The notes under the pieces: generated by a model | The model's database searches: none | The model's input: the letters and a program-made list of their open reading frames with translations, nothing else | Told to the model about the DNA's origin: nothing | Position numbers and translations under genes: made by a program | Source of the DNA: Gemmatimonadota bacterium | Lineage (GTDB): Bacteria; Gemmatimonadota; Gemmatimonadetes; Longimicrobiales; Gaopeijiaceae | Direction: 5' to 3' | NCBI GenBank assembly: GCA_022560615.1 | Contig: JADFSR010000001.1 | Coordinates: 1-64,000, forward strand | Length of the DNA: 64,000 nt | In this document: one piece after another, positions 1 through 64,000 of the stretch | Numbering within the stretch: the stretch's first letter is position 1 | Layout: each line of letters begins with the position of its first letter

Positions 1-108
1 GAGCGCGGCATCGTCTCGCTCGAGTCGTACCGCCAGCAGGTCGAGGCGGGCGTGGCCGCGGATACCGCGTCCGAGCCTTCAGTCCGGGAACCGGTGGCTA
101 CGGGCTAG
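1..108 (+). CDS. C-terminal end of an unidentified protein (partial)
   Basis: Frame 1 is open from the first base and ends at TAG 106-108, giving a 35-residue tail that starts ERGIVSLESYRQ and ends in a low-complexity Ala/Glu/Val/Pro stretch. The start lies outside the window. It sits only 6 bp before ctaA in the same direction, so it probably shares a transcript with haem A synthase. A cytochrome oxidase or haem biosynthesis partner would fit that context, but the tail itself carries no recognisable motif, so no function is assigned. Confidence 0.55.
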   Translation, partial: ERGIVSLESYRQQVEAGVAADTASEPSVREPVATG

Positions 109-114
109 CCCCAG

Positions 115-1029
115 ATGCTTCACAGGCGTGCGTTCACCGTGACCGTCGCGTGGACTCTCCTCCTGTTGTATCTGGGGAGCGTCGTGCACGCGACGGAGTC
201 GAGCCTGGCCTGCCCTGATTGGCCCACATGTTTCGGGACCATGCTTCCCGTGATGTCGGGCGGCGTCTTCTGGGAGCACCTCCACCGCCTCGTCGCGGGA
301 GGGCTCCTGCTCATGTTCGGTCTCGCGACCTGGCTGGCCAGAAAGGAAACCGCCGACCGCCCGTGGATCTTCAAGGCCTGCCTGGCGGGCATGACTCTAC
401 TCGTCATCCAGGCAGTGGTAGGGGGACTCACCGTCATCTACCGGCTGCCGGACCTCGTCTCGACCACCCACCTGGGCTTGGCCCTGCTCTTTCTCGTGTT
501 GGCCACGGTCCTCGCGTCGGCGACGAGCTGGTCACGGGAAGCGTCACCGCTGGACGCCGGGGTCGCGAGCCGGGTGACCAAGTTCGCCACAGCAGTAAGC
601 GTCCTAGTCTTTCTCCAATCCGTGATCGGTGGCCTCGTTCGCCACACGGACGCGGGCATGGCATGTCCGGACGCCCCACTCTGTCTCGGCCGGCTCGTTC
701 CGCCGCTCGTGAACATGCCCATCGTTCTCCACTTCGGGCACCGGGTGGTCGGGATGCTCGAGCTCGTAGCGATCGTGTGGCTCGCGATCTGGGTCGTGCG
801 CCAGGGCACGACCGCCGCCATACGTACGTGGGCGTTGCTCGCTGCCGGTCTGGTCGTCGCCCAGGTGTCACTGGGCTTTCTCTCGGTACTCACGGTGCTG
901 GCCGTGATCCCGGTCTCCTTCCACACGCTGGGCGCGGCCGCTCTGCTCACCGCCCTCGTGCACTTGGCGACAGTCACACGTGTCGCCGCCAGGACGCCCA
1001 CGCGGGCTCCACAGACCCAGGTGGCCTGA
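115..1029 (+). CDS. ctaA: Haem A synthase, CtaA/COX15 family
   Basis: Integral membrane enzyme that oxidises the C8 methyl of haem O to the formyl group of haem A for cytochrome aa3 oxidases. The 304-residue product has about eight hydrophobic segments in two homologous halves. Each half carries the family signatures: a Cys pair in an extracytoplasmic loop (C33-PDWPT-C39, and again ACPDAPLCLG near residue 185) and haem-ligand His motifs (EHLHR, TTHLGLA, HFGHR, SFHTLGA). Length is normal for bacterial CtaA. ATG 115 has no clear Shine-Dalgarno and follows the upstream gene by 6 bp, consistent with translational coupling. The gene implies aerobic respiration with a haem-A oxidase. Confidence 0.93.
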   Translation: MLHRRAFTVTVAWTLLLLYLGSVVHATESSLACPDWPTCFGTMLPVMSGGVFWEHLHRLVAGGLLLMFGLATWLARKETADRPWIFKACLAGMTLLVIQAVVGGLTVIYRLPDLVSTTHLGLALLFLVLATVLASATSWSREASPLDAGVASRVTKFATAVSVLVFLQSVIGGLVRHTDAGMACPDAPLCLGRLVPPLVNMPIVLHFGHRVVGMLELVAIVWLAIWVVRQGTTAAIRTWALLAAGLVVAQVSLGFLSVLTVLAVIPVSFHTLGAAALLTALVHLATVTRVAARTPTRAPQTQVA

Positions 1030-1044
1030 GCTTCTCGTGGAGCG

Positions 1045-1953
1045 GTGAGCGAGAGTCCTGCCGGAGGTCGCTGGCTCGGGTACCTGGAGGCGATCGTAGC
1101 GGCGTGCCTCTGGGGGTCCTCCGGCATCTTTGCGGTGCACCTCTTCCGCATGGGTGTGCCGCCCGAGAGCGTGGCTCTGCTTCGTCCAGCGGTCGGCGCG
1201 CTGGTCTTGGTCGCCGTGTTCGGGGTCCTACGCCCCGCGTCGCTGCGCGTCAGCCGAAGCGGGCTTCTCATTCTCGGGCTCGGAGGCGGCGTCGCGGTCG
1301 GCATCTTCCAGTTGGCATACCATCTGTCGACCGATGCGGTCGGAGTGCCCACGACGGTTGCGCTGCTGTACTTGGCACCGGCGGTCGTGGTTGCCGCGGC
1401 AGGGCCACTCTTGGGCGAGTGGCCTACCCGTACTCGGGCGGCGCTCGTGGTCGTGACCCTCGTCGGCGTCTGGCTCTCCGTCGCGGGCGCCGATGACGTG
1501 CCCGCGGTTTTCGGTTCGGTCGGACTGGCCTGGGGAGGGCTGGCTGGCCTCAGCTATGCCGCCTACACGCTCTTCGGTCGCTTCGCGAGCGCGCGCTATG
1601 GCGCCGTGCCGACTGTGGTCTACAGCACGATCGGCGCGTGCGTCATGCTCACCGCGACCCTCCTGTCCACCGAGGGCGCAATCGAGCTTCCGGACACAGC
1701 GACCGCGTGGGGGCTGATCATGGTCTTCGGCGCCACCACGATCGCGCTCGCGCAATTCCTATTCTTCGATGCATTGGCGAGGATCGAGGCGAGCCGAGCC
1801 TCTCTCGCGACGGCGATCGAACCGGTCGTGGCTGCGATCCTCGCGACGCTACTTCTGGACCAAGGTCTGCGGTCCGTGGGTTGGATTGGAATCGCATTGG
1901 TGGCCGCAAGCGTTGTCGGCGTGGGAGTGACAGGGCGCCGCGCTGGTCCCTAA
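1045..1953 (+). CDS. EamA/DMT-family transporter
   Basis: Ten-helix drug/metabolite transporter fold of 302 residues made of two EamA repeats (about residues 10-140 and 155-297). Signatures visible are the N-terminal AACLWGSSGIF, the ALLYLAPAVVVAAA segment closing repeat 1, SYAAYTLFGRFA opening repeat 2, and ASLATAIEPVVAAILA near the end. Start is GTG 1045 with GGAG just upstream. Members export or import small metabolites and amino acids; substrate cannot be read from sequence. It follows ctaA by 15 bp and may be cotranscribed, though no functional link is known. Confidence 0.88.
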   Translation: MSESPAGGRWLGYLEAIVAACLWGSSGIFAVHLFRMGVPPESVALLRPAVGALVLVAVFGVLRPASLRVSRSGLLILGLGGGVAVGIFQLAYHLSTDAVGVPTTVALLYLAPAVVVAAAGPLLGEWPTRTRAALVVVTLVGVWLSVAGADDVPAVFGSVGLAWGGLAGLSYAAYTLFGRFASARYGAVPTVVYSTIGACVMLTATLLSTEGAIELPDTATAWGLIMVFGATTIALAQFLFFDALARIEASRASLATAIEPVVAAILATLLLDQGLRSVGWIGIALVAASVVGVGVTGRRAGP

Positions 1954-1963
1954 CCGGCCCAGC

Positions 1964-2809
1964 TCAATTACTCTCGAACGATACCTCGACCTCAGCGCCA
2001 CCCTCCGGGGCGTTGCGAAGCTCCACGCGTCCACCCATGCCTTCGATGAGCGTGCGTGCGTGGGGCAGACCCAGCCCGAGCCCCTCCTTCGACGTCGAGT
2101 AGAACGGGTCGAACGCCCGCTTGAACGCCTCCTCCGTAAAGCCCTCGCCGCGGTCTCGCACGGTGACCAGAACACGACCGTCGACGGCCTGGACCGTAAC
2201 GTCGACCGTCGCACCTCCTCCGAAGCGGCCGGCGTTGTGGAGGATGAGGTACAGGCTGTCCATGAGCACCTGGGCATTCACCGTGGCGCGTACCGAGGCT
2301 TCGGCCAATTGGATCCGGACTGCCAGGTCCTGGTCAGCAGCAAATTCGCGAGCTACGTGCTGCACGAGCGGCACGAGGTCGCGGACTTCGCTCTCGCCGG
2401 CGGGCTCCTCCAGAAAGAAGTTCAAGTCCTCGAGGGCGCCGAGCGCGCGCTGGATGCGTTCACGCAGCTCACCAGCACGTGCCTCGCGACCTGCGCCCGC
2501 GAGCGGAACGCGCACGCTCGCATCCAGGAACACGCTCACGCGTCCGATCGCTTCTTTCAGAGCTGCCCGTCGCTCGGTCTCCCGAGGGGCCCAGCCTTGC
2601 TCCAGCGCAGCGTACAGCTCTTCCTCCGGCGAGCCGGCGGCGGCCTGAGGGCGTCGACCCCGACGGATGGCGTCGGCCGCTGCAGTGAGGCGCCGCTCTG
2701 CCTCAGCGCGCCCCTCCCCGACTCCCGCCGAATGTGCGCCGGAGCGTCCCAACAGAAAGCCCGCAACGCCGAGCACGACCCCAATGGCGATTCCGATCCC
2801 GATCTCCAT
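1964..2809 (-). CDS. Histidine-kinase-like ATPase lacking a phosphoacceptor His
   Basis: 281 residues: one N-terminal membrane helix (about 3-22), a charged coiled segment, a helical dimerisation-like region (85-135), then a GHKL ATPase domain (175-281). N-box (LILHNAGRF, N192), G1 (RDRGEGF, D219), F-box (FDPFYSTSKEG) and G2 (GLGLGL, 243-248) are intact, so ATP binding is likely. In the expected H-box position the sequence reads FLDASVRVPLAG, resembling FLxxSHExRTPL with the His-Glu pair missing. It may therefore be a pseudo-kinase or act on another protein. No response regulator is adjacent. ATG 2809 has GGAG five bases upstream. Confidence 0.8.
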   Translation of the reverse strand: MEIGIGIAIGVVLGVAGFLLGRSGAHSAGVGEGRAEAERRLTAAADAIRRGRRPQAAAGSPEEELYAALEQGWAPRETERRAALKEAIGRVSVFLDASVRVPLAGAGREARAGELRERIQRALGALEDLNFFLEEPAGESEVRDLVPLVQHVAREFAADQDLAVRIQLAEASVRATVNAQVLMDSLYLILHNAGRFGGGATVDVTVQAVDGRVLVTVRDRGEGFTEEAFKRAFDPFYSTSKEGLGLGLPHARTLIEGMGGRVELRNAPEGGAEVEVSFESN

Positions 2810-2884
2810 GCTGCTCCAGTACGATTGAAGCGGACCCCGTCAGACCCCCAATAGCTCCGCGAGCATCACCATATGACCCCTTCT

Positions 2885-3589
2885 CTACCGTTCACCAGCC
2901 TCCACGCGCTCGGAGGAGTCCGCCTCTGACTGTATGTCCTCGGCCGGCTCGTCGATGAACATCCCCTCCCATCGACACTGGTCGTCGCCGCGGGCCTGGC
3001 ACAGGGTGTGTTTCACTTGGACCACGCCTCCTCCGGTTTGCTCGAGGATCTCCTGGCAGAAGCCGGACAGGAAGTGACACGCCTCTCCTCCCGGATCACT
3101 CTCGATAAAAACGAGCGCTCTCCCTTCCACGGAGAATGGGCCTCGGCCGAAGCCTCCGACGCGGCGGCCGAAGAGTCGTTTGAGGCGCCGCTTGACCCTC
3201 CCACGTGCCACAGCGTATTGAACGCGCTGAGGCACGACTCGCGTCCACCGGCTCGGGCGCTCCATCGAAGCGAGGAGCCGCCCGGCACCGTAGAAGACCT
3301 CTTCGCCGTCAGGTCGCCGGATGATCAGCCGGAAGAGGTCCAGGACCTCCGCATCCGCGAGGCGAACCCCCTTCTTCACATCTCTCTGATAGGTACGGAT
3401 CTGTCGGCCGACCACGTCGCTCAGGCCCAGCCGGCGAGGCATGGTTTGGGTCGGATCTTCCGCCTCTAGGATCTCGCCAGGGAGGTCCTGATCTCGGAGC
3501 ATCTCGAGCAGACGCAATCCGACGATGGCTTGGACGCGTCGTGTTGGGGTGGAGACAGTCAACTCGCTCCCGGCCTTGTGGGGGGGCAC
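2885..3589 (-). CDS. V4R (4-vinyl-reductase-like) domain protein
   Basis: 234 residues. The C-terminal half (about 115-210) shows the V4R pattern: GGEACHFLSGFCQEIL followed by a Cys-rich closing block, TLCQARGDDQC. Cys171, Cys178, Cys197 and Cys205 are in the positions used for metal or ligand binding in this family, which senses hydrocarbons, lipids or similar small molecules. The N-terminal 110 residues (TRRVQAIVGLRLLEML onward) are helical and unassigned; a basic stretch (RVKRRLKRLFGRRVGG, 131-146) is unusual. GTG 3589 is used here; TTG 3562, preceded by GGGAG, is an alternative. The gene lies beside the His-less kinase in the same direction, so the pair could form a sensory unit, which is inference. 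Confidence 0.72.
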   Translation of the reverse strand: MPPHKAGSELTVSTPTRRVQAIVGLRLLEMLRDQDLPGEILEAEDPTQTMPRRLGLSDVVGRQIRTYQRDVKKGVRLADAEVLDLFRLIIRRPDGEEVFYGAGRLLASMERPSRWTRVVPQRVQYAVARGRVKRRLKRLFGRRVGGFGRGPFSVEGRALVFIESDPGGEACHFLSGFCQEILEQTGGGVVQVKHTLCQARGDDQCRWEGMFIDEPAEDIQSEADSSERVEAGER

Positions 3590-3892
3590 TCGGAACCAAT
3601 CTCACAGCGCTCGAGCCTCGCTGCAACGCACGGCTTTCATGGATGGCCAACGTTTCTTGAACAACGTACCAATTTGAGAGTGACACCCCGACGTGTGCGC
3701 GGTATATAGGAGGTACGTTCGGAACCTTGGTTCCGAGTTGATGCGTGAGCGGGGCGAGTGCAGAGCTTTCTCGTGGCCCACCCTGGGGGGGCTAGTTCTT
3801 CGTGCCATTGAGAGTCTTTGCCTCCCCCGCTTTCGCTTGCGCGAAGGTCCCGGCCCGTACCGCGCCACCTCCGCTTCCGGTAGCTTAGCGGC
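3590..3892. other. Intergenic region between divergent V4R and E1-alpha genes
   Basis: 303 bp without a credible gene on either strand. It separates two divergent transcription units and so must hold both promoters. GGTATATAGG (around 3701-3710) resembles a -10 element, and an 8-bp-arm inverted repeat lies just after it. Apart from those I see nothing conserved. Confidence 0.5.
3719..3736. promoter_or_regulatory. Inverted repeat, possible operator
   Basis: TCGGAACC-TT-GGTTCCGA: two perfect 8-bp arms around two bases, placed about 10 bp after a TATATA stretch in the divergent promoter region. The symmetry is typical of a dimeric regulator site. Which regulator binds is unknown. Confidence 0.4.
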
Positions 3893-5011
3893 ATGAAGCG
3901 CTATCCAGCATTCGATCCTCCCGAATACGTCGACTGGACCCCCGATCCGGCGCTGGTCCGCTCGTTCGCAGAGCGCCTTCAAGCCGACGCCGATCGCAGT
4001 CGGATCGTGGCGCAACTGGGCGAAAACGACCTGGTCGCGATGTACCGAGATTTGCTGCGCACTCGACTTCACGACATCGGGCTCAAGCGATGGGTCCACA
4101 CTGGCATCATCTCCAAGGCGTGGCTCGGCACCGGCGAAGAGGCGGTCACAGTAGGCTCCGTGAGCGCGCTCGCTCCGGCAAGGGACGTGGTGAGCCCGAT
4201 GATTCGCAACGCGGGCGCCCTACACATGATGGGCATGCCGTTGTCGGACATGTTCCGCGGGTACCTGTCCACCAGCGACTCTCCGAGTCGTGGGCGTGAC
4301 CTGCACATCGGCGACCTGCCCAACGGCATCATCCAACCGATCAGCCACATGGGAACGAGCGTCACGATCATGGCCGGCGTCGCTCTGGCCGCGGTCAGTC
4401 GAGGAGAGGACCGAGTGGCCCTCACCTGGGTCGGCGACGGAGCCACCAAGACCGCCGCTTGTCACGAAGGCATGAACTTCGCAGCAGTGCAGAATCTCCC
4501 GGTCATCTTCGTGATTCAAAACAACCAGGTGGCTCTCGGAACCCGCATCGAGCAGCATGGTGCCGGCGATCTGCACGACTGGCCGGCGATGTACGGGATC
4601 GAGCATTGGATCTGTGACGGCAACAACGTTCTCGACGTGTTCGCCGCCACCCGGATCGCCGCGGAAAGGTGCCGGGCGGGCCAGGGGCCGGCGGTTGTCG
4701 TGGCCGACACCTTCAGGATGGGCGGCCACGCCACCCACGATGAAAGGGAGGCGAGGGACACCTTCGCGCCCGAGCTGTTCGCGGCTTGGGGCCGACGGGA
4801 TCCTATCGGCCTCTTCGAGGCTTACCTGGAAGAACACGGTATCGGAACCGAGACGCTGCTGACCATCGAAGCTGAGGTGACGGACGAGATCGAACGCGCG
4901 GCGGCGGAAGCTCTCGCTTCCCGCGACCGGATTCCAGCACCGGAACAGGCTCTCTACGAGGGCTTTTCCGAAGGAGGGGTCCTGATCGGCCTGGAAAACA
5001 GGCCGATCTGA
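3893..5011 (+). CDS. Thiamine-diphosphate-dependent 2-oxo acid dehydrogenase, E1 alpha subunit
   Basis: 372 residues, usual length for the alpha chain of E1 of the pyruvate or branched-chain 2-oxo acid dehydrogenase complexes. The ThDP/Mg motif is complete: GDGATKTAACHEG (181 onward) ending in IQNNQ around residue 210. The substrate-side blocks MIRNAGALHMMG and RGRDLHIGDLP match the family. The enzyme decarboxylates a 2-oxo acid and passes the acyl group to E2 lipoyl. No E1 beta, E2 or E3 gene is adjacent, so the partner must be elsewhere. ATG 3893 lacks a strong Shine-Dalgarno. Whether the substrate is pyruvate, a branched-chain oxo acid or acetoin cannot be told. Confidence 0.87.
   Translation: MKRYPAFDPPEYVDWTPDPALVRSFAERLQADADRSRIVAQLGENDLVAMYRDLLRTRLHDIGLKRWVHTGIISKAWLGTGEEAVTVGSVSALAPARDVVSPMIRNAGALHMMGMPLSDMFRGYLSTSDSPSRGRDLHIGDLPNGIIQPISHMGTSVTIMAGVALAAVSRGEDRVALTWVGDGATKTAACHEGMNFAAVQNLPVIFVIQNNQVALGTRIEQHGAGDLHDWPAMYGIEHWICDGNNVLDVFAATRIAAERCRAGQGPAVVVADTFRMGGHATHDEREARDTFAPELFAAWGRRDPIGLFEAYLEEHGIGTETLLTIEAEVTDEIERAAAEALASRDRIPAPEQALYEGFSEGGVLIGLENRPI
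4984..5008 (+). other. 10-bp stem-loop over the end of the E1-alpha gene
   Basis: GATCGGCCTG-GAAAA-CAGGCCGATC is a perfect 10-bp stem with a 5-base loop lying in the last codons and touching the TGA stop at 5009-5011. No T-run follows, so it is not a textbook intrinsic terminator. It could protect the transcript 3' end or slow termination before the ECF sigma gene. Confidence 0.55.
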
Positions 5012-5030
5012 GGTATCTTCAGTACAGAAA

Positions 5031-5045
5031 TGAGAATGATTCTCG
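5031..5045. promoter_or_regulatory. Fur-box-like 7-1-7 inverted repeat
   Basis: TGAGAATGATTCTCG, whose core GAGAAT-G-ATTCTC is a perfect inverted repeat. It matches the 7-1-7 Fur half-site scheme TGATAAT-N-ATTATCA at 11 of 14 positions. It lies 26 bp before the start codon of the ECF sigma gene, where bound repressor would block transcription. Assignment to Fur is by resemblance only. Confidence 0.45.
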
Positions 5046-5071
5046 ACTAGCGACTGAGAAGCCCCGGAACA

Positions 5072-5701
5072 ATGGTCAACGCCGACCCCAAACAGCTCCG
5101 TGAATTCCTGCAGGCCACACCGCTGGAGGATCTCACCGACGAGCAGCTGGTCACCGTGCATCTGGACGGACGTCCTGGCGCGTTCCAGCGTCTGTACGAT
5201 CGGTACCGGGACCGGCTCATCCACTTCATCACGCGCAAGACCGGTGATGGCGATCGGGCGCAGGACCTCGTGCAAGAGGCGTTCATCAGAGTGACGAGGC
5301 ACCTGCATCGTTTCGACACGTCGAAGAAGTTCTCGACTTGGGTCTATACGATTGCGAGCAATCTCTCCAAGAATGAACTGCGCAACCGTTCCAGAAGCCC
5401 ACTCGTGCTCTTTCAGAGGCTCACGAGCAATTGGGATGACGACCACCGTCCTCTGCAGTTCGAGGACTACTCGATGCGCCCGGACGACCTCTACCGGAAA
5501 CGGTTTCTACGGCGACTCGTCGAAGACACGGTGAAGGAGCTGCCGGAGCACCATCGTCTCGTCTTCCGCCTTCGCGAGCTGGAAGGGAAGAGCTACGAGG
5601 AGATCTCTCAGATAACGGGAGTGAACCTCGGAACGGTGAAGAGCCGCCTGCACCGCGCGCGGAACTCGTTCGCCCAACGTATCGAGCCCTTCCTCAACTG
5701 A
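5072..5701 (+). CDS. ECF-type RNA polymerase sigma factor
   Basis: 209 residues. Region 2 (about 35-105) carries FQRLYDRYRDRLIHFITR, the DLVQEAFIRV core-binding helix and FSTWVYTIASN; region 4 (about 150-200) carries LPEHHRLVFRLRELEG, YEEISQ and the helix-turn-helix GTVKSRLHRARNSFAQR. The linker is longer than usual (about 50 residues) and acidic. No anti-sigma gene follows; instead a PspA-like gene begins 22 bp downstream, suggesting an envelope-stress unit. A Fur-like site lies immediately upstream, hinting at iron or oxidative control. Confidence 0.93.
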   Translation: MVNADPKQLREFLQATPLEDLTDEQLVTVHLDGRPGAFQRLYDRYRDRLIHFITRKTGDGDRAQDLVQEAFIRVTRHLHRFDTSKKFSTWVYTIASNLSKNELRNRSRSPLVLFQRLTSNWDDDHRPLQFEDYSMRPDDLYRKRFLRRLVEDTVKELPEHHRLVFRLRELEGKSYEEISQITGVNLGTVKSRLHRARNSFAQRIEPFLN

Positions 5702-5723
5702 AGCGCCCCCATCTGACAGGGCA

Positions 5724-6392
5724 ATGTTCGAAAATTTGAGATCCGCGTTCCGCGAAGCGTACGAGAACTTCAACAAGGAGCTCAACCGGGAGCATGTTCC
5801 GGAGACGGTCAATCGCCTGATCGGTGGCATGGTCGACGAGATCACCGACGTGAAGGCCGAGATCGGCAACCTCGAGAGCCAGATCAGAAAAGCTCTGGCG
5901 GAGGCCGAGAAGGAGAAGGTCCAGGCTGCGACCTGTCGGCGACGCGAGAAGATGGCCCGCGGGATCCGCGACTCCGAAACGGCGGACGTCGCCGCTCAGT
6001 TCGCCGAGAAGCACGAGGAACATCAACAGTTGCTCGAGCAGAAGGCGAAGGCACTCAAGGCCGAGCGCGACTTCCGTCGAGAGGAAGTCGAAGAGATGAT
6101 GGCGAAGGTCAAGGAGGCTCGGGCCAAACGTGACTCGCTGTCGGCTACTGCCGGCCGGTCGGGCGCACGCGAGTCGATATCGGCGGCGGACGAACTCTTC
6201 AGCGAACTCGACCGCATGGCCGGGAAGATCGACGATGCGCACGCCAAGGGTGAGGCGGCCGAAGCGTTCTCGAATCTGGACCTGGGTCCAGAGCAGTCGG
6301 ACTACCACATCGACCTGAACGAGGCGCCGCCACCGGAGCCGGACTACGACGCGCGCCTGGCAGAACTCAAGCGCAGGATGGGCGAGGGCTAG
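5724..6392 (+). CDS. PspA/IM30-like coiled-coil protein
   Basis: 222 residues, almost entirely helical and charged. The first 130 residues form a long coiled coil (TDVKAEIGNLESQIRKALAE, then EKHEEHQQLLEQKAKALKAE), and residues 170-190 (ELFSELDRMAGKIDDAHAKG) resemble the closing helices of PspA/Vipp1. The C-terminal 35 residues are acidic and Pro-rich with YHIDLNEAPPPEPDYDARL, resembling disordered tails. PspA proteins bind stressed inner membranes; the placement directly after an ECF sigma gene supports that role. Similarity is structural rather than by strict motif, so a generic coiled-coil protein is the alternative. Confidence 0.6.
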   Translation: MFENLRSAFREAYENFNKELNREHVPETVNRLIGGMVDEITDVKAEIGNLESQIRKALAEAEKEKVQAATCRRREKMARGIRDSETADVAAQFAEKHEEHQQLLEQKAKALKAERDFRREEVEEMMAKVKEARAKRDSLSATAGRSGARESISAADELFSELDRMAGKIDDAHAKGEAAEAFSNLDLGPEQSDYHIDLNEAPPPEPDYDARLAELKRRMGEG

Positions 6393-6411
6393 CCCAGGGC
6401 TAGTCCAGTCT

Positions 6412-6427
6412 AGCGGCCCGGGCTGCT
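6412..6427. terminator. Possible bidirectional terminator hairpin
   Basis: AGCGGCCCGGGCTGCT is self-complementary except at one pair and lies exactly where the PspA-like gene and the minus-strand gene converge. A second palindrome, GGGCTAGCCC (6387-6396), overlaps the PspA-like stop. Neither is followed by a T-run. Confidence 0.3.
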
Positions 6428-6917
6428 AAGGCACCTTGCCGGCGAAGTCCCTCAAGAAGAGCAGCCCCGCACACTCGCCGGCCAAGAAGAGGATGTCCTC
6501 CCGGATGCTCGCGGAGAGTTCGCCAACCCTCTTATCACCGCCGTCCACTGCCAGGTGCCAGATTCGGTCCCCTCGCGCACCGAGGAAGATGGTGACGCCC
6601 TCAGCTCCGTAGTCGTGCAAGGCGGGCGGCTCACCGTCCTCCGACAGCGGAATCGCGTCTTGGTCGATCTCCAGCCGTGCGGGATCTTGACCGAGGTCGA
6701 GGACGAGAAACGCGTGAGGAGCATCATCTCCAGAAGTGTCGCGCCACACGATCGCGCCGCGCTCACCTTGTGTCAGGTAGATGGTTCGCCACAGCGGTAG
6801 GGCGAACCGAGACTGTTCACCATCCGCGCCCCAAAGCGCGAACGCTCCCCGTGCAGGCTCCTCCCCCTTCGATTCCCGCTTGAGATACTTGGTCAGGTCG
6901 ATGATCTCATCGCTCAT
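6426..6917 (-). CDS. Conserved-looking hypothetical protein, cytoplasmic
   Basis: 163 residues, acidic, no signal peptide and no membrane helix. It begins MSDEIIDLTKYLKRES, a short amphipathic segment, followed by beta-rich sequence (SRFALPLWRTIYL, APHAFLVLDLGQDPARL, GVTIFLGARGDRIWHLAV) and a final helix (IREDILFLAGECAGLLFLRD). I do not recognise a family. It converges with the PspA-like gene and diverges from the next gene across the 28-bp palindrome. Confidence 0.65.
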   Translation of the reverse strand: MSDEIIDLTKYLKRESKGEEPARGAFALWGADGEQSRFALPLWRTIYLTQGERGAIVWRDTSGDDAPHAFLVLDLGQDPARLEIDQDAIPLSEDGEPPALHDYGAEGVTIFLGARGDRIWHLAVDGGDKRVGELSASIREDILFLAGECAGLLFLRDFAGKVP

Positions 6918-6954
6918 TAGACCAAGAAAGGGCGACCCGCTACGCGCGTCAACG

Positions 6955-6982
6955 ACCCAAGAAGGCTGCAGCCTTCTTGGGT
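6955..6982. repeat. 28-bp perfect palindrome
   Basis: The 14-base half-site ACCCAAGAAGGCTG is followed directly by its exact reverse complement, with no central spacer. It sits between the divergent starts of the 163-residue protein (6917) and the small membrane protein (about 7082). It could be an operator of a dimeric or tetrameric regulator, a terminator-like cruciform, or a remnant of a palindromic element. Confidence 0.7.
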
Positions 6983-7081
6983 GCGGTCCGGAGTCTGGCT
7001 CTCCCCAGGGGCTTCGGGTAGATTTGCCGGGCCTGAGAAATCATGTGGAAGAGCACGCATTCACGGGGTCAGTGGCGCGAG

Positions 7082-7360
7082 ATGCAGAACTGGATCGGTG
7101 TAGCGATTTGGATCGTGATGGGGGCCGTAATCGGTCTTACGATGAAGGCACTCGTCAAGCGGCCCGAGGAAACGCAGGGGCACACCGTTGTGCTCGCCGT
7201 GCTTGGCTCGTTCGCTGCGGTCATCGGAGGCATGCTCGGCGTCGGGATCTTCCACCTGTACGAGCCATTGGCGCTGAGCGCAGGAGGGATGGCGGGCGGG
7301 GCGGTCTTCTCCGTAGTGATGACGTTCGTCTACCGTTGGGGCATCCGGGGACTGATCTAG
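7082..7360 (+). CDS. Small membrane protein, GlsB/YeaQ-like
   Basis: 92 residues with three hydrophobic helices: IGVAIWIVMGAVIGLTMKAL, VVLAVLGSFAAVIGGMLGVG and GGAVFSVVMTFVYRWGI. The helix lengths, the Gly-rich second helix and the short charged loop after helix 1 (KALVKRPEETQGH) resemble the transglycosylase-associated (GlsB/YeaQ/YmgE) family of stress-linked membrane proteins. ATG 7082 is chosen because it starts just before helix 1; ATG 7043 in the same frame would add 13 polar residues. No strong ribosome-binding site marks either. Confidence 0.62.
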   Translation: MQNWIGVAIWIVMGAVIGLTMKALVKRPEETQGHTVVLAVLGSFAAVIGGMLGVGIFHLYEPLALSAGGMAGGAVFSVVMTFVYRWGIRGLI

Positions 7361-7366
7361 AAGTCC

Positions 7367-8743
7367 GTGTCCGACGCCCTGACTTTTGTCGACACCAACC
7401 TCGGACGTTTTCGGGAGGAGCTGTACGACTTCCTGCGCATTCCGTCCATCAGCGCCAAGTCGGAGTACGACGACGAAACGAGTCGGTCGGCGCAGTGGTT
7501 GGCCGCGCGTATGCAGGAAGCCGGACTAGAGGTGGAAGTTATGGCCACGGAGGGTCATCCGGTCGTGCTGGGTGAGTGGCGTGGCGCCGGCGCGAACGCT
7601 CCGACCGTGCTCGTATACGGGCATTACGACGTGCAGCCACCGGAGCCGCTGGAGCTCTGGACCTCGCCTCCTTTCGAGCCCACCGAACGCGAGGGCCGCA
7701 TCTACGCGCGCGGCTCAGCGGACGATAAGGGCCAGCTCTACATGCACGTGAAGGCGTTCGAAGCCCACCTCGCCACGAGCGGTTCGCTGCCTGTCAACGT
7801 CCTGTTGCTCGCCGAAGGCGAGGAAGAGGTCGGCTCGCCGAATCTCGTCCCGTTCGTCGAGGCTCACTTGGAACGTCTCGCGTGTGACGTCGTGGTCATC
7901 TCGGACACGGGCATGTTCGCCGAGGGGCTGCCTTCCCTCCTCTTCTCGCTGAGGGGCCTCGCGTACTTCGAGATCCACGTGCGCGGCGCCCGTAGCGACC
8001 TGCACTCGGGCGAATTCGGTGGCGCTGTGACGAATCCCGGCAACGCGCTGGCGCAGATCATCGCCTCTCTGCACGACGATCAACGCCGTGTCGCGATACC
8101 GGGCTTCTATGACGACGTCGTCGACTGGGACCCCGAGACCCGCGAGCAGATCGCCGCGCTTCCCCACTCGGACGACGAGTTCCGGGAAGCGCTCGACGTC
8201 GTCGCTCTCGGGGGCGAGGAGGGCTTCAGCACGCTCGAGCGTCTGTGGATCCGACCGACATGCGACGTCAACGGCATGCTGTGCGGCTATACCGATGAGG
8301 GCGCGAAGACCGTACTGCCGAACCACGCAATGGCCAAGGTGAGCTTTCGCCTGGTTCCGGATCAAACGGACGCCAAGGTAAGAGAGCTGCTGGAAGCGCA
8401 CCTCCGCAACGTCACCCCTGACGGCGTGACTGTGGAGTTGAAGGAACTTCACGGCGGTCGCCCTTGGAAGGCGAGCATCGAGGGTCCGTACTTCGAGGCA
8501 GCCGCCGACGCGCTGGAGGAAGCGTTCGGCACCAAGCCAGTGCGCATGGGTGGCGGCGGTTCGATCCCGATCGTCGTCGAGTTCGAAGAGCGTCTCGATG
8601 CTCCTGCACTCCTCCTGGGCTTCTCGCTCCCCGGGTGCAATCTGCACGCTCCCAACGAGTGGCTTTCCGTCGAGAACTTCGAGAAAGGAATCTGCGCGCT
8701 GGTGCTGCTCTATGAGAAGCTGGGCGCGCAGGCCGGACACTAG
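7367..8743 (+). CDS. M20-family dipeptidase/metallopeptidase
   Basis: 458 residues, the usual length for CNDP-like M20 dipeptidases. The two-zinc site is complete: YGHYDVQP (His), RGSADDKGQ (bridging Asp), LAEGEEEVGS (catalytic and metal Glu), ISDTGM (Asp) and CNLHAPNEW (His near the C-terminus). A lid/dimerisation domain is inserted at about 190-310 (GARSDLHSGEFGG). There is no signal peptide, so it probably works in the cytoplasm on imported dipeptides. GTG 7367 starts 6 bp after the preceding stop. The gene overlaps the convergent trpE by 4 bp. Confidence 0.9.
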   Translation: MSDALTFVDTNLGRFREELYDFLRIPSISAKSEYDDETSRSAQWLAARMQEAGLEVEVMATEGHPVVLGEWRGAGANAPTVLVYGHYDVQPPEPLELWTSPPFEPTEREGRIYARGSADDKGQLYMHVKAFEAHLATSGSLPVNVLLLAEGEEEVGSPNLVPFVEAHLERLACDVVVISDTGMFAEGLPSLLFSLRGLAYFEIHVRGARSDLHSGEFGGAVTNPGNALAQIIASLHDDQRRVAIPGFYDDVVDWDPETREQIAALPHSDDEFREALDVVALGGEEGFSTLERLWIRPTCDVNGMLCGYTDEGAKTVLPNHAMAKVSFRLVPDQTDAKVRELLEAHLRNVTPDGVTVELKELHGGRPWKASIEGPYFEAAADALEEAFGTKPVRMGGGGSIPIVVEFEERLDAPALLLGFSLPGCNLHAPNEWLSVENFEKGICALVLLYEKLGAQAGH

Positions 8744-10236
8744 CTTTCGCTCACCATCGCCACGGCCCGGAGTAGCGCTCGCGCCTTGCTGAGCGTCTCC
8801 TCGTACTCTCGCGACGGGTCGCTATCGGCAACGATACCCGCGCCCGCCTGCACGTAGGCATTCCCATTCGTTACGACCAAGGTGCGGATGGTGATCGCGG
8901 TATCCATGCTCATGCCCCCGTAGTTGAAGTGGCCGACTGCCCCGCCGTATGGACCGCGCCGCACCGGCTCCAACTCGTCGATGATCTCCATGGCGCGCAC
9001 CTTGGGAGCGCCCGACAGCGTCCCCGCTGGGAAGCACGCACGGAACACGTCGATCGCGCCGAGCCCAGACCGCAGCTTACCCTCGACCTGACTCACGAGG
9101 TGCATCACGTGCGAGTACCGCTCCACGACCATCAGCTCCGGCACCGTCACGGAACCATACTCGGCGACGCGACCGACATCGTTGCGCCCCAGGTCCAAGA
9201 GCATTCGATGCTCTGCGAGCTCCTTCTCGTCGTGGAGCAAATCCTCCGCCAAGGCGCGTTCTTCTTCCGGCGTTCGACCGCGGGGCCGTGTCCCTGCGAT
9301 GGGTCGAACCGTGACGGTCGAGTCTTCGACCCTCACGAGCACCTCAGGGGACGCGCCGACGAGGCTCACACCGTCCAGCTCTAGGAAGTAGAGGTAGGGC
9401 GACGGATTCAGGCTCCGCAGTGCCCGGTAGACATCGAAGGGAGTCGCCTGCAATCTGATGCCGAGTCTCTGGCTGAGCACGACCTGAAAGACATCTCCGG
9501 CCCGGATGTACTCACGGATCCGCTCCACGCCGTGCTCGTATTCCTCCCGCGTCGACGCGCTTTCGAAAGGAGGGTCCACATCGGGCTCGTCTCCCAACGC
9601 GAGCGGTGGGGGCCCGGGCCCTGAAGCGAGGCGGTCGATCACGTCCTTCGTCTTCGTCGATGCGTCTTCGTAACGAGTCCTCAGCTCCTCATCGGAGAGA
9701 CCACTCTCGACTGGCACTGCCGCGATCGCCATCGCTCGTCCATGGAGATTGTCGATGGCCAGGACGACGTCCGTGAAAAGGAAAACTCCGTCAGGAAGAC
9801 CCAAGTCGTCCTCCGGCGCGTTCGGAAGATTCTCGATCTCACGGACCACGTCGTAGGAGAAGTACCCGACCGCGCCGCCCCAGAAGCGCGGCAGACCCGG
9901 CACCTCGGCGGGGACCCGCGCACGCAGGCGAGCATCCAAGTCGTCGAGCGGATCGTCTACCTCGACCGCGCTCCAGCCTCCCCCAGGCGTCCACCACGAA
10001 ACCGCGCCGCGGTGAAGTCTCCACGCGCCCGCCGGACGGGTTCCCAGAAACGAATATCGGGCCCATTGTTCGCCGCCCACTACGGACTCGAGCAGGAAGG
10101 CGAAGGGCGGTTCCGCCAGCTTCGAGTAGGCGGTCACCGCGGTGTCGACGTCGAATAGGAACTCGCGCCAGACGGGCACCAAGCCGGCCACGCCGGCGAG
10201 GGCCTTGAACCGATCGAACGAAGGAAGGATCTGCAT
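8740..10236 (-). CDS. trpE: Anthranilate synthase component I
   Basis: Chorismate-binding large subunit that makes anthranilate for tryptophan synthesis. 498 residues from ATG 10236, where the protein begins MQILPSFDRFKALA like other TrpE; the frame stays open to 10353 but the extension is not family-like. FLLESVVGGEQWARYSFLG holds the Ser of the tryptophan feedback site (LLES). The chorismate domain shows GASPEVLVRV, PIAGTRPRGRT, DLGRNDVGRV, FPAGTLSGAPKVRAMEII and the terminal YVQAGAGIVADS. No trpG follows: the downstream gene is convergent. The start codon overlaps that of the divergent hydantoinase gene by two bases. Confidence 0.93.
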   Translation of the reverse strand: MQILPSFDRFKALAGVAGLVPVWREFLFDVDTAVTAYSKLAEPPFAFLLESVVGGEQWARYSFLGTRPAGAWRLHRGAVSWWTPGGGWSAVEVDDPLDDLDARLRARVPAEVPGLPRFWGGAVGYFSYDVVREIENLPNAPEDDLGLPDGVFLFTDVVLAIDNLHGRAMAIAAVPVESGLSDEELRTRYEDASTKTKDVIDRLASGPGPPPLALGDEPDVDPPFESASTREEYEHGVERIREYIRAGDVFQVVLSQRLGIRLQATPFDVYRALRSLNPSPYLYFLELDGVSLVGASPEVLVRVEDSTVTVRPIAGTRPRGRTPEEERALAEDLLHDEKELAEHRMLLDLGRNDVGRVAEYGSVTVPELMVVERYSHVMHLVSQVEGKLRSGLGAIDVFRACFPAGTLSGAPKVRAMEIIDELEPVRRGPYGGAVGHFNYGGMSMDTAITIRTLVVTNGNAYVQAGAGIVADSDPSREYEETLSKARALLRAVAMVSES

Positions 10237-12241
10237 GAGCGCCCCAATGTCCGCACGCGCCTCGACAGCGTCAACGGCCCTCTTGGCGGTCGACACGGGC
10301 GGCACATTCACCGACCTGGTGCTGCTTAGCGAGGGCAGGATCAAGACGCTCAAGGTGCCCTCGACGCCGGACGATCCTGCTCAAGCCGTTCTCGACGGCA
10401 TCGCGAAGATCCTGGACGCGGACGAGCCGTTCTCTCTCCTCCACGGGTCCACCGTTGCGACCAACGCCCTCCTTGAACGTCGTGGGGCCAAGGTCGTGCT
10501 CGTCACGAACCGGGGCTTCGAGGACGTCATCGAGATCGGACGCCAAAACCGGCCGCAGCTGTACGCGCTGGTCGGGCACAGGCTTCCCCCACTCGTCGAC
10601 AGGAATGACCGCCTGGGCATCACAGGTCGCCTCGGCCCGCGCGGCGAGTTGATCGAAGCGCTCGACGACTCCGAGCTTGCCGGCCTCACCGATCGCATCC
10701 TCGCGCGCGGGGCCGACGCGGTAGCGATCTCGCTGCTTCACTCGTACGCGAACCCGAGCCATGAAGAAGCGGTCGCACGCGCGGTCGAGGCGACCGGTTT
10801 GCCCCTCTCGGTCTCGTGTCATCTGGTTCCGGAGTTCCGCGAGTACGAGCGCACATCCACCACGGTCGTGAATGCCTACGTCGCACCGATCATGAGCCGA
10901 TACCTCGGCCGCCTGTCCGACGAAGCGGGCGCCGAGCGGGTCACGATCATGGGCTCGAACGGGGGCACGATTCCTGTCGATCGAGCGCGCAGGGAGCCGG
11001 TGCATACCGTCCTGTCGGGACCGGCAGGCGGGGTTGTGGGTGCGCTCACCTGGGCACGTCGCTCAGGTCACGACCACGTGATTTCGTTCGACATGGGGGG
11101 CACGTCCACCGACGTGTCTCTGTGTCCGGGTCGGCCACTCCGGACGCGCGAGTTCGAGATCGCCGGGCAGCCGACCGCGATTCCCGTCATCGACATTCAC
11201 ACCGTCGGCGCGGGGGGGGGATCCCTGGCACGGCTCGACGCCGGTGGTGCGCTCCGCGTCGGTCCACAGAGCGCGGGCGCGCAACCCGGGCCTATCTGCT
11301 ACGGGCGCGGCGGTTCCGGCATCACCGTGACGGACGCGCACGTATGGCTCGGCCGGCTGCCGGCTGACGCCTTCCTGGGCGGTACCGAGGCGTTGGATCG
11401 AGAAGCGATCCGGGCGCCCCTGGAGGCGATGGCGGCACAACTGGGCACAGACGTGGACGACGCGGCCGAAGGCATCCTGGCGGTCGCCGATACGGCGATG
11501 GAGCGGGCGCTACGCGTGATCTCTGTGGAGCGTGGCTACGACCCGGCAGACTTCGCCGTTGTGGCCTTCGGCGGCGCCGGGGGCCTCCACGTGGCCGAGT
11601 TGACTCGAAGGCTCGGGGCCTTCAAGGCGATCGTGCCGCCAGACCCGGGGCTACTGTCCGCGTACGGCATGCTGGCCTCACCCGTGAGCCGTGAGACCGC
11701 ACGCACGGTCCTGCTCTCCGCAGATGCCGACGACACGCAGAGGTCTCTCGACGCGACTCTCGCGGAGCTCGAAGGCCAGGCGCGCTCGGAGATGCTGGAC
11801 GAGGGCGTCTCGGAAGGAGATCTCACCGCAGAGCTCTGGGTGGACGCCAGGTACGCCGGACAGAGTTTCGAGCTCAGGGTACCTGCATCGGATTGGATCC
11901 AGCGCTTTCACAACGCCCACGAGGAGCGGTACGGACACAGACGGGAGACCGCTCCGGTCGAAGCCGTCACGCTCCGGGCCGTCGTCACTGCGCCACCGCC
12001 TCCCGTGCACGTGACTCGACTTCCCGACGCGGAGAGGCCCGTCCAGAGCGCATCGACGCAGGTCGCCTTCGCTGGAGAGCGCATCGAAGCATCCCGCGTG
12101 TGGAGGCACCAACTCGGAGCTGGTCACGAGTTTGTCGGTCCGTTCGTGGTCCAGGAATACAGTGCTACGACGTGGGTCCCGCCGGGTTGGCGAGTCGAAG
12201 TAGACCCGTGGGGGTGTCTACACCTCACGCCTCCCGAGTAG
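10235..12241 (+). CDS. hyuA: Hydantoinase/oxoprolinase, HyuA family (ATP-dependent)
   Basis: 668 residues, typical of the A subunit. The ATPase core begins LLAVDTGGTFTDLVLLSEG (phosphate 1), continues with HGSTVATNALLERRGAKV and a second ASKHA block ISFDMGGTSTDVSL (about 285), then VAFGGAGGLH. A C-terminal domain ends FVVQEYSATTWVPPGW. These enzymes hydrolyse 5-oxoproline or N-methylhydantoins using ATP, often with a HyuB partner, which is absent here. ATG 10235 is fixed by a good ribosome-binding site AAGGAAGGA at 10221-10229; in-frame codons further upstream are antisense to trpE and are rejected. Confidence 0.9.
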   Translation: MSAPMSARASTASTALLAVDTGGTFTDLVLLSEGRIKTLKVPSTPDDPAQAVLDGIAKILDADEPFSLLHGSTVATNALLERRGAKVVLVTNRGFEDVIEIGRQNRPQLYALVGHRLPPLVDRNDRLGITGRLGPRGELIEALDDSELAGLTDRILARGADAVAISLLHSYANPSHEEAVARAVEATGLPLSVSCHLVPEFREYERTSTTVVNAYVAPIMSRYLGRLSDEAGAERVTIMGSNGGTIPVDRARREPVHTVLSGPAGGVVGALTWARRSGHDHVISFDMGGTSTDVSLCPGRPLRTREFEIAGQPTAIPVIDIHTVGAGGGSLARLDAGGALRVGPQSAGAQPGPICYGRGGSGITVTDAHVWLGRLPADAFLGGTEALDREAIRAPLEAMAAQLGTDVDDAAEGILAVADTAMERALRVISVERGYDPADFAVVAFGGAGGLHVAELTRRLGAFKAIVPPDPGLLSAYGMLASPVSRETARTVLLSADADDTQRSLDATLAELEGQARSEMLDEGVSEGDLTAELWVDARYAGQSFELRVPASDWIQRFHNAHEERYGHRRETAPVEAVTLRAVVTAPPPPVHVTRLPDAERPVQSASTQVAFAGERIEASRVWRHQLGAGHEFVGPFVVQEYSATTWVPPGWRVEVDPWGCLHLTPPE

Positions 12242-12307
12242 CGTAGCAAGCCCCACCGCGACCGCTGGCTGCTTCCCCGCGCGACGCCGGTCGCGGGTTA
12301 TCTTTAG

Positions 12308-12326
12308 GGCTGCGTGCAACGCAGCC
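12308..12326 (+). other. Leader hairpin before the DUF2723 gene
   Basis: GGCTGCGT-GCA-ACGCAGCC: a perfect 8-bp stem with 3-base loop, 27 bp before ATG 12354. It could end transcription from hyuA or act in the leader of the next gene. No T-run follows. Confidence 0.4.
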
Positions 12327-12353
12327 GGCACGAAAGCGCGACTGATAAATGCG

Positions 12354-14669
12354 ATGAGCAATGAGACAGCGACCGTGAATCGTGGCGGCGGCGCCGCCCG
12401 AAACGACGCTGAGTTGCGCCCTCCATACTGGGAGGCCGCGCTCGCTGGCTTGTTCGTATTCGCGCTCTACGCGCTGACGCTCTCGCGCACAACCGCGTTC
12501 TGGGACGCGAGTGAGTACATCGCCACGGCGCATATCCTCGGGATCCCGCATCCACCCGGCAATCCGCTCTTCGTCGTGCTCGCTCGCTCGTGGTCCGTGT
12601 TACTGGCTCCTCTGGGCCTGCCGGTAGCCGTACGTATCAACCTGTTCAGCGCGCTCATGAGTGCGGGTGCACACGCGATGTGGTTCCTCGTCGTGCACCA
12701 CATCCTGCGCTTCTTCTCAGAGGACCGGCGCTTCCGGATCATCGGCGCGTCCGCGGCGGTGCTCGTCAGCTCGACCGCCTTCACGGTGTGGAACCAATCC
12801 AACGTGAATGAGAAGGTGTACACCGTCTCGCTGCTCACCATCGCGCTTCTGTCGTGGTTGGCGTTCCGGTGGCAGGAGCGTCTCGGGCGCGGCAAGGATG
12901 ACAACCTGCTCATCCTGATGGCCTTCATTCTGGCGCTGAGCGTCGGCAACCACCTCATGGCGTTCTTGGCGGCGCCGGCGATCGGGCTCTTCATCCTCTT
13001 CGTGCACCCCCAGACGCTGCTCAACTGGCGCCTGTACGCCGCCGGCAGCGCAGTAGTCATTCTCGGGCTCTCGATCCACCTCTTCTTGCCGATTCGCGCC
13101 GGACTGGACCCGGTCATCAACGAGGCGGCTCCGACCTGCCCAAACATCGGCTCGGCGCTTGGCGCGGTCGTCACCTACGGGAAGGCGGGTTGCGCCGCTC
13201 TCGCCGAAGCACTCAACCGCACCCAGTACGACAAGCCAGGGCTGCTGCCTCGCCTCGCGCCGCTGTCGTCCCAGCTGGTCAACTATCTACAGTACTTCGA
13301 CTGGCAGTGGGCTCGCTCGCTCGACGGGACCACGACCGTCTTCGCGAATTTGCGCCTTCCCTTCACGATGCTCTTCACCGGCCTCGGGGTGTGGGGCGCG
13401 ATCGAGCACGCCCGTCGCGACCGGGCGAGCTTCGTGTTCGTCGCGACGCTTTTCGCGACGCTGACGTTCGCGCTCCTCTACTACCTCAACTTCAAGTACG
13501 GCTATTCGCTTCAGGCTCCAGTCCAGGATCGCGACCTTCACGAAGTGCGCGAACGTGACTACTTCTTCGTCGTGAGCTTCTCGGTCTGGGGACTGTGGGC
13601 CGGCATCGGCATCGCGACCCTTTGGCGCGAATCGGCACGTGAGATGGGCGTCGGCCTCGCCAAGGCGAGCCCGATCTTGAGCCTCGCGTTGATCCCGCTC
13701 GTCTTCAACTTCTCATGGGCGAGCCGGGCGGAGGACTACGCGGCGCGAGACTGGGCCCACAACCTGCTGATGAGCGTCGAGCCGTACGGAGTGCTCTTCA
13801 CGAACGGGGACAACGACACCTTCCCGCTGTGGTATCTGCAGGAAGTCGAGGGCATTCGCCGAGACGTGACCGTCATCGTAACGTCCTACCTCAACACCGA
13901 GTGGTACACGGGTCAGCTCAAGAGACTCACAGCACCCTGCCCCCCTGGGGTCGACCCGTCTTCGGATTGGTCTCGCATCCAATGCCAGCGGCCGTACACG
14001 GCAGAGAACACCGACGCTGCATACGTGACGGACCCGAGTCAGGCCGCGGGCAAGATCCCGCTCGTAGTCGACGGGCCAATCCGACCCCCTACCAAGTCGA
14101 TCATGCCGTTGTCCGACGAGGACATCGAACGCGTCGCTCGCATGGTCGTGCCGATCGAGAACGACAGCCAAATCCAGCTGGGGAACGTGGTCGCGACTCT
14201 AGCCGGGGGGTCGGCCCTCATGCCGTGGCAGCAATATGCCCTCACGCTAATCAACGAAGTCATCGACGAACGCCCCATCTATTTCGCATCGAGCGGCAAC
14301 GCGGCGACGTCACTCGGCGTGAACGGCTATCTCGTTCGCCAGGGGCTCGCGTTCCGGCTCCACAACGGCCCTCTCGAGGATCAAGCGCCGGAGAGGTTCA
14401 TGCAGATGGAGCCGACACCCTACGCGAACGTCATCGGTGCATGGATGGACCTTCCGCGGACTCGAATACTGCTTGACGATGTCTTCGTGCACCGAACGGG
14501 GATCCCCGACGATTGGACCCATTGGCCTGACCTCGCCACGATCGGGATTCCGAACTACTACGCCTGGAGCTACCTGGCTCTGACTCAAGCTGCGATCCAG
14601 AACTCCGACGAGGAAGCGATCGAGACGTACCAGGCTCGGGCAGAGGCATGGAGGTTGCTCGGCAGCTAG
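12354..14669 (+). CDS. DUF2723 family polytopic membrane protein, putative glycosyltransferase
   Basis: 771 residues. The first 430 hold about ten membrane helices and the DUF2723 signature near the N-terminus: SRTTAFWDASEYIATAH, then GIPHPPGNPLFVVLARSW. The Asp-Glu of WDASEY matches the catalytic-type acidic pair of GT-C mannosyltransferases. The C-terminal 330 residues are soluble, with NGDNDTFPLWYLQEVEGIRRDV as a conserved block (two overlapping parts of it are NGDNDTFPLWYL and EVEGIRRDV). Proteins of this family are abundant in Bacteroidota and Gemmatimonadota and are thought to add sugars outside the inner membrane. The gene is monocistronic as far as I can see and overlaps the convergent next gene by 4 bp. 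Confidence 0.88.
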   Translation: MSNETATVNRGGGAARNDAELRPPYWEAALAGLFVFALYALTLSRTTAFWDASEYIATAHILGIPHPPGNPLFVVLARSWSVLLAPLGLPVAVRINLFSALMSAGAHAMWFLVVHHILRFFSEDRRFRIIGASAAVLVSSTAFTVWNQSNVNEKVYTVSLLTIALLSWLAFRWQERLGRGKDDNLLILMAFILALSVGNHLMAFLAAPAIGLFILFVHPQTLLNWRLYAAGSAVVILGLSIHLFLPIRAGLDPVINEAAPTCPNIGSALGAVVTYGKAGCAALAEALNRTQYDKPGLLPRLAPLSSQLVNYLQYFDWQWARSLDGTTTVFANLRLPFTMLFTGLGVWGAIEHARRDRASFVFVATLFATLTFALLYYLNFKYGYSLQAPVQDRDLHEVRERDYFFVVSFSVWGLWAGIGIATLWRESAREMGVGLAKASPILSLALIPLVFNFSWASRAEDYAARDWAHNLLMSVEPYGVLFTNGDNDTFPLWYLQEVEGIRRDVTVIVTSYLNTEWYTGQLKRLTAPCPPGVDPSSDWSRIQCQRPYTAENTDAAYVTDPSQAAGKIPLVVDGPIRPPTKSIMPLSDEDIERVARMVVPIENDSQIQLGNVVATLAGGSALMPWQQYALTLINEVIDERPIYFASSGNAATSLGVNGYLVRQGLAFRLHNGPLEDQAPERFMQMEPTPYANVIGAWMDLPRTRILLDDVFVHRTGIPDDWTHWPDLATIGIPNYYAWSYLALTQAAIQNSDEEAIETYQARAEAWRLLGS

Positions 14670-15634
14670 AGGTCGACGACCAGGCCCCGCCCTTCAGCCT
14701 CGGCCGCCGTGAGCACGCGGGCTGCCACGGCGACGTCTTGCACCGCATTCCCGACCGACTTGAAGAATGTGATGTCGGTGTCCGCGGTCCTGCCCTGCAC
14801 TCGCCCCAGCACGACTTCGCCGATCTCGGCGACGATGACCGTCTCGTCAACGACACCGTCGCGGATCGGGCCAACGATGTCGCCTGCTTCCTCCATCACC
14901 GCCTCACGCTGATCGACGATGACCCGGGCGCGGGTCACGAGGGCGGTGTCGACTTCGCGCATGTCTGGCGTGTAAGAGCCGACGCCGGTGACGTGCGTCC
15001 CGGGCTCCACCTGGGAACCGTCGAAGACCGGTGTGGAGCTGTTGGTCGCGGCAATGATGATGTCTGCTCCTGCGATGGCCTCGGTCGGATCGTCGACGCG
15101 CACCGCGCGTACGCCCGTGACCTCAGCGGCCAGGCGATCCGCTGATGCTCCGCTCGGCGAAACCACCCGTACCTCGGTGATCTCGCGGACGCACCGAACC
15201 GCCTCCAGTTGCGTCCGGGCCTGCACGCCCGCCCCGAAAAGCGCCACGGTCTTGGCGTCCCGACGTGCCAACAGATCCGCAGCGAGCCCACCCACGGCCC
15301 CCGTACGAAGCGCCGTGAGCCACGTGCCGTCCATGAGCGCCGTGGGACGACCCGTCGGGACATCGAGGACCAACACGACGGCGTGAATCACGGGCAGACC
15401 CCGGGCGGAGTTGCCCGGGTTCACCGAGACGACCTTCGCCCCGGCGTTCCCGCTCTCTCGAAGATGGGCAGGCATGAAGAGGCTGACCCCGTACTCGGTC
15501 TCCAGCGCCAGGCGAATCGGCACGGTCGCCTCATGCGCCGAGAGCGCGGCGAACGCTTCACGCATCGCGTCGATCGCGGCGGGCATGTCTACACACGCCC
15601 GGACATCGTCGGCGGACAGGATTCTGATTTGCAT
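14666..15634 (-). CDS. Ornithine cyclodeaminase / mu-crystallin family NAD(P)-dependent enzyme
   Basis: 322 residues. The Rossmann motif is LFGAGVQARTQLEAV; the family C-terminal hallmark KSVGNAVQD is present, as are the substrate-side GLPVIHAVVLVLD and MDGTWLTALRTGA segments. Relatives deaminate ornithine to proline, dehydrogenate alanine or reduce cyclic imino acids. ATG 15634 is chosen since the protein then begins MQIRILSADDVRA as usual; the frame is open 11 codons further. Proximity to a sarcosine-oxidase-like gene in the divergent direction hints at imino- or amino-acid degradation, which is inference. Confidence 0.88.
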   Translation of the reverse strand: MQIRILSADDVRACVDMPAAIDAMREAFAALSAHEATVPIRLALETEYGVSLFMPAHLRESGNAGAKVVSVNPGNSARGLPVIHAVVLVLDVPTGRPTALMDGTWLTALRTGAVGGLAADLLARRDAKTVALFGAGVQARTQLEAVRCVREITEVRVVSPSGASADRLAAEVTGVRAVRVDDPTEAIAGADIIIAATNSSTPVFDGSQVEPGTHVTGVGSYTPDMREVDTALVTRARVIVDQREAVMEEAGDIVGPIRDGVVDETVIVAEIGEVVLGRVQGRTADTDITFFKSVGNAVQDVAVAARVLTAAEAEGRGLVVDL

Positions 15635-15716
15635 GGCGGTCTGGAGGGGTGCAGGATCTACGCACACATACTATCCACACGCTCCGCGAGCCGCTCGTGA
15701 CAGTCGGCACCACATC

Positions 15717-16901
15717 GTGAACGCCACCCCTGGACGAGTCTTGGTCGTCGGGGGCGGTGTCTTCGGAATCACGACCGCTCTCGAGTTGAGTGGCCGGGGG
15801 TGGCAGGTGACGGTCCTCGACCCGGGGCCCATTCCCCACGAGGCAGCATCCTCGACCGACGTGAGCAAGGTCGTGCGGATGGACTATGGGTCCGACCGCT
15901 TCTACCACGAGCTCGCGGAACTCGCGCTCGAGGGCTGGGATCGCTGGAATCGAGACTGGTCGAGGCCGCTCTACCACGAGGACGGCTTTCTCTTTCTCGC
16001 GCCGGCCCTGATGGCCCCGGGAGGGTTCGAGTACGAGAGCTACGAAGTACTGAGGGCCCGGGGCTACACCCCCGAGCGACTGGATGCCCGAAGTGCGGCG
16101 CGTCGCTATCCCGAGTGGGACCTCACGCGGTATCCCGACGGCTACCTGAACGCGAGGGCAGGCTGGGCGGAGAGCGGCGCGGTCGTCGAGCGACTCTTGT
16201 CACTTTGCAGAGAGTCGGGCGTGACCTTTCTGGCCGGGTCGTTGCGCGAGCTCATGTCACGGGGGTCCCGGGTCCACGGAGTCGTCACGACCGAAGCAGA
16301 TCGCATCGAGGCCGACCGAGTGGTGGTCGCCGCCGGGGCCTGGACACCTGGCTTGCTGCCGTGGCTCTCGGACGTGCTCTGGCCCACGGGTCATCCCGTT
16401 CTCCACTTCCAGCCGGACAATCCGGATTCGTTCCGCGGTGACGGTTTCCCCCCATGGGCTGCGGACATCTCGGGCAGCGGGTGGTACGGCTTCCCGGCGC
16501 TCCCTGACGGCCGCGTGAAGGTGGCACACCATGGACCGGGAACTCGCACGCACCCGGATGGCCGCGGGACTGTTGCCGACGACCACGAAGCTCGGACGAG
16601 GGACTTCTTGCGTCAGTCGATCCCCGCGCTGGCCGACGCGCCAGTAGTCCATCGACACGTGTGCATGTACTGCGACAGCTTCGACGGCGACTTGTTCATC
16701 GCCGCGGACCCCAACCGCGAGGGTCTCGTAGTCGCGAGCGGCGGCAGCGGTCACGGCTTCAAGTTCGCGCCCGCGCTCGGCGCCATCGTGGCGGACGTCC
16801 TGGAAGAACGTGACAACCGATTCGCTCTTCGCTTTGCCTGGCGCAGCCTTGGGCAGCTAGCGACCGAAGAAGCCCGTTATGAAGGAGGCCTACGTGAATA
16901 G
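15717..16901 (+). CDS. FAD-dependent oxidoreductase, DAO/monomeric sarcosine oxidase-like
   Basis: 394 residues from GTG 15717; the open frame continues 300 bp upstream but that part is antisense to the cyclodeaminase gene. The FAD-binding beta-alpha-beta motif VLVVGGGVFGITTALEL opens the protein. The closing block GGSGHGFKFAPALG matches MSOX/pipecolate oxidase, and the Cys in HVCMYCDSFDGD is placed like the Cys that links FAD covalently in sarcosine oxidase. It probably oxidises an N-methyl or cyclic amino acid, releasing H2O2. Overlaps the next small gene by 23 bp. Confidence 0.85.
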   Translation: MNATPGRVLVVGGGVFGITTALELSGRGWQVTVLDPGPIPHEAASSTDVSKVVRMDYGSDRFYHELAELALEGWDRWNRDWSRPLYHEDGFLFLAPALMAPGGFEYESYEVLRARGYTPERLDARSAARRYPEWDLTRYPDGYLNARAGWAESGAVVERLLSLCRESGVTFLAGSLRELMSRGSRVHGVVTTEADRIEADRVVVAAGAWTPGLLPWLSDVLWPTGHPVLHFQPDNPDSFRGDGFPPWAADISGSGWYGFPALPDGRVKVAHHGPGTRTHPDGRGTVADDHEARTRDFLRQSIPALADAPVVHRHVCMYCDSFDGDLFIAADPNREGLVVASGGSGHGFKFAPALGAIVADVLEERDNRFALRFAWRSLGQLATEEARYEGGLRE

Positions 16902-17157
16902 TTACCACCGCTGTGCGAAGTGCGCGTCGGATCACATGTTGGACGGTGCATTCTTCGCCGACCCCGGCGGCCAGCGCGTCGTGGTGGGCGTCGACAGGCA
17001 CCCCGACTTCGGAGCTCTGGCCCGCAGCGCGAGCACCCAGGTCCACGCAAGCGTCTGCGGCTCGTGCGGATTCGTCGAGCTGTACGCCAACCAGCCGACC
17101 GAGCTATACGAGGTCTACTGCAACGCGGCGCGGGCTAGGGAAAGTCGCGCTCGCTGA
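16879..17157 (+). CDS. Small zinc-ribbon-like protein
   Basis: 92 residues with two CxxC pairs spaced 46 residues apart: RCAKCASD near the N-terminus and SVCGSCGFVELY near residue 58. The pattern suits a zinc ribbon, and the trailing ELYANQPTELYEVY resembles small nucleic-acid-binding zinc-ribbon proteins. ATG 16879 has GAAGGAG-like sequence overlapping it poorly, so coupling to the preceding gene is likely. Function unknown. Confidence 0.6.
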   Translation: MKEAYVNSYHRCAKCASDHMLDGAFFADPGGQRVVVGVDRHPDFGALARSASTQVHASVCGSCGFVELYANQPTELYEVYCNAARARESRAR

Positions 17158-17175
17158 GGTCCCAGGACCATCCAA

Positions 17176-17493
17176 CTAGCCCAGTCGCGGAATTGTCATG
17201 TTGTCCAGGAACAGCCGGTCCTTGGGGGACAACGCGTGGATGCCGTCCGAGTCCACCACCAGAAGCAACCGATGTACTTCCTCCTGGTTGAGAGGATGGA
17301 GCTTGGGCAGGGTGATACCGGCCCAGCGCTCTCGATCCTCTTGGTTCCGCACCCCGGCCGAGGAATAGTCTGAGTTCGGGCGCTCAACGCGCCGGGCTGA
17401 CGCGATCTTCTTCGCGCGCCAATGGCGGTACCAGAGCTTGAAAGCGACGCCGCCGATGACGAGCGCCACGGCGGCTTCAATCCAAATAATCAT
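17176..17493 (-). CDS. Small membrane-anchored hypothetical protein
   Basis: 105 residues with one N-terminal helix (MIIWIEAAVALVIGGVAF) followed by a basic stop-transfer stretch (WYRHWRAKK) and a soluble tail of about 75 residues that contains ALSPKDRLFLDNMTIPRLG. ATG 17493 sits right before the helix; GTG 17517 is an alternative that adds eight residues. No family recognised. It lies downstream of the Mre11-Rad50-like gene in the same direction, about 75 bp away. Confidence 0.55.
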   Translation of the reverse strand: MIIWIEAAVALVIGGVAFKLWYRHWRAKKIASARRVERPNSDYSSAGVRNQEDRERWAGITLPKLHPLNQEEVHRLLLVVDSDGIHALSPKDRLFLDNMTIPRLG

Positions 17494-17568
17494 CACACCA
17501 ACAGCGTTTAGAGTCACTACTCGGAGGGCCCACAGACACTCCGTACCTACACCACCGTACGACGAGAG

Positions 17569-20082
17569 CTAGCCCCGAAAGGTTGCGGTTCCACGGGCGG
17601 GCTTGGCAGGCGCCCTCAACAAAGTCCTTCCGGGACCCGCAGCGGCCGGCCGCAAAGCCGGTCCAACACCGGACGCCTCGTCTCGAACCTCGAGTATAGA
17701 ATCGAACAACTCGGGCCGCGCGTCTACCGCCTCCCCACCGCTGAACAGGATCACGCGGGGGATCTCGCTCAACAACGTCTTCGTGAGCACAAGCGTCCTG
17801 ATTCGGGCCTCGATGTCGAGTCGGTCGAAGGGCTCTGACAGCACGAGGGAGCCGAGCAGCTTCCCGTCCGCTGCCACCAGCGAAGCGGCCGCGAGGCGCA
17901 CCGCGATGCGGGCGGTCGCCCGGTCCTCCTCCGAAACGAGCTCGAGCACGCCGCGATCTCCATTCAGAACCGCCTGGCCCGCCACGAGCGACACGGTCAG
18001 AATCCGGCCACCGGAGATTCGGCACAGGAACCGCGAAGAGCGGTCGAGCAGCAGCTCGGTGGCCCTCGCGGAACGCGCTGAACGCACCCTTCGCAGCGCG
18101 TCGACGACCGCGCTCAGCGCGCCGCGGGCCCGAGTCGGCGGCACGGAAACGATCTCCCGCTCGGTGAGCTCGGAGAGGCGCGCGCGCAGCAGCTCGACTC
18201 CCTCGGAGCCGGCCTCCAGCGCTGCGTGGAAGCGAAGCGACTTTCCCTCGAGCTCCTGCAGATGCGACGGTTTGGCCTCGAGCTGCTCCCACCTGCTCTT
18301 CCACCAGCTCCCATCCTGGACGACCGACTCCCACTCTTCGTTCAGCTCGGCCAGCACCTCCTGGTAGTGGCTCTCGAGCACGCGACCGCACGTCGGGCAC
18401 GGCGCGTCGGGTCCCGCCGCCTCCATCTTCTTCAGGCGGGTCCGCACCTCGCGGGCACGATCCCGGTAGGCGTTGAGCGTGGTCTCGGCATCCTGGCGTT
18501 CACGCAACCAACCCATCGTCGCGACCTCGAGATCTCCGTCGGCCTCCACAACATCGGCCCTGAGCCCGCGGAGGTCTCTCTCCGCGGAACGGAACTCGGC
18601 AGCCACCTGTTCCAGGTCGACGCGGACCGCGCCGCGTTCGGGTCGCTCCACGAGCCTAACCGGTGCCACAGGATGGACGGCGGCAATCTCGCCAGCCCTC
18701 AATAGCGCGGCGTCCACGGTGGCGAGACCCCGGCTGGCCGCGACCGCTTCTACGGCGAGCGCGATGGTCTCGTCGAGTGTTTCCGCCCCACGCCCGCTCC
18801 AAAGCCGTCGCAGCGGTCCGGGAGACCCGTCACCACCTTCCTGCACGAGCAGTTCCTCGACGGCTTGACGCGCTTGGGCTCCTCCCCCAATCACGCCGGT
18901 CAGCCCTTTCGGGAGGGACGTGCTGACCCGGCCGACTCCCGGCACGTCCCCGTCGAGGGAGTCGAGAGCCCCGACCGGCTCACGTTCCAGCGTGCCCACG
19001 AGATCGTCCGGCACCAGCTCCATGATCACTTTCCGCGTGGCCTCGGCAAGCAGGCCATCCCGCTCGAGCTCGCCTTCGAGCGCATCGCGGAGAAGCCCCG
19101 GCGCGTCGAGGGGAAGCCAGGCCGCCGGGGGCACGCGCGGCTCCCTGCCGGCCTCAACGGCGAGGTGAAGAGCGCGCTGTCGCAACCCCGCAAGCTGGTC
19201 TCCTTGCAGAGCCAACAGATCCTCGGGAGATGCTCCCTCCAGGCTCAAACGCACGATCTTGCCGTCGATACCTCCAGGAACCTCCGCCATGACCTCCCGC
19301 ACACGCCGCCGCAGGCGGTCGGCGTCACCCGATACGACTTTGATCGGAGCAAGCGCGACGACAGGCCGGCCGGGAATGGCATGGAAGACGACTTCGTCCC
19401 GCTCCAGGTCGACCGTTAGGAATCCCTTCTCGTCCGCAGCCTCGTCCCATGGATCGAGCGCGACGCGCTCCAGCGACCCGGGGTATCGAGCGTTGGCGAT
19501 CACGTCGCGACGCCGGTGCTCCCCTCCCAACGCGATGTAGTCCCACTCGTCGGGATCGACATGCACGCCCCATTCGCCGGCCGAGTCGGTAGAGCCATGA
19601 ATCACGAGTAGGTTCCAGCGCATTTTGGGATCAGATTCTGGGACCGCAGCAGGGTGTCGAACGGTGGCCCGGTACGGGACCAAGCAGGCGTGCAGGTCGA
19701 GTCGCTCCACAAGGATGGAGCGCGTGAGGCCGGTCGCCGCTTCAACGTTGGGGAAGGTGTCGAGCACCGCGAGCGCACCGGGGTCAGCAGGGCGCCGCGG
19801 CGTGTCCCTCGGACCCGAGACCATCAGCACCGGCACTTCCGGTAGCGAGGAGCGAAGCACCTCGAGGCCTCTCGCGAGGGCGACCACCGCGCCCGGCGGC
19901 GGGTCGGGTCGGTCGAAGACGTCCCCTGCCACGACGACAACATCCGGCGCGATCCGAACGAGCTCCTGCACCGCTCGCTCGAACGCTGCGGCGACGTCCC
20001 GTTCACGTAGGTTCACTCCTCGCTCTACGCGTCCGTATGCGCGAAATCCCAGATGGAGGTCGGAGAGGTGCGCGACGATCAC
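17569..20082 (-). CDS. Single-chain Mre11(SbcD)-Rad50(SbcC)-like protein with degraded active sites
   Basis: 837 residues. Residues 1-240 align with Mre11/SbcD: SDLHLG (D8, H10), GDVFD (D54), IHGSTDS (H162). But motif III, normally GNHD, is GPRD (90-93), and motif V, normally GHxH, is GGEH (186-189), so the catalytic His and metal ligands are lost. A coiled coil follows with a Rad50 zinc hook, CPTCG at 562-566. Residues 655-785 resemble the Rad50 C-lobe: a signature-like SEEDRATARIAVRLA and LVLSEPFDRLD (746-755), where the Walker B Asp is Ser749 while Glu750 stays. No Walker A (GxxxxGKT/S) exists anywhere. Canonical SbcD and SbcC are separate proteins of about 400 and 1000 residues. Likely a structural, DNA-tethering or regulatory protein. 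GTG 20082 overlaps the upstream stop by 4 bp. Confidence 0.85.
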   Translation of the reverse strand: MIVAHLSDLHLGFRAYGRVERGVNLRERDVAAAFERAVQELVRIAPDVVVVAGDVFDRPDPPPGAVVALARGLEVLRSSLPEVPVLMVSGPRDTPRRPADPGALAVLDTFPNVEAATGLTRSILVERLDLHACLVPYRATVRHPAAVPESDPKMRWNLLVIHGSTDSAGEWGVHVDPDEWDYIALGGEHRRRDVIANARYPGSLERVALDPWDEAADEKGFLTVDLERDEVVFHAIPGRPVVALAPIKVVSGDADRLRRRVREVMAEVPGGIDGKIVRLSLEGASPEDLLALQGDQLAGLRQRALHLAVEAGREPRVPPAAWLPLDAPGLLRDALEGELERDGLLAEATRKVIMELVPDDLVGTLEREPVGALDSLDGDVPGVGRVSTSLPKGLTGVIGGGAQARQAVEELLVQEGGDGSPGPLRRLWSGRGAETLDETIALAVEAVAASRGLATVDAALLRAGEIAAVHPVAPVRLVERPERGAVRVDLEQVAAEFRSAERDLRGLRADVVEADGDLEVATMGWLRERQDAETTLNAYRDRAREVRTRLKKMEAAGPDAPCPTCGRVLESHYQEVLAELNEEWESVVQDGSWWKSRWEQLEAKPSHLQELEGKSLRFHAALEAGSEGVELLRARLSELTEREIVSVPPTRARGALSAVVDALRRVRSARSARATELLLDRSSRFLCRISGGRILTVSLVAGQAVLNGDRGVLELVSEEDRATARIAVRLAAASLVAADGKLLGSLVLSEPFDRLDIEARIRTLVLTKTLLSEIPRVILFSGGEAVDARPELFDSILEVRDEASGVGPALRPAAAGPGRTLLRAPAKPARGTATFRG

Positions 20083-21377
20083 GTGATGGCAGCGCCCCCG
20101 TTCCGGGCTCGAAATCCCTCGATGAGATCGGTCGCACGGAGTACTGCTTCAGGTCCCGTTACGAGCAGTACCTCCTCCTCACCGCCCTCACGCGCGCGAA
20201 CCAGCGTCACCGTCGACCAACCGTCGACCGCCTCGGTGGCAGGGACGAAGTGGGGTCCCCACACCAGCACTCCACCGGCCGAGACCCGCTGCCCCAACGC
20301 TGACTTCGCTCGGCGGGACAGCCCCCCGGCACCCCCCAACGACGCGAGTGCCGCACCGTCCACCACGACCAAGTCGTAGCCCCCCGAAAGTCCCTCGACG
20401 AGATCGTCGAGGTTGCCGACGGCGACCGACGAGCGCTCAGTGCGTCCCACGCCCAACCCGGTCTCGAAGTGCTCTCTCCCTAGCTCCACCACGGCGCCGA
20501 CACGCTCGAGCACGTCGACTGATCCGGTCGGGTGTTCTAGCACGACCATGCGAGGCAGTGACGACGCACCCCCGCCCACCACCAGGACGCGCCAGGATGC
20601 CTCGAGTGGAGGCATGAGCCCGCGTCCCACCGCGATGTCCCACGGAACGACCGCGTTCTCGGCCGAGAGGCTGATCGCCCGCCGCACGTGCTCACCTTCG
20701 AGCAAGAAGCGCCACACGAGGCCATCCTCCGAGAGTCGCCGGTCCTCCACTCGCACCGGAAAGGCGTTGGCGGAGCGGTTCGCCTTTACTTCGATGTGGA
20801 GGCGAGCGCCCAGCACGACCCCGTACACCATGCCGGCCACGGAGAGCAGCGCGAGGCATCCGATGAGCAGGTAGGAAGGCACCGGCGACCTCGGAAGCAT
20901 GAGCCCGGTGAGGGCGAAGCCGATCGCTGCGCCTATCGCGGCCGCGGCGCCCGGGCCCGCCCGGGGACCTCTGCCGTCGGTCATGGCGGCAGTGGTCATA
21001 CCGCCGAGCACGGTCCCGCAGGCATACAACGGCAATGCGGCCATGATGGCGAGGCCGAATCCTTGACCGATGGCGGTATCCCCAAGCTCCCGAAGCACGC
21101 TCCACGACGTCCCATAAAACGCCGCCGCGAGGAACGAGACCAGACAGAGCACCCACCGGCGGCGTAGGCGGCTCACGAGATCCGGACCAGGACCGGGCGC
21201 GCTCCACAGACCGATCGCGAGCGCCGACGCTTCCACTACCAAGACGGTACTGAGCGACCGCATGAGGCCCGCCCCGGCGTACAACAGCACCCCGACGGCG
21301 ATCTCGGCCGCGGTCGCGCACGCGACTCCCACGAGCAAGGGTGGCAGCCATTCGGCTCGGCGACTACGCGTACTCAC
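20079..21377 (-). CDS. Polytopic membrane protein with spermidine-synthase-like (SAM-fold) C-terminus
   Basis: 432 residues from GTG 21377, which overlaps the flavin reductase stop in a GTGA arrangement. The first 210 residues form about six or seven membrane helices. The soluble half starts near residue 225 and has a methyltransferase-type glycine motif, VLVVGGGASSLPRMV, then SVDVLERVGAVVELG and YDLVVVDGAALASLG, matching the fold of spermidine synthase-like proteins fused to membrane domains. The Asp residues needed for aminopropyl transfer are not clearly preserved. It is the middle gene of a three-gene operon ending in the Mre11-Rad50-like protein; role unknown. Confidence 0.68.
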   Translation of the reverse strand: MSTRSRRAEWLPPLLVGVACATAAEIAVGVLLYAGAGLMRSLSTVLVVEASALAIGLWSAPGPGPDLVSRLRRRWVLCLVSFLAAAFYGTSWSVLRELGDTAIGQGFGLAIMAALPLYACGTVLGGMTTAAMTDGRGPRAGPGAAAAIGAAIGFALTGLMLPRSPVPSYLLIGCLALLSVAGMVYGVVLGARLHIEVKANRSANAFPVRVEDRRLSEDGLVWRFLLEGEHVRRAISLSAENAVVPWDIAVGRGLMPPLEASWRVLVVGGGASSLPRMVVLEHPTGSVDVLERVGAVVELGREHFETGLGVGRTERSSVAVGNLDDLVEGLSGGYDLVVVDGAALASLGGAGGLSRRAKSALGQRVSAGGVLVWGPHFVPATEAVDGWSTVTLVRAREGGEEEVLLVTGPEAVLRATDLIEGFRARNGGAAIT

Positions 21378-21856
21378 GTCGCCACCTTGCCATAGCCGCT
21401 CCCGAAGAAGAGCAGTGCCCCACGGTCCGAGGAACCGGACGCGATAACGCGAGCCAGCACGATTGAGTGATCCCCACCCGGCATCACCCCGCTGGTCACG
21501 CACTCCAACCAAGCCGCGGCCCCATCGAGAACGGGGCTCCCGTCCGATGCCTTACGCCACGCAACCTCCTCGAAACGTGTCTCCGCCGGCTCCGCGGCGA
21601 ACCGCCTGGCGACATCGGCCTGGTCCTCGGCCAACATGCTGACCGCGAACGTTTCGGCGGTGATCAGCTTGTCGTGCGAAGCTGCTCCTCTATCGATACA
21701 GACCAGGATGAGAGGGGGTTCGAGCGACACCGACGTGAATGAACTCACGGTAACGCCCCACATCGCGGACCCGTCCGCATGTGCGGAGACCACTGCTACC
21801 CCCGTCGGGAATCGGCCCATGACCTCCCTGAACTGAAGCGAATCCCGTTGGTTCAT
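21374..21856 (-). CDS. Flavin reductase-like domain protein (FMN-binding)
   Basis: 160 residues from ATG 21856 (AGGG six bases upstream; the frame is open to 21904). The fold signature is clear: FREVMGRFPTGVAVVSA, then WGVTVSSFTSVSLEPPLIL, SHDKLITAETFAVSML and GGDHSIVLARVI. Such proteins reduce FMN/FAD with NAD(P)H, commonly to supply a monooxygenase. First gene of an operon with 4-bp overlaps to the next two. No monooxygenase is present nearby. Confidence 0.87.
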   Translation of the reverse strand: MNQRDSLQFREVMGRFPTGVAVVSAHADGSAMWGVTVSSFTSVSLEPPLILVCIDRGAASHDKLITAETFAVSMLAEDQADVARRFAAEPAETRFEEVAWRKASDGSPVLDGAAAWLECVTSGVMPGGDHSIVLARVIASGSSDRGALLFFGSGYGKVAT

Positions 21857-21979
21857 CAGTTGCCCTAGAACACTTCGCGGCGGCGAGCCAGAATGGCGCG
21901 CCACCGCGTTCTCAGCTTGCCCCCAGAGGGGTCCGCACTAGTTTTCGAGGCCCTGAGCCGTCCCTCCACCGAAGGCCCC

Positions 21980-22990
21980 ATGCGTAGGAATTCCCTAGCG
22001 ATTGCGGTGATCTTAACCGTGGCCTCGGGCTGCGACAACGTCAGCTGGGGTGGGGTCGATGTACGGTTGAAGCCCCCTCAGACGAAGGCCGAGCTGGCCG
22101 GGGAGGCGCCGGGTCGCGCTGCCTCCTTGACAGAGGAAGCGGATCTTCTCCCCGAGCTCCCGGATGGGCCCATCCTCCTCGCGGGCACGCGCAGTGGCTC
22201 CCAGGCGACCCTGACCGTGGTGGGCGAAATCCAAGGCGACGCATTCGGCGCCTTCACCAGCGACGAGGATGTCCCCGGATTCCGCGACCGTTTCACCGCC
22301 GAACTGCTCGCGCCCGGCTCCGAGTGGGTGCTCTTTGCGCAGGGTGTCAGAGTCGGCCGCCTGACAGCCACCGCGACGGGGCTCAATGAGGACTTCTGCG
22401 TACCGCGACCGACGATTTCCGGGACGGTCGAGCTGGTGCCGAACGCCATGAGCGCCGAGTTGCTGATGGCTCTGCCTGCGGATGTGGCGTCCGACCGGAC
22501 ATACGACCCCTATCGGGTCCACGCTGACGACCGCGATCAGCGGATCGCCTCCACGAGTCTCGCTTCGGCCGCGATCCCTCGCTTGGGTGCGGCATGGCCC
22601 CCTGACGGACTGCTCTCGGCACGTGCGGATATCCAGGCCTTTCAGATGGTCGGCGCGCCCGGAGAGGCGATCGCCGCGACCTTCATGTATCGGGACCAGC
22701 TCGGGATGTCCGCTCCAAGCGCTGGCGCGTACTCGCTGTTCTTGATGGGACGCGCGTCGGAGGGGGGGTACGAGCCCACTTACATGTGGTACCGTCCGGT
22801 CGACAGTGAGGGGAAGGGCGCACCGCGCTATTTCGATCACTTGGATTGGGACGGTGACGGCAACGAAGAGGTTTTGCTCGACGTCTTCGGTTCGGAGCGT
22901 CGCTGGTTCGCGGCGCTCGCCCAGCGGAGTGGAACCTGGGTCCGTACGTCCGAGGACTCCTGCTTGCGATCCGCCGCTGCGGGCGGCTGA
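21980..22990 (+). CDS. Lipoprotein of unknown function
   Basis: 336 residues. ATG 21980 has GAAGG just upstream; the open frame extends to 21893 but without a signal peptide. MRRNSLAIAVILTVASGC is a lipoprotein signal with Cys19 as acylation site. The rest is beta-rich, including YFDHLDWDGDGNEEVLLDV near residue 285, which resembles the Asp-rich DxDGDGxxE calcium loop of FG-GAP/VCBS repeats. It overlaps the binding-protein gene below (TGATG), so it belongs to the importer operon. Confidence 0.75.
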   Translation: MRRNSLAIAVILTVASGCDNVSWGGVDVRLKPPQTKAELAGEAPGRAASLTEEADLLPELPDGPILLAGTRSGSQATLTVVGEIQGDAFGAFTSDEDVPGFRDRFTAELLAPGSEWVLFAQGVRVGRLTATATGLNEDFCVPRPTISGTVELVPNAMSAELLMALPADVASDRTYDPYRVHADDRDQRIASTSLASAAIPRLGAAWPPDGLLSARADIQAFQMVGAPGEAIAATFMYRDQLGMSAPSAGAYSLFLMGRASEGGYEPTYMWYRPVDSEGKGAPRYFDHLDWDGDGNEEVLLDVFGSERRWFAALAQRSGTWVRTSEDSCLRSAAAGG

Positions 22991-23880
22991 TGCCGCGCCA
23001 CGCACCGAGCAAGTCTCTTCGCTTCTTCAACAGCCTTCTAATTGCGGTCAGCGTCCTCGCCGCCGCGTGCAGAGGCGAGACCTCTCCCGAGCAGAGCCTT
23101 CCTGAGGGCATCAGCGTCGTCGATGCGTCAGGGTCGAAACGCTTCTTTGCCGCGCCCGCTACCCGCGTGATTTCCTTGGTCCCGTCTGCCACCCAGACGC
23201 TGAGGGCCTTGGGGGTCGACTCACTGCTCGTCGGGCGCACCGATTTCGACGACCAGGAGTGGTTGGCGCACCTCCCATCCGTCGGCGGTGGTCTGAAGCC
23301 CAACCTCGAGGAGATCGTGGCGCTGAGCCCTGACCTGGTCATCCGCTTCCACGGCGAACAAGACTCGCGCACACCGGCACGGCTCGACGAGCTGGGTATC
23401 ATGCACATCGCGGTCCGCCCGGACCGCCTTCAAGACGTGTACGCCGGTGTGATCCTTCTGGGTCGCGCAACCGGAGCCGACGCTGCCGCCGACTCGCTGG
23501 TCCGTGTGCTGGAGGCCGGTCTCGCCGAACTGTCGCAGCGGGTCGCGGAGCTTCCACGGCTACGCACGGTGTACGTGCTCGGCGGCACGCCCCCGTGGGT
23601 CGCGGGTCCGGACACCTACATCGACGAAATCATCCGACTCGTGGGCGGGGACAACGCCTTCGGGGATCTCCAATCGCTGTATTCCGCGGTGAGCCCCGAG
23701 GAGCTACGCGCGAGGGAGATCGATGTTGTCTTCGTGAGCGAGGCGTCCCAGTTCGATGCGACACTCACGCCGCAAGCGCGCATCGTCGAGATCGGTTCCG
23801 CTCTCGAGATTCCAGGTCCCCACGTGCTAGATGCCGCGTGGCGCGTCGCGGAGTTGCTGCACGGCACTTCCTTGCGATGA
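22990..23880 (+). CDS. Periplasmic binding lipoprotein of a cobalamin/Fe-siderophore ABC importer (BtuF/FepB type)
   Basis: 296 residues with a lipoprotein signal (LIAVSVLAAACRGE). Two-lobed class III binding-protein fold: TRVISLVPSATQTLRALGVD opens lobe 1, GGLKPNLEEIVALSPDLVI and DYLVGRTD-like segments follow (LVGRTDFDDQEW), and lobe 2 contains TVYVLGGTPPWVAGPDTYID with IIRLVGGDNAF. SLVPSATQTLRALG matches BtuF best, so vitamin B12 or a corrinoid is the likeliest ligand; haem or a siderophore is the alternative. ATG overlaps the upstream stop and its own stop overlaps the permease start. Confidence 0.85.
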   Translation: MPRHAPSKSLRFFNSLLIAVSVLAAACRGETSPEQSLPEGISVVDASGSKRFFAAPATRVISLVPSATQTLRALGVDSLLVGRTDFDDQEWLAHLPSVGGGLKPNLEEIVALSPDLVIRFHGEQDSRTPARLDELGIMHIAVRPDRLQDVYAGVILLGRATGADAAADSLVRVLEAGLAELSQRVAELPRLRTVYVLGGTPPWVAGPDTYIDEIIRLVGGDNAFGDLQSLYSAVSPEELRAREIDVVFVSEASQFDATLTPQARIVEIGSALEIPGPHVLDAAWRVAELLHGTSLR

Positions 23881-24863
23881 GCCGGATCACGCTGGCGACA
23901 CTCCTCGGAGTGACGCTGCTGACCAGCGTTCTGGCCGGCATCCGCTTCGGTTCGGTGGAGCTGACCACCGCCGAGGTGCTCGCGGCCCTCACCACCGGGG
24001 ACGTGGAGATGCATCGCGACATCGTGCTCCAACTCCGCCTTCCCCGAACACTACTCGGGGTGCTCGTCGGGGGAGGTCTTGCGCTTGCCGGGGCCACCTT
24101 CCAGGCACTGCTGCGCAATCCGTTGGCAGAACCATACATCCTCGGCATCTCCGGCGGTGCGTCGGTCGGTGCCGTTACGGTGCTCGCCTTGGGCTGGGCA
24201 GGACTCGGATCGTGGAGTCTGCCCCTGGCCGCCTTCGCGGGAGCGCTCCTGGCAATCGTGGTGGTATTCCGAGTGGCGACGGCCACCGGCCACGCGATGG
24301 ACGTGCGCGTTTTGCTGCTCGCCGGCGTCGTAGTGGCGGCGTTCTTCTCCGCGTGCATAGCCTTCATACTCTCGGTGTCCTCGGCGCGCACGGTTCAGAG
24401 CGCGGTATTCTGGATGATGGGGAGCCTCGACGCGAGTTGGCAGAGCGTGCTGCTCGCGGCCGTGTACACGGTGCCAGCCGCAGTCGTCCTGATCGGACTC
24501 GCCCGCCCGCTGAATCTCATGGCGATCGGCGAGGAGACCGCCAACTACCTGGGGGCCGACGTCGAAGGGGTGAAACGCACCGCGCTCGTCATCGCCGCCT
24601 TGATCACCGCGGCCGGCGTCGCAGTGGCCGGCGTGATCGGCTTCGTCGGTCTCGTCGTCCCACACACCGTCCGCCTGCTCATCGGGTCGGATCACCGAGC
24701 GCTACTACCGCTCTCTTTCCTGGGTGGCGCCGCGTTTCTCACACTCGCTGACCTGATCGCGCGTTTGGCGCTCGCTCCGAGGGAAATCCCTATCGGTGTG
24801 ATCACCGCCTTCGTGGGTGTCCCGATCTTCCTCGTGCTCCTGCGCCGGAGCGTAGAAGGCTGA
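23877..24863 (+). CDS. FecCD/BtuC-type ABC permease
   Basis: 328 residues from ATG 23877 (ATGA overlap with the binding protein). About ten membrane helices with family blocks LRLPRTLLGVLVGGGLALAG, FQALLRNPLAEPYILGISGG, TANYLGADVEGVKRTA and the cytoplasmic coupling region AGVIGFVGLVVPHTVRLLIG. The stop codon TGA (24861-24863) lies inside the left terminal repeat of the structured element that follows, so the last two or three residues are supplied by the element. The partner ATPase gene comes after the element. Confidence 0.93.
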   Translation: MSRITLATLLGVTLLTSVLAGIRFGSVELTTAEVLAALTTGDVEMHRDIVLQLRLPRTLLGVLVGGGLALAGATFQALLRNPLAEPYILGISGGASVGAVTVLALGWAGLGSWSLPLAAFAGALLAIVVVFRVATATGHAMDVRVLLLAGVVVAAFFSACIAFILSVSSARTVQSAVFWMMGSLDASWQSVLLAAVYTVPAAVVLIGLARPLNLMAIGEETANYLGADVEGVKRTALVIAALITAAGVAVAGVIGFVGLVVPHTVRLLIGSDHRALLPLSFLGGAAFLTLADLIARLALAPREIPIGVITAFVGVPIFLVLLRRSVEG

Positions 24864-25240
24864 TGAAGAAGTACAGTGGGCCGCGCACATGGTGCTTGCG
24901 CGCGTTCAGGCAAGGAACGACGAGGAGTCGTAGCCGAGCGGGCACCGCCGCCGAAGGCGGTGGTCCGACGAGGAGAGACGCAGCATCAGCCGCGCGGGCA
25001 CCGACGCGAAAGCGTTGGTCGCCATGTGCCCAACACCAGGATGAAAGGACACGCATGTCTGTGGGTTGCGGTGGCACGGCCCCATCTCCGTCGTTGGAGC
25101 GTCTCGGAGGAGCTACGGCTACGCCTTCGCCCCTCCGCGACCCGCGCCCTCGGCGCGGGTTCCCCTATGAGGCCGTGGCACCCGGGGACCCGTGCCTATG
25201 CACGGGTGGCGGCCCGCTGTACTTCTTCATCAGCCTTCTA
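24853..25240 (+). mobile_element. Structured repeat element, copy 1 (388 bp, TA-bounded, MITE-like)
   Basis: Begins TAGAAGGCTGATGAAG and ends with the reverse complement; the 32-base ends (24853-24884 and 25209-25240) match at 31 positions. TA at both edges suits a TA target site as used by Tc1/mariner-IS630 transposases. No gene inside. Internal stems: 24885-24892 with 25022-25029; CACCGCC/GGCGGTG (24943-24962); ACGC-GAAA-GCGT (25004-25015, GNRA loop); 25075-25081 with 25171-25177; ACCCGCGCC/GGCGCGGGT (25140-25160); ACCCGTGC/GCACGGGT (25188-25207); and CGTAGCCG (24929) with CGGCTACG (25116). About 155 bp (25059-25213) recurs inverted in copy 2. Confidence 0.85.
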
Positions 25241-25248
25241 GTCGCGAC

Positions 25249-26037
25249 ATGAGATTCGAGGCGAGGAACCTCGTAGTGCGGTATCCCGGCGCACAACGTC
25301 CAGCGCTAGACGGCATCTCGATGACCATTCCGGACGGATGCCTCTACGCCGTGTTGGGGCCCAACGGATCGGGCAAGTCAACGCTCATGCGGTCGATGAT
25401 GGGTGTGCTCAAGCCGACCTCGGGCGGCACCTATATCGATGACCGCGAGGTGGGCACGTGGGACCGTCGTGAGCTGGCACGAGCGGTCGGCGCGGTCGCG
25501 CAGTCGGAAACTCTGTCGTTTCCGCTTACGGTCCGCGAGATGGTCGCCATGGGCCGCTATCCTCATCTTGGGCCTCTCTCCGGTGAAAGTGACGCCGACA
25601 GGGAGGCCGTGGCCGCAGCTCTAGCCGAGTGTGACGTCACTGAGTTCGTGAGCCGAGACGTGACCACGCTCTCAGGGGGAGAGCGCCAGCGCGTGCGGAT
25701 CGCTCGAGCCCTCGCGCAACAGCCGCAGGCGCTCGTGCTCGACGAGCCGACCAAAAGCCTCGACATCCGTCACGAGATGGCGATCCTCGAGTTACTCCGA
25801 CGCTCGGCGGACTCGGGACTCACCGTCGTCGTGGTTACGCACGGCCTCGATCTCGCCGCCCGGTTCGCCGACCGCCTGCTGTTGCTTTCGCAGGGGAGGG
25901 TCGCCGCCGAGGGCACGCCTGCCGAGGTCATGACCGAGCCGACGCTGGCCAGCGTCTATGCGTGGCCGGTATCGGTCACGACGGATCCCGTGTCGGGGAC
26001 TCCGAGAGTCACCCCCCTGCGCCGCGGGCAGGCCTAG
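25249..26037 (+). CDS. ABC importer ATPase, BtuD/FecE type
   Basis: 262 residues. Walker A GPNGSGKSTLM, Q-loop AVAQSETLSF, signature LSGGERQRVRIARALAQ, Walker B ALVLDEPTKSLD, H-loop VVVVTHGLDLA. Energises the BtuC-type permease upstream. ATG 25249 falls 8 bp after the end of element copy 1 with no Shine-Dalgarno; the frame is open 19 codons upstream but those lie in the element. Its TAG stop (26035-26037) is the first three bases of element copy 2, so the gene is exactly bracketed by two inverted copies. Confidence 0.94.
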   Translation: MRFEARNLVVRYPGAQRPALDGISMTIPDGCLYAVLGPNGSGKSTLMRSMMGVLKPTSGGTYIDDREVGTWDRRELARAVGAVAQSETLSFPLTVREMVAMGRYPHLGPLSGESDADREAVAAALAECDVTEFVSRDVTTLSGGERQRVRIARALAQQPQALVLDEPTKSLDIRHEMAILELLRRSADSGLTVVVVTHGLDLAARFADRLLLLSQGRVAAEGTPAEVMTEPTLASVYAWPVSVTTDPVSGTPRVTPLRRGQA

Positions 26038-26273
26038 AAGGGTGATCGGAAAGGGGGGCGGGCCGCCACCCGTGCTGTCGCATGGGTCCCCGAGTGCCAC
26101 GGCCCCAGAGGGCACCCGCGCGCAGCGTGGGTCGCGGAGGGGCGAAGGCGTAGCCGTAGCTCCTCTGAGACGCTCCAACGACGGAGATGGGGCCGTGCCA
26201 CCCCAACCCACAGGGGCGTAAGATCATATCAACCATGATGTTGGGCCCACCCCCCTTTCCGATCACCCTTCTA
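26035..26273 (-). mobile_element. Structured repeat element, copy 2 (239 bp), inverted relative to copy 1
   Basis: Ends are TAGAAGGGTGATCGG and its reverse complement; the 30-base termini (26035-26064, 26244-26273) agree at 29 positions. The core (about 26062-26214), read on the minus strand, follows copy 1 closely, including GCTACGGCTACGCC and the hairpins (one at 26114-26132). The end repeats differ in sequence from copy 1 after the shared TAGAAGG-TGAT start, yet each pairs almost perfectly with its own partner. The left 170-bp part of copy 1 is absent. Confidence 0.85.
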
Positions 26274-26302
26274 GGGACCTCTGCGGAACAGGGCGCACTA
26301 CC

Positions 26303-27205
26303 TCAGCGCGCTTCTTCTGCCTCGGCTCGCGCGGTCAGGTAGCTCCGGTACCGGGAGTCGAAGATCTCACCCGCTTCCAGCGCAGCCCTCACACCGCAGT
26401 CCGGCTCGTGTACGTGGGTGCATCCGCGAAACCGGCACAGCTCGGAGGGATCCGCGAACTCTGGGAAGCAGCCAGCGACCTCCTCCGGCGCAACGCCCCA
26501 CAAAGCGACGTCTCCGAAACCAGGCGTATCCGCCACCAGCCCACCGCAAGCGAGCGGTATGATACGGGAGCTGACCGTCGTGTGCCGCCCGGTCCTGGTC
26601 TTCCGCGAAAGTTCGCCCGTTAGCAGCCCGAGCTCGGGATCGATCGCGTTGAGCAACGACGACTTCCCCACACCAGATGGTCCGATCAGGGTCGATGTGC
26701 CGTCGCACATCCGCCGACGTAGTAGCTCGAGTCCCTCGCCAGTCTCGGCACTGACGGGAAGCACCTCATAGCCTATGGCCCGGTACATCGGCGCGAACAG
26801 CGCTTCGACGTCGGGCGCGCCCAACGCATCGAGCTTGTTGATGACCAGGATCGCTAGCATCCCGCTCGCCTCGCCAAGCATCAGCAAGCGATCGATCAAC
26901 TCGACCGTGGCGTCTGGATTCTTGGCCGCGACGACCATGAATGCCTTGTCCAGATTGGCCGCGAGCAGCTTCGGCGCCCGCCCGCCTCGCCCTCTGCGCA
27001 CGAGCTCCGTCGAACGCTCCTCCACGCTCTCGATCGTCCACGCGTCACCTGACGTACGCACCGTCACTACGTCCCCGATGACGACGCGGCTCCCCGTGCG
27101 CTGTTGCCGCTTGAGCCGCCCGCGCAACGACGCTTCGACGTCTCGGTGGTCCTCCAATCGGATGCGGTACACACCTCCACCAGCCTCGTGTACCCTGCCC
27201 CTCAC
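26303..27205 (-). CDS. rsgA: Ribosome small-subunit-dependent GTPase RsgA
   Basis: Circularly permuted GTPase that helps mature the 30S subunit. OB-fold N-terminus (RGRLKRQQRTGSRVVIGDVV), then G4 NKLD, G1 GPSGVGKSSLLN, switch region RTGRHTT and G3 ADTPGFGD, and a C-terminal zinc site C..C..HxHxxxC built from LCRFRGCTHVHEPDCGV. 300 residues from GTG 27205, which has GGGAG eight bases upstream; TTG 27253 in frame is the longer alternative. Converges on element copy 2. Confidence 0.95.
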   Translation of the reverse strand: MRGRVHEAGGGVYRIRLEDHRDVEASLRGRLKRQQRTGSRVVIGDVVTVRTSGDAWTIESVEERSTELVRRGRGGRAPKLLAANLDKAFMVVAAKNPDATVELIDRLLMLGEASGMLAILVINKLDALGAPDVEALFAPMYRAIGYEVLPVSAETGEGLELLRRRMCDGTSTLIGPSGVGKSSLLNAIDPELGLLTGELSRKTRTGRHTTVSSRIIPLACGGLVADTPGFGDVALWGVAPEEVAGCFPEFADPSELCRFRGCTHVHEPDCGVRAALEAGEIFDSRYRSYLTARAEAEEAR

Positions 27206-27296
27206 GCACGCAACTCCCAAATGCGCGAAGCCCGCCGCCGGAACGACTTCCAACGGGGGGCCACAGAGTCCGACCGAATCACGGCCGGCTCAATCA

Positions 27297-28199
27297 TTAC
27301 GCAGCGAAAGACTCCAGCGCAGTGCCCTTCTCGCCGTCGCGCAAACGTCGCAGCGCACGATCGCGCAGCTGCCGGATCCGCTCACGGGTCACGCCGAGCA
27401 TGTTCCCGATCTCTTCGAGTGTATGCTCGCGCTCGCCCTCGAGACCGAAGTACAGGCGCAGGACCTTCGCGTCGCGTACCTCGAGCGTGGACAGAGCCTC
27501 AGTGATCATTTCGGTCAGCAAGCGGCTCTCGACCTCGACTTCGGGCTCCGCCGCCTCTTCGGTGATGAAGCGCTCAACGAGCTGTGAGTCCTCCGAGTCA
27601 CCGATCGGCGCATCGAGACGGATCTCTGCGGCGTTCAGCGTCTGCAGGGACTCGACCAGCTCAGGCGTCAAGAATGTGGCCTCGGCCAACTCCTCTGTCG
27701 TCGGCTCGCGCCCCTTCTCCTGCTTCAGGCGCTCCTTCTCGCGAAAGATCCGAGCGAGGTCACTCGCCCGGTTGAGCGGAACACGAACCGCCCGACCGTG
27801 GTTGGCGAGAGACGCCAGGATGGCCTGACGAATCCACCAGACGGCATAACTGATGAACTTCACGCCCTGCTCGGGATCGAACTTCCGCGCAGCGGTAACG
27901 AGTCCGACGTTCCCCTCCTGGATCAGGTCCGTGAGAGAGACGCCGCGATTCTGATATTTCTTAGCAACACTGATCACGAAGCGTAGGTTCGCTCGCGCCA
28001 GCTCCTGGATCGCCTCCTGGTCGCCCTTCTGGGCCAGAGCGCCGAGCTCCTTCTCCTTGTCAGGAGTGATGAGCTCGTGGCGACTCACGTCTCGGAGGTA
28101 CTGATCGAGGGCGCTCTGCTCCTCCACGCTCGCGTCGAAGCCCGAGAGAAGATTGCCCTTCCCCCGGCGCTTGCGCTTGCTGGTATCGGCAGCGGCCAT
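27297..28199 (-). CDS. Sigma-70 family RNA polymerase sigma factor (RpoD/RpoS-like, no region 1.1)
   Basis: 300 residues. Region 1.2 (ALDQYLRDVSRHELITPDKE), region 2 (NLRFVISVAKKYQNRGVSLT, DLIQEGNVGL, FDPEQGVKFISYAVWWIRQA), region 3 and region 4 with HTLEEIGNMLGVTRERIRQL. Region 1.1 and the large non-conserved insert of RpoD are missing, so it is a short primary-like or group 2 factor. ATG 28199 has AAGGAG nine bases upstream. A second gene of this class lies at 61003-61863. Confidence 0.94.
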   Translation of the reverse strand: MAAADTSKRKRRGKGNLLSGFDASVEEQSALDQYLRDVSRHELITPDKEKELGALAQKGDQEAIQELARANLRFVISVAKKYQNRGVSLTDLIQEGNVGLVTAARKFDPEQGVKFISYAVWWIRQAILASLANHGRAVRVPLNRASDLARIFREKERLKQEKGREPTTEELAEATFLTPELVESLQTLNAAEIRLDAPIGDSEDSQLVERFITEEAAEPEVEVESRLLTEMITEALSTLEVRDAKVLRLYFGLEGEREHTLEEIGNMLGVTRERIRQLRDRALRRLRDGEKGTALESFAA

Positions 28200-28531
28200 C
28201 GTGTCTATTCTCCTTCAAGTCCTGGCTCACCGACCCTCGATACAGAGGGCCTGTGGGTAGAGGTCCAAAATTTCGTCGAATCTTCAGCCATTTAAGGTGC
28301 CCGCGGGAGCCCGGCCTGTCAACTAAACTCCAGCACTTCTGGTACGTCTGGGCTGGTCTCATAGTTCCCAGCGGAGGCGCTCCGGGGGATTCGCCCACTG
28401 GTAACCCAGTCCCGCGATGGGGTTCCTCGCGTTGGAGCTGCATTCCACGACCTGGTTGCCGCACGAGCGCCGGTGCTTCTACTTTGCCATTCCTGGAGCA
28501 GCCCCCTTCGCAGGTCACTTGAACGCTCTAC
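28200..28531. other. Intergenic region between divergent sigma and PP2C genes
   Basis: 332 bp with no convincing gene. It holds the Shine-Dalgarno and promoter of the minus-strand sigma gene; a TTGACA lies on the minus strand at 28317-28322 but has no well-spaced -10. ACTGG-TAAC-CCAGT is a small hairpin near 28400. I see no recognised riboswitch or RNA family. Confidence 0.45.
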
Positions 28532-29308
28532 GTGCCGAACACGACCACTTTTGTCGGCCTCAGCGATATCGGGCGGGTTCGCACGCGAAACGAGGACAGT
28601 CTCGCGTTGCTCCCGTCCGGCGGCATCGCCATCGTCGCGGACGGTATGGGTGGGCACCCGAGCGGTGATGTCGCAAGTCGGATCGCGGCTGACCAAACTG
28701 CGGAGATGCTGGAGGAGAGGCTCGGATCAGGCCCTCCCGTTCAGGGCCTGTCGGCAGGAATGCGTGCGACCATGCTGGAATCCGTCATGTCGGCTCACCA
28801 GGCGATCCGGAAGGCGTGCGCGCAGGACGAAGAGCTGGAAGGAATGGGCACGACCCTCACGGCGATGGCCCTCGATCTCGACAGGAAAGAGTACGTGCTC
28901 GGGCACGTGGGCGACTCGCGGGCCTATTGTCTCAGGGCTGGCGCGCTCGTCCAGCTTACACAGGACGACACTTGGGTCCAGGCGCGAGTCGATGCGAAAG
29001 AGCTGACACCGGAGCAGGCGAGGCGTCACCCCTTCGGCCACATCCTCACGCAGTGCGTCGGGCTGGAAGATCCGCCGGTACCCCATGTGCAAGATGGAAC
29101 CGCGGTAGTCGGGGACGTATATCTGCTCTGTTCAGACGGGCTCGTCGGCATGCTCGAGGACGAGGACATCGAGCGCATACTTCGGGAGCAGTTGGGCGTC
29201 GCTCCGGATCTCGAGGTCCTCGAGGTCGCGGCCCAAGCGCTTGTGGCCGCGGCGAATGAAGCGGGTGGGCACGACAACATCACGGTCGCACTAGTTCTGG
29301 TAGGGTGA
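28532..29308 (+). CDS. PP2C-type Ser/Thr protein phosphatase (Stp-like)
   Basis: 258 residues, a minimal bacterial PPM phosphatase. Metal and phosphate motifs are in order: VRTRNEDSLAL, IVADGMGGHPSGDVAS, GMGTTLTAMALD, GHVGDSRAYCLR, LLCSDGLVGML and GGHDNITVALVLVG. It removes phosphate from targets of the Hanks-type kinases, two of which lie further along (32011-33942, 45513-46754). GTG 28532 lacks an obvious ribosome-binding site. The stop codon is within the first unit of a 17-bp tandem duplication. Confidence 0.94.
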   Translation: MPNTTTFVGLSDIGRVRTRNEDSLALLPSGGIAIVADGMGGHPSGDVASRIAADQTAEMLEERLGSGPPVQGLSAGMRATMLESVMSAHQAIRKACAQDEELEGMGTTLTAMALDLDRKEYVLGHVGDSRAYCLRAGALVQLTQDDTWVQARVDAKELTPEQARRHPFGHILTQCVGLEDPPVPHVQDGTAVVGDVYLLCSDGLVGMLEDEDIERILREQLGVAPDLEVLEVAAQALVAAANEAGGHDNITVALVLVG

Positions 29309-29327
29309 TCGTTCTGGTAGGGTGATC
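29294..29327 (+). repeat. 17-bp tandem duplication at the PP2C stop
   Basis: GTTCTGGTAGGGTGATC occurs twice in direct succession (29294-29310, 29311-29327). The first copy encodes the final residues and the TGA stop; the second lies after it. GGGTGATCGG also matches the inner part of the ends of element copy 2, possibly by chance. Confidence 0.8.
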
Positions 29328-29356
29328 GGCGAGTCAGCGACTGCCGAACTCCAAGT

Positions 29357-30655
29357 CTAGACGCTGCCGACGGGACGCGTGATCCGCTCCAGCACCTGCT
29401 CGGCCGGGATCTCCCGCCGCTCGAAGGTGAAGACCCTCAGCACTCGGGCGGTCGCGTACAGCTGCTGCGCGAGTCTCGGCAGGTCCAGCAGGCCCGGAAG
29501 CCCCGCCAACCCGAGACGGCTTATCTCGCCACCACGCCGCTCCACGAGGACGTCGAGCTGGAACATCTCGGGCTTCGCTGGGAAGTCGATGACGACTTCA
29601 CCCGATTCGAGTCCGAGTTCCGCGGCGAGGTCGTCCTCGACCACCCGTTTCCACGGGGAGTCACCGACGGCCCAATCCTCTACCTGCCGTCCGGCGAGGT
29701 CCGCGGCAGTGAGTTCGAGCGCCCGCTTCGGGAGACGGCGCTGCCTCAGGGCCGGCAACCACCGAGTCGCAATTCTTTCCGCTATCTCTCCGTCGTCCTC
29801 CTGTGAGCGCCGGCTGATCTCGTACAGCAACTCTTCGTCGGTCGGACCGATCAGCTCTTCCGGATCGAGAAGACCCGCCCGGACGGACTCCTCCACGATG
29901 CGCTTGTACAAAGCGGTGGCGGCGCGCACTCCGTGGTGCCAATAGACGTTCCTGAACATCTGGTACTTGGCGAACAGCAGCGACTCGAGCGCGGCGATCG
30001 CCTTCTCGTGCACACCGACCTCGAACGCTCCGGTCTCCGGATCCGCGAGCAGCGCGAGGCCCTGGATCAGCCGCCACACATCAACCTCACCGTAGGGCAC
30101 TCCGCAAAAGTGAGCGTCGCGGCGCAGGTACTCCATCTTGTCGAGATCGAGACCGCCGCTCACGAGCCCTCGAAGCGGGAGCTGGCTCTCACCCGAGATG
30201 AGCTCGTGGATCCGATCCGGAGCTGTGAGGCCAAGAGGTGCGAGCGCGTCACGCAACGCTGGCGAGGAGAAGAACCGCCGGCTCACCTCCTCGTGATGCA
30301 TCGGCAGCTGTTCGGCCTCCAACTCCTCCAGCGCGTGAGAGAACGGGTAGTGTCCGATGTCGTGCAGCAGGCCTGCATAAGGCACCAGCTCCTCGCCTTC
30401 CCATGCCTCCGAGGCGACACCGCCCCGATCTCGCAAGTGGCGCAACGCCGTGATCGTCAGATGATAGACACCCAGTGCATGATCGAAGCGCGTGTGCGTG
30501 GCACCGGGATAGACGAGGTGCGCGAGCCCGAGCTGACGGATGTACCTCAGTCTCTGGAACTCGGGGGTATCCACGATCCCCACGGCTGTGGGATCGAGCC
30601 GGATCGTGTTCCAGAGAGGATCCCTGATCGTTTTTCCGGGGACCGTAGTGCTCAT
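29357..30655 (-). CDS. HD-domain phosphohydrolase (dNTPase/SAMHD1-like)
   Basis: 432 residues from ATG 30655; the frame is open 36 codons upstream but MSTTVPGKTIRDPLWNTIRL is the family start. Metal ligands: TRFDHALGVYH, LLHDIGHYPFSHALE (the HD pair), MHHEEVSRRF and a later Asp in LDLDKMEYLRRDAHFCG. The last block is the typical second signature of YwfO/SAMHD1-like enzymes, which hydrolyse dNTPs. The gene is divergent from the UvrC-like gene, 134 bp away. Confidence 0.9.
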   Translation of the reverse strand: MSTTVPGKTIRDPLWNTIRLDPTAVGIVDTPEFQRLRYIRQLGLAHLVYPGATHTRFDHALGVYHLTITALRHLRDRGGVASEAWEGEELVPYAGLLHDIGHYPFSHALEELEAEQLPMHHEEVSRRFFSSPALRDALAPLGLTAPDRIHELISGESQLPLRGLVSGGLDLDKMEYLRRDAHFCGVPYGEVDVWRLIQGLALLADPETGAFEVGVHEKAIAALESLLFAKYQMFRNVYWHHGVRAATALYKRIVEESVRAGLLDPEELIGPTDEELLYEISRRSQEDDGEIAERIATRWLPALRQRRLPKRALELTAADLAGRQVEDWAVGDSPWKRVVEDDLAAELGLESGEVVIDFPAKPEMFQLDVLVERRGGEISRLGLAGLPGLLDLPRLAQQLYATARVLRVFTFERREIPAEQVLERITRPVGSV

Positions 30656-30789
30656 GGGGTAAGTATCGAGATGACGCAGAGAGTCGCGAATGGGCGAACG
30701 GGACACTGTTGGCGGCGCAGGGCCACCGTCTCTAGTTTCCCGAAGAAAGAACGAAAGCGCCACCCCACGCCGCTAGAACGACGCACCGC

Positions 30790-31878
30790 ATGCGCCCCAA
30801 CCCGACGCTTCGCGAACACATCCGAGCCCAGGCGGAAAACCGCCCGGGCGTGTATCGCATGTACGGTCCAGGGGATGAGTTGCTGTATGTCGGAAAGTCG
30901 GTGCACCTGCGCACCCGGCTTCTATCCTACTTCCGGGCTTCCAAGGGCGAGAAGGCATGGGAGCTCATCAGCGAAGCCGGGCGGGTCTCTTGGGAGTACG
31001 TCCCCAACGAATTCGCGGCGCTCATCCACGAGATGAAGCTGATCCAGAAGTGGCAGCCGCGCTTCAACGTCCAACACAAGCGCAAGCGCATCTACGCGTT
31101 CGTGAAGGTCACGCGTGAGCAGGCTCCAAGAATGTTGCCGGTTACGCGCATCGCCGAAGACGGCGCGACGTACTATGGTCCGTTCCCCAGGGTCGGCGCC
31201 CTCGCCCGCACGATCCGCGAGCTCGCTCACGTGCTCCGGCTCCGCGACTGCCCGTCGACGACCCCGGTCTTCTTCGACGATCAACTCGAGATCTTCTCAG
31301 GCGGGCGTATGCCACGCTGCATCCGGGCGGACCTCGACAGCTGCCTGGCGCCGTGTTGTGGGCGCCCCACAGCGGCCGAGTACCGGCAAGCCGTCGACGT
31401 CGCGCGTCGATTCCTCGAGGGTCGCGCCGAGCAGCCGCTTCGAGAGTTGGAGCAGCAGATGGGCGCAGCCGCGGCTCGCATGGACTTCGAGTACGCGGCG
31501 CTACTGCGGGATCGCCTCGAGCGGCTCAGGCACTTCCGGGACGAGCTGCTCGCTTTTCGAGGACGCGTCGAGGACCTGACGTTCACCTATCGCGTCCCGG
31601 GCTTCCGTGGAGACGACCGCATCTACCTGATGAGGCGCGGCCGGATTCGCAAGGATCTCCCCTATCCCAAAGGAGCGCGTGCACGGGAGCGGCTCGCGCG
31701 CCAGATCGAAGAGGTCTACGGCGAGACCGATCCAGGGCTCTCCGGACTCGAGCCCGAGGAAGCCGCCGAGATCCTGCTCGTCGCTCGGTGGTTCCGCATG
31801 AACCCGCGTGAACGCCAGCGGACGATGACCCCAGAGGAGTGGCTGAGGGGCAAGACACTGTCATCTAGCGTCGCCTGA
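30790..31878 (+). CDS. UvrC N-half protein: GIY-YIG nuclease with UVR domain, no RNase H domain
   Basis: 362 residues. GIY-YIG fold: GVYRMYGPGDELLYVGKSVHLRTRLLSYF is the signature region (its parts GVYRMYG and LLYVGKS are separate), Glu of ALIHEMKLIQKWQPRFNV closes the active site. RDCPSTTPVF, CLAPCCG and a UVR-like helix pair (QMGAAAARMDFEYAALLRDR) follow as in UvrC. The C-terminal endonuclease half and HhH are missing, as in Cho-type proteins, so it would make only the 3' incision. Cys-rich C..C..C pattern of UvrC (CIRADLDSCLAPCCG) is kept. Confidence 0.9.
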   Translation: MRPNPTLREHIRAQAENRPGVYRMYGPGDELLYVGKSVHLRTRLLSYFRASKGEKAWELISEAGRVSWEYVPNEFAALIHEMKLIQKWQPRFNVQHKRKRIYAFVKVTREQAPRMLPVTRIAEDGATYYGPFPRVGALARTIRELAHVLRLRDCPSTTPVFFDDQLEIFSGGRMPRCIRADLDSCLAPCCGRPTAAEYRQAVDVARRFLEGRAEQPLRELEQQMGAAAARMDFEYAALLRDRLERLRHFRDELLAFRGRVEDLTFTYRVPGFRGDDRIYLMRRGRIRKDLPYPKGARARERLARQIEEVYGETDPGLSGLEPEEAAEILLVARWFRMNPRERQRTMTPEEWLRGKTLSSSVA

Positions 31879-32010
31879 GCGGCACCCGCGCAACCCTTCC
31901 TGCTCGGATTGTGTGGCCAGAGCGCGCGCACCCATACCTGCCCCTTCATCCGCTCGTCAGTTCACCACATCATATTCGAGTAACACGGTCGACCAGACCG
32001 GCACGCAATC

Positions 32011-33942
32011 TCACTCGTCGACGATCGTGAACGTGCCGGTCGCTCGCCGTTGAGCGAGCAGACGTTCCACCTCGCGATGCCCCTCGAGAAGGCTCTCCAG
32101 GTCAGACGAGATTTCCTTGGCCGCCTTCAACTCCATGGTCACGCTCTGGAGCACGCTCTCGCCGGCATGCATGCGCAGGAGACCGACCCGGATCGTCTCG
32201 AGCGCCTTGACAGCCTCCCGCAGCCGCGATGCGGCCTCGTCCCGCGTCGCAGTCACGTCGGCCCGGACCTTCGCCCGGGCGTCCTGCCCAGGCGCCGCGG
32301 GGTCGTCGCCCAGCTCGGCGAGCACACCGTTGAGCTCAGCGACCTGCCCACGAAGAGACCGCGCATCGGCTTCCAATCCGCGAACGGTGTCCGGTAGGCC
32401 TGACAGGGACCGGCGCGTCTCCTTCGGAAGCTCCTCGTACAGCCGGTCGGCGGCCAGTCCGATCGCCATCTCGGTGGGGCGGTATGTGCTGGCGCCCAGG
32501 GCAACTCGCCCCTTGAGGCGGAACCCGCCGAGCTTGAAGACCCAATCTCCGAGCCGACCGCGCAAGAGCTTGAGCAATCGCTCCCCAGCGATGTCCGCCC
32601 GACGCCTCGTTCGGGAAACATGAAGCGCGCCCACACCGAGCCCCGTCACCAACGCCAGGCTAGGGATGGTCCAGAGAGAGCTGGAGGCGCCGGAAGAGAG
32701 CCATAGCGGCACTGCGGTGAGCGCCGCGACGCCGAACCCTCCCAGCGAAACCCACTTCAACAGGACGTCGACCCCGGTCGTCCTCAGACCGACTTCGAAT
32801 TGGAACTCCTCGTTGCGTTGCATCACGTCTTGCTCGAGAGCGATGCGTGCGTCTTCCACCGTATGGCCCGCCCTGAGCAACTTTCTAGCATGGTAGGCCA
32901 GCAGCCCTGGCCCGCCCAGGCCGAAGAGAGCCGCCAAGGCTGCCACGAGGGCCACGACCACAACCGAGCTTCCCTCGACGATCCCTTCGACCAGGCTGGG
33001 GAGAAGGAAGACAAGCGCGAAAATCGCGAGCCCCGAGAAAGACTTAGTCATCTCCCGCAAATGCTTGATGAAGACCCTCAACGGCACCGGTAACGGGCGA
33101 TCGATCGCGGCCTCCTGCGCCAGAGCATCCGCGATCGCTCCTCCGTCAGGAAACCGAGTGTCCGGGTCCTTACGCAAGCAGCGGTCGATCGTGCGTGCCA
33201 GCGACGCCGACAGCTGTGGCGCCCGCGAGGCCACCGGAGGGGGCGTTTCGGCTAGGTGCATGCCCAATACCGCCGCCGCGGTGCTCGCCTCGAACGGCAC
33301 CCTACCCGAGACCGCGTAGAAGCCCACGACACCCAGTGAGTAGAGATCACTGCGCCCGTCGACGGAGGCACCCTTCGCCTGCTCCGGACTCATGAACTCG
33401 GCCGTCCCCAGGACGCGGTCGGTGTCCTCTCGTTCCGTCTCCGCACTCACCTGCGCGATCCCGAAGTCGGTGACGAGCGCGCGACCGGTGCCGACTTCGA
33501 GCAGAATGTTGTCGGGCTTCACATCTCGGTGCACGACGCCCTGCAGATGCGCGTACGCGAGCGCCCAAGCGACCTCGCGCATGAGCCGTGTCGCCTCGGC
33601 GTCGCTCAGGGGCCCGCGGGAGCGGACGCGCTCCCCGAGCGTCTCGCCCTCCACCAACGCCATCACGAAGAAGACGAATTCGTCGACTTGGTCCACCGCG
33701 AAGATCGGTACGATATTCGGATGCGAGAGCTTCGCGGCTGTGCGTGCCTCGAGCAGGAAGCGGTCTCGTACGTCCTCCTGCGCTGCCATCTCCGGCGGCA
33801 GCAGCTTCAGTGCCACCGGTCGATCCAATGCCACCTCGTGCGCGAGGTAGACGATGCCCATTCCCCCGCGGCCCAACACGCGTTCTAGGGAATACCGTCC
33901 GGCGAGCGCCGTCTGGAGGGCGACGAAGTGGGGGTCCTCCAA
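32011..33942 (-). CDS. Hanks-type Ser/Thr protein kinase with membrane segments
   Basis: 643 residues. Kinase domain at about 15-275: LGRGGMGIVYLA loop, VALKLL lysine, HRDVKPDNILL, TDFGIA, MSPEQAKG. Two pairs of hydrophobic helices follow (about 300-350, 400-445), then a long coiled-coil tail (RSLRGQVAELNGVLAELGDD, VTMELKAAKEISSDLESLLE). The domain order kinase-membrane-coil suggests an inner-membrane kinase with a cytoplasmic oligomerising tail. It starts 3 bp after the stop of the amidohydrolase gene upstream, so the two are probably cotranscribed. Confidence 0.93.
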   Translation of the reverse strand: MEDPHFVALQTALAGRYSLERVLGRGGMGIVYLAHEVALDRPVALKLLPPEMAAQEDVRDRFLLEARTAAKLSHPNIVPIFAVDQVDEFVFFVMALVEGETLGERVRSRGPLSDAEATRLMREVAWALAYAHLQGVVHRDVKPDNILLEVGTGRALVTDFGIAQVSAETEREDTDRVLGTAEFMSPEQAKGASVDGRSDLYSLGVVGFYAVSGRVPFEASTAAAVLGMHLAETPPPVASRAPQLSASLARTIDRCLRKDPDTRFPDGGAIADALAQEAAIDRPLPVPLRVFIKHLREMTKSFSGLAIFALVFLLPSLVEGIVEGSSVVVVALVAALAALFGLGGPGLLAYHARKLLRAGHTVEDARIALEQDVMQRNEEFQFEVGLRTTGVDVLLKWVSLGGFGVAALTAVPLWLSSGASSSLWTIPSLALVTGLGVGALHVSRTRRRADIAGERLLKLLRGRLGDWVFKLGGFRLKGRVALGASTYRPTEMAIGLAADRLYEELPKETRRSLSGLPDTVRGLEADARSLRGQVAELNGVLAELGDDPAAPGQDARAKVRADVTATRDEAASRLREAVKALETIRVGLLRMHAGESVLQSVTMELKAAKEISSDLESLLEGHREVERLLAQRRATGTFTIVDE

Positions 33943-33945
33943 GCC

Positions 33946-35616
33946 CTACGCCTCATGCACAGTCGTGCCGCCCACCACCGTGCGAACGACCTGGATCTCC
34001 TTGATACGATCGGGATCCACATCGTGCGGATCCTCGGCCAGGACCACGAAGTCGCCGAGCTTACCCGCCGTGATCGTGCCCTTCTCGCCCTCGTCGAAGG
34101 ACGCGAAGGCGCCGTTCACGGTGCACACGTTGATCGCCTGATCCACCGTGATGCGCTGGCTCGGGCCCCACACGCGCCCAGAGAAGTCCTTCCGGGTCAC
34201 CATCGACTGGATCGCCATCAGGGGCTCATAGGGACCCGGGCTGTGGTCGGACGCCGGGGCGACCGGGATCCCGTAGTCGAGGAACGACTTGTGGGCGAAC
34301 ATCCACTCCATCTTCTCCTCACCGTACTCGATCCACTTCTCGCCATGATAGTGCACATACGTGTAGAACGGAGCGGGGATGAAGCCGCCGTCCGCGATCC
34401 TCTGTAACAGTGACGGATTGACGAGCGAGCAGTGCTCGATGCGATGGCGAGCGTCTGCTCGGGGCCACTCGCGCTGCACGCGCTCGTACGCGTTCAATAC
34501 CATGTCGATGGTCACGTCGCCGTTCGCGTGGATTGCGACCTGCCAGCCGGAGCGGTGCCCTTCCTCGACCGCCTCGTGCACCTCTTCCTGCGTCATGGTC
34601 AGGATGCCGTAGTCGTCAGGCCGCCCAGCGTAGGGCGTGCTCATCGCCATGGTGCGCTCCGACGCCGACCCGTCCGCGGCGAACTTCACTGGGCCGACCT
34701 TCAACCATTCGTCGCCGAAGCCCGTGCGGATTCCAGCGCGGTTCAGCGACGGGAACGTGCCGCCTCGTGCCATGGCGTAGACGCGAAACGTGAGATCACC
34801 CGCCTCGCGGGCATCCTGGTACGCCGTGAAGGCCGTAGAGCTCGTGCCCGCCTGATGCACGGAGGTCAGACCGTGGGCGTTCATCTGCCTGCAAATGAGC
34901 GCGACCCCAGCGGCCCGCTCCTCTCGCGTCGACGTCGACGAGACGTTGAAGACACCGCGCGCGCGCTCTGCGACCTTTCCCGTCAGCTCGCCGTCTTCCC
35001 GATAGAAACGCCCGCCGAACGGGTCTGGCGTATCGACCGTCACACCTGCCGTTGCGAAGGCCCTCGAGTTGTAGACTCCTGTGTGACCACCCCGGTGCCC
35101 GACGACGATGGGGTGTTCCGTGCTCACCGCGTCGAGGTCGAGACGATTCACGGGGCGACCCTCTTCCTGCTTGGTGTCATCGTACATGTAACCGACGATC
35201 CACTCTCCCGGCGGCGTCTCGGCGGCTCGAGCCCGGAGCGCCTCCTGCATGCGGGCGATGCTGCCCAGGTTCGTGTCGACGTTCTTCAAGGCGTTGAGCC
35301 CCGCGCCGGATGGATGCGAGTGGGCGTCGATGAAGCCCGGAAGCACGGTGGCGCCGGCGGCGTCGATGACCTCGGTGCCGCTCGCGATGAGGTTCTGGAC
35401 GTCGTCGTTCGTACCGACCGCGACGAATCGACCGTCCTTGATCGCGAATGCCTCCGCGGTCGGTTGAGCAGCGTCCTGGGTAAGCACGTTGCCGTTCACT
35501 ACGACCACGTCGGGCGCGAGCCCGCTTTCATCCGCTCCCGAAGCGCAACCCGAGGCCAATCCGGCGGCCGCGACGGTGCCGAGTCCAAGGAAGTTTTTCC
35601 GGCTGATCTCGCTCAT
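33946..35616 (-). CDS. Secreted YtcJ-like metal-dependent amidohydrolase
   Basis: 556 residues from ATG 35616 (GGGGGTG seven bases upstream). The N-terminus SRKNFLGLGTVAAAGLASGC combines a twin-Arg-like SRK start with a lipobox, so it may be a Tat-exported lipoprotein. Amidohydrolase TIM barrel: PGFIDAHSHPSGAG (metal His pair), VHQAGTSSTAF, AIHANGDVTIDMVL, RIEHCSLV, PVAPASDHSPGPYEP. YtcJ relatives act on N-formyl or N-acyl compounds. It sits between a symporter gene and a kinase in one minus-strand series. Confidence 0.9.
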   Translation of the reverse strand: MSEISRKNFLGLGTVAAAGLASGCASGADESGLAPDVVVVNGNVLTQDAAQPTAEAFAIKDGRFVAVGTNDDVQNLIASGTEVIDAAGATVLPGFIDAHSHPSGAGLNALKNVDTNLGSIARMQEALRARAAETPPGEWIVGYMYDDTKQEEGRPVNRLDLDAVSTEHPIVVGHRGGHTGVYNSRAFATAGVTVDTPDPFGGRFYREDGELTGKVAERARGVFNVSSTSTREERAAGVALICRQMNAHGLTSVHQAGTSSTAFTAYQDAREAGDLTFRVYAMARGGTFPSLNRAGIRTGFGDEWLKVGPVKFAADGSASERTMAMSTPYAGRPDDYGILTMTQEEVHEAVEEGHRSGWQVAIHANGDVTIDMVLNAYERVQREWPRADARHRIEHCSLVNPSLLQRIADGGFIPAPFYTYVHYHGEKWIEYGEEKMEWMFAHKSFLDYGIPVAPASDHSPGPYEPLMAIQSMVTRKDFSGRVWGPSQRITVDQAINVCTVNGAFASFDEGEKGTITAGKLGDFVVLAEDPHDVDPDRIKEIQVVRTVVGGTTVHEA

Positions 35617-35724
35617 TTTCACCCCCTGGGACCTCGGGAACGCGACGTACGCGGACCGTACGGCATCATCGTACGGGGCTTTCAAGGATGCGGCCAGCGG
35701 GGAGCTAGCCGCAGCTCCATTCGG

Positions 35725-37209
35725 TCAGAATACGGGCCCAACCGCCTGGTGCACCGACTCCAATTCCGCGACCGCTTCTGCATTCGGCTCCGTCATCAGG
35801 CTCACGCCGATCGTGCACGCGAATCCGGCCACGAAGCCCGGGATCATTTCGTACAAGTCGTAGAAGCGCTCTTTGAACCAAATGACCCAAACGACGGTGA
35901 CGACGAAGCCGCCGATCATGCCGGCGACCGCGCCGGCTTTCGTCGTGCGCTTCCAGAAAAGCGAGCAGAGAATGACAGGCGTGAACGCGCTCGCAATGCC
36001 CGACCAGGCGAAGAGCACGAAGTAGAAGATCATCCGCACCTCGCGGAGCGCGACCGCGAGCCCGGCCACGCCGATGACGACGGTGACCGCCTTGCCCAGC
36101 GTCGAAAGCCTCCGCTCGCTCCAGCTGGATCCGAGCGCTTTCTGGACCACGTCCCGGACGACTACCGAAGACGCCAGGATGAGCAGCGAGTCGACGGTCG
36201 ACATGATCGCGGCGAGCACGACCACCAGAAAGACTCCCGTGAAAAATGCCGGGAACAGTGCGGTGCTCATCTTTGGTAAGATCGTCTCGGTCTCGAGGCC
36301 GACGAGGCCCGGAAAGAGCGTGCGGCCTGCCATTCCCGCGAACACCGCACCGATGTCGAATCCGATGATACACAGCACCGCCCACTTGCCGCCGTCGACG
36401 ATCTGCTTCTGATCTCGCGCAGCCATGAAGCGCATGAGCAGTTGGGGTGAGCCCAGGAACGCGAGCCCGATGGCGACGAACCCGATCGCGCTCGCGATCC
36501 CCGCGGGCCCGAGCCCGAACTCACCCATCGGTCGCAGAAGCGCGGGATCGGCGGCCCCGAGCGCTGAGAACATTTCACTCAATCCGCCCGCCGCGATGAC
36601 GCCGACGATCGGCAGCATGATCAGGCAGCCGAGCATGAGTACGCCCTGCACGAAATCAGAGTACGCGACCGCCTTGAAGCCGCCGACCGTCGTGTAGAAG
36701 AGCACGATGCCGAGTCCGATCCACACGCCCTGCGTGTATCCGGTGCCCAGGAACGAGTCGAACGCCCTCCCCGACGCGGTGAGCTGGGCTGCTGTGTAAG
36801 CCATGACCATGCTCAGCACGATGACGGCCGACAGCCACCGGAAGACATGGCTCGTATCTCGGAACCGGTCGGTCAGATAATCGGGAACCGTGATGGAATC
36901 GAAGCGGTCGGTATACTCCTTGAACGGTCGTGCTACGAAGATCCACGCCGCGGCGACGCCCAGGACCTCACCGAGGATGACCCAGAATGCGTGCACCCCG
37001 ATCGCATAGCCCATCCCGGTAAGCCCGAGCAAGAGCCAAGCGCTCTCTCCGGTGGCGTTCGAGCTGAACGCGATCACCCATGAGGGCAATCGCTTCCCTG
37101 CGACGTAATAGCCCTTGAGGTCGCCGGACTCCCGGCTCGCCCACAAGCCGATTCCGAGCAGAACGAGCAGGTAGCCGACCAGGACTCCGACGACGGTAGG
37201 GGACGTCAG
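35725..37209 (-). CDS. Sodium:solute symporter (SSS family), probable CTG start
   Basis: 494 residues if translated from CTG 37209, which has GGGGGTG five bases upstream. TTG 37146 is the first conventional start but would remove the first membrane helix (VVGVLVGYLLVLLGIGLW). Stop codon TAG 37246-37248 bounds the frame and no ATG, GTG or TTG lies between. Family blocks: YYVAGKRLPSWVIAFSSNAT, WIFVARPFKEYTDRF, GGFKAVAYSDFVQGVLM, STVDSLLILASSVVVRD. About 13 helices. It would import an amino acid, peptide-derived compound or organic acid with Na+. Neighbour enzymes point to a beta-amino acid. Confidence 0.85.
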   Translation of the reverse strand: MTSPTVVGVLVGYLLVLLGIGLWASRESGDLKGYYVAGKRLPSWVIAFSSNATGESAWLLLGLTGMGYAIGVHAFWVILGEVLGVAAAWIFVARPFKEYTDRFDSITVPDYLTDRFRDTSHVFRWLSAVIVLSMVMAYTAAQLTASGRAFDSFLGTGYTQGVWIGLGIVLFYTTVGGFKAVAYSDFVQGVLMLGCLIMLPIVGVIAAGGLSEMFSALGAADPALLRPMGEFGLGPAGIASAIGFVAIGLAFLGSPQLLMRFMAARDQKQIVDGGKWAVLCIIGFDIGAVFAGMAGRTLFPGLVGLETETILPKMSTALFPAFFTGVFLVVVLAAIMSTVDSLLILASSVVVRDVVQKALGSSWSERRLSTLGKAVTVVIGVAGLAVALREVRMIFYFVLFAWSGIASAFTPVILCSLFWKRTTKAGAVAGMIGGFVVTVVWVIWFKERFYDLYEMIPGFVAGFACTIGVSLMTEPNAEAVAELESVHQAVGPVF

Positions 37210-37245
37210 GTGACACCCCCAGCGTCGTCCTGAGCAGCTCCGGCA

Positions 37246-37371
37246 CTATTCATCGCGTGCGGCTGAATGGCGCTTCTGTGCCCTCAGGAAAGCGACTTCG
37301 AGGCCGAGGCCGAGGCCGACTGAAACCAGAAGGAGAATCCAGGCGTCCAGGGGCATTCCGAGAATTGGCAT
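37246..37371 (-). CDS. Possible 41-residue single-helix membrane protein
   Basis: ATG 37371 to TAG 37246, in the same frame as the symporter and ending 36 bp before its start. The product starts MPILGMPLDAWILLLVSVGL, continues as Leu/Gly-rich helix and ends in a charged tail (LRAQKRHSAARDE). Small one-helix partners of sodium symporters are known, and the position suits that. There is no good ribosome-binding site: a hairpin (37375-37390) precedes the ATG. It may be spurious. Confidence 0.35.
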   Translation of the reverse strand: MPILGMPLDAWILLLVSVGLGLGLEVAFLRAQKRHSAARDE

Positions 37372-37381
37372 GGCGTGGGCT

Positions 37382-38698
37382 TCAGCCCACCCTGTCGCAC
37401 GCCGCGCCGAGCTTCTGCACACCCTCGGCGATGTCCTCTTCGCTGATCAGCATCGATGGCCCGATTCGAAGAACCGTACCGTGCAGCCCACCCTGCCCGA
37501 TCAGCACGCCCTCGTCCCGCGTGGCTTCGACCAGCTTCGAAGTCCGCTCGACATCTGGCTCCTTCGTGGTCGGGTCCTTCACGATCTCCACCGCCTGCAT
37601 GAGGCCCATGCCCCGTACGTCCCCGATCCAGGCGTGGCGGCTCTGGATCTGCTCGAGACCGGCCCGCAGCTGAGCACCGCGCGCCTCGCAATTGGCAGGC
37701 GCGTTCTCCTCGCGCAACACGTCCTGCGTCGCACACAGGGCCGCCATCGAGACTGGCGTGCCCCCGAAGGTCGAGATCGTCTTGCCTTTCCACCCGTGCG
37801 CGATTTCGTCCGTCGTGATCGTGGCACCGACGGGAGCACCGTTCGCGATGCCCTTCGCCATGACCATGATGTCGGGCTCGACACCCCAGTGATCGATGCC
37901 GAACCAGTGCGTTCCGCAACGACCGAAGCCGGTCTGCACCTCGTCGATGATGAGCAGGCCACCGTAACTGCGGATAACCTCGGCCGCCTTCTGGAAGTAG
38001 CCCGGGGGAGGCACGACATAGCCCGCCACGCCCTGGATCGTCTCAGCGATGAAGGCGGCTGGACGGCCGTTGGTTGTGGTGTAGATCACCTCCTCGAGGT
38101 CGTCCACAAACTTGTCTACGCAGCTGTCGTCGCAAGGCTGCTTGAACGGACAGCGGTACGCGTTCGGAGACATCGCGTGCTTGATTCCCGCCACCGGGGT
38201 GGCGAGTGGCCGCCACCCGGAATGCGCGGTGACACTGGTGGCCAGGAAGGAGCGGCCATGATAGCCGACCCGGAGTGCGATGATCTCGGTCCTTCCCGTG
38301 GCGAGGCACGCCATCATGAGCGCGGTCTCGATCGCCTCGGTGCCCGAGTTGCTGAAGAACGTGCGCTTGAGCGCCCCCGGAGCGATGTCGGCAATGCGCC
38401 TCGCCGCCTCCACCTGCGGCTCGTTCGCGTAGAGCGTCGAGATATGCCCGAGCCGGTTCATCTGCGACGTCATCGCCTCGACGACACGCGGGTGGCAATG
38501 GCCTACCGACGTGGTGAGGATGCCGCTGAACAGGTCGAGGTATTCCCGACCATCCGCGTCACGGACCCGGACTCCCTCACCTTCGACGAGCGCGAGCGGC
38601 TCCGAGTACATGTGCAGCAGCGAAGGCAGAAGGTACTCCCGCTGTCCCTTTACGATCTCGGCGCTCGTGGCGCCCGCGCTCACCGTCGAAACAGTCAT
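37382..38698 (-). CDS. Class III (omega) aminotransferase, AGXT2/beta-alanine type
   Basis: 438 residues, PLP fold type I. SNSGTEAIETALMMA binds the cofactor phosphate, GYHGRSFLATSVT follows, DEVQTGFGRCGTHWF holds the Asp, and MAKGIANGAP the Schiff-base Lys; the final STFGGTPVSMAA is also typical. A Cys-rich insert (YRCPFKQPCDDSC) resembles AGXT2-type enzymes. Together with the adjacent mmsA, 32 bp away, a beta-alanine or 3-aminoisobutyrate:pyruvate aminotransferase making (methyl)malonate semialdehyde is likely. A 4-aminobutyrate enzyme is the alternative. Confidence 0.88.
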   Translation of the reverse strand: MTVSTVSAGATSAEIVKGQREYLLPSLLHMYSEPLALVEGEGVRVRDADGREYLDLFSGILTTSVGHCHPRVVEAMTSQMNRLGHISTLYANEPQVEAARRIADIAPGALKRTFFSNSGTEAIETALMMACLATGRTEIIALRVGYHGRSFLATSVTAHSGWRPLATPVAGIKHAMSPNAYRCPFKQPCDDSCVDKFVDDLEEVIYTTTNGRPAAFIAETIQGVAGYVVPPPGYFQKAAEVIRSYGGLLIIDEVQTGFGRCGTHWFGIDHWGVEPDIMVMAKGIANGAPVGATITTDEIAHGWKGKTISTFGGTPVSMAALCATQDVLREENAPANCEARGAQLRAGLEQIQSRHAWIGDVRGMGLMQAVEIVKDPTTKEPDVERTSKLVEATRDEGVLIGQGGLHGTVLRIGPSMLISEEDIAEGVQKLGAACDRVG

Positions 38699-38730
38699 GG
38701 TATGTCACCCGCCCTGGGATTCGGAGTCGC

Positions 38731-40170
38731 TCACCAGCGTGAGATGACGACCCGCTGATCGGTGTAGAAGGAGATGCCGTCGCGGCCCTGTGCCTTCAGG
38801 TCCCCGTAGAACGAGCCCTTCGAGCCGCCGAATGGGAAGAACGCCATCGGGGCGACGACGCCGATGTTCACGCCGATCATGCTGATGCCGGCCTGATACC
38901 GGAAGTCGCGCGCCGCCTTGCCGCTCGTGGTGAAGATCGAACACGCGTTGCCGTAACGGCTGGCGTGCATCATGCGGACCGCCTCATCGACGTCCTTGGC
39001 GCGGTTGATGCCCGCGACCGGTCCGAAGACCTCCTCGGTCGCGATGGAGATGTCCGGCGGCACGTCTTCGAAGACCGTAGCCCCTACCCAGAAGCCGCCT
39101 TCGAGTCCCTCGACGGTCGCGCCGCGCCCGTCCAGCGAGAGTTTGGCCCCGTCGGATCGGCCCTGATCGATGAAGGCGTTCACCCGATCACGGTGCGCGG
39201 CCGAGATCACCGGACCCATGTCGGTCCCGGCCTCCAGCCCGTCCCCGAGCCGAATGGACGCGGCCGAATCGAGCATACGGTCTCTGATCTGTGCGTGCGC
39301 GTCGCCGACTCCCACGATCACGCTACCGGCGAGGCAGCGTTGCCCGGTCGAGCCGAAGACCGAAGCGGAGCACGCTTCGTGGGCGGCGTCCATGTCCGCG
39401 TCGGGAAGCACGATCATGTAGTTCTTCGCTCCGCCGAGCGCCTGCACCCGCTTGCCGGACGCCGACGCGCGTGCATGCACGATCTTCGCGACATCGCTCG
39501 AGCCCACGAAGGACACGCCGACGATGTCCGGGTGGTCGCACATCGCCTCGACCGTCTCCCTCGCCCCGTGCACGACGTTGAGCACCCCGGGCGGGAGGCC
39601 GGCCTGCTCGACGAGCTCGACGATCTTCTGGTGCGTGAGCGGATCCTGCTCGCTCGGCTTGAGCACGACACTGTTCCCGGTCGCGACCGCATACGGCCAG
39701 AACCAGAGTGGGATCATGACCGGGAAGTTGTACGGCGTGATGATGCCGAACACTCCCAACGGCTGGCGCCAAGACGCGCTGTCGATTCCGACGGCGATCT
39801 GCTCTACGGTATCGCCCATCATGAGCGTCGGGATGCCACACGCGTGCTCGACGTTCTCAATGCCACGCTGGATCTCACCCCGTGTTTCGGGCAGCACCTT
39901 GCCGTGCTCGGTCACCAGCAGACGTGCGAGCTCCTCTTTGTGCTCCTCCAGCAGGGTCTTGAGCCGGAAGAGCACCCGTGCGCGCTCAGGCGCCGGGGTG
40001 TCGCGCCATGCCGGGTAGGCGGCCTTAGCTGCCTGCACCGCCGCATCTATGTCGGTCGCGGTCGAGAGTGGGACCCGTCCAATCTCTTCACCCGACGCGG
40101 GGTTCGTCACGGCCAACGAGTCGGTGGCAGAGGCGTCGCGCCACTCGCCACCTACGTAGTTCTTAATCAT
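38731..40170 (-). CDS. mmsA: CoA-acylating methylmalonate-semialdehyde dehydrogenase
   Basis: 479 residues from ATG 40170, where the product starts MIKNYVGGEWRDASATD; upstream open codons lie in the peptidase end. It converts methylmalonate or malonate semialdehyde plus CoA and NAD+ to propionyl- or acetyl-CoA and CO2. Family-specific active-site block GSTGQRCLAGSVIVG (catalytic Cys) and KRVQALGGAKNYMIVLPDAD distinguish it from ordinary aldehyde dehydrogenases, as do the PFNVP-like TPYNFPVMIPLWFWPYA and SMIGVNIGVVAPMAFFPFGG. Forms an operon with the aminotransferase for valine, pyrimidine or beta-amino acid breakdown. Confidence 0.93.
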   Translation of the reverse strand: MIKNYVGGEWRDASATDSLAVTNPASGEEIGRVPLSTATDIDAAVQAAKAAYPAWRDTPAPERARVLFRLKTLLEEHKEELARLLVTEHGKVLPETRGEIQRGIENVEHACGIPTLMMGDTVEQIAVGIDSASWRQPLGVFGIITPYNFPVMIPLWFWPYAVATGNSVVLKPSEQDPLTHQKIVELVEQAGLPPGVLNVVHGARETVEAMCDHPDIVGVSFVGSSDVAKIVHARASASGKRVQALGGAKNYMIVLPDADMDAAHEACSASVFGSTGQRCLAGSVIVGVGDAHAQIRDRMLDSAASIRLGDGLEAGTDMGPVISAAHRDRVNAFIDQGRSDGAKLSLDGRGATVEGLEGGFWVGATVFEDVPPDISIATEEVFGPVAGINRAKDVDEAVRMMHASRYGNACSIFTTSGKAARDFRYQAGISMIGVNIGVVAPMAFFPFGGSKGSFYGDLKAQGRDGISFYTDQRVVISRW

Positions 40171-40219
40171 CGAATTCGGTGCTCTTAGCAGTCCGTAAAG
40201 GACGCAACGCGATCCGGCG

Positions 40220-41815
40220 CTACATGCGCGGGCTGTCGCCTGAAGCGCGCACCGCCGGGGAACACGTGGGCCATTGACCCGGACCCCCACCCCGACCGGT
40301 GATCACCGTACGGCGTTCGCGGCTCACGCGCTCGGGATCCTCGGAAGCCAGGTAGACCAGTGACGCCGCAAGCACCGCGTTGTTCTTCAGATCGTCCAGG
40401 ACGAGCTTGTCGAACGTGTCGCGATGGGTGTGCCAGGTGTGCGAGGTGTAGTCCCAGGAAAGCGCGCCGAGGTTGAAAGCCGGCGCCCCATGACACACGA
40501 ACGACGCATAGTCGGAGCCGCCGCCGCCCGGATTCCCGGGAAGTCGAAGATCGATGCCACCCGATACCTCGGACGGCACCTGCGATAGCCAGCGAGCGAG
40601 CGAACCCACCGCCTTCGTGAAGCCCTGCGCGCCCATGTTCACGACGCGGCCCGTGCCGTTGTCCTGATTGAAGAGCGCCTGCAGCCCCTCGACCACCTCG
40701 GGATGGTCTTCGGTGAACGCGCGTGATCCGTTGAGGCCCTGCTCCTCGCCGCTCCACAGACCGACAAGGATCGTACGCTTCGGGTTCGGATACACTTCCT
40801 TCAGAATCCTCATCGCCTCCATCATGAGCAGCGATCCGGAACCGTTGTCGGTCGCGCCGGAGCCACTCTCCCACGAGTCGAAGTGCGCGGAGAGCATCAC
40901 ATACTCGTTCGGCAGCTCCGTCCCGGGAATCGTGGCGAACACGTTGTAGACCGGTACCTCGCCCCGGTTCTCGGCCTCCGCGGTTACGCGCAGAATCGGG
41001 TGCCGTCCTTCCTTCGCGAGCCGGTGGACCAGACCGTAGTCCTCACAGCCCAACTCGAACGTGGGCGTCTCGCGGTTGTACGCGTTGAAGACGCGCGTCG
41101 TCCCGTACGAGCCCGGCCACTGAGATGTGATGATGCCCGCAGCGCCGGCACCTTCGAGGGCGGAGTGAAGGTCGCGCCTGCGACCGTCGGTCGAGCCCGT
41201 GGCACTCAGGCTCGCATTCCATGCCTGCCGACCCTGTTGCCGGGCCTGCGACATGCTCTGCACGGACGCGCGTGTTCCGAACTCGGCCCACTGCTCGTCC
41301 GCACGGCACGTCGGCTCGGGGAACGACAGCATCACCCACTTGCCGCTCACCGTGCCCAGGAAGGACTCCCAGTCCGCGGGCGAGTCGATCGTCGGCAGGT
41401 ACGTGACCTCTCCATCGACCGGCTCTCCACCCGTACCAGGACTCCACGCCAGAATGCGCCCCTCCAGCGAGCGAACGCGCGGCTCGATCAGGTCGATGTG
41501 GCTCACTCCTCGGTCCCAACCCTCCCAGGTGCCGTACTGCTCCGTCCATGCTTCGATGCCCCAGCTCTGGAAGGTCTTCACCGCCCAGTCCTGCGCGCGC
41601 TCCATACCGGGCGACGCGGTCAGTCGCGGGCCGATCGAGTCGAGTAGTGCTGTCCCGAGCTGTTCGAAGTGTGAGTTGTCCATCGCCTGATCCCAGATCT
41701 GCCGGAGCACGGGATCGTCCGTCGCCAACCGCTGCGCATCCACTGCGCCTGGCGTCGCGGCCAGCGACGCGGCCAGAGCCACGAGAATGGGAATCGAACG
41801 AAGGTTGCTGCGCAT
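40220..41815 (-). CDS. Secreted M28-family zinc aminopeptidase
   Basis: 531 residues. Signal peptide IPILVALAASLAATPGAVDA, cleaved about residue 27. A protease-associated insert (about 130-260) precedes the catalytic domain. Zinc ligands and catalytic Glu: MLSAHFDSWESGSGATDNGSG (parts SAHFDSW and GATDNGSG), LWSGEEQGLNGS, LFNQDNGTG and WHTHRDTFD. It would trim peptides in the periplasm or outside, feeding the symporter and aminotransferase encoded downstream. The last 30 residues are disordered. ATG 41815 has AGGTGA upstream. Confidence 0.92.
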   Translation of the reverse strand: MRSNLRSIPILVALAASLAATPGAVDAQRLATDDPVLRQIWDQAMDNSHFEQLGTALLDSIGPRLTASPGMERAQDWAVKTFQSWGIEAWTEQYGTWEGWDRGVSHIDLIEPRVRSLEGRILAWSPGTGGEPVDGEVTYLPTIDSPADWESFLGTVSGKWVMLSFPEPTCRADEQWAEFGTRASVQSMSQARQQGRQAWNASLSATGSTDGRRRDLHSALEGAGAAGIITSQWPGSYGTTRVFNAYNRETPTFELGCEDYGLVHRLAKEGRHPILRVTAEAENRGEVPVYNVFATIPGTELPNEYVMLSAHFDSWESGSGATDNGSGSLLMMEAMRILKEVYPNPKRTILVGLWSGEEQGLNGSRAFTEDHPEVVEGLQALFNQDNGTGRVVNMGAQGFTKAVGSLARWLSQVPSEVSGGIDLRLPGNPGGGGSDYASFVCHGAPAFNLGALSWDYTSHTWHTHRDTFDKLVLDDLKNNAVLAASLVYLASEDPERVSRERRTVITGRGGGPGQWPTCSPAVRASGDSPRM

Positions 41816-41919
41816 GGGTCTTCACCTGGATGGGGTTTACGATTTGATGTCGGTCAGCGTTTCCCTCGCCCCCTGTCCGCGAATGATGGTGCTGTGTCCG
41901 ACCTCCACACCCGCGGACC

Positions 41920-42384
41920 TCACCCCTTGTAGCCTGCCACTTTCTTCACGTGAGTGAACTCCTTCTTCGTCACCGCTTGCACGGAGAGACGCCCGTACCG
42001 GATGAGCTCCATCTCCGCGAGCGCAGGATCCGCCTTGAGTTCCGGGAGACCGACGAACTCGTCGAACTTTGCGACGAACTCGACATCGACCATCCACCAA
42101 CGCGGGTTGTCCGAGTCCGACTTGGCGTCGAAGTACTTCGACTTCCGGTCGAAGGCGTAGTGGTCCGGATACGCCTCCTTGCAGACACGCGCAAGGCCGA
42201 CCACAGCAGGGGGCTTGTCGTTGGAGTGGTAGTACAACACTTCGTCCCCCACGCTCATATCCCGCATGTTGTTACGCGCCCTGTAGTTGCGTACGCCTTC
42301 CCAGCAGGTCGATCCGTCCTTTTCCAGGTCGTCGATGGAGTAGACGTAGGGCTCCGACTTCATGAGCCAATATTGCTTAGCCAT
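41920..42384 (-). CDS. EVE-domain protein (PUA-like, THYN1 family)
   Basis: 154 residues, the whole length a single EVE domain: KSEPYVYSIDDLEKDG, WEGVRNYRARNNMRDM, GDEVLYYHSND, VVGLARVCKEAYPD, WWMVDVEFVAKF. EVE proteins bind modified bases (5-methylcytosine, 5-hydroxymethylcytosine or modified RNA) and often act with defence or RNA modification systems, though single-domain forms are widespread housekeeping genes. No methylase or restriction gene is beside it. A 16-bp tandem duplication lies just upstream of the start. Confidence 0.92.
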   Translation of the reverse strand: MAKQYWLMKSEPYVYSIDDLEKDGSTCWEGVRNYRARNNMRDMSVGDEVLYYHSNDKPPAVVGLARVCKEAYPDHYAFDRKSKYFDAKSDSDNPRWWMVDVEFVAKFDEFVGLPELKADPALAEMELIRYGRLSVQAVTKKEFTHVKKVAGYKG

Positions 42385-42397
42385 ACGCGGCGTCGCT

Positions 42398-42429
42398 GTC
42401 TGATCGAGGGACGGTCTGATCGAGGGACG
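42398..42429. repeat. 16-bp tandem duplication upstream of the EVE gene
   Basis: GTCTGATCGAGGGACG occurs twice in succession (42398-42413, 42414-42429), 13 bp in front of the EVE start codon. A TATAAT lies beyond it at about 42439-42444 (plus strand). The duplication could double an operator or simply reflect replication slippage. Confidence 0.8.
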
Positions 42430-42526
42430 GAAGGGGTTTTATAATGGGGGCCGGCCCGCTTCGGGTCGAGCCACCGGCGGCTGCGCTCGTCGGGCTCTCG
42501 GTCCTGGACCGGGTGACCCCTACGAA

Positions 42527-43939
42527 TCAGGCCTTCGCCTCCCCGAGATCGACCTTGATGCCCCGCCACTTCTCGCGCCGGAAGACGAGGACGCTCAACA
42601 GGGCTCGGGTAAAGTGTCCGAGCACGATCGCGAGCCAGATGTCGACGGGATCGAGTGTCGAAAAGGTCTGGATGGTGAAGCACATGCCGAGTGGGAGAAT
42701 AAGCTGGGATACCATCGAGATATACATCGGACTCTTGGTATCGCCGGTGCCTTGCAGCCCGCCGGTGTACGCCAGCGCGACCGTGATGAACAGGCCCGAT
42801 ACGGCAAGATACCGGAGCAACTCGACACCCAGCCCCAGCACGACCGGATCGTCCATGCCGAATATGCCGAGCAGCACGCTCGGGATGATCACGAATGAAG
42901 CACCGATCCCCGCCGCGAGCAGGAGACCGAAGACGGCGGCTGTGCGAACCCCCTCGCTAACCCGGTCGGGCTTGCCGGCCCCGAGGTTCTGGCCCGCGAC
43001 CGCCGCCGTCGCGCCCATGATGCCGACCGATGTCCACGTGATGAACGAAAAGAGCTGGGTGTAGCTGACCACATACGCGGCCTGGGCCTGTGCGCTCATC
43101 GAGAGCGACCCGATGAAGGCCAGCAGGAACACTCCCCCGATGTTCATCGCGATGCCCTGGATACCCGTGGGCAGGCCGAACTTGAAGAGCTGCCGGATGA
43201 TCTTCCAATCGGGCATCAAGTTCATTCCTCTATGGAACGACACGACCCAGGTGCCACTGAAGAGCCGCAGCATCGCATACCCGCTCACGAGCGCCCCCGC
43301 GATGACCGTGCCCATCGCGGCACCTCTGGTGCCGAAGGCTGGGATCGGGCCCAGGCCTCGGATGAAGATCACGTTGAGCGTGATGTTCAGAATCGTGAGC
43401 GCGATGCCGAGTCGGAGCGGCGTCTTGGCGTCACCCGCCGAACGAAGGGCGCCACCGAGCATGAAGAAGAGCAGCATGCCGAACGAAAAAACGAACATGA
43501 TGCGCAGGTACGGCAGCGCTTCCGTTTGCACCTCCGGGGCCGCGTTGACCAGGTCGAGCAGCAACGGGGACGCGAGATATCCGATGGGAGCCATGATCAC
43601 CACGACGAGCATGACCGCGGTGAGGAACGCCTGGTAAACCGTGCGGTTCACCTTGTCGGGTTCGTCTGCACCCGTGAATCGCGCGACGAGCACACCCATG
43701 CCCGTGAAGAGCGAGCTGATGAAGACGATGACGACCAGAAAGATCTGCCAGGACACTCCGATCGCCGCGTTGCCGGTGTAGCCGACGTAGTTGCCGACCA
43801 TCACGTGATCGACGATTCCTTGCATGCCGCCGATGATGTTCTGGAGCATCGTGGGCCACGCGAGCTTCCACACGGCTCCCCTGATCGGCCCCTCCACGAT
43901 CGAGCGGTCGAACGCCTTCCCCGTCTTGGGTGCGCTCAC
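42527..43939 (-). CDS. MATE-family multidrug/Na+ efflux transporter
   Basis: 470 residues, twelve helices in two six-helix halves. Signatures: AWPTMLQNIIGGMQGIVDHV in helix 1, SSLFTGMGVLVARFTGADEP, AGDAKTPLRLGIALTILNITLNVI (as AGDAKTPLRL then LNVI), and VAGQNLGAGKPDRV in the second half. Exports cationic drugs or metabolites using a Na+ or H+ gradient. GTG 43939 is the likely start. No regulator is adjacent. Confidence 0.92.
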   Translation of the reverse strand: MSAPKTGKAFDRSIVEGPIRGAVWKLAWPTMLQNIIGGMQGIVDHVMVGNYVGYTGNAAIGVSWQIFLVVIVFISSLFTGMGVLVARFTGADEPDKVNRTVYQAFLTAVMLVVVIMAPIGYLASPLLLDLVNAAPEVQTEALPYLRIMFVFSFGMLLFFMLGGALRSAGDAKTPLRLGIALTILNITLNVIFIRGLGPIPAFGTRGAAMGTVIAGALVSGYAMLRLFSGTWVVSFHRGMNLMPDWKIIRQLFKFGLPTGIQGIAMNIGGVFLLAFIGSLSMSAQAQAAYVVSYTQLFSFITWTSVGIMGATAAVAGQNLGAGKPDRVSEGVRTAAVFGLLLAAGIGASFVIIPSVLLGIFGMDDPVVLGLGVELLRYLAVSGLFITVALAYTGGLQGTGDTKSPMYISMVSQLILPLGMCFTIQTFSTLDPVDIWLAIVLGHFTRALLSVLVFRREKWRGIKVDLGEAKA

Positions 43940-43963
43940 AGGTGCGGGAAGGTCAGCTTGGGC

Positions 43964-45343
43964 CTACCAAACCAGGTGGAATCTGTTCTGGCGACGGAAC
44001 ACCCAATGGCGCTCGCCTTGCTCGTCCAGGTACGCCTCTTCTTCCTGCCGGCACGAGGCCGGCTTGCCGCCCCACTCAGGGATCGGCGTCGTCGCTTGCA
44101 ACTCGATCGAGTGCCAGGTCGAGGGCAGCAGCACCGCGTCCCCGCGGACGGGTACACCTTCCTGCCCGTCCCAACGTCCGATGAGCGGGCCGGCTCCATG
44201 ACCGTGGTCCCCAATCGGGTGCGTGTACACGGTCCCGTCGATCCCTTCTGAGCGCATCTGACCGAGCGTGTTCGCGAGGATTTGGTTTCCTGTCAGTCCC
44301 GGCTCCATGTGCCAGAGCAGGATATCCTGGAGTCGGTTGGAGTTCGCCAGGCACTGCTCCAGGCCGGCGGGAACGCTGGTCTCTCCGTCTTTCAGCACGT
44401 AGCCGAGGTGCTGCGTGTCCGTGTGGAGGTTGAGACCCACCACGCCGTAGTCTGTCCAGAGCAGGTCCCCCTTCTGGATGACCACCGGTCCGCCCCGCGC
44501 GATCTCTCCCCGTCGTTGCACGTCGACGGAGGTCTGGAACCAGGTGGTGTATCCCAGGTCCCTGAGCTTCTGGCGCATCCACCAGACGACGTCCTCCGTG
44601 GTCGTCACGCCGGGCGTGATCACGGAGTTTGAGAACGCCTCGCTGATTATGGCGTGTACGGTCTCTTCGATCTTGCGGTAGCGCGGCATCATCTCGGGAA
44701 GTCGCAGCCCGATGTAGTTCATCGCGAGGCGGGGCTCGCGCTTGACCCGCTTGGTGTATTCGTCGCCCAGGGCCTCGAGCAGCTCTTCCGCCTCACCCGC
44801 GTGCAGCCCGTCAGAGAAGGCCCACACCGGGTCGATGTTGAGCACGATGTTCTCGGGGTCGCGATCCTCCACCAGTTCCCGCAGCAGATTCCACTGCTCG
44901 CTTCCTACCAGCTCAGCCGTGGGCTGGGTGGGCGCGGGGCGCGTCGAGCGGAACGCTTCGAACACTCCCCCTTGGCTCGTACCACCGAGCGCCAGCCGTT
45001 CCAGCGAACCATCGTCACGCCGCGTGATGACGTAGATGGAACGACGGCGGGCGGCGAACGTCGTCGGCGAGGTGATGGACCAGAACACCGGATCCTCGGC
45101 GTACTCGCGCATCGACAGGATCCACATGCGCACGTCGTATTCGGCCATGAGCGCCGGCAGAATCCGCTCCATTCGCATCTCGAGCCACGCCTGCTGCTCC
45201 TTCGCCTGCTCGCGCAACGTGGGCAGCGGGTGGATGCGGGCTGGTGCGTGCTCGGGGACGTTCGCAGGAGCCTGCGCCGAGGCTACCTGGGCCACGACGG
45301 TCAGCGTCAGGCAGCACCCGATCAGAACCAGCTTCGACTTCAT
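43964..45343 (-). CDS. Secreted M24-family metallopeptidase (Xaa-Pro peptidase-like)
   Basis: 459 residues. Signal peptide KLVLIGCCLTLTVVAQVASA. The pita-bread domain (about 215-440) has GDLLWTDYGVVGLNLHTDTQ (first metal Asp in TDYG and Asp in HTDTQ), IGDHGHGAGPLIG (His), and a downstream Glu in HSIELQAT and late EWGG. The N-terminal creatinase-like domain lies before. It probably hydrolyses Xaa-Pro bonds in the periplasm. ATG 45343 has a long G-run ribosome-binding site (GGGGGGGGAG). Confidence 0.88.
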   Translation of the reverse strand: MKSKLVLIGCCLTLTVVAQVASAQAPANVPEHAPARIHPLPTLREQAKEQQAWLEMRMERILPALMAEYDVRMWILSMREYAEDPVFWSITSPTTFAARRRSIYVITRRDDGSLERLALGGTSQGGVFEAFRSTRPAPTQPTAELVGSEQWNLLRELVEDRDPENIVLNIDPVWAFSDGLHAGEAEELLEALGDEYTKRVKREPRLAMNYIGLRLPEMMPRYRKIEETVHAIISEAFSNSVITPGVTTTEDVVWWMRQKLRDLGYTTWFQTSVDVQRRGEIARGGPVVIQKGDLLWTDYGVVGLNLHTDTQHLGYVLKDGETSVPAGLEQCLANSNRLQDILLWHMEPGLTGNQILANTLGQMRSEGIDGTVYTHPIGDHGHGAGPLIGRWDGQEGVPVRGDAVLLPSTWHSIELQATTPIPEWGGKPASCRQEEEAYLDEQGERHWVFRRQNRFHLVW

Positions 45344-45512
45344 GTGCTCCCCCCCCTGGGCCGCTTTTGATCGATGAAGCCCACCAAGCTACCGGCGCGC
45401 CGCACCGTCCGCCATCGGACCATCAGCCCCACTTGCCCCCCGTACCCGACCGCGATAGCCGGGCTAAATGGACTCTTCTCTGCTTGCGCGAATCAGGCGG
45501 CGGGGAGGCCGC

Positions 45513-46754
45513 TCACCCCGCCAGCAAGATCCAGGCGCTCACGGTGACCCAAATCCCGCCGATCACGCTGAGCAGCATCCATTCGAGAACGTTCGTCTGC
45601 TGCTTGCCCCGTTCGCCGTGGAACCACGCGACAACCGTCGCTCCCGCGACTCCGCAAGCCACGAACGGCAGCGTCAACAGGTAGAAGATCCGATCCAACA
45701 ATCCCTGATCGGCAGTGAGCTCGTTCACTAGAGACATCAGGCCGAGCCCGATGCCCCCTGTCACAATCACCACCTGGGGCACCCGCCGCCTGATCAGCTG
45801 CCGCATATCCGCCGCCGCCTCCACACTCCCACTCGTGGCGATGGCAGACTGCACGGCAGGTCCCGAATCGACCGACAGCGCCCGGGCCACGTCCGCCGCG
45901 CTCGGCCGGTGTTTCGGCTCACGGTTCAGGCAGCGACGAAGTAGATCCGCGAGGTCCGCATCGACCTCGGGACGCATTTGCTGCAGATCCTTTGGATCCT
46001 GGTTGAGGTGCGCCGTGATCCACTGCGTATTCGTGCGTGCGTCGTAGGGCCCCTCGCCCGTGAGGAGCTCGTAACCGAGCACACCGAACGCATAGATGTC
46101 GGCCAATTCGGTGAGATCCTGGTCAAGTAGCTGTTCGGGACTGAGGTACTTCGGATCGCCGATCATCTGACCCGTCTTGGTCAGGCGGGTGGCCTCCTCG
46201 CCACTGGTCACGAGCAGCGCGGCAATTCCGAAGTCGGCGAGCAGCGCCTTTTGGCCATCCTCGTCCCAGAGCACGTTGGCCGGACGGACGTCGCGGTGAA
46301 CGATGCCCGCCGCGTGGGCAGCCGCTAGGGCAGACGCGATGTCATGGAGGACCTCTTTCGCGACCGCCGGAGAGAGGCGGCCTTCGGCCTTGAGCCGCTC
46401 CTCCATGGTGCGGCCCTTGACGAAGCGCATCACCAAGTACGGCGTTTCGTCGGGCAGCCGACCGAAGCGGTAGACCTGGACCACGCTCGGATGACCCAGC
46501 GATGCAGCGGCCTTGGCTTCGCGCTCGAAGCGCTTGAGCGCCGTCTGGTCCTTCGCGTGAACCGGCGAGAGGACTTTGATCGCGACGAGCCGCCCTAGCC
46601 CTTTTTCTTTCGCCAAGTACACCGTGGCCATCGAGCCCTTGCCGAGACTCTGCTTGATATCGAACTCGTCACCGAGCGCCGCTTGCAAGGCGTCTGCCGA
46701 ACGCACCTCGGGATCATCCGGGGCGGCCGCGGGGAGGGGTTCTTGGTCGCTCAT
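45513..46754 (-). CDS. Hanks-type Ser/Thr protein kinase, membrane-anchored, HRDVRP variant
   Basis: 413 residues from ATG 46754. Kinase domain (about 30-290): LGKGSMATVYLAKE, VAIKVL, DFGIAALLV, LSPEQLLDQ, YAFGVLGYELLTGEGPYD. The catalytic loop is HRDVRPANVLW, with Arg in place of the usual Lys two after the Asp, and the Gly-rich loop lacks its third Gly; activity may be altered but both variants occur in live kinases. The C-terminus has about three helices (VVIVTGGIGLGLMSLV onward). It diverges from the propeller lipoprotein across a possible YtrA-type operator. Confidence 0.9.
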   Translation of the reverse strand: MSDQEPLPAAAPDDPEVRSADALQAALGDEFDIKQSLGKGSMATVYLAKEKGLGRLVAIKVLSPVHAKDQTALKRFEREAKAAASLGHPSVVQVYRFGRLPDETPYLVMRFVKGRTMEERLKAEGRLSPAVAKEVLHDIASALAAAHAAGIVHRDVRPANVLWDEDGQKALLADFGIAALLVTSGEEATRLTKTGQMIGDPKYLSPEQLLDQDLTELADIYAFGVLGYELLTGEGPYDARTNTQWITAHLNQDPKDLQQMRPEVDADLADLLRRCLNREPKHRPSAADVARALSVDSGPAVQSAIATSGSVEAAADMRQLIRRRVPQVVIVTGGIGLGLMSLVNELTADQGLLDRIFYLLTLPFVACGVAGATVVAWFHGERGKQQTNVLEWMLLSVIGGIWVTVSAWILLAG

Positions 46755-47069
46755 GACGACGGCACGATAGACTGGCAAGCCGCGCACGACAACCGTTCTC
46801 GATCCGTCTCGTTCATGCTCGACCCAGGAAACCCTTGCGGTCCCCGGCGCACTGTCTTAGTGTATTAGTGGACTGGTACACTAGTACACCTACACACCTC
46901 CCGCGCCGAAACTCCAACGTGATCCGCATCGAAAAGTGCCCGCAGGGCGTCGAATCATGTGTCGTCAATGGAGCGCGCACTTTTTTGGAGGTTCGTGATG
47001 GGTGAGGGTCGTCGTCGCGCCGCTCGGTCGAGTGGCATCGTGGGTCGAAAGAGAAAAGAGGGACTCTCA
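46755..47069. other. Divergent promoter region between kinase and propeller lipoprotein genes
   Basis: 315 bp. Contains the TAGTGTA/TACACTA inverted repeat with further TACAC copies (46858-46900). GGAGG at 46987-46991 precedes ATG 46998, in frame with the lipoprotein, but the intervening 24 codons are unlike the rest in codon use and rich in Arg; they are treated here as leader. Confidence 0.5.
46858..46883. promoter_or_regulatory. YtrA/GntR-type operator candidate
   Basis: TAGTGTA-N12-TACACTA, followed by more TACAC units (TAGTACACCTACACAC, to about 46898). It closely resembles the AGTGTA-N13-TACACT operator described for the Bacillus subtilis GntR-type repressor YtrA, with a spacer one base shorter. 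A YtrA-like GntR gene is encoded two genes downstream (48251). Confidence 0.6.
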
Positions 47070-48242
47070 ATGATGCGATACGCCGTGCTCTCCGTCTGGC
47101 TCTTCGGCGTCGCTTGCACTCCGTCTGAACCCGCCACCGAAGCGACGGCGCCCGCAGAGCTCCCGCTGCTCACCCTGTCCGGGCCGACGCTCGAGATCGG
47201 ACTGATCGATGGAGACGAAGAGTACCTGTTCGGTTCCGTCGAGAGCGTCCTACGGCTAGAGGACGGAAGGGTGGCAGTCTCGGACGGCGGAGCGTCCAGA
47301 GTGTCCTTCTACGATTCGGACGGTGTGTTCGTCGGTTCCTTCGGACGGGTCGGACAGGGACCGGGCGAGTTCCGGAACCTGTCCCGCATCTACGCGCACG
47401 GTACGGACTCGCTACGCGTGCTCGATCGGTCGACGAGACGCGTCTCTACCTTCGATGTGCACGGCGAATACGGCGGGCAGATGGACGGCTACGACCTCTC
47501 GCAAGACTCGACCTTTTCTCTCGACGCTTGGCTGTATGGCCGGTTCTGGGTCGACGGTGCGCTCGCGGCAAGCGCGCGAGCTCGTGTGAAAGCAGCCCTG
47601 GACCGACTCCCGCAGCCTCGCCTCTCGCCAGGTTACCGAATCGTGCGCATGGCGAGGGACGGCACGCTCTTCATCCGCGAGCCTGACACGGACCCGGACG
47701 GGACCAGCGAGTGGACCGCAATCAACGCAGCCGGTGATGCCGTGGCGGTCGTGCACGTGCCCGACCGGTTCGAGCCGATGGACATCAACGCCGGAGAAAT
47801 GCTCGGGCGCTGGACGGGCGAGTCCGGCGTCCACCTCGTGCGGGCCTACCAGCTCCAGGAAACGGACGAGACTCGACCCGTACCCGCATGGCTGACCGGT
47901 GCCGAGTCGATTGTAACGCTGGAGGTCCCTCCCGATCCCGATGAGCTGCTGTCGCTCATGAAGTCGACCATCAAGCAGATGGCGACGCGCCAGGAGATCC
48001 ACTACTCGAAGAACATGAGCTACACGACGCGACTCGACGCCCTCGAGTTCGAGCAACCGGAAGGCATCGAAGTCAACTTCGTGATCGCCAACACACGGGG
48101 CTGGGCGGCGGTCTTCACGCACCCTGGGATGGACCGCGTCTGCGGACTCGGCTACGGCTCCGAGGTGCCGCCCGGTTGGGTGCCCGGCATGGTCATCTGC
48201 GCGCCGGAGGCGCGCACCGTCGCAACCGCCGGGGGGGGTTGA
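47070..48242 (+). CDS. Lipoprotein with beta-propeller and C-terminal pilin-like domain
   Basis: 390 residues from ATG 47070 (GAGGGA seven bases upstream). Lipoprotein signal MMRYAVLSVWLFGVAC. Residues 20-270 look like a 6-bladed NHL-type propeller: VESVLRLEDGRVAVSDGGAS, FVGSFGRVGQGPGEFRNLS, then GYRIVRMARDGTLFIREPD and GVHLVRAYQL. Residues 290-380 match the globular part of type IV pilins: LMKSTIKQMATRQEIHYSKN, MSYTTRLDALEF, then GWAAVFTHPGMDRVCGLGYG and a final VICAPE giving the C-terminal disulfide pair. The N-terminal pilin helix and prepilin site are absent. Ends next to the GntR gene (TTGAG overlap), so they are cotranscribed. Confidence 0.7.
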   Translation: MMRYAVLSVWLFGVACTPSEPATEATAPAELPLLTLSGPTLEIGLIDGDEEYLFGSVESVLRLEDGRVAVSDGGASRVSFYDSDGVFVGSFGRVGQGPGEFRNLSRIYAHGTDSLRVLDRSTRRVSTFDVHGEYGGQMDGYDLSQDSTFSLDAWLYGRFWVDGALAASARARVKAALDRLPQPRLSPGYRIVRMARDGTLFIREPDTDPDGTSEWTAINAAGDAVAVVHVPDRFEPMDINAGEMLGRWTGESGVHLVRAYQLQETDETRPVPAWLTGAESIVTLEVPPDPDELLSLMKSTIKQMATRQEIHYSKNMSYTTRLDALEFEQPEGIEVNFVIANTRGWAAVFTHPGMDRVCGLGYGSEVPPGWVPGMVICAPEARTVATAGGG

Positions 48243-48250
48243 GCACACCC

Positions 48251-48688
48251 ATGCTGTTCGACGACATCGACCCGCGTAGCCCGACACCGCTCTACGCGCA
48301 GATCGCCGCGCGCGTTCGCATCGCGGTCGCGGCGGGTGACCTGGGTCCCGGCGACTCATTGCCCTCCGTCCGCGTGCTCGCGAGGAGCCTGCGTGTGAAC
48401 CCTGCGACGGTGTCCCAGGCGTACCGCGACCTGGCCGCCGACGGCTTCGTCGAGAAGCGACACGGCCAGGGCACGTTCATTCAAGAAGTGCCCTCGTTCC
48501 TGCGGGACGAGGAGCGGGCCGCGACGGCCCAACGGTTGGTGCGAAAGCTCCTCCAGGACGGGGCGCGGTTGGGGATCCATGCGGAGGAGCTTTCGCGCGC
48601 CTTCTACTCAGAAGCAAAGCACCTGCGCCCTGCGGGCTCCGGCGACATGAGGCAGAAACTGGACTATGGCTGCGGGCTAAGTACCTGA
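48251..48688 (+). CDS. YtrA-type GntR transcription regulator, tail replaced by repeat/IS sequence
   Basis: 145 residues. FDDIDPRSPTPLYAQIAARV opens the winged helix domain; GDSLPSVRVLARSLRVNPATVSQAYRDL is the helix-turn-helix (parts SVRVLARSL and NPATVSQAYRDL), and GFVEKRHGQGTFI the wing. A short helical effector part (RLVRKLLQDGARLGIHAEEL) is typical of the YtrA subfamily of about 125 residues. From about residue 121 the frame enters a copy of the interspersed repeat (48613-48661) and then the IS110 left end, so the last 25 residues are foreign. It probably still binds DNA. Confidence 0.85.
   Translation: MLFDDIDPRSPTPLYAQIAARVRIAVAAGDLGPGDSLPSVRVLARSLRVNPATVSQAYRDLAADGFVEKRHGQGTFIQEVPSFLRDEERAATAQRLVRKLLQDGARLGIHAEELSRAFYSEAKHLRPAGSGDMRQKLDYGCGLST
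48613..48661 (+). repeat. Interspersed repeat, partial copy 1
   Basis: About 49 bp that match the second part of the 62-bp unit found twice at 50325-50500: CACCTGCGCCCTGCGGGCTC, then a CCGG-CACATGAGG stretch and the end AGAAACTGG. The first 14 bases of the unit (CAGTTTCTTGGGAG) are missing. It is fused to the GntR gene on one side and to the IS110 left end on the other. Confidence 0.8.
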
Positions 48689-48886
48689 TACCCTGAGCGG
48701 AGCATGGGAGGACTGAGGCCGGTCCGCCACTGGTGGCATGTCCCCGTTCAGGTAGCATGGTCCATGGGGTGTCGCGAATACATCATTGGTGACACGCAAG
48801 TCGTGATCCCGTTTGGGAGAGTGTAGACGAGACGCACTCCTGTCCTTCGATGCTCCTTTCGTTGTCCCAGAGCCAAGGAGCGACCC
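48662..48886 (+). ncRNA. Candidate IS110 bridge RNA region (left end)
   Basis: IS110-group elements express a structured bridge RNA from the noncoding DNA before the transposase; its loops pair with donor and target DNA. This 225-bp stretch is in the right place and of the right length. Short stems can be drawn (GTGTC/GACAC at about 48768-48793, AGTG/CACT near 48820-48838). I could not match a loop to the flanking target by eye. AAGGAG at its end serves the transposase. Confidence 0.5.
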
Positions 48887-50335
48887 ATGAAGCGCAGGCC
48901 CACCGCCTCGAAGAAGAGAAGTCGTCGGAACCGACGGAAGCGGGAGGCGAAGTTCCTCGAGCGGGTCCACCTGAACGCGGCGGGCATCGACATTGGCTCA
49001 GCCAGCCACTGGGTCGCGGTCCCCGAGGATCGCGACGATCAACCGGTGCGCGAGTTCAGGAGCTTCACGCCGGACCTCCACGAACTCGCTGACTGGCTCG
49101 ACGTGTGCGGCATCGAGACCGTCGCCATGGAGTCGACGGGCGTGTACTGGATCCCGCTCTTCGAGATCCTCCAGGATCGTGGCTTCGAAGTCCTGCTCGT
49201 CAACGCACGTCACGTCAAAGGCGTACCGGGTCGCAAGACCGATATTGTCGACTGCCAGTGGCTCCAGCAGCTCCACACGTTCGGGCTCCTGCGCGGCAGC
49301 TTCCGACCCGATCCCGAGATCACGGCCATCCGCACGCTCGTGCGTCACCGCGGCACGCTCGTCGAGGAATGCGCGGCCCACATCCAGCGCATGCAGAAGT
49401 CGATGACCTTGATGAACCTCCAGCTCCACAACGTCATCACGGACGTCACCGGCGTCACCGGCATGGCCATCCTGCGCGACATCGTCGCCGGCCAGACCGA
49501 CCCCACCGTGCTCGCTCGCCATCGCGACTACCGCTGCAAGGCCCCTGAGAAGGACTTCGTCGCGTCCCTCACCGGTCACTACCGACCCGAACTCGTCTTC
49601 GCGCTGCGCCAGTCCATCGAACTCTACGACGTCTACCAGGTCAAGCTCCGCGCCTGTGACGAGCAGATCGAAGCACTCATCCGCGCGCTCCAGGCCCAGT
49701 GCCCGACCCCCGACCGCGAACTCGCCGCTCGACCGAGCACCAAGAAACGCAGCAAGAACGAACCCCAATTCGACATCCGATCACCGCTCTTCGTGCTCGC
49801 CGGCGGCGTCGACATCACCGAGGTGCCCGGCATCGGGCCCTACGGTGCGCTACAGATTATCTCCGAGATCGGGTTCGACATGAGCCGTTGGCCCTCCCCG
49901 GGCCATTTCGCCTCCTGGCTCACCCTCGCCCCCCACAACAAGATCTCCGGTGGCAAGCTCCTCGGGTCTGCCACCCAACCCTCCGCCAACCGGGCCGCCA
50001 AGACCCTCCGCATCGCCGCCATGAGCATCGCCCGGAGTGACCACGCCCTCGCTGCCTTCTACCGGCGCCTCGCCGGACGCATCGGCAAAGCCAAGGCCAT
50101 CACCGCCACCGCCCGTAAGCTCGCCGTGATCATCTACTGCATGCTCCGCGACCACACGCCCTACCGCGATCAGCCCGCTGCGCTCTACGACGAGCGCCAC
50201 CGCAAGCGCGCCCTCATCGGCCTCCGCAAACGTGCCCAGTCCCTCGGCTTCGACCTCGTGCAGATCGACTCCGGACTCGTTCTAGAATCACCCCCTTCCA
50301 CCCCCAAAACCGCTTCAAACCAGGCAGTTTCTTAG
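48887..50335 (+). CDS. IS110-family transposase (DEDD plus serine recombinase)
   Basis: 482 residues. N-terminal RuvC-like DEDD domain: AAGIDIGSASHWVAV (Asp), VAMESTGVYWIPLFE (Glu), RKTDIVDCQWLQQLHTFGLL (two Asp). The C-terminal Transposase_20 domain has TEVPGIGPYGALQIISEIG, then ASWLTLAPHNKISGGK and SATQPSANRAAKTLRIAA with the Ser nucleophile region, and FYRRLAGRIGKAKAITATAR. Intact, hence possibly active. ATG 48887 has AAGGAG seven bases upstream. The last four codons and TAG stop come from the first bases of the following 62-bp repeat. Confidence 0.95.
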   Translation: MKRRPTASKKRSRRNRRKREAKFLERVHLNAAGIDIGSASHWVAVPEDRDDQPVREFRSFTPDLHELADWLDVCGIETVAMESTGVYWIPLFEILQDRGFEVLLVNARHVKGVPGRKTDIVDCQWLQQLHTFGLLRGSFRPDPEITAIRTLVRHRGTLVEECAAHIQRMQKSMTLMNLQLHNVITDVTGVTGMAILRDIVAGQTDPTVLARHRDYRCKAPEKDFVASLTGHYRPELVFALRQSIELYDVYQVKLRACDEQIEALIRALQAQCPTPDRELAARPSTKKRSKNEPQFDIRSPLFVLAGGVDITEVPGIGPYGALQIISEIGFDMSRWPSPGHFASWLTLAPHNKISGGKLLGSATQPSANRAAKTLRIAAMSIARSDHALAAFYRRLAGRIGKAKAITATARKLAVIIYCMLRDHTPYRDQPAALYDERHRKRALIGLRKRAQSLGFDLVQIDSGLVLESPPSTPKTASNQAVS

Positions 50336-50560
50336 GAGCACCGCACCTGCGCCCTGCGGGCTCCGGCCACATGGGGTCAGAAACTGGGCACGTATCTACG
50401 GCGCTGTTAGGGGCCCGAAGGAACCCCGAACAAAAGGACAGTTTCTTGGGAGCAACCCACCTGCGCCCCGCGGGCTCCGGCCACATGAGGTCAAAAACTG
50501 CGCAGCGAGCCCCTTCCGAGGCATCTGAGGTACGCCAATGGCGGAGCAGTTTCTTGGGAG
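50325..50560 (+). repeat. Two full and one partial 62-bp interspersed repeats
   Basis: Units at 50325-50386 and 50439-50500, both CAGTTTCTT(A/G)GGAGCA, a GC-rich middle with CACCTGCGCC and GCGGGCTCCGGCCACATG, and an end (A/G)AAACTG that is the inverted repeat of the start. A third start (CAGTTTCTTGGGAG, 50547-50560) runs into the ABC gene. The stretches between units (50387-50438, 50501-50546) are unrelated to one another. Resembles a REP-type or short mobile palindromic repeat. Confidence 0.85.
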
Positions 50561-50575
50561 TTGGAGCCGAGATCA

Positions 50576-51487
50576 TTGAATAACGCCATCGAGCTCACCG
50601 GAGTCGGCTGGAAAGCGGGCAAGTCGTTCGCGTTGAAGGACGTCTCGCTCTCCGTCCCCGCTGGCTCGATCTACGGCTTTCTGGGACCGAACGGATCCGG
50701 GAAGACCACGACCATTCGATTGTTCATGGGCATGATGAAGCCCGACCACGGCGAGATCCGTGTGCTCGGTCGGGATGTGCCCAAGGACATGAAGTCCATC
50801 CTCGCGAGGGTCGGATACGTACCGGAAAGGCCGCATGTTTACCCGGCACTGACCGTTGCTGAGCAGGTGAGGTACCACTCCTCGTTCTACGAGAGCTGGG
50901 ACAAGGGATGGTGTAAGGAGTTGCTGGGAAGCCTCCACTTGGACCCGGACCGAAAGATCTCGCGGATGTCCAAAGGTGAGACGGGCAAACTGCTCATTCT
51001 GCTGGCCCTCTCACAACGCCCTGAACTGCTGGTCCTGGACGAGCCGACCGACGGCCTCGACCCTGTGGTGAGACGCGACGTCTTCACCGCCGTACTCGAT
51101 TACGTGTCGGAGGTCAGCGCGACAGTGTTCATCTCCAGCCACCTCGTGCACGAGCTCGAGCGCTTCTGTGACTGGGTCGCGGTCATGGACGACGGACAGC
51201 TCGTCGCGGAGCTACCCATGCAGCAATTCAAGAACGGCATCAAACGACTCCGCATCGCGGACGCCCCCGAGTCGGCTGACGAACCCCCGTTCACGATTCT
51301 GAGCCGCGATCGCGCGAACGGGATGGGGTCCATGGAGACGTGGATCGTCCGCGGTTGGGAACCACCGATGCGGCACTACTTCGACGCCGTCGGCGCCACG
51401 GTGCGCGACGTCATGGACTTGGACTTGGAGGAAGGCTTCGTGGAGCTGCTCCGGTCCTCAAGACCCACACAAGAGAACGGAGGCTGA
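50576..51487 (+). CDS. ABC transporter ATPase, YtrB/CcmA-like exporter type
   Basis: 303 residues from TTG 50576 (GGAG at 50563-50566); TTG 50561 is the longer choice. IYGFLGPNGSGKTTTIRL is Walker A; the signature is SRMSKGETGKLLILLAL rather than LSGGQ; ELLVLDEPTDGLDPV is Walker B; VFISSHLVHELE the H-loop. A C-terminal domain of about 80 residues follows. Pairs with the permease 3 bp downstream. In YtrA-type operons a GntR repressor precedes such genes; here the IS110 and repeats separate the two. Confidence 0.93.
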   Translation: MNNAIELTGVGWKAGKSFALKDVSLSVPAGSIYGFLGPNGSGKTTTIRLFMGMMKPDHGEIRVLGRDVPKDMKSILARVGYVPERPHVYPALTVAEQVRYHSSFYESWDKGWCKELLGSLHLDPDRKISRMSKGETGKLLILLALSQRPELLVLDEPTDGLDPVVRRDVFTAVLDYVSEVSATVFISSHLVHELERFCDWVAVMDDGQLVAELPMQQFKNGIKRLRIADAPESADEPPFTILSRDRANGMGSMETWIVRGWEPPMRHYFDAVGATVRDVMDLDLEEGFVELLRSSRPTQENGG

Positions 51488-51490
51488 GCC

Positions 51491-52177
51491 GTGTACCAGC
51501 CCATGCTTTACCTACACTGGAAGCAGGTCCGCTTGGCCTTGATTCCTTTCATGGTCGCGTCCTTTGGGCTTCCCCTGCTCACCGTGCAAGGAATGGGGAC
51601 CGTCGCGGGCATGGACTCGGGCACGCTCGAGGCCTACCGCCAGCTGTCGGAAGCACAGTTCTGGCTTCCCTTCTTTCCGGTACTGGCCGGGGTGATCGGA
51701 GTGACGCTCGGTCTCTCGGCTTGGAACTGGGATCACCAATTGAAGCACGTGTATGCGCTCAGCCTTCCGCTGCGGCGCACGGAATACGCCATGCTCAAGA
51801 TGGGCGCGGGTGCTCTGCTCGCGGTCCTTCCGGCCGTGGCAATGTGGATCGGCGGGCATGTGGCAGCTGCTTCGCTGAGCCTGCCTTCTGAATTGCATGC
51901 GTATCCGAACGAGCTCGCGTTCCGATTCTTCCTCGCAGTACTGCTGTCCTACTCGCTTCTCTTCGCGATGGCGGCGGGCACGGTCAAGACGACGCTTCGC
52001 ATCTGCGCGGTAATCCTCGTATTCGTCGTGCTCGGAAACATCGCCACGGGCGTGCTCGACGAGTACTACCGGTTCTTCGCCCGAACCAACGTGGTCGAGG
52101 TAGCCGTCTCCTGGCTGATGAACGCCTCTGGCCCCTTCGAGGTGTTCATGGGCAACTGGACGTTGATCGATGTCTAG
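51491..52177 (+). CDS. ABC transporter membrane subunit
   Basis: 228 residues, about six helices: LALIPFMVASFGLPLLTVQG, FWLPFFPVLAGVIGVTLGLS, MGAGALLAVLPAVAMWIGGH, FRFFLAVLLSYSLLFAMAAG, ICAVILVFVVLGNIATGVL. WNWDHQLKHVYALSLPLRR is a cytoplasmic loop that recalls the ABC-2 type (QxxRKExxxLLxLPxSR-like) coupling region. GTG 51491 is 3 bp after the ATPase stop. Its end overlaps the next gene by 8 bp. Substrate unknown; YtrA-type systems respond to cell wall stress in Firmicutes. Confidence 0.85.
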   Translation: MYQPMLYLHWKQVRLALIPFMVASFGLPLLTVQGMGTVAGMDSGTLEAYRQLSEAQFWLPFFPVLAGVIGVTLGLSAWNWDHQLKHVYALSLPLRRTEYAMLKMGAGALLAVLPAVAMWIGGHVAAASLSLPSELHAYPNELAFRFFLAVLLSYSLLFAMAAGTVKTTLRICAVILVFVVLGNIATGVLDEYYRFFARTNVVEVAVSWLMNASGPFEVFMGNWTLIDV

Positions 52178-53300
52178 CCTCGGCGCACGCGTGTCACTCG
52201 GCGCGGTCCTCCTGTGTCTGGTGCCAACGCCCCAGCAGGCTCAGACGGCGCCAACGGCAAACACGCAGTATGAGCTTCTGCTTGAGATCGACTCGCTTGT
52301 GGAGCGGTCCCGTGAGGCCCGAGCAGCGCTTCGCCGGACGCAGCAACATCGCCTGGAGGTCACTCGCGAAGCGTTTCCGACCACTCTGGACACGGTTGTC
52401 GTCGCGTCTCTGAGGATCGTGACACTGCCGGACCAGGTCGAAATGGCATCAGAGCTCTTCGGCGAGGTCATGAGGGAGCACTACCTCGGAGTGGAGCGGC
52501 ACGGCGCGTTCGACGACGTGTGGTTCACCTTCCAATGGCAGACGCAGCTACAGCCGATCCACGTCGAGGGCCCCGAATATCGGGTAGAGAGCGTACGCGC
52601 CCTCTCGAGGCAGGGCGTAAAAGAGCGAATCGACGGCATGGTGTGGCTCGCGCTCACGCATCGCGTGATCGAAACGGAAACGGGACTCTCCGGATGGAGG
52701 GTCGCCAGCGACTTCAAGGCGCCCAGGGAATGGCGCACGAGGGTGTACCGAGAGTTGGCGACGATGCCGGTTCAGGCGGCTCGCTCCTGCCTGAAGGAGG
52801 ACCCCGCAGCGTGTTGGGCCGTGCTCGGCCTGGACCTGGGCCCAAACCCCGAACGTGTCTGGTACACCCCCGCCGAGCGGCAAGCAATGGTTGTTCGGCT
52901 CGCGCACCTGTTCCACCGAAGGGAAGAAGACCTTCAAGGGCAGTGCACCGATCTGGGATCGATCGAAGCGTGTGACGAATTGATCGAAAGCCTTCCTCGA
53001 TTCTATTGGGAGCCGAGTTCTCAGCGCGCCAAGTCCATCATGCTGTCGGTGGCTTTGGAGGCCGGGGGGACCGGCGCCTGGGCACGGCTTCTCGGAACCT
53101 CAGCCGAGACTCCCGGGGACGTCCTTCGCCACGTATCCGGTTTGTCCACCGGAGAGTTGTCGACCCGGTGGCGAGACCTGATTCTCACCAGCCGTCCTAA
53201 CGTCCACGCAGGCTTCGGCATGACTCAGCTCTTCACGGCGCTGTGGGTTCTGCTCTTTGCCTCCCTAGCAGTGAGGAGCACGAGATGGCGCTTGGGATGA
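52170..53300 (+). CDS. Unknown exported protein, part of the ABC operon (paralogue of the next gene)
   Basis: 376 residues. Signal peptide SLGAVLLCLVPTPQQAQTA and a C-terminal membrane helix (TQLFTALWVLLFASLAV) followed by Arg-rich end. Middle part: helical SLVERSREARAALRRTQQHR, beta-rich WFTFQWQTQLQPIHVEG, then RSCLKEDPAACWAVLGLDLG. The last third (SIMLSVALEAGGTGAWARLL, TRWRDLI) looks like the C-terminal part of gluzincin-type peptidase-MA domains, but no HExxH is present, so that link is weak. Overlaps genes on both sides, so expression is coupled to the transporter. Confidence 0.72.
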   Translation: MSSLGARVSLGAVLLCLVPTPQQAQTAPTANTQYELLLEIDSLVERSREARAALRRTQQHRLEVTREAFPTTLDTVVVASLRIVTLPDQVEMASELFGEVMREHYLGVERHGAFDDVWFTFQWQTQLQPIHVEGPEYRVESVRALSRQGVKERIDGMVWLALTHRVIETETGLSGWRVASDFKAPREWRTRVYRELATMPVQAARSCLKEDPAACWAVLGLDLGPNPERVWYTPAERQAMVVRLAHLFHRREEDLQGQCTDLGSIEACDELIESLPRFYWEPSSQRAKSIMLSVALEAGGTGAWARLLGTSAETPGDVLRHVSGLSTGELSTRWRDLILTSRPNVHAGFGMTQLFTALWVLLFASLAVRSTRWRLG

Positions 53301-54481
53301 GACATTGGGTCGCGATGCTCCTGTTGGGTGCGGCGACGATCACGATATGGCTGCTGCCCCCGGCAGGTTTTGGTCCCGGACGTCGCGGCGGGCTGGAGAC
53401 GGTCCAGACTCGCGCGGACGCTGCGTCGGCCGACCTGCGAGTAGCGCATGGAACTCTTCAGCGCATTCGGTGGGCAGACTCGCTGCCTGCGTTGGCAGTA
53501 AGGACCGCCCAGGGCAAGCTCGCGATCGGGTTCCCTTCTCATGAGGACCTGCAAGACGAGATCCGACAGGCGTTTCACGAATACGTGCGACGTGAGGTCG
53601 ACGCACTCGACCGCCGTGATACGCGTGTCACGTTGGGGTATTTCTATCAACCGTTCCAGCACGCCGGACTCCCTGATTTGGCCGATCTGCGACGTGCGAG
53701 GGACCCCAAGGAGACGTACGTCGGGAGTTACGAGGGACAGCCGTATTGCCTCCAGGTGAGAGTCGTCGATGGTACCGACTTCGTACCGACGCTCACGCGG
53801 AGTCTCGCGAGTTGGGAAGACCTCTCACGCAGGGATCCTGACCGGTCCAACTTCCTGGCGGCTTGCCGGCCGTACGCACGCTTCGGGTTGGCCGGCCCGA
53901 AGATCCAGGAATGGCTGGAAAACGGGGCGATGCGATTCGCTTCAGGATCTCCACGGTTCTTCGCTCAACAGGGGGCCGCTCCGTGGTGGATGAATCGGCG
54001 CCGGATGAGCTACTGGCTCACGACGCAAGGATATGGCGGCAATCGTAGCCTGACGATCAAGAAATGCATGGCGGGCCGAGCTGATGCTTGCCTCGCGTTG
54101 ATTACGGACCCCGCACATCTCTCGGTGAACCGGGAAGATCAACGGATCATCGATCGCTCGCCGGTCACGTCGCTGGGGAGCTCCAGCGCCCGATCATCCT
54201 TCGCAGGGTTCGACGACTACCTGTTTCTCGACCTCGAGCAGGAGTTTGGAGCCGATGCGTTCCAACGCTTCTGGACCTCCGAGCAGGAAGTCCCCGTGGC
54301 GTTCAAGCAGGCATTCGGCGTCGGGCTCGGAGCGTGGACCGTCTCGTGGGTCCAGCGCTTGATGGGAACGGTGGAGGCCGGGCCACACCTTCCTGGCAGC
54401 GCCATCTGGTTGAGCCTCCTGACCGTGAGCTTCCTTGCGGGGCTTGGTGGTCTGTGGGCGCGAAGACGCCAAGTAGCCTGA
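53285..54481 (+). CDS. Unknown exported protein, second paralogue in the ABC operon
   Basis: 398 residues from ATG 53285 (GAGGAG seven bases upstream); ATG 53297, overlapping the previous stop, is equally possible. Same plan as its neighbour: N-terminal helix (WVAMLLLGAATITIWLLP), soluble domain with KKCMAGRADACLALITDP at the place of the neighbour's KEDPAACWAVL block, DDYLFLDLEQEFGADAFQRF, GAWTVSWVQRLMG, and a C-terminal helix (LSLLTVSFLAGLGGLW) with Arg-rich tail. The two genes probably arose by duplication. No catalytic motif is seen. Confidence 0.72.
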   Translation: MALGMRHWVAMLLLGAATITIWLLPPAGFGPGRRGGLETVQTRADAASADLRVAHGTLQRIRWADSLPALAVRTAQGKLAIGFPSHEDLQDEIRQAFHEYVRREVDALDRRDTRVTLGYFYQPFQHAGLPDLADLRRARDPKETYVGSYEGQPYCLQVRVVDGTDFVPTLTRSLASWEDLSRRDPDRSNFLAACRPYARFGLAGPKIQEWLENGAMRFASGSPRFFAQQGAAPWWMNRRRMSYWLTTQGYGGNRSLTIKKCMAGRADACLALITDPAHLSVNREDQRIIDRSPVTSLGSSSARSSFAGFDDYLFLDLEQEFGADAFQRFWTSEQEVPVAFKQAFGVGLGAWTVSWVQRLMGTVEAGPHLPGSAIWLSLLTVSFLAGLGGLWARRRQVA

Positions 54482-54499
54482 CACGACCAGAGAACCGAC

Positions 54500-54874
54500 A
54501 TGAAATGCTACCCGATGATCGTCGTCCGTGACGTCCCCGCCAGCTCGACGTGGTATCAGGAGTTGCTGGGCGCGACGAGCGGCCACGGCGGCGAAGAGTT
54601 CGAGATGATCATGTCGGGCCACGACCTGCTGCTCACGCTCCACCACACCGACATCGAAGAGCACCCTGGCCTGGCAGTTCCCGATGGAGCCCCCGGTAGT
54701 GGGGTTGTGCTGTACTTCAGTGTGGAAGACGTGCACCCGGTCTTCGAGCGGGCGAAGACGATGGGCGCAGAGCTGATCGATGAGCCGCACCTGAACGAGA
54801 AGGCGCGTTCAGTGGAGTTCAGCCTCCACGACCCGGACGGATACTCGCTGACCGTATCGCAGTGGAAGGGGTGA
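54500..54874 (+). CDS. VOC/glyoxalase-fold protein
   Basis: 124 residues, two beta-alpha-beta-beta-beta repeats: MIVVRDVPASSTWYQELLGA starts the first, FSVEDVHPVFERAKTMGAEL the second, ending RSVEFSLHDPDGYSLTVSQW with the usual DPDG and metal-Glu-like region. Related proteins include bleomycin-resistance, glyoxalase-like and dioxygenase members; the reaction cannot be predicted. It starts 18 bp after the ABC operon's last gene and converges with pckA, 4 bp apart. Confidence 0.88.
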   Translation: MKCYPMIVVRDVPASSTWYQELLGATSGHGGEEFEMIMSGHDLLLTLHHTDIEEHPGLAVPDGAPGSGVVLYFSVEDVHPVFERAKTMGAELIDEPHLNEKARSVEFSLHDPDGYSLTVSQWKG

Positions 54875-54878
54875 TCAA

Positions 54879-56441
54879 CTACCGCGGCCCTGCCGCCTTC
54901 ACCTCATCGGATACGTCGTCCGCGAACCGCTCGAAGTTGGCCCTGAACATCGCCGCCAACTTAGCAGCGGAAGCGTCGTACGCCGCACCGTCTGTCCAGG
55001 TGTCGCGCGGACGTAGCACCTCGGCTGGCACACCTGGAACGGAGATCGGCACGTCGACACCGAAGACCGGATCCGGTGCGAACTCTGCACCCTCGAGATC
55101 ACCCGCGAGCGCGGCGTTCACCATGGCACGGGTATGGGAAAGCTTCATGCGGCTCCCCACGCCGTGACCACCACCTGACCAGCCGGTGTTCACGAGCCAC
55201 ACCTTGGCACTGTGCTCACGCAGTCTCTCACCCAGCATCTCGGCGTACACGCTCGGGTGGCGGGGCAGGAACGGAGCCCCAAAGCACGCGCTGAAGGTCG
55301 CTTGTGGCTCGGTCACGCCGCGCTCGGTGCCCGCGACCTTCGCCGTGTATCCGGAAAGGAAGTGGTACATCGCCTGCTCGGGCGTCAGCCGCGAGATCGG
55401 AGGCAGGACTCCGAACGCATCGGCGGTCAAGAAGATCACGTTGCTCGGGTGTCCGCCACGGCTGGGCAGTACAGCGTTCGGGATGTAGTGGATCGGGTAC
55501 GACGCCCGCGTGTTTTCGGTGATCGAGCCGTCGTCGAAGTCGATCTCTCGCGTGTCTTCGTCGAGCACGACGTTCTCGAGAATCGTCCCAAACATCTGAG
55601 TCGCGCGGTAGATCTCCGGCTCACCTTCAGGGGACAAACGGATCGTCTTCGCGTAGCAGCCGCCCTCGAAGTTGAAGACGCCGTCGTCGCTCCACCCGTG
55701 CTCGTCGTCACCGATCAAGCCGCGAGAAGGGTCGGCGGACAGCGTCGTCTTTCCGGTGCCTGACAGGCCGAAGAAGAGCGCGACGTCACCGCCCGAACCG
55801 ACGTTGGCCGAGCAGTGCATGGGAAGGACACCAGCCTCAGGTAGCATGTGGTTGAGCACGGAAAAGATCGACTTCTTGATCTCGCCGGCGTACCGCGAGC
55901 CGGCTACGAGAACCTCATGGGCCGCGAAGTTCACCACGATCGCGGTCTCGGAGTTCGAACCGTGCCGCGCCGGGTCAGCCTTGAAGTGCGGTGCGTGCAG
56001 GACGGTGAACTGCGGCTCGAAGCCTTCGCGCTCCTCCGGAGACAGGCGGAGGAACATGTTGTATACGAAGAGCGAGTGCCACGGGCTCTCGCTGATCACC
56101 CGAATATTCAGGCCGTTCGTCTCGTCCGAGCCGGCTCGCGCGTCGCGCACGAAGAGGTCCGAGTCGTTCAGGTGCTCGACAATGTCGGCACGCAGCGCAT
56201 CGAAGTGCTCGGGCGTCATCGGCACATTGACCTTGCCCCAGTCGACGACGTTTTCGGTCACCTCGTCCCGGACGACGAAGCGGTCGTTGGGCGAGCGGCC
56301 CGTGTGCGGCGCTGTACCTACCGAAAGAGCACCCATGTGAACGAGTCGTCCGTCGCCGCGGGCGAACGACGCCTCGTAGAGGAGGGTCGGGGACAGATTC
56401 CAATGGACCGCCTTTTTCGGGTCCAAGCCGTGCTGTTGCAA
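54879..56441 (-). CDS. pckA: Phosphoenolpyruvate carboxykinase (ATP)
   Basis: Converts oxaloacetate and ATP to phosphoenolpyruvate in gluconeogenesis. 520 residues from TTG 56441, with GGGAG seven bases upstream and a family-like start (HGLDPKKAVHWNLS). Kinase-1 loop GLSGTGKTTLSADPSRGLIG (GTGKTT), kinase-2 GDDEHGWSDDGVFNFEGGCY with the metal Asp, RSPNDRFVV substrate Arg and the later IPNAVLPSRGGHP. Downstream of the malic enzyme gene in the same direction, but separated by a strong terminator-like hairpin. Confidence 0.96.
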   Translation of the reverse strand: MQQHGLDPKKAVHWNLSPTLLYEASFARGDGRLVHMGALSVGTAPHTGRSPNDRFVVRDEVTENVVDWGKVNVPMTPEHFDALRADIVEHLNDSDLFVRDARAGSDETNGLNIRVISESPWHSLFVYNMFLRLSPEEREGFEPQFTVLHAPHFKADPARHGSNSETAIVVNFAAHEVLVAGSRYAGEIKKSIFSVLNHMLPEAGVLPMHCSANVGSGGDVALFFGLSGTGKTTLSADPSRGLIGDDEHGWSDDGVFNFEGGCYAKTIRLSPEGEPEIYRATQMFGTILENVVLDEDTREIDFDDGSITENTRASYPIHYIPNAVLPSRGGHPSNVIFLTADAFGVLPPISRLTPEQAMYHFLSGYTAKVAGTERGVTEPQATFSACFGAPFLPRHPSVYAEMLGERLREHSAKVWLVNTGWSGGGHGVGSRMKLSHTRAMVNAALAGDLEGAEFAPDPVFGVDVPISVPGVPAEVLRPRDTWTDGAAYDASAAKLAAMFRANFERFADDVSDEVKAAGPR

Positions 56442-56481
56442 ACTGTTTACTCCCTCGCGGAATGCTGCTCCAATACGAACA

Positions 56482-56504
56482 CCCCGGACGACGCTCGTCC
56501 GGGG
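56482..56504 (-). terminator. Intrinsic terminator-like hairpin after maeB
   Basis: Perfect 10-bp stem CCCCGGACGA-CGC-TCGTCCGGGG starting 8 bp beyond the maeB stop, before pckA. On the minus strand it is followed by a weakly T-rich TGTTCGTATT. Good candidate for termination or attenuation between the two genes. Confidence 0.7.
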
Positions 56505-56512
56505 CAGGCGAG

Positions 56513-58780
56513 CTAAATCTGATTCTTTCTGGCCTGCCAGTCCACAGATGCGACCGTAGCCAGATTCACCACGGACTGGACCGAACAGCCGCGCTGGAGG
56601 ATGTGCACGGGCTTGGCCATTCCGAGCAGTACTGGACCGATGACGTCAGCCCCCCCCAGACGGTCGAGCAGTTTATAGGCTGCGTTGGCCGCCGAGAGTC
56701 GAGGGAAGATGAGTACGTTGGCCGGGCCCTTGAGGCGCGTGAACGGATAGGTGTCCCGGAGCTTGATCGCGTCGACGGCGGTGTCCGCCTGCATCTCCCC
56801 ATCGATCTCGAGGTCGGGGTCGGACGCTCGAACCAGATCGACGGCGTCCGACACGCGCTTCGACTCCTCGTGCGGAGCGGATCCGAAGTTGGAGAAACTC
56901 ACCATAGCGACCCGCGGCCGGATGCCCAGCTCACGCACGAAGGAAGCTGTCTGAAGGGCGATATCCCTCAACGTCTCCGCGTCCGGGTCGATATTCACGG
57001 TCGTGTCTGCGAAGAAGAGCAGCTCACGGTTCGGGAACGCGAGCATGTAGAGACCCGCCGCCCTCTTCGCGTCTTCGGCGGGGCCGACGACCTGAAGTGC
57101 GGGCCGCAAAATCTCGCCATAGTTCGCTTCGATGCCAGCCACCATAGCGTCGACTTCGCCAACCTCGACCATGCTGGCCGCAAAAAAGATTGGCTTGAAG
57201 AGATTCCACTCCGCTTCGGCGAGCGTCAGGCCCTTACGGGCGCGGCGCCTGAAGAGCGTCTCGGCGAACTCGATCCTCTTCTCTTCGAGGTCGGCGGCGT
57301 AGACGATCTCCACGCCATCCAGGCTCACGCCCAGCATCTCGGCCTTCTCCGAAAGACGTGGTGGTCTCCCGAGCAGCACCGGCCGACAAACGCCGTCCTC
57401 GACCAGCGCCGCCGCAGCCCGGATAACCGTGTCGTTGTGACCCTCGGGGAACACGACCCGGGCTGGCTTTCGGCGGGCGCGGGTCGTCATCCAGCGCATG
57501 ACCTCGCGGCCCGGGCCCAGTGAGGCCCGGAGCCGATCTCGGTACTCGTCGAGATCGACCTCGATGCGCGAAAGCCCACTCTTCATGGCGGCTTCGGCAA
57601 CCGCGGGCGCGACGTGGAAGAGAACCCGGTGATCGAACGGCGTGGGGATCAGATAGTCGCGCCCGAAGCTGAGCTCCGAGCCGTCGTACGCGCCGCGCAC
57701 AGTGTCGGGAACTTCCTCGCGCGCCAACGCGGCCAGGGCCTTGGTCGCGGCCAGCATCATCTCCTCGTTGATGCCCCTCGCGCGGACGTCCAGCGCACCC
57801 CGGAAGATGAACGGGAAGCCGAGCACGTTGTTGACCTGATTCGGATAGTCCGAGCGCCCGGTCGCCATAATCGCGTCGTCGCGCACCTCGGCCACCTCTT
57901 CGGGAAGGATCTCAGGATCCGGATTCGCGAGCGCGAAGATGATAGGGTCCTTCGCCATGGACAAGACCATCTCGGGCGTCATGATCCCCTTCACCGAGAG
58001 CCCGATGAAGACGTCCGCCCCTATCAGCGCCTCCTCGAGCGTGCGCGTCTCCGTGTGGATCGCGAAGGGTTCCTTGTACTCGTTCATCCCCGCTTCGCGA
58101 CCCTCGTAGATCACGCCCTTGGAGTCCGTGATCAGGATGTTTTCCCGGGATACGCCCAGGCGCCGGAAGTGGCTGGCCGTGGAGAGGGCAGAGGCCCCGG
58201 CACCGCTGAACACGACCCGCACGCCATCGATCTTCTTGCCGGTGACCTCGAGCGCGTTGATGAGCGCCGCCCCGGCAATGATCGCGGTGCCATGCTGGTC
58301 GTCGTGGAAGACCGGGATGCCCATGGTCTCTTTGAGCGTGCGCTCGATGACGAAGCACTCCGGAGCCTTGATGTCTTCGAGGTTGATGCCACCCACTGTG
58401 GGCTCCAACAGCTCGCAGAAGCGGATGATTTCTTGGGGGTCTTCGGAGTCGACCTCGATGTCGAAGACGTCGATGCCGGCGAAGCGCTTGAAGAGGACTC
58501 CTTTGCCCTCCATTACCGGCTTGGCTGCGAGCGGCCCAATGTTGCCCAGGCCGAGCACGGCAGTGCCGTTGGAGACGACCGCAACCAAATTGCCCCGCGC
58601 CGTGTACTTGAAGACGTCGTCGGGATTCGCTTCGATCTCGCGACATGGCTCTGCGACGCCCGGCGAATACGCGAGCGAAAGGTCCCGCGCGGTCGCCACG
58701 GATTTCGTCGCCACGACCTCGATCTTCCCCGGACGCCCTTGCATGTGATAGTCGAGGGCCTCCTTGCGCCGATTCGGCAT
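56513..58780 (-). CDS. maeB: NADP-dependent malic enzyme fused to phosphotransacetylase-like domain
   Basis: 755 residues, the normal MaeB architecture. Malic enzyme part (1-430): [40 protein letters not shown], the [13 protein letters not shown] block, [13 protein letters not shown] and [17 protein letters not shown]-terminal phosphotransacetylase-like part (440-755): [40 protein letters not shown]; in this enzyme class it is regulatory (acetyl-CoA) rather than catalytic. ATG 58780 has AAAGG seven bases upstream. With pckA it forms the pyruvate/PEP/oxaloacetate node. Confidence 0.95.
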
Positions 58781-58948
58781 GCTTACCTTTACTCCTACTC
58801 CCGAATGTGGGGCCGGTGCTCCAATGAAGCGTAGAAGAGCCCGCGAAACCATGCAAACGACCGATGATCCCGGGAGCACCCAATCCCCACGAGCCCTGAG
58901 CCCGGCAACCGCACCGCCACACCCGCCCTGCGGGTCTTCATTCTTGGG

Positions 58949-60724
58949 GTGCTGGGCTGCACGGCGATCACAGCGTCGGTCCCGCAAGACGTGCTATCCC
59001 AGGTCACCGATTCCCCAACGGTGTGCGAAACCGGCCGGATCTCCAACATCTTCGTCGACAACCGCTCCATCTTCCAGCTCGACGACTTCCCCGGCTGGGC
59101 GCGCGGGTTCTTTGGGCTGGCGAACTCGCTTCACATCACGACGCGCGACAGCTTCATTTTGCGCGAAATCCTGTTCGCCGAAGGGGATTGCCTCGATCCG
59201 CTGCTGCTCGAGGAGTCGGCCCGAATTCTGAGGTCGTATCCGTTCATCTCGACGGCAGACGTCTTCCCGGTCGCTCAGCTCGACGGCACCTATCACGTGG
59301 TGATCGACACCCAGGACGAGTGGACGCTCCAGTTCGACCTGGGCGTATCGTTCGATCAGGGATTGCAGCTCGACCGCATGGATCTGACCGAGGAGAACCT
59401 TCTGGGACGCGGCGTGCTGGCTCAGCTCTTCCTGCGCAGGCGCCGCGAGCAGCGCGACGCAGGACTCCGGCTCCGCCAGCCTCGTCTCCTTGGCACTCGC
59501 ACCGACGCGCACTTCGGCTGGGGGAGGACCCGTGTTGGCAATTTTCTGGAGCAGGAAGTCACTTATCCCTTCGTCGGTGAGGTCGGGCGCTTCGCCGTGC
59601 GACAGATCTACAACCGTCGGGACCGTGTCTTCAGGTACTCCGCAGCGAACGATCCGAAGATCACACACGCGTTGCTCCCCTACCGGGAGGAGTGGGCCGA
59701 ACTCTCCGGCGCGGCCCGCTTGGGGCGGCCCGGAAACCTGACCCTATTCGGCGTCGGATTCACCCGTGAACGCCTCGTCTTCCGGGGGTTTCCAGACGAT
59801 GTCGAGGTCGCGATCGACAGCGACTTCGGTAACACGGTCCCTGCGTCCGCCGCAGTCCACGACGTGGTCGCGACGCAGACAGGCGTCCGCACCGCGACCC
59901 GCGTGAATCTCATGGTCGGGCAGAGGAACCTCCGCTTCACCCGAGTACGGGGCCTGGATGCTCTCGACGGTGAGCTGGACGTCCAGCTCGGCACGGATGT
60001 CGGGCTTACGGTGGGCCGGAGTGTCGGTGCGCTCTCCCTGGAAGGCGTCCCTTCCCCCGCTGACCTCCTGGGCAGGGTGCGCATCTTCGCGGGGCACGAC
60101 CCGGGTAGCTCGTACGTCTTCGCCCGCTTCGCCGCGGAGGGTCGTCGCCTGAGAACTGAGGACCACGGCTGGCGCGACGTGATCGGGGAGTTCGATCTGT
60201 ACAGCTACGTGCGGTCCGAGAGGATTCCGGGGCAGACGTTCTTCCTCCGCGCCTCAGCCAGCGGAGGCTGGTCCGTGGAGAGTCCGTTCCAGTTGACTCT
60301 CGGTGGGAGGGAGTCCGTGCGGGGCTTCCACGAAGAGGAGGCGCCCGGTGCCCGCCGGATACTCTTCACGTTCGAGGACCGGATCTTCCTCAAGTGGCCA
60401 GCGCCGGACCTGCTCGATTTCGGATTTACGCTATTTGCAGACGCCGGGCGTGTCTGGGCGGGAGACGTCCCGTACGGGGCCGACTCGGGATGGAAAGGCG
60501 CGCTCGGCTTCGGGCTCCGAATCGGCGTGCCGGCCCGCACGAGAGGAGTGGGACGCATCGAGCTTGCGTTCCCGCTCGGTGGCACGAACACCCAAGGTCC
60601 TGTGTTCCGCATCACACTGTTCGAGCTACTGGGTATCGGTCCCGGCTTCTCGGACCGCCAACTCGAGCGTACTAGGCTGAGCCGCATCGGCCCGGACTTT
60701 TTCGTTACCGAGCGGGGGAGGTAG
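58949..60724 (+). CDS. BamA/TamA-like outer-membrane barrel protein (Omp85 superfamily)
   Basis: 591 residues from GTG 58949; a CTG at 58928 in frame would give a better signal, (M)[10 protein letters not shown], followed by TAITAS. One POTRA-like domain ([57 protein letters not shown]-like [11 protein letters not shown]), then a C-terminal barrel with the Omp85 signature [20 protein letters not shown] and [12 protein letters not shown]. Having a single POTRA separates it from BamA (five) and TamA (three). It may insert or secrete outer-membrane proteins, or be a patatin-like or surface-antigen type barrel. Confidence 0.82.
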
Positions 60725-60899
60725 GGCCGGTGCTCTCCGATCTCCCCCCGGAGATCTTGGTTCGCGCTGGACGGCCCGAGTGCCGACAGCCTGCGGGTAG
60801 AGTTCATCTTCGTATGCGCGGCCGCAGCCCCGAAGAAAAACCTTTACCGCGGAAACAGGCTTTTATACCTTCTTCTTCACTCTGAAGCTTTGGGATCAG

Positions 60900-60954
60900 C
60901 GATCCCGACCCCTCCGTAACCCAAGCAGGACGCGGGTTGTTGGGGTCGGGATCG
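60900..60954 (+). promoter_or_regulatory. Structured leader upstream of a sigma-70 gene
   Basis: CGATCCCGACCCC (60900-60912) pairs perfectly with GGGGTCGGGATCG (60942-60954), and AACCC (60919-60923) with GGGTT (60934-60938) inside it, giving a long two-part stem. It ends 48 bp before ATG 61003. No T-run follows, so an mRNA leader control element such as a thermosensor or an upstream terminator are both possible. Confidence 0.55.
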
Positions 60955-61002
60955 TAGAGTCAGGTCCTCATCGACCCTCAGACGAGGAACGGATAAAAAC
61001 GG

Positions 61003-61863
61003 ATGTTTTCTTCCTCCCGTGGCTTGGATTCGTTCGATCAGTACCTGCAGGACGTCGAGAAGTACCCCCTCATTCAGGACCCCCACGAAGAGCGAGAGCT
61101 TGCGCGTAGGGCGCGTGTCGGCGACAAAGAAGCCGCCGAGCGTCTGGTCACGGCCAACCTCCGCTTTGTCATCTCCTATGTGAAGAAATACCAGGGGAGG
61201 GGCCTTGGCCTGGCCGAGCTCGTGTGCATCGGCAACGAGGGTCTTCTCAAGGCGGTGAAGAAGTTCGATCCCGACAAGGGCGTGAAGTTCATTTCCTACG
61301 CCGTTTGGTGGATCCGCCAAACCGTCCTTCAGGCGCTGGCAGAGCAGACGCGATCCGTACGCATTCCGCTCAATCAGAACTCGAATCTGGCGAAGCTCGC
61401 ACGCACGAATACGCAGCTGACCCAGTCGCTTGGCCGGACTCCCACCGATCAGGAGATCGCGAAGGAGATGGAGGAGCCGGTCGACACCATCCGCGCGCTC
61501 CGACGCGTGGCAGCTTCCGAGCTGAGCCTCGACGCCCCCATCGACCGCAGCGACCGTGACAGCGCCAGCTTCGGCGAGCGCTTTTCCGGGACCGAGGCGT
61601 CCGACATCGAAGAGGACGTCGAAGCGATCGCTCGTCGCGACTTCCTTGAGACGATGTTCGAGCAATACTTGACCGAGCGGGAGCGGAAGATCCTCTATCT
61701 CTACTACGGCCTCGACGACGGTGAAGAGAGGACACTGGAAGAGATCGGATCCTTGCTCGGCGTCACGCGCGAGCGGATCCGCCAGATCCGCAACCGTGCC
61801 TTCGAGAAGCTGCGCGAGAGCCCGCACGGGGAGTCGCTCTCGGGCTTTTGGACGCCCAACTGA
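61003..61863 (+). CDS. Sigma-70 family RNA polymerase sigma factor (second RpoD/RpoH-like paralogue)
   Basis: 286 residues. FDQYLQDVEKYPLIQDPHEE (region 1.2), NLRFVISYVKKYQGRGLGLA, ELVCIGNEGLLKAVKKFD and KFISYAVWWIRQTVLQAL (region 2), region 3 (SLGRTPTDQEIAKEMEE) and region 4 with RTLEEIGSLLGVTRERIRQI. No region 1.1. Cys in ELVCIGN replaces the usual Gln of DLIQEGN. Similar in size to 27297-28199 but clearly distinct. A structured leader precedes it and a strong terminator follows. Confidence 0.94.
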   Translation: MFSSSRGLDSFDQYLQDVEKYPLIQDPHEERELARRARVGDKEAAERLVTANLRFVISYVKKYQGRGLGLAELVCIGNEGLLKAVKKFDPDKGVKFISYAVWWIRQTVLQALAEQTRSVRIPLNQNSNLAKLARTNTQLTQSLGRTPTDQEIAKEMEEPVDTIRALRRVAASELSLDAPIDRSDRDSASFGERFSGTEASDIEEDVEAIARRDFLETMFEQYLTERERKILYLYYGLDDGEERTLEEIGSLLGVTRERIRQIRNRAFEKLRESPHGESLSGFWTPN

Positions 61864-61891
61864 GACCAGGCTGGCAAGACGATCCACGAAA

Positions 61892-61917
61892 GGGCCCTGT
61901 CCTCCGGGACGGGGCCC
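61892..61917 (+). terminator. Hairpin terminator with UNCG tetraloop
   Basis: GGGCCCTGTCC-TCCG-GGACGGGGCCC forms an 11-bp stem (one G-U) closed by C(UCCG)G, an exceptionally stable UNCG loop. It starts 28 bp after the sigma gene stop and is preceded by AAA. The following GTCGCGTTGGG is only weakly T-rich, as in many high-GC terminators. Confidence 0.7.
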
Positions 61918-61988
61918 GTCGCGTTGGGAACCGGCCTCGGCGAGCGAGCGTACCAAACGTGCACGTCCTCCCCTGACCGGGAAGGTCC

Positions 61989-64000
61989 TTGAAGCAGCCA
62001 TCCTCGCGACTCCTCTGGTACATCCCGGCCGTTCTTCTGGGATGGAACGGCGCCGCCGCCGCGCAACGCGCCGAGCTTTGGAACGATGCCAGAGTACTCG
62101 AGCTGATCGGTGAGGCGCGGGCCAAGAGGCATTCGGTGGCGGTCGACACCGCGTTTCGGTCCTACGTGGGTCAGGCGAGAGGGTACGTCTACTTTTTCAT
62201 CGATCGCCCGGACTCCAACGAGCGTACGCTCCTGAAGGCGGACCAGATCGCGCTGGAGGTGTTCTGGCGGGCGCCCCACCAGACCGGCCAGCGGATCGTT
62301 GGACGCAGAGACGAGAGGATGCTACCAACGAACATCAGGTACCACCTCGATCACCTCACCGTGGTGCAGGACGACTTCGGCGACTTCATCCGTCTGGGGG
62401 ACGGAGACGAGGTCGAGCAGGTTCTCCACCCGCTGGGTCCGGACGCCGAGAGCGTCTACGACTTCCTGTTGGCGGACTCTCTCTCGATCGGCTATGGGGA
62501 CGGCGTCGAACAAACCCGCGTGTACGAAGTCCGCGTGCGCCCAAAGGAGTACAATCGACCCGGGCTCATCGGGTCGATATTTCTCGACCGCGGAACGTCA
62601 TCGATTGTGCGCATGAACTTCACGTTCACACCCGCGTCCTATGTCGATCCGTACCTGGACTACATTCGGATCTCGCTCGACAACTCACTGTGGGAGGGCA
62701 AGTACTGGCTTCCCTATCGACAGGAAGCCGAGCTTCGCCGAGAGCTGCCCGAGCTCGACTTCATGGTGGGTAGCATCATCCGGGGCCGGTACGAGATCGG
62801 CCGCTACGAGTTCAACGCGGAGATCACGAATCCGGCGCTGCTCGGCCAGCGCGTGACGGCGCTACCCCAGGAGCAGTTGGAGGCATTCCCGTTCGAACGG
62901 GGCCTCTTCGACGACCTCGACGACCACGGCCTCGCGCCGTCACCGACAATGGAGGAGATCCGGGCACAGGCCAGACAGGCGTTTCAGGATCGCTACCTCA
63001 GTGGCCTCGGTCCGCTACGCTTGTATCTCGGATCGGCGTCCAGCGCGGCCCGCTATAACCGGGCAGAAGGGAGCTATCTTGGGGCCGGCGTGACCGCGCG
63101 CACTACCGGCGACGTGCGGCTGAGGGCATCCGCAGGCTACGCGATGGGACGCCGCAAAGCCTCGTTCGCGATGACGATGACGGGCGGGCCCGATCCAGTG
63201 GTACCGACGGTGGAGGTGTATTGGAATCGGATCCGCGACTTCGGACCGGCCAGGACGGCCTCCGGGTTCACGAACACACTCGCTGCCAGCGCCGGCATCA
63301 ACGACTACCTGGATCCCTTCTTCTCGCGCGGAATGAGCCTCGCATTCAACTCCCGTGAGGCGGGGACGCCGAGCGTGGCTCTGCGGTGGGAGCGTCACGA
63401 ATCTGCGGAGGACGTCGTGTCGGAGGTGCCGGGCACGGACCTCCGGCCGGTTCGCACTATCGATGAGGGCATCCTGGGCGCGGTGGAGGTCAAACTGCCC
63501 GTCGGGCTTCCCGCGAACGGAACCGGCACACTCGCTGCAACGGGAGCGCGTTTCGAAACTCACACGTTCGCCACGCTCCAGGGAAACGCGCGCTGGACGC
63601 TCCAAGACCGGGATGAGCGCTGGCACGCGGAGCTCCACGCTTCCGCCGGGCTGGTGACCAACGAGGCTCCCGTCCAGGCGCTCTTCCTGCTCGGTGGCCG
63701 GGAGACACTTCCTGGCTACCACTACCGGGACTTCGTCGGAGACCGCTTCTGGCTCGTGCGAGCAGAGGGCACGTTCCCGCTGCGATCACCGTGGGTGAGC
63801 CTGCGCATTTTCGGTGGAATGGGAGCCACCTACCTCGATGCACGCGTCGTGCCGACCGAATGGCAGGCCAGAGACTCGGACGGCCTCCGTGCCACCCTGG
63901 GCGCCGGACTCGCGTTGGGGTGGGACGTGCTTCGGTTCGACGTGGGCCGCGGTCTCCGCGACGGAAAGTGGGAGCTGATCTTCTCGATCGAGCCGCGGTT
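61989..64000 (+). CDS. Outer-membrane barrel protein, Omp85/surface-antigen type (partial, runs off the window)
   Basis: Open from TTG 61989 (GGAAGG four bases upstream) to the window end, at least 670 residues. Signal peptide LLWYIPAVLLGWNGAAAAQ. The first 300 residues are soluble and beta-rich (YVYFFIDRPDSNERTLL, PESV-like DAESVYDFLLADSLSIGYG, GLIGSIFLDRGTSSIVRM), reminiscent of the outer-membrane lipid/carboxypeptidase-like N-domains found before such barrels. The barrel shows LGGRETLPGYHYRDFVGD and FGGMGATYLDARVV, closely parallel to the [10 protein letters not shown] of the 58949 gene. The pair flanks the sigma gene. Function in outer-membrane assembly or adhesion is not determined. Confidence 0.82.
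   Translation, partial: MKQPSSRLLWYIPAVLLGWNGAAAAQRAELWNDARVLELIGEARAKRHSVAVDTAFRSYVGQARGYVYFFIDRPDSNERTLLKADQIALEVFWRAPHQTGQRIVGRRDERMLPTNIRYHLDHLTVVQDDFGDFIRLGDGDEVEQVLHPLGPDAESVYDFLLADSLSIGYGDGVEQTRVYEVRVRPKEYNRPGLIGSIFLDRGTSSIVRMNFTFTPASYVDPYLDYIRISLDNSLWEGKYWLPYRQEAELRRELPELDFMVGSIIRGRYEIGRYEFNAEITNPALLGQRVTALPQEQLEAFPFERGLFDDLDDHGLAPSPTMEEIRAQARQAFQDRYLSGLGPLRLYLGSASSAARYNRAEGSYLGAGVTARTTGDVRLRASAGYAMGRRKASFAMTMTGGPDPVVPTVEVYWNRIRDFGPARTASGFTNTLAASAGINDYLDPFFSRGMSLAFNSREAGTPSVALRWERHESAEDVVSEVPGTDLRPVRTIDEGILGAVEVKLPVGLPANGTGTLAATGARFETHTFATLQGNARWTLQDRDERWHAELHASAGLVTNEAPVQALFLLGGRETLPGYHYRDFVGDRFWLVRAEGTFPLRSPWVSLRIFGGMGATYLDARVVPTEWQARDSDGLRATLGAGLALGWDVLRFDVGRGLRDGKWELIFSIEPR

Follow-up and report, generated by a model that had tools for sequence, protein, structure and literature searches.

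A degenerate Mre11-Rad50 fusion, possibly a double pseudo-enzyme, in one family of Gemmatimonadota

SbcCD and Mre11-Rad50 act as ATP-dependent nucleases (PMC6265447), and the shares of structure and of catalysis in their function are a long-standing question, usually probed by point mutants. The window analysed in this study, a whole stretch of 64,000 nucleotides from a Gemmatimonadota bacterium, carries a gene in which both subunits are joined in one chain and the motifs of both are altered, and which raises the question of what such a protein may be kept for. The open reading frame is real (837 codons with a GTG start on the minus strand) and is organized as listed below.

17569..20082, minus strand: degenerate Mre11-Rad50 fusion gene (P0001), 837 aa, from the open reading frame, profile matches and predicted fold
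19363..20082, minus strand: Mre11/SbcD metallophosphoesterase core, residues 1-240, from PDB sequence match and motif alignment
18985..19362, minus strand: capping domain and Rad50-binding helix-loop-helix, residues 241-366, assigned by position and by analogy with Mre11
18688..18984, minus strand: shrunken Rad50 N-lobe with the Walker A relic GLTGVIGGGAQAR, residues 367-465, from the model and alignment
18148..18627, minus strand: short antiparallel coil with the zinc hook C562-P-T-C565, residues 486-645, from the model and profile comparison
17683..18120, minus strand: Rad50 C-lobe, residues 655-800, from PDB sequence match, fold match and alignment

Residues 4-288 were found to match SbcD/Mre11 profiles (Mre11_Sulfo, E=1.7e-13; TIGR00619, E=1.7e-11), the hook matched the Rad50 profile PRK03918 (E=4e-4), and a PDB sequence search with the fusion returned Mre11 (E=1.6e-10) and the Rad50 C-lobe (E=0.004). 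With the curated SbcD, Mre11 and Rad50 models the fusion scored well under all the cut-offs (44 bits against 77.65 for TIGR00619), and the general-domain model Metallophos is the only one of these whose own cut-off it passes. The AlphaFold2 monomer, predicted from an 87-row alignment (pLDDT 91.5, pTM 0.89), shows a calcineurin-like phosphoesterase fold with capping domain, followed by three helices (327-341, 347-356 and 359-364) in the helix-loop-helix region. In the Foldseek search with the whole model, Mre11 structures were the best matches, including 3dsd, the H85S mutant bound to branched DNA, while in the viral structure library the best whole-chain matches were phage and giant-virus Mre11-Rad50 fusions. 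Residues after 324, when folded alone, matched Rad50 heads with coiled coil, and the C-terminal half matched 3qkt and 4ncj at E of about 1e-6, with only about 160 columns aligning well. The single chain of Mre11 fold, Rad50 hook and Rad50-like C-lobe, which had been claimed in a preliminary description of this DNA, is thus borne out by profiles, PDB sequences and predicted fold, including the part after residue 330, which is Rad50-like. Neither an Rfam match nor a sigma-70-like promoter was found in the fusion gene region.

The ATPase motifs of the Rad50 half were examined by alignment with the intact partner. A pattern scan of the 837-aa chain found no G....GK[ST], in agreement with the earlier claim that Walker A is absent, but a recognizable relic aligns at 392-406 (GLTGVIGGGAQAR, residues 393-405, in the fusion versus GLTGIIGPNGAGKS in the intact partner), where the model has strand 393-399 and helix 402-415; no Walker A was detected in any family member except for one chance match in L099. 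The ABC signature is reduced to SEED (717-720) versus SGGEED, and the SGGR at 690-693 belongs to the 'LTDGR' element and not to the signature. Walker B and D-loop read LVLSEPFDRLD versus LLILDEVFGSLD, with LVLSEPF at 746-752, the D-loop FDRLD present and the H-loop lost. The serine described at the Walker B aspartate, Ser749, is indeed there in the window, but is confined to this sequence and its nearest kin: Glu occupies the position in 93% of the clade, with the next residue mostly Glu.

The hook, in contrast to these motifs, is kept. It reads CPTC at 562-565 on the tip of an antiparallel coil (model helices 490-559 and 570-644), both cysteines are invariant within the window's clade (27/27), and no part links the degenerate proteins to intact Rad50 better than the hook region does (hhalign profile-profile comparison of hook plus C-lobe, E=1.8e-44). 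The helix-loop-helix and the N-lobe relic rank among the least conserved parts of the clade alignment. The coils had been described as staying together with the hook, but they are cut by about two thirds: each arm has about 70 residues in the model, where intact Rad50 has roughly 230, and an N-lobe of about 165 residues is reduced to one of about 100, as estimated from the alignments. Since only about a third of the coil is left, long-range tethering is unlikely.

For the origin of this protein, we surveyed 146 genomes of the order, 113 of them from the window's family; most are metagenome-assembled, so that absences may represent missed genes. The degenerate protein, encoded by one gene or two, is present in about 93 of the 113 family genomes. 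Two sister families, and most of the genomes searched from other families of the class, carry the ordinary intact pair, in which an Mre11-like protein bearing GNHD and GHYH adjoins a Rad50-like ATPase that has both Walker A and the hook. Relatives with intact motifs were found only as two separate genes and only in other families. The degenerate family sequences form one clade (SH-aLRT 100; support of 100/99 in a second tree), within which fused and split forms are intermingled with at least six changes, and therefore joining or splitting took place repeatedly. Three neighbours of the fusion are listed below.

21374..21904, minus strand: flavin reductase, a conserved neighbour that opens the presumed operon (Flavin_Reduct, E=2.4e-40)
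20079..21512, minus strand: polytopic membrane protein with weak spermidine-synthase/SAM-fold similarity by profile match, conserved neighbour
17176..17517, minus strand: 113-aa protein with N-terminal hydrophobic stretch, 51 bases downstream, conserved beside many fused copies

The first two had been named in the preliminary description and were confirmed as conserved neighbours; the SAM-fold gene lies upstream and overlaps the start of the fusion by 4 bases, its own true start being probably near 21374. The order of flavin reductase, SAM-fold membrane protein, Mre11 and Rad50 is maintained in fused and split loci of the window's family, and also in the sister-family loci L114 and, for the matched part only, L117. 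This shared neighbourhood, together with class-wide orthology, indicates that the fusion is the lineage's own mre11-rad50 locus, altered in place and not a separate gene, a point missed in the earlier description. Sequence comparison establishes that the genes are joined in many family members and that descent is vertical and family-wide, and the motifs of both subunits would most simply have been lost once, at the base of this one Gemmatimonadota family. An extra paralogue next to a working SbcCD is rejected by the same synteny and orthology. We also rejected a mobile or phage origin, for no phage or plasmid record covers the fusion protein, and a defence system, for which PADLOC yields merely weak coil matches.

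A possible intermediate is found in a sister family, in which the Mre11 of locus L114 (genome G030) carries GDRD and GHHP, yet is accompanied by a complete Rad50-like ATPase. This Mre11 places beside the family clade, and an AU test on 26 rows speaks against a position within its sister family (p 0.036), whereas the hook region of L114 clusters with that sister family in a weak hook tree, of which only the main f1 branch was used since six outgroup rows were in the wrong frame. L114 either lost its motifs on its own or preserves the first stage of the loss, and in both cases loss of the nuclease does not require loss of the ATPase. Intact pairs, a nuclease-degenerate pair with intact ATPase, split degenerate forms and fused degenerate forms are therefore all extant in one order.

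Comparison with known systems sets this locus apart. The intact Gemmatimonadota pair, for example L118 (MPE of 384 aa and ATPase of 814 aa), is orthologous to the fusion and shares with it domain order, the hook CPTC, a neighbourhood in some sister loci and the hook-flanking sequence (28% identity; hhalign 100%), but has what the fusion lacks: two genes, GNHD, GHYH, Walker A GPNGAGKST, SGGEED, LLILDEVF and coils about three times longer. The fold of both halves and the hook are likewise common to E. coli SbcCD and archaeal Mre11-Rad50, whereas the window fusion is without motifs for both activities. Vps29 and the small subunits of eukaryotic DNA polymerases are altered metallophosphoesterases, in which an Mre11-like fold has been reported as a protein scaffold, but their context is unrelated and they carry no Rad50 half or hook. 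Fusions of an Mre11-like N-terminus with a Rad50-like C-terminus in one chain, including Mimivirus R555, are described in the available text of PMC3175470; R555 keeps Walker A and B, unlike the window fusion, and those fusions are sporadic, mobile and of separate origin from the canonical pair, whereas the present one is vertical, family-wide, and syntenic and orthologous to the class pair. Partial loss is already seen there, in Anaerostipes and Bacillus phage fusions without one P-loop segment, and loss of both enzymes is not described in that text. Arcadin-4 and the ASRP proteins of archaea share a Rad50-like coiled-coil according to the available part of PMC9389158, which discusses zinc hooks, but they are related to SMC-superfamily ATPases and are without an Mre11 half. 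Our literature search, which covered subscription journals only in small part, found no description of an Mre11-Rad50 without both activities.

For the Mre11 pocket, we number the metal ligands after P. furiosus Mre11 and take D8, H10, D49 and H208 to be those of metal 1. As had been claimed, motif III of the fusion reads GPRD (90-93) in place of GNHD, and motif V GGEH (186-189) in place of GHxH, the replacements being N84 to P91, H85 to R92 and H206 to G187 (P. furiosus residues first). The fusion retains D8 and H10 of motif I, D54 of motif II, H162 of motif IV and H189, which is the second His of motif V. The earlier statement that both active sites are degraded holds for the ATPase motifs and for the metal-2 ligands and the catalytic His, the last two of which are gone, but not for the metal-1 site, which is complete, so that the nuclease site is only half lost. 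The motif losses are common to the relatives, with N84 missing from all 75 distinct sequences of the family, the catalytic His85 changed to Arg in 74 and Asp93 retained in 74; the metal-1 ligands D8, H10, D54 and H189 are conserved without exception in the window clade (29/29) and in 71-74 of the 75 sequences family-wide. The invariant replacement of His85 by Arg marks what the altered pocket needs, and the existence of the Mre11 H85S structure with DNA (3dsd) indicates that losing this His need not abolish binding.

Over eight close pairs the whole-gene dN/dS was 0.03-0.19, with the Mre11 core lowest or near-lowest in most pairs and the N-lobe relic usually least constrained, and almost every copy in this deep family has an open reading frame. 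A pseudogene is rejected by these values and frames, and the product is maintained under strong purifying selection. This pattern indicates that the protein is important, its altered pocket no less so than its hook. The proposal that the tethering parts were kept and catalysis dropped is therefore too simple, because selection holds the Mre11 core as tightly as the hook, the metal-1 site is invariant in the window clade and the coil is cut.

The reading that we tentatively favour, and to which we give somewhat less than an even chance, is that the fusion is a double pseudo-enzyme derived from the lineage's own Mre11-Rad50, acting as an ATP-independent, zinc-hook-dimerized binder of DNA or phosphate ends or as a scaffold. 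The zinc hook, and probably also the Mre11 dimer face, would hold a constitutive dimer, in keeping with other complexes that the Rad50 hook joins constitutively as dimers (PMC6969161). Such a dimer would present two one-metal pockets with the invariant Arg in place of the catalytic His85, each of which could bind a phosphate or a DNA end without cutting it. With no ATP to open or close the heads, the product would sit on DNA ends, branched DNA or a partner protein as a fixed clamp or scaffold with short arms. The conserved flavin reductase and polytopic SAM-fold neighbours speak against the scaffold reading, as they do not point to DNA, and so does the low conservation of the helix-loop-helix and the N-lobe relic.

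The conservation of these neighbours is also in line with a repurposed enzyme, in which the one-metal site with Arg92 and Asp93 would hydrolyse another phosphoester, possibly in concert with the operon partners, while the Rad50 half would only dimerize. Residual chemistry is conceivable, since one of the metal sites is still there and changes of ligand are tolerated by some metallophosphoesterases, and the strong constraint on the Mre11 core together with the invariance of D8, H10, D54, R92, D93 and H189 within the window clade is in agreement with it. We nevertheless consider this unlikely, because N84 and H206, the ligands of metal 2, are missing along with the catalytic His and because further ligands drift in other branches of the family, to an extent hardly tolerable for an enzyme (H162 to Y, R or C; D54 to N in three sequences; H189 gone in four).

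A regulator or antagonist of another Mre11-Rad50, canonical SbcCD or YhaO/YhaN-like, through mixed dimers by the hook or the Mre11 face or through competition for DNA ends, is a further candidate reading. The window's genome carries two further Mre11-like/ATPase pairs, one YhaO/YhaN-like and one beside a SNF2-type helicase; YhaN-like protein is present in 74 of the 113 family genomes and essentially missing from sister families, and canonical SbcD is present in part of the family. However, in eight genomes of 90-97% completeness the degenerate protein is the only SbcD-like match at E up to 1e-5, no clear Rad50-sized P-loop match was found, and the strong AAA_23 matches are mostly of SMC, RecN and RecF size, as judged from length only. 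Furthermore, genus g5, with canonical SbcD, has lost the degenerate protein. The earlier suggestion of a regulator of the real SbcCD is weakened by these findings, and we regard it as quite improbable. As separate observations, the pair beside the SNF2-type helicase (L123, contig C59) carries GDTH and not GHxH at motif V, in surroundings that are possibly a defence or repair island; and in another genome of the family (G079) a second, different pair, L185, with GNHD, GDYH and Walker A GSNESGKS, probably acquired, occurs in the same genome as a degenerate fusion.

Very unlikely in our estimate is a membrane-linked role unrelated to DNA repair, in which the fusion would be the soluble partner of both the SAM-fold protein and the small membrane protein encoded downstream. 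The 4-base overlap and the neighbour order in fused, split and some intact loci agree with such a link, but the same genes flank sister-family Mre11-Rad50 (L114, L117), so that this linkage is older than the motif loss and is not necessarily a sign of the new function. The SAM-fold neighbour matches SpeE models weakly, reads GGGAS where spermidine synthases carry GGGDG, and may be a second degenerate enzyme of the same operon; the C-terminus of the 113-aa protein may resemble the tail domain of bacterial rhomboid proteins. Elsewhere in the window lies an interspersed, MITE-like repeat (24853-25241 and 26034-26213) with 32-base terminal inverted repeats (24853-24884 and 25209-25240, 97%); a 261-base query from it gave 55 matches in its own genome, and one pair flanks an ABC transporter ATPase gene. 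A functionless relic in decay, to which repeated shortening, absence from several genera and the variable N-lobe and linker might point, is hardly credible against the low dN/dS and open frames given above.

Returning to the double pseudo-enzyme, we put forward, as a possibility still short of probable, that a whole family runs its Mre11-Rad50 without nuclease or ATPase, in some species as the sole Mre11-Rad50-like protein, with the structural role split from the enzymology. If this is true, evolution would have separated end binding, bridging and scaffolding from the enzymology of Mre11-Rad50; natural selection seems to have made here the separation otherwise sought with mutants, and to have kept the product. 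The finding suggests that Mre11-Rad50 can serve a cell with neither DNA cleavage nor ATP consumption.

Follow-up and report, generated by a model that had tools for sequence, protein, structure and literature searches.

In the genome of a Gemmatimonadota bacterium, the gene for a btuD-like importer ATPase lies exactly between two inverted, structured repeats. What are these repeats, and does the gene that they enclose move with them? We examined this locus within a window of 64,000 nucleotides (contig JADFSR010000001.1, positions 1 to 64,000), the whole stretch of DNA analyzed here, and compared it with the rest of the same genome and with the genomes of relatives. The evidence favors, with a probability of roughly 0.8, the interpretation that the repeats belong to a non-autonomous, non-coding MITE-like family that has interchangeable paired ends and a conserved core, and that is most likely moved in trans by IS1182-family transposases. 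Copy number, paired ends, empty sites, a preference for CTAG, the match of the ends to IS1182-family elements and a covarying fold were all observed computationally.

Two copies with unlike ends flank btuD

The preliminary description of this DNA had reported two TA-bounded repeats in opposite orientation, and had placed the permease stop inside the first, the ATPase start 8 bp past it and the ATPase stop (TAG, 26035-26037) at the first bases of the second; all of these positions were confirmed, as were the complementary arms (Table 1). The arms of copy 1 span 32 nt each and are 97% complementary, those of copy 2 are also complementary, and the two copies share two inverted blocks, one of 89 nt at 97% and one of 84 nt at 77% (BLAST aligns about 180 bp at 86%). 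Fold z-scores against shuffled sequences (-9.9 for copy 1 and -8.5 for copy 2), together with 75 and 86 matching pieces, respectively, in the same genome (4.5 Mb in 105 contigs), indicate that the repeats are not a product of chance. An Rfam 15 covariance-model search of positions 24700-26400 gave no relevant match at E<=5. Copy 2 is located between the convergent genes btuD and rsgA. The ends of the two copies diverge past the first ~10 bp, with type A reading TAGAAGGCTG[T/A]TGAAGAAGTACAG and type B TAGAAGGGTGATCGGAAAGGGGGG, and the family is genome-wide rather than a local pair; on these two points the earlier description is corrected.

Table 1. Features of the btu locus and its two repeat copies, in window coordinates.
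Feature	Position	Strand	Remarks
Element copy 1, 388 bp, end type A	24853..25240	+ (core orientation)	near btuC 3' end; congener site empty
Copy 1 left arm	24853..24884	+	TAG + type A end + TGGGCCGC
Copy 1 right arm	25209..25240	-	97% complementary to left arm
btuC TGA stop	24861..24863	+	from copy 1 end; replaces ancestral ATGA overlap stop
Copy 1 core block common to copy 2	25059..25241	+	26034-26213 in copy 2, inverted
Element copy 2, 239 bp, end type B	26035..26273	- (core)	at CTAG of btuD stop codon
btuF-like periplasmic binding protein, PF01497	22990..23880	+	
btuC-like FecCD permease, PF01032	23877..24863	+	
btuD-like ABC ATPase, PF00005	25249..26037	+	TAG stop is first 3 bases of copy 2
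Solo type A end remnant	23017..23040	-	first 19 nt exact; in btuF signal-peptide region; congener without it

The remnant within btuF encodes FFNSLL, and the congener sequence at this place differs and is 9 nt shorter; it is possibly a scar that has turned into coding sequence.

A widespread family with matched ends

At least 46 paired elements were recovered in the genome. They are mostly 210-432 bp long, contain no transposase and differ in length by hairpin-sized insertions and deletions. One end is poor in three of the 46 pairs, which were excluded from the end counts; in the remaining, clear-ended elements, the same end type occurs on both sides without exception (43/43). The ends found in this genome comprise four 24-bp types (A, TAGAAGGCTGTTGAAGAAGTACAG; B, TAGAAGGGTGATCGGAAAGGGGGG; C, TAGCAGCCCGTGGTAGAAGTACAG; D, TAGGGAGCCTCTGCACAAGTAGGG), and most copies share YGGGCCGC directly after the end. 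Substitutions within the ends are mirrored between the arms: 14 are identical in both, none differ and 15 are one-sided, with 0.5 expected for independent arms. Beyond this genome, the family was detected in relatives, for a total of 15 of the 59 genomes searched (the present one included) from 14 genera, and further end types were seen there. An exact scan of genome contigs with core 20-mers yielded one Sphingomonas record only, taken as a chance match.

Solo ends that lack a full element are numerous and are probably deletion scars. Many solo 24-bp ends situated at gene 3' ends (for example L287 1302-1326, equal to G000:C16:21803; L286 948-970; L293; L295) still supply a stop, TAG or TGA. 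A hairpin module of ~27 nt (GGGCACCGCCGCCGAAGGCGGTGGTCC) is optional at several fixed places of the core, in either orientation (L063 10611-10808, equal to C13:40610-40807; L068, L092, L097, L099), a pattern of presence and absence that resembles the optional boxB modules of BOX. The assembly is interrupted by the element, seven contigs (C54, C43, C28, C37, C19, C31 and C83) ending within a copy, and there are probably more copies in the genome than were counted. At G000:C1:298534-298698 (L103) lies a different inverted-repeat element of 165 bp, whose ends (CTAGTGTCCTGTCCCAGAAGTTCGGC) resemble those of IS630 type; it has no evident relation to the MITE-like family.

Near-identical cores were found to carry different end types. 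On a tree built from the cores alone, without their ends, we counted 11 changes of end type in this genome and 21-23 in total, the least possible number being 6; this was a quick tree, which recombination may distort. We infer that end types are swapped through gene conversion among dispersed copies, in which the core is replaced while the recipient keeps both of its ends, which therefore stay alike.

Empty sites and the choice of target

The mobility of the repeats, which the preliminary description had proposed, is borne out by a genome of the same genus (G001, the congener). In its btuF-btuC-btuD operon, the site of copy 1 is an ATGA overlap between btuC and btuD, and at the site of copy 2 the btuD stop reads CCTAG, with an intact CTAG; neither site contains an element. 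We reconstructed 19 empty sites and compared them, as a concatenated query, with the congener: 17/19 loci were matched, and for 16 of the 19, both window sites among them, the match spans the junction, although a few alignments (for example C17 and C18) are poor near the junction. At two congener loci (L217 and L210), only a type B end is present where the present genome has a full element, which suggests either loss or repeated insertion at old scars.

The target consensus is C^TA^G, with C on the left of 29 and G on the right of 32 among 44 insertions. An exact in-frame TAG stop hosts 14/44 insertions, and the element end supplies the stop of a neighboring gene in 23/44, as judged from gene calls around the insertions made by a codon model trained in this analysis. 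Outside the elements, CTAG is uncommon, with 361 sites in 470 kb, of which 16% are TAG stops. Because the element has a G right after the TA, a TAG stop is restored upon insertion. Most boundaries read CTAG, and one congener site reads CTAT, which better fits a duplication of TA.

The CTAG target is common to several unrelated transposase families in this genome. Its IS1634-family elements (L313, equal to G000:C37:5899-6789; L333, on G000:C77) begin and end with CTAG, and its IS630-family element (PF13358; 1151 bp, G000:C19:61155-62305, L109), with ends CTAGTGTAGTGTTGCAGAAGT, also has a CTAG target.

The ends resemble those of IS1182-family elements

A PF01609 search of the genome identified an insertion sequence on contig C88 (L329) with type C-like ends, matching at 16/20 positions at each end. 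Its protein of 472 aa is IS1182-like, with DUF772 and DDE_Tnp_1 domains, and matches NF033551 at E 3e-48, which is below the curated cut-off. When relatives were searched with this protein, IS1182-family elements with matching ends were obtained (paired scores give the matches at one end/the other end, for ends of 20 nt). Type A ends occur on G058 L342 (20/20 positions at one end and 16/20 at the other), on G016 L344 (17/17) and on a further element (15/15). Type C is represented by G090 L337 (15/18; best 18/20) besides the C88 element (16/16), and G030 L345 carries a third type, known from G037 (17/19; best 19/20). Weaker matches to type B were found on G027 L356 (16/14; best 16/20) and G017 L363 (15/16), both of which are above the IS1182 curated cut-off. 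For comparison, among 3987 TAG-anchored 20-mers from the present genome, 0.13% reach at least 15 matches and 0.08% reach 16, this pool having been stripped of matches of at least 17, those being element ends. We therefore place the element ends in the IS1182 family and not in IS630.

The correspondence is confined to the ends. In the present genome, no autonomous insertion sequence with exact type A or B ends was found, the sole close IS1182-like element being the type C-like one at 16/20; in the whole search, none was found for type D, and the best for type B reached only 16/20. Similarity between insertion sequences and element stops after ~20 bp, and the interiors of the former show no evident likeness to the core. 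By sequence comparison, then, the core appears not to be an internal deletion of any insertion sequence seen, and we use the label MITE-like, as the parent may be unsampled. In G004, a stretch of 1.7 kb bounded by type A ends was considered as a candidate, but it contains no transposase and was rejected as a chance pairing of a solo end.

These observations bear on three other accounts of the locus. According to the preliminary description, the two copies could act as a composite transposon that mobilizes btuD as a unit. The exact bracketing of btuD by two inverted copies, on which this idea drew, holds; the single mobile unit does not, since copy 1 ends in type A and copy 2 in type B, paired ends and an empty site can be assigned to each copy separately, and the btuD of the congener occupies the same place in the operon. 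Two independent insertions at gene boundaries are indicated instead, and a composite transposon is very improbable. Still closer to nil is the probability that the repeats are an ordinary conserved intergenic or regulatory element of the btu operon, which the preliminary description had named as the alternative to its own reading: no support for this was found, and it is refuted by the absence of the element from the orthologous junction in the congener and in most relatives (there the two genes overlap or are directly adjacent), and by the at least 46 copies elsewhere in the genome. An IS630/Tc1-mariner MITE, moved at TA sites by an IS630-family transposase with these ends, had also been envisaged and is improbable. 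TA-bounded ends and the preference for CTAG are consistent with IS630, the CTAT target in the congener favors TA duplication, and the genome has one IS630-family gene, in an element with ends TAGTGTAGTGTTGCAGAAGT. However, these ends match type A at only 14/20 positions (by hand count), none of types A-D resembles the ends of IS630 elements in relatives, and the element-rich genomes G001, G014, G027 and G037 have no PF13358 match. With the ends of the element found on IS1182-family elements, at up to 20/20, the IS630 account is largely refuted.

A covarying fold and its orientation

For 33 elements from 12 genera, RNAalifold predicted 85 pairs, which form a long terminal stem and two internal arms. 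In this fold 95.8% of cells are paired and 66/85 pairs have changed on both sides, and 0/500 shuffles reach any of these measures. Slid structures pair at only 35-48%, a comparison in which the fold is favored by having been derived from the same alignment as was tested. Neither the size of the covariation effect nor its presence in internal helices, which do not belong to the transposon ends, is easily explained other than by a conserved fold. In 39/44 copies of the present genome, folding is better on the core-bearing strand; a few fixed wobble positions, for instance a T/C asymmetry at position 25 (37/46), account for part of this. Where the flanking genes are co-directional, the core lies on the mRNA strand in 40/57 cases (p 0.003; 24:7 in the present genome and 16:10 in relatives). 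Elements occur in 25 co-directional, 6 convergent and 4 divergent contexts, against a baseline of 249:45:28, and tight operon junctions are not depleted: the median empty gap is 16 vs 15 nt, and 13/25 lie within 8 nt of the next start.

Could the core be a structured RNA with a function, whether selfish or useful to the host, carried in IS1182-type ends? It would be transcribed with the operon, fold and loop out, and would insulate, process or stabilize the mRNA. This idea is compatible with the interpretation of the repeats as an IS1182-mobilized MITE-like family and adds a role for the core; we regard it as possible, though less likely than not. The covarying core helices, the bias of the core strand toward the mRNA strand, the better folding of that strand and the presence of elements in tight operon junctions at the frequency expected by chance all argue for it. 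On the other side, pairs common to the folds of both strands include about equal numbers of G-U (38) and A-C (33), which does not point to RNA over DNA and keeps the folding asymmetry from being proof of RNA; the orientation bias in relatives is not significant by itself; and the window copies gave no Rfam match. A related and more doubtful notion treats the core as a passenger: a conserved structured RNA, or DNA, that would have repeatedly changed its transposon ends, would survive via whichever IS1182-type transposase the host lineage has, and would reduce the cost of its presence by restoring the stop codon and folding out of the operon transcript.

Discussion

Taken as an IS1182-mobilized MITE-like family, the element is a unit of about 210-430 bp, in which ~24-bp ends of at least four types, always alike at both ends, form the base of one long stem, and in which all end types enclose one conserved multi-hairpin core. 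IS1182-family transposases would act on it in trans, with insertion at C^TA^G-like sites. A TAG stop is a typical surviving target, regenerated by the first base of the element after the TA; with a further stop that the end has in another frame, the upstream protein remains unchanged or loses or gains no more than a few residues. Of the two insertions in the window, one has split the overlapping btuC and btuD and the other lies in the stop codon of btuD, a gene that has not itself moved. Mirrored mutations of the arms may have arisen by fold-back correction or may derive from lost sub-families. Neighboring genes may stay expressed because the fold loops the insert out of the operon transcript.

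Several known systems are comparable. Correia elements (CREE, NEMIS) of Neisseria are likewise non-coding, target TA, form a stem in mRNA, have variable ends and often lie near genes; they measure ~100-157 bp, with inverted ends of 24-26 bp (AACAAAAA or AAATTTAAA) of variable symmetry (PMC2649163, PMC2229807). The present element differs in its length of 210-430 bp, its multi-branched covarying core, its four or more (at least four) paired end types, its IS1182-like ends and its CTAG/TAG-stop preference. RUP and BOX of Streptococcus pneumoniae are MITEs for which movement in trans by insertion sequences with similar ends was proposed, and BOX is modular and structured once transcribed; RUP matches IS630-Spn1 and BOX matches ISSpn2 (PMC3049150). 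The ERIC/RU-1 element of enterobacteria is also TA-flanked, palindromic and co-transcribed in operons, with an orientation that affects mRNA stability, but it is 127 bp long, has short 7-bp ends and is unrelated in sequence (PMC2229807). Within the IS1182 family, ISPse1 has 16-bp inverted repeats and a 4-bp duplication (PMC3281130). Family members resemble the element in their ~20-bp ends and CTAG boundary, their DUF772 and DDE_Tnp_1 transposases being accompanied by matching ends; the element differs in lacking a transposase, and the interiors are not evidently related. A recent review of MITEs provides further comparison (PMC10969869). In the titles and abstracts of a partial collection of literature on IS1182-derived MITEs or covarying MITE cores, the element family is not described.

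In most MITE families the ends are conserved and the inside is filler. We know of no RUP or BOX family of S. pneumoniae that has one core in several end types. What is unusual here is a single covarying core under several end types that are always matched, several of them resembling the ends of different IS1182-family transposons. If confirmed, this would represent a non-coding element that switches transposases and whose fold is under selection. It also raises the testable question of how a 0.4-kb hairpin that splits overlapping operon genes is tolerated.
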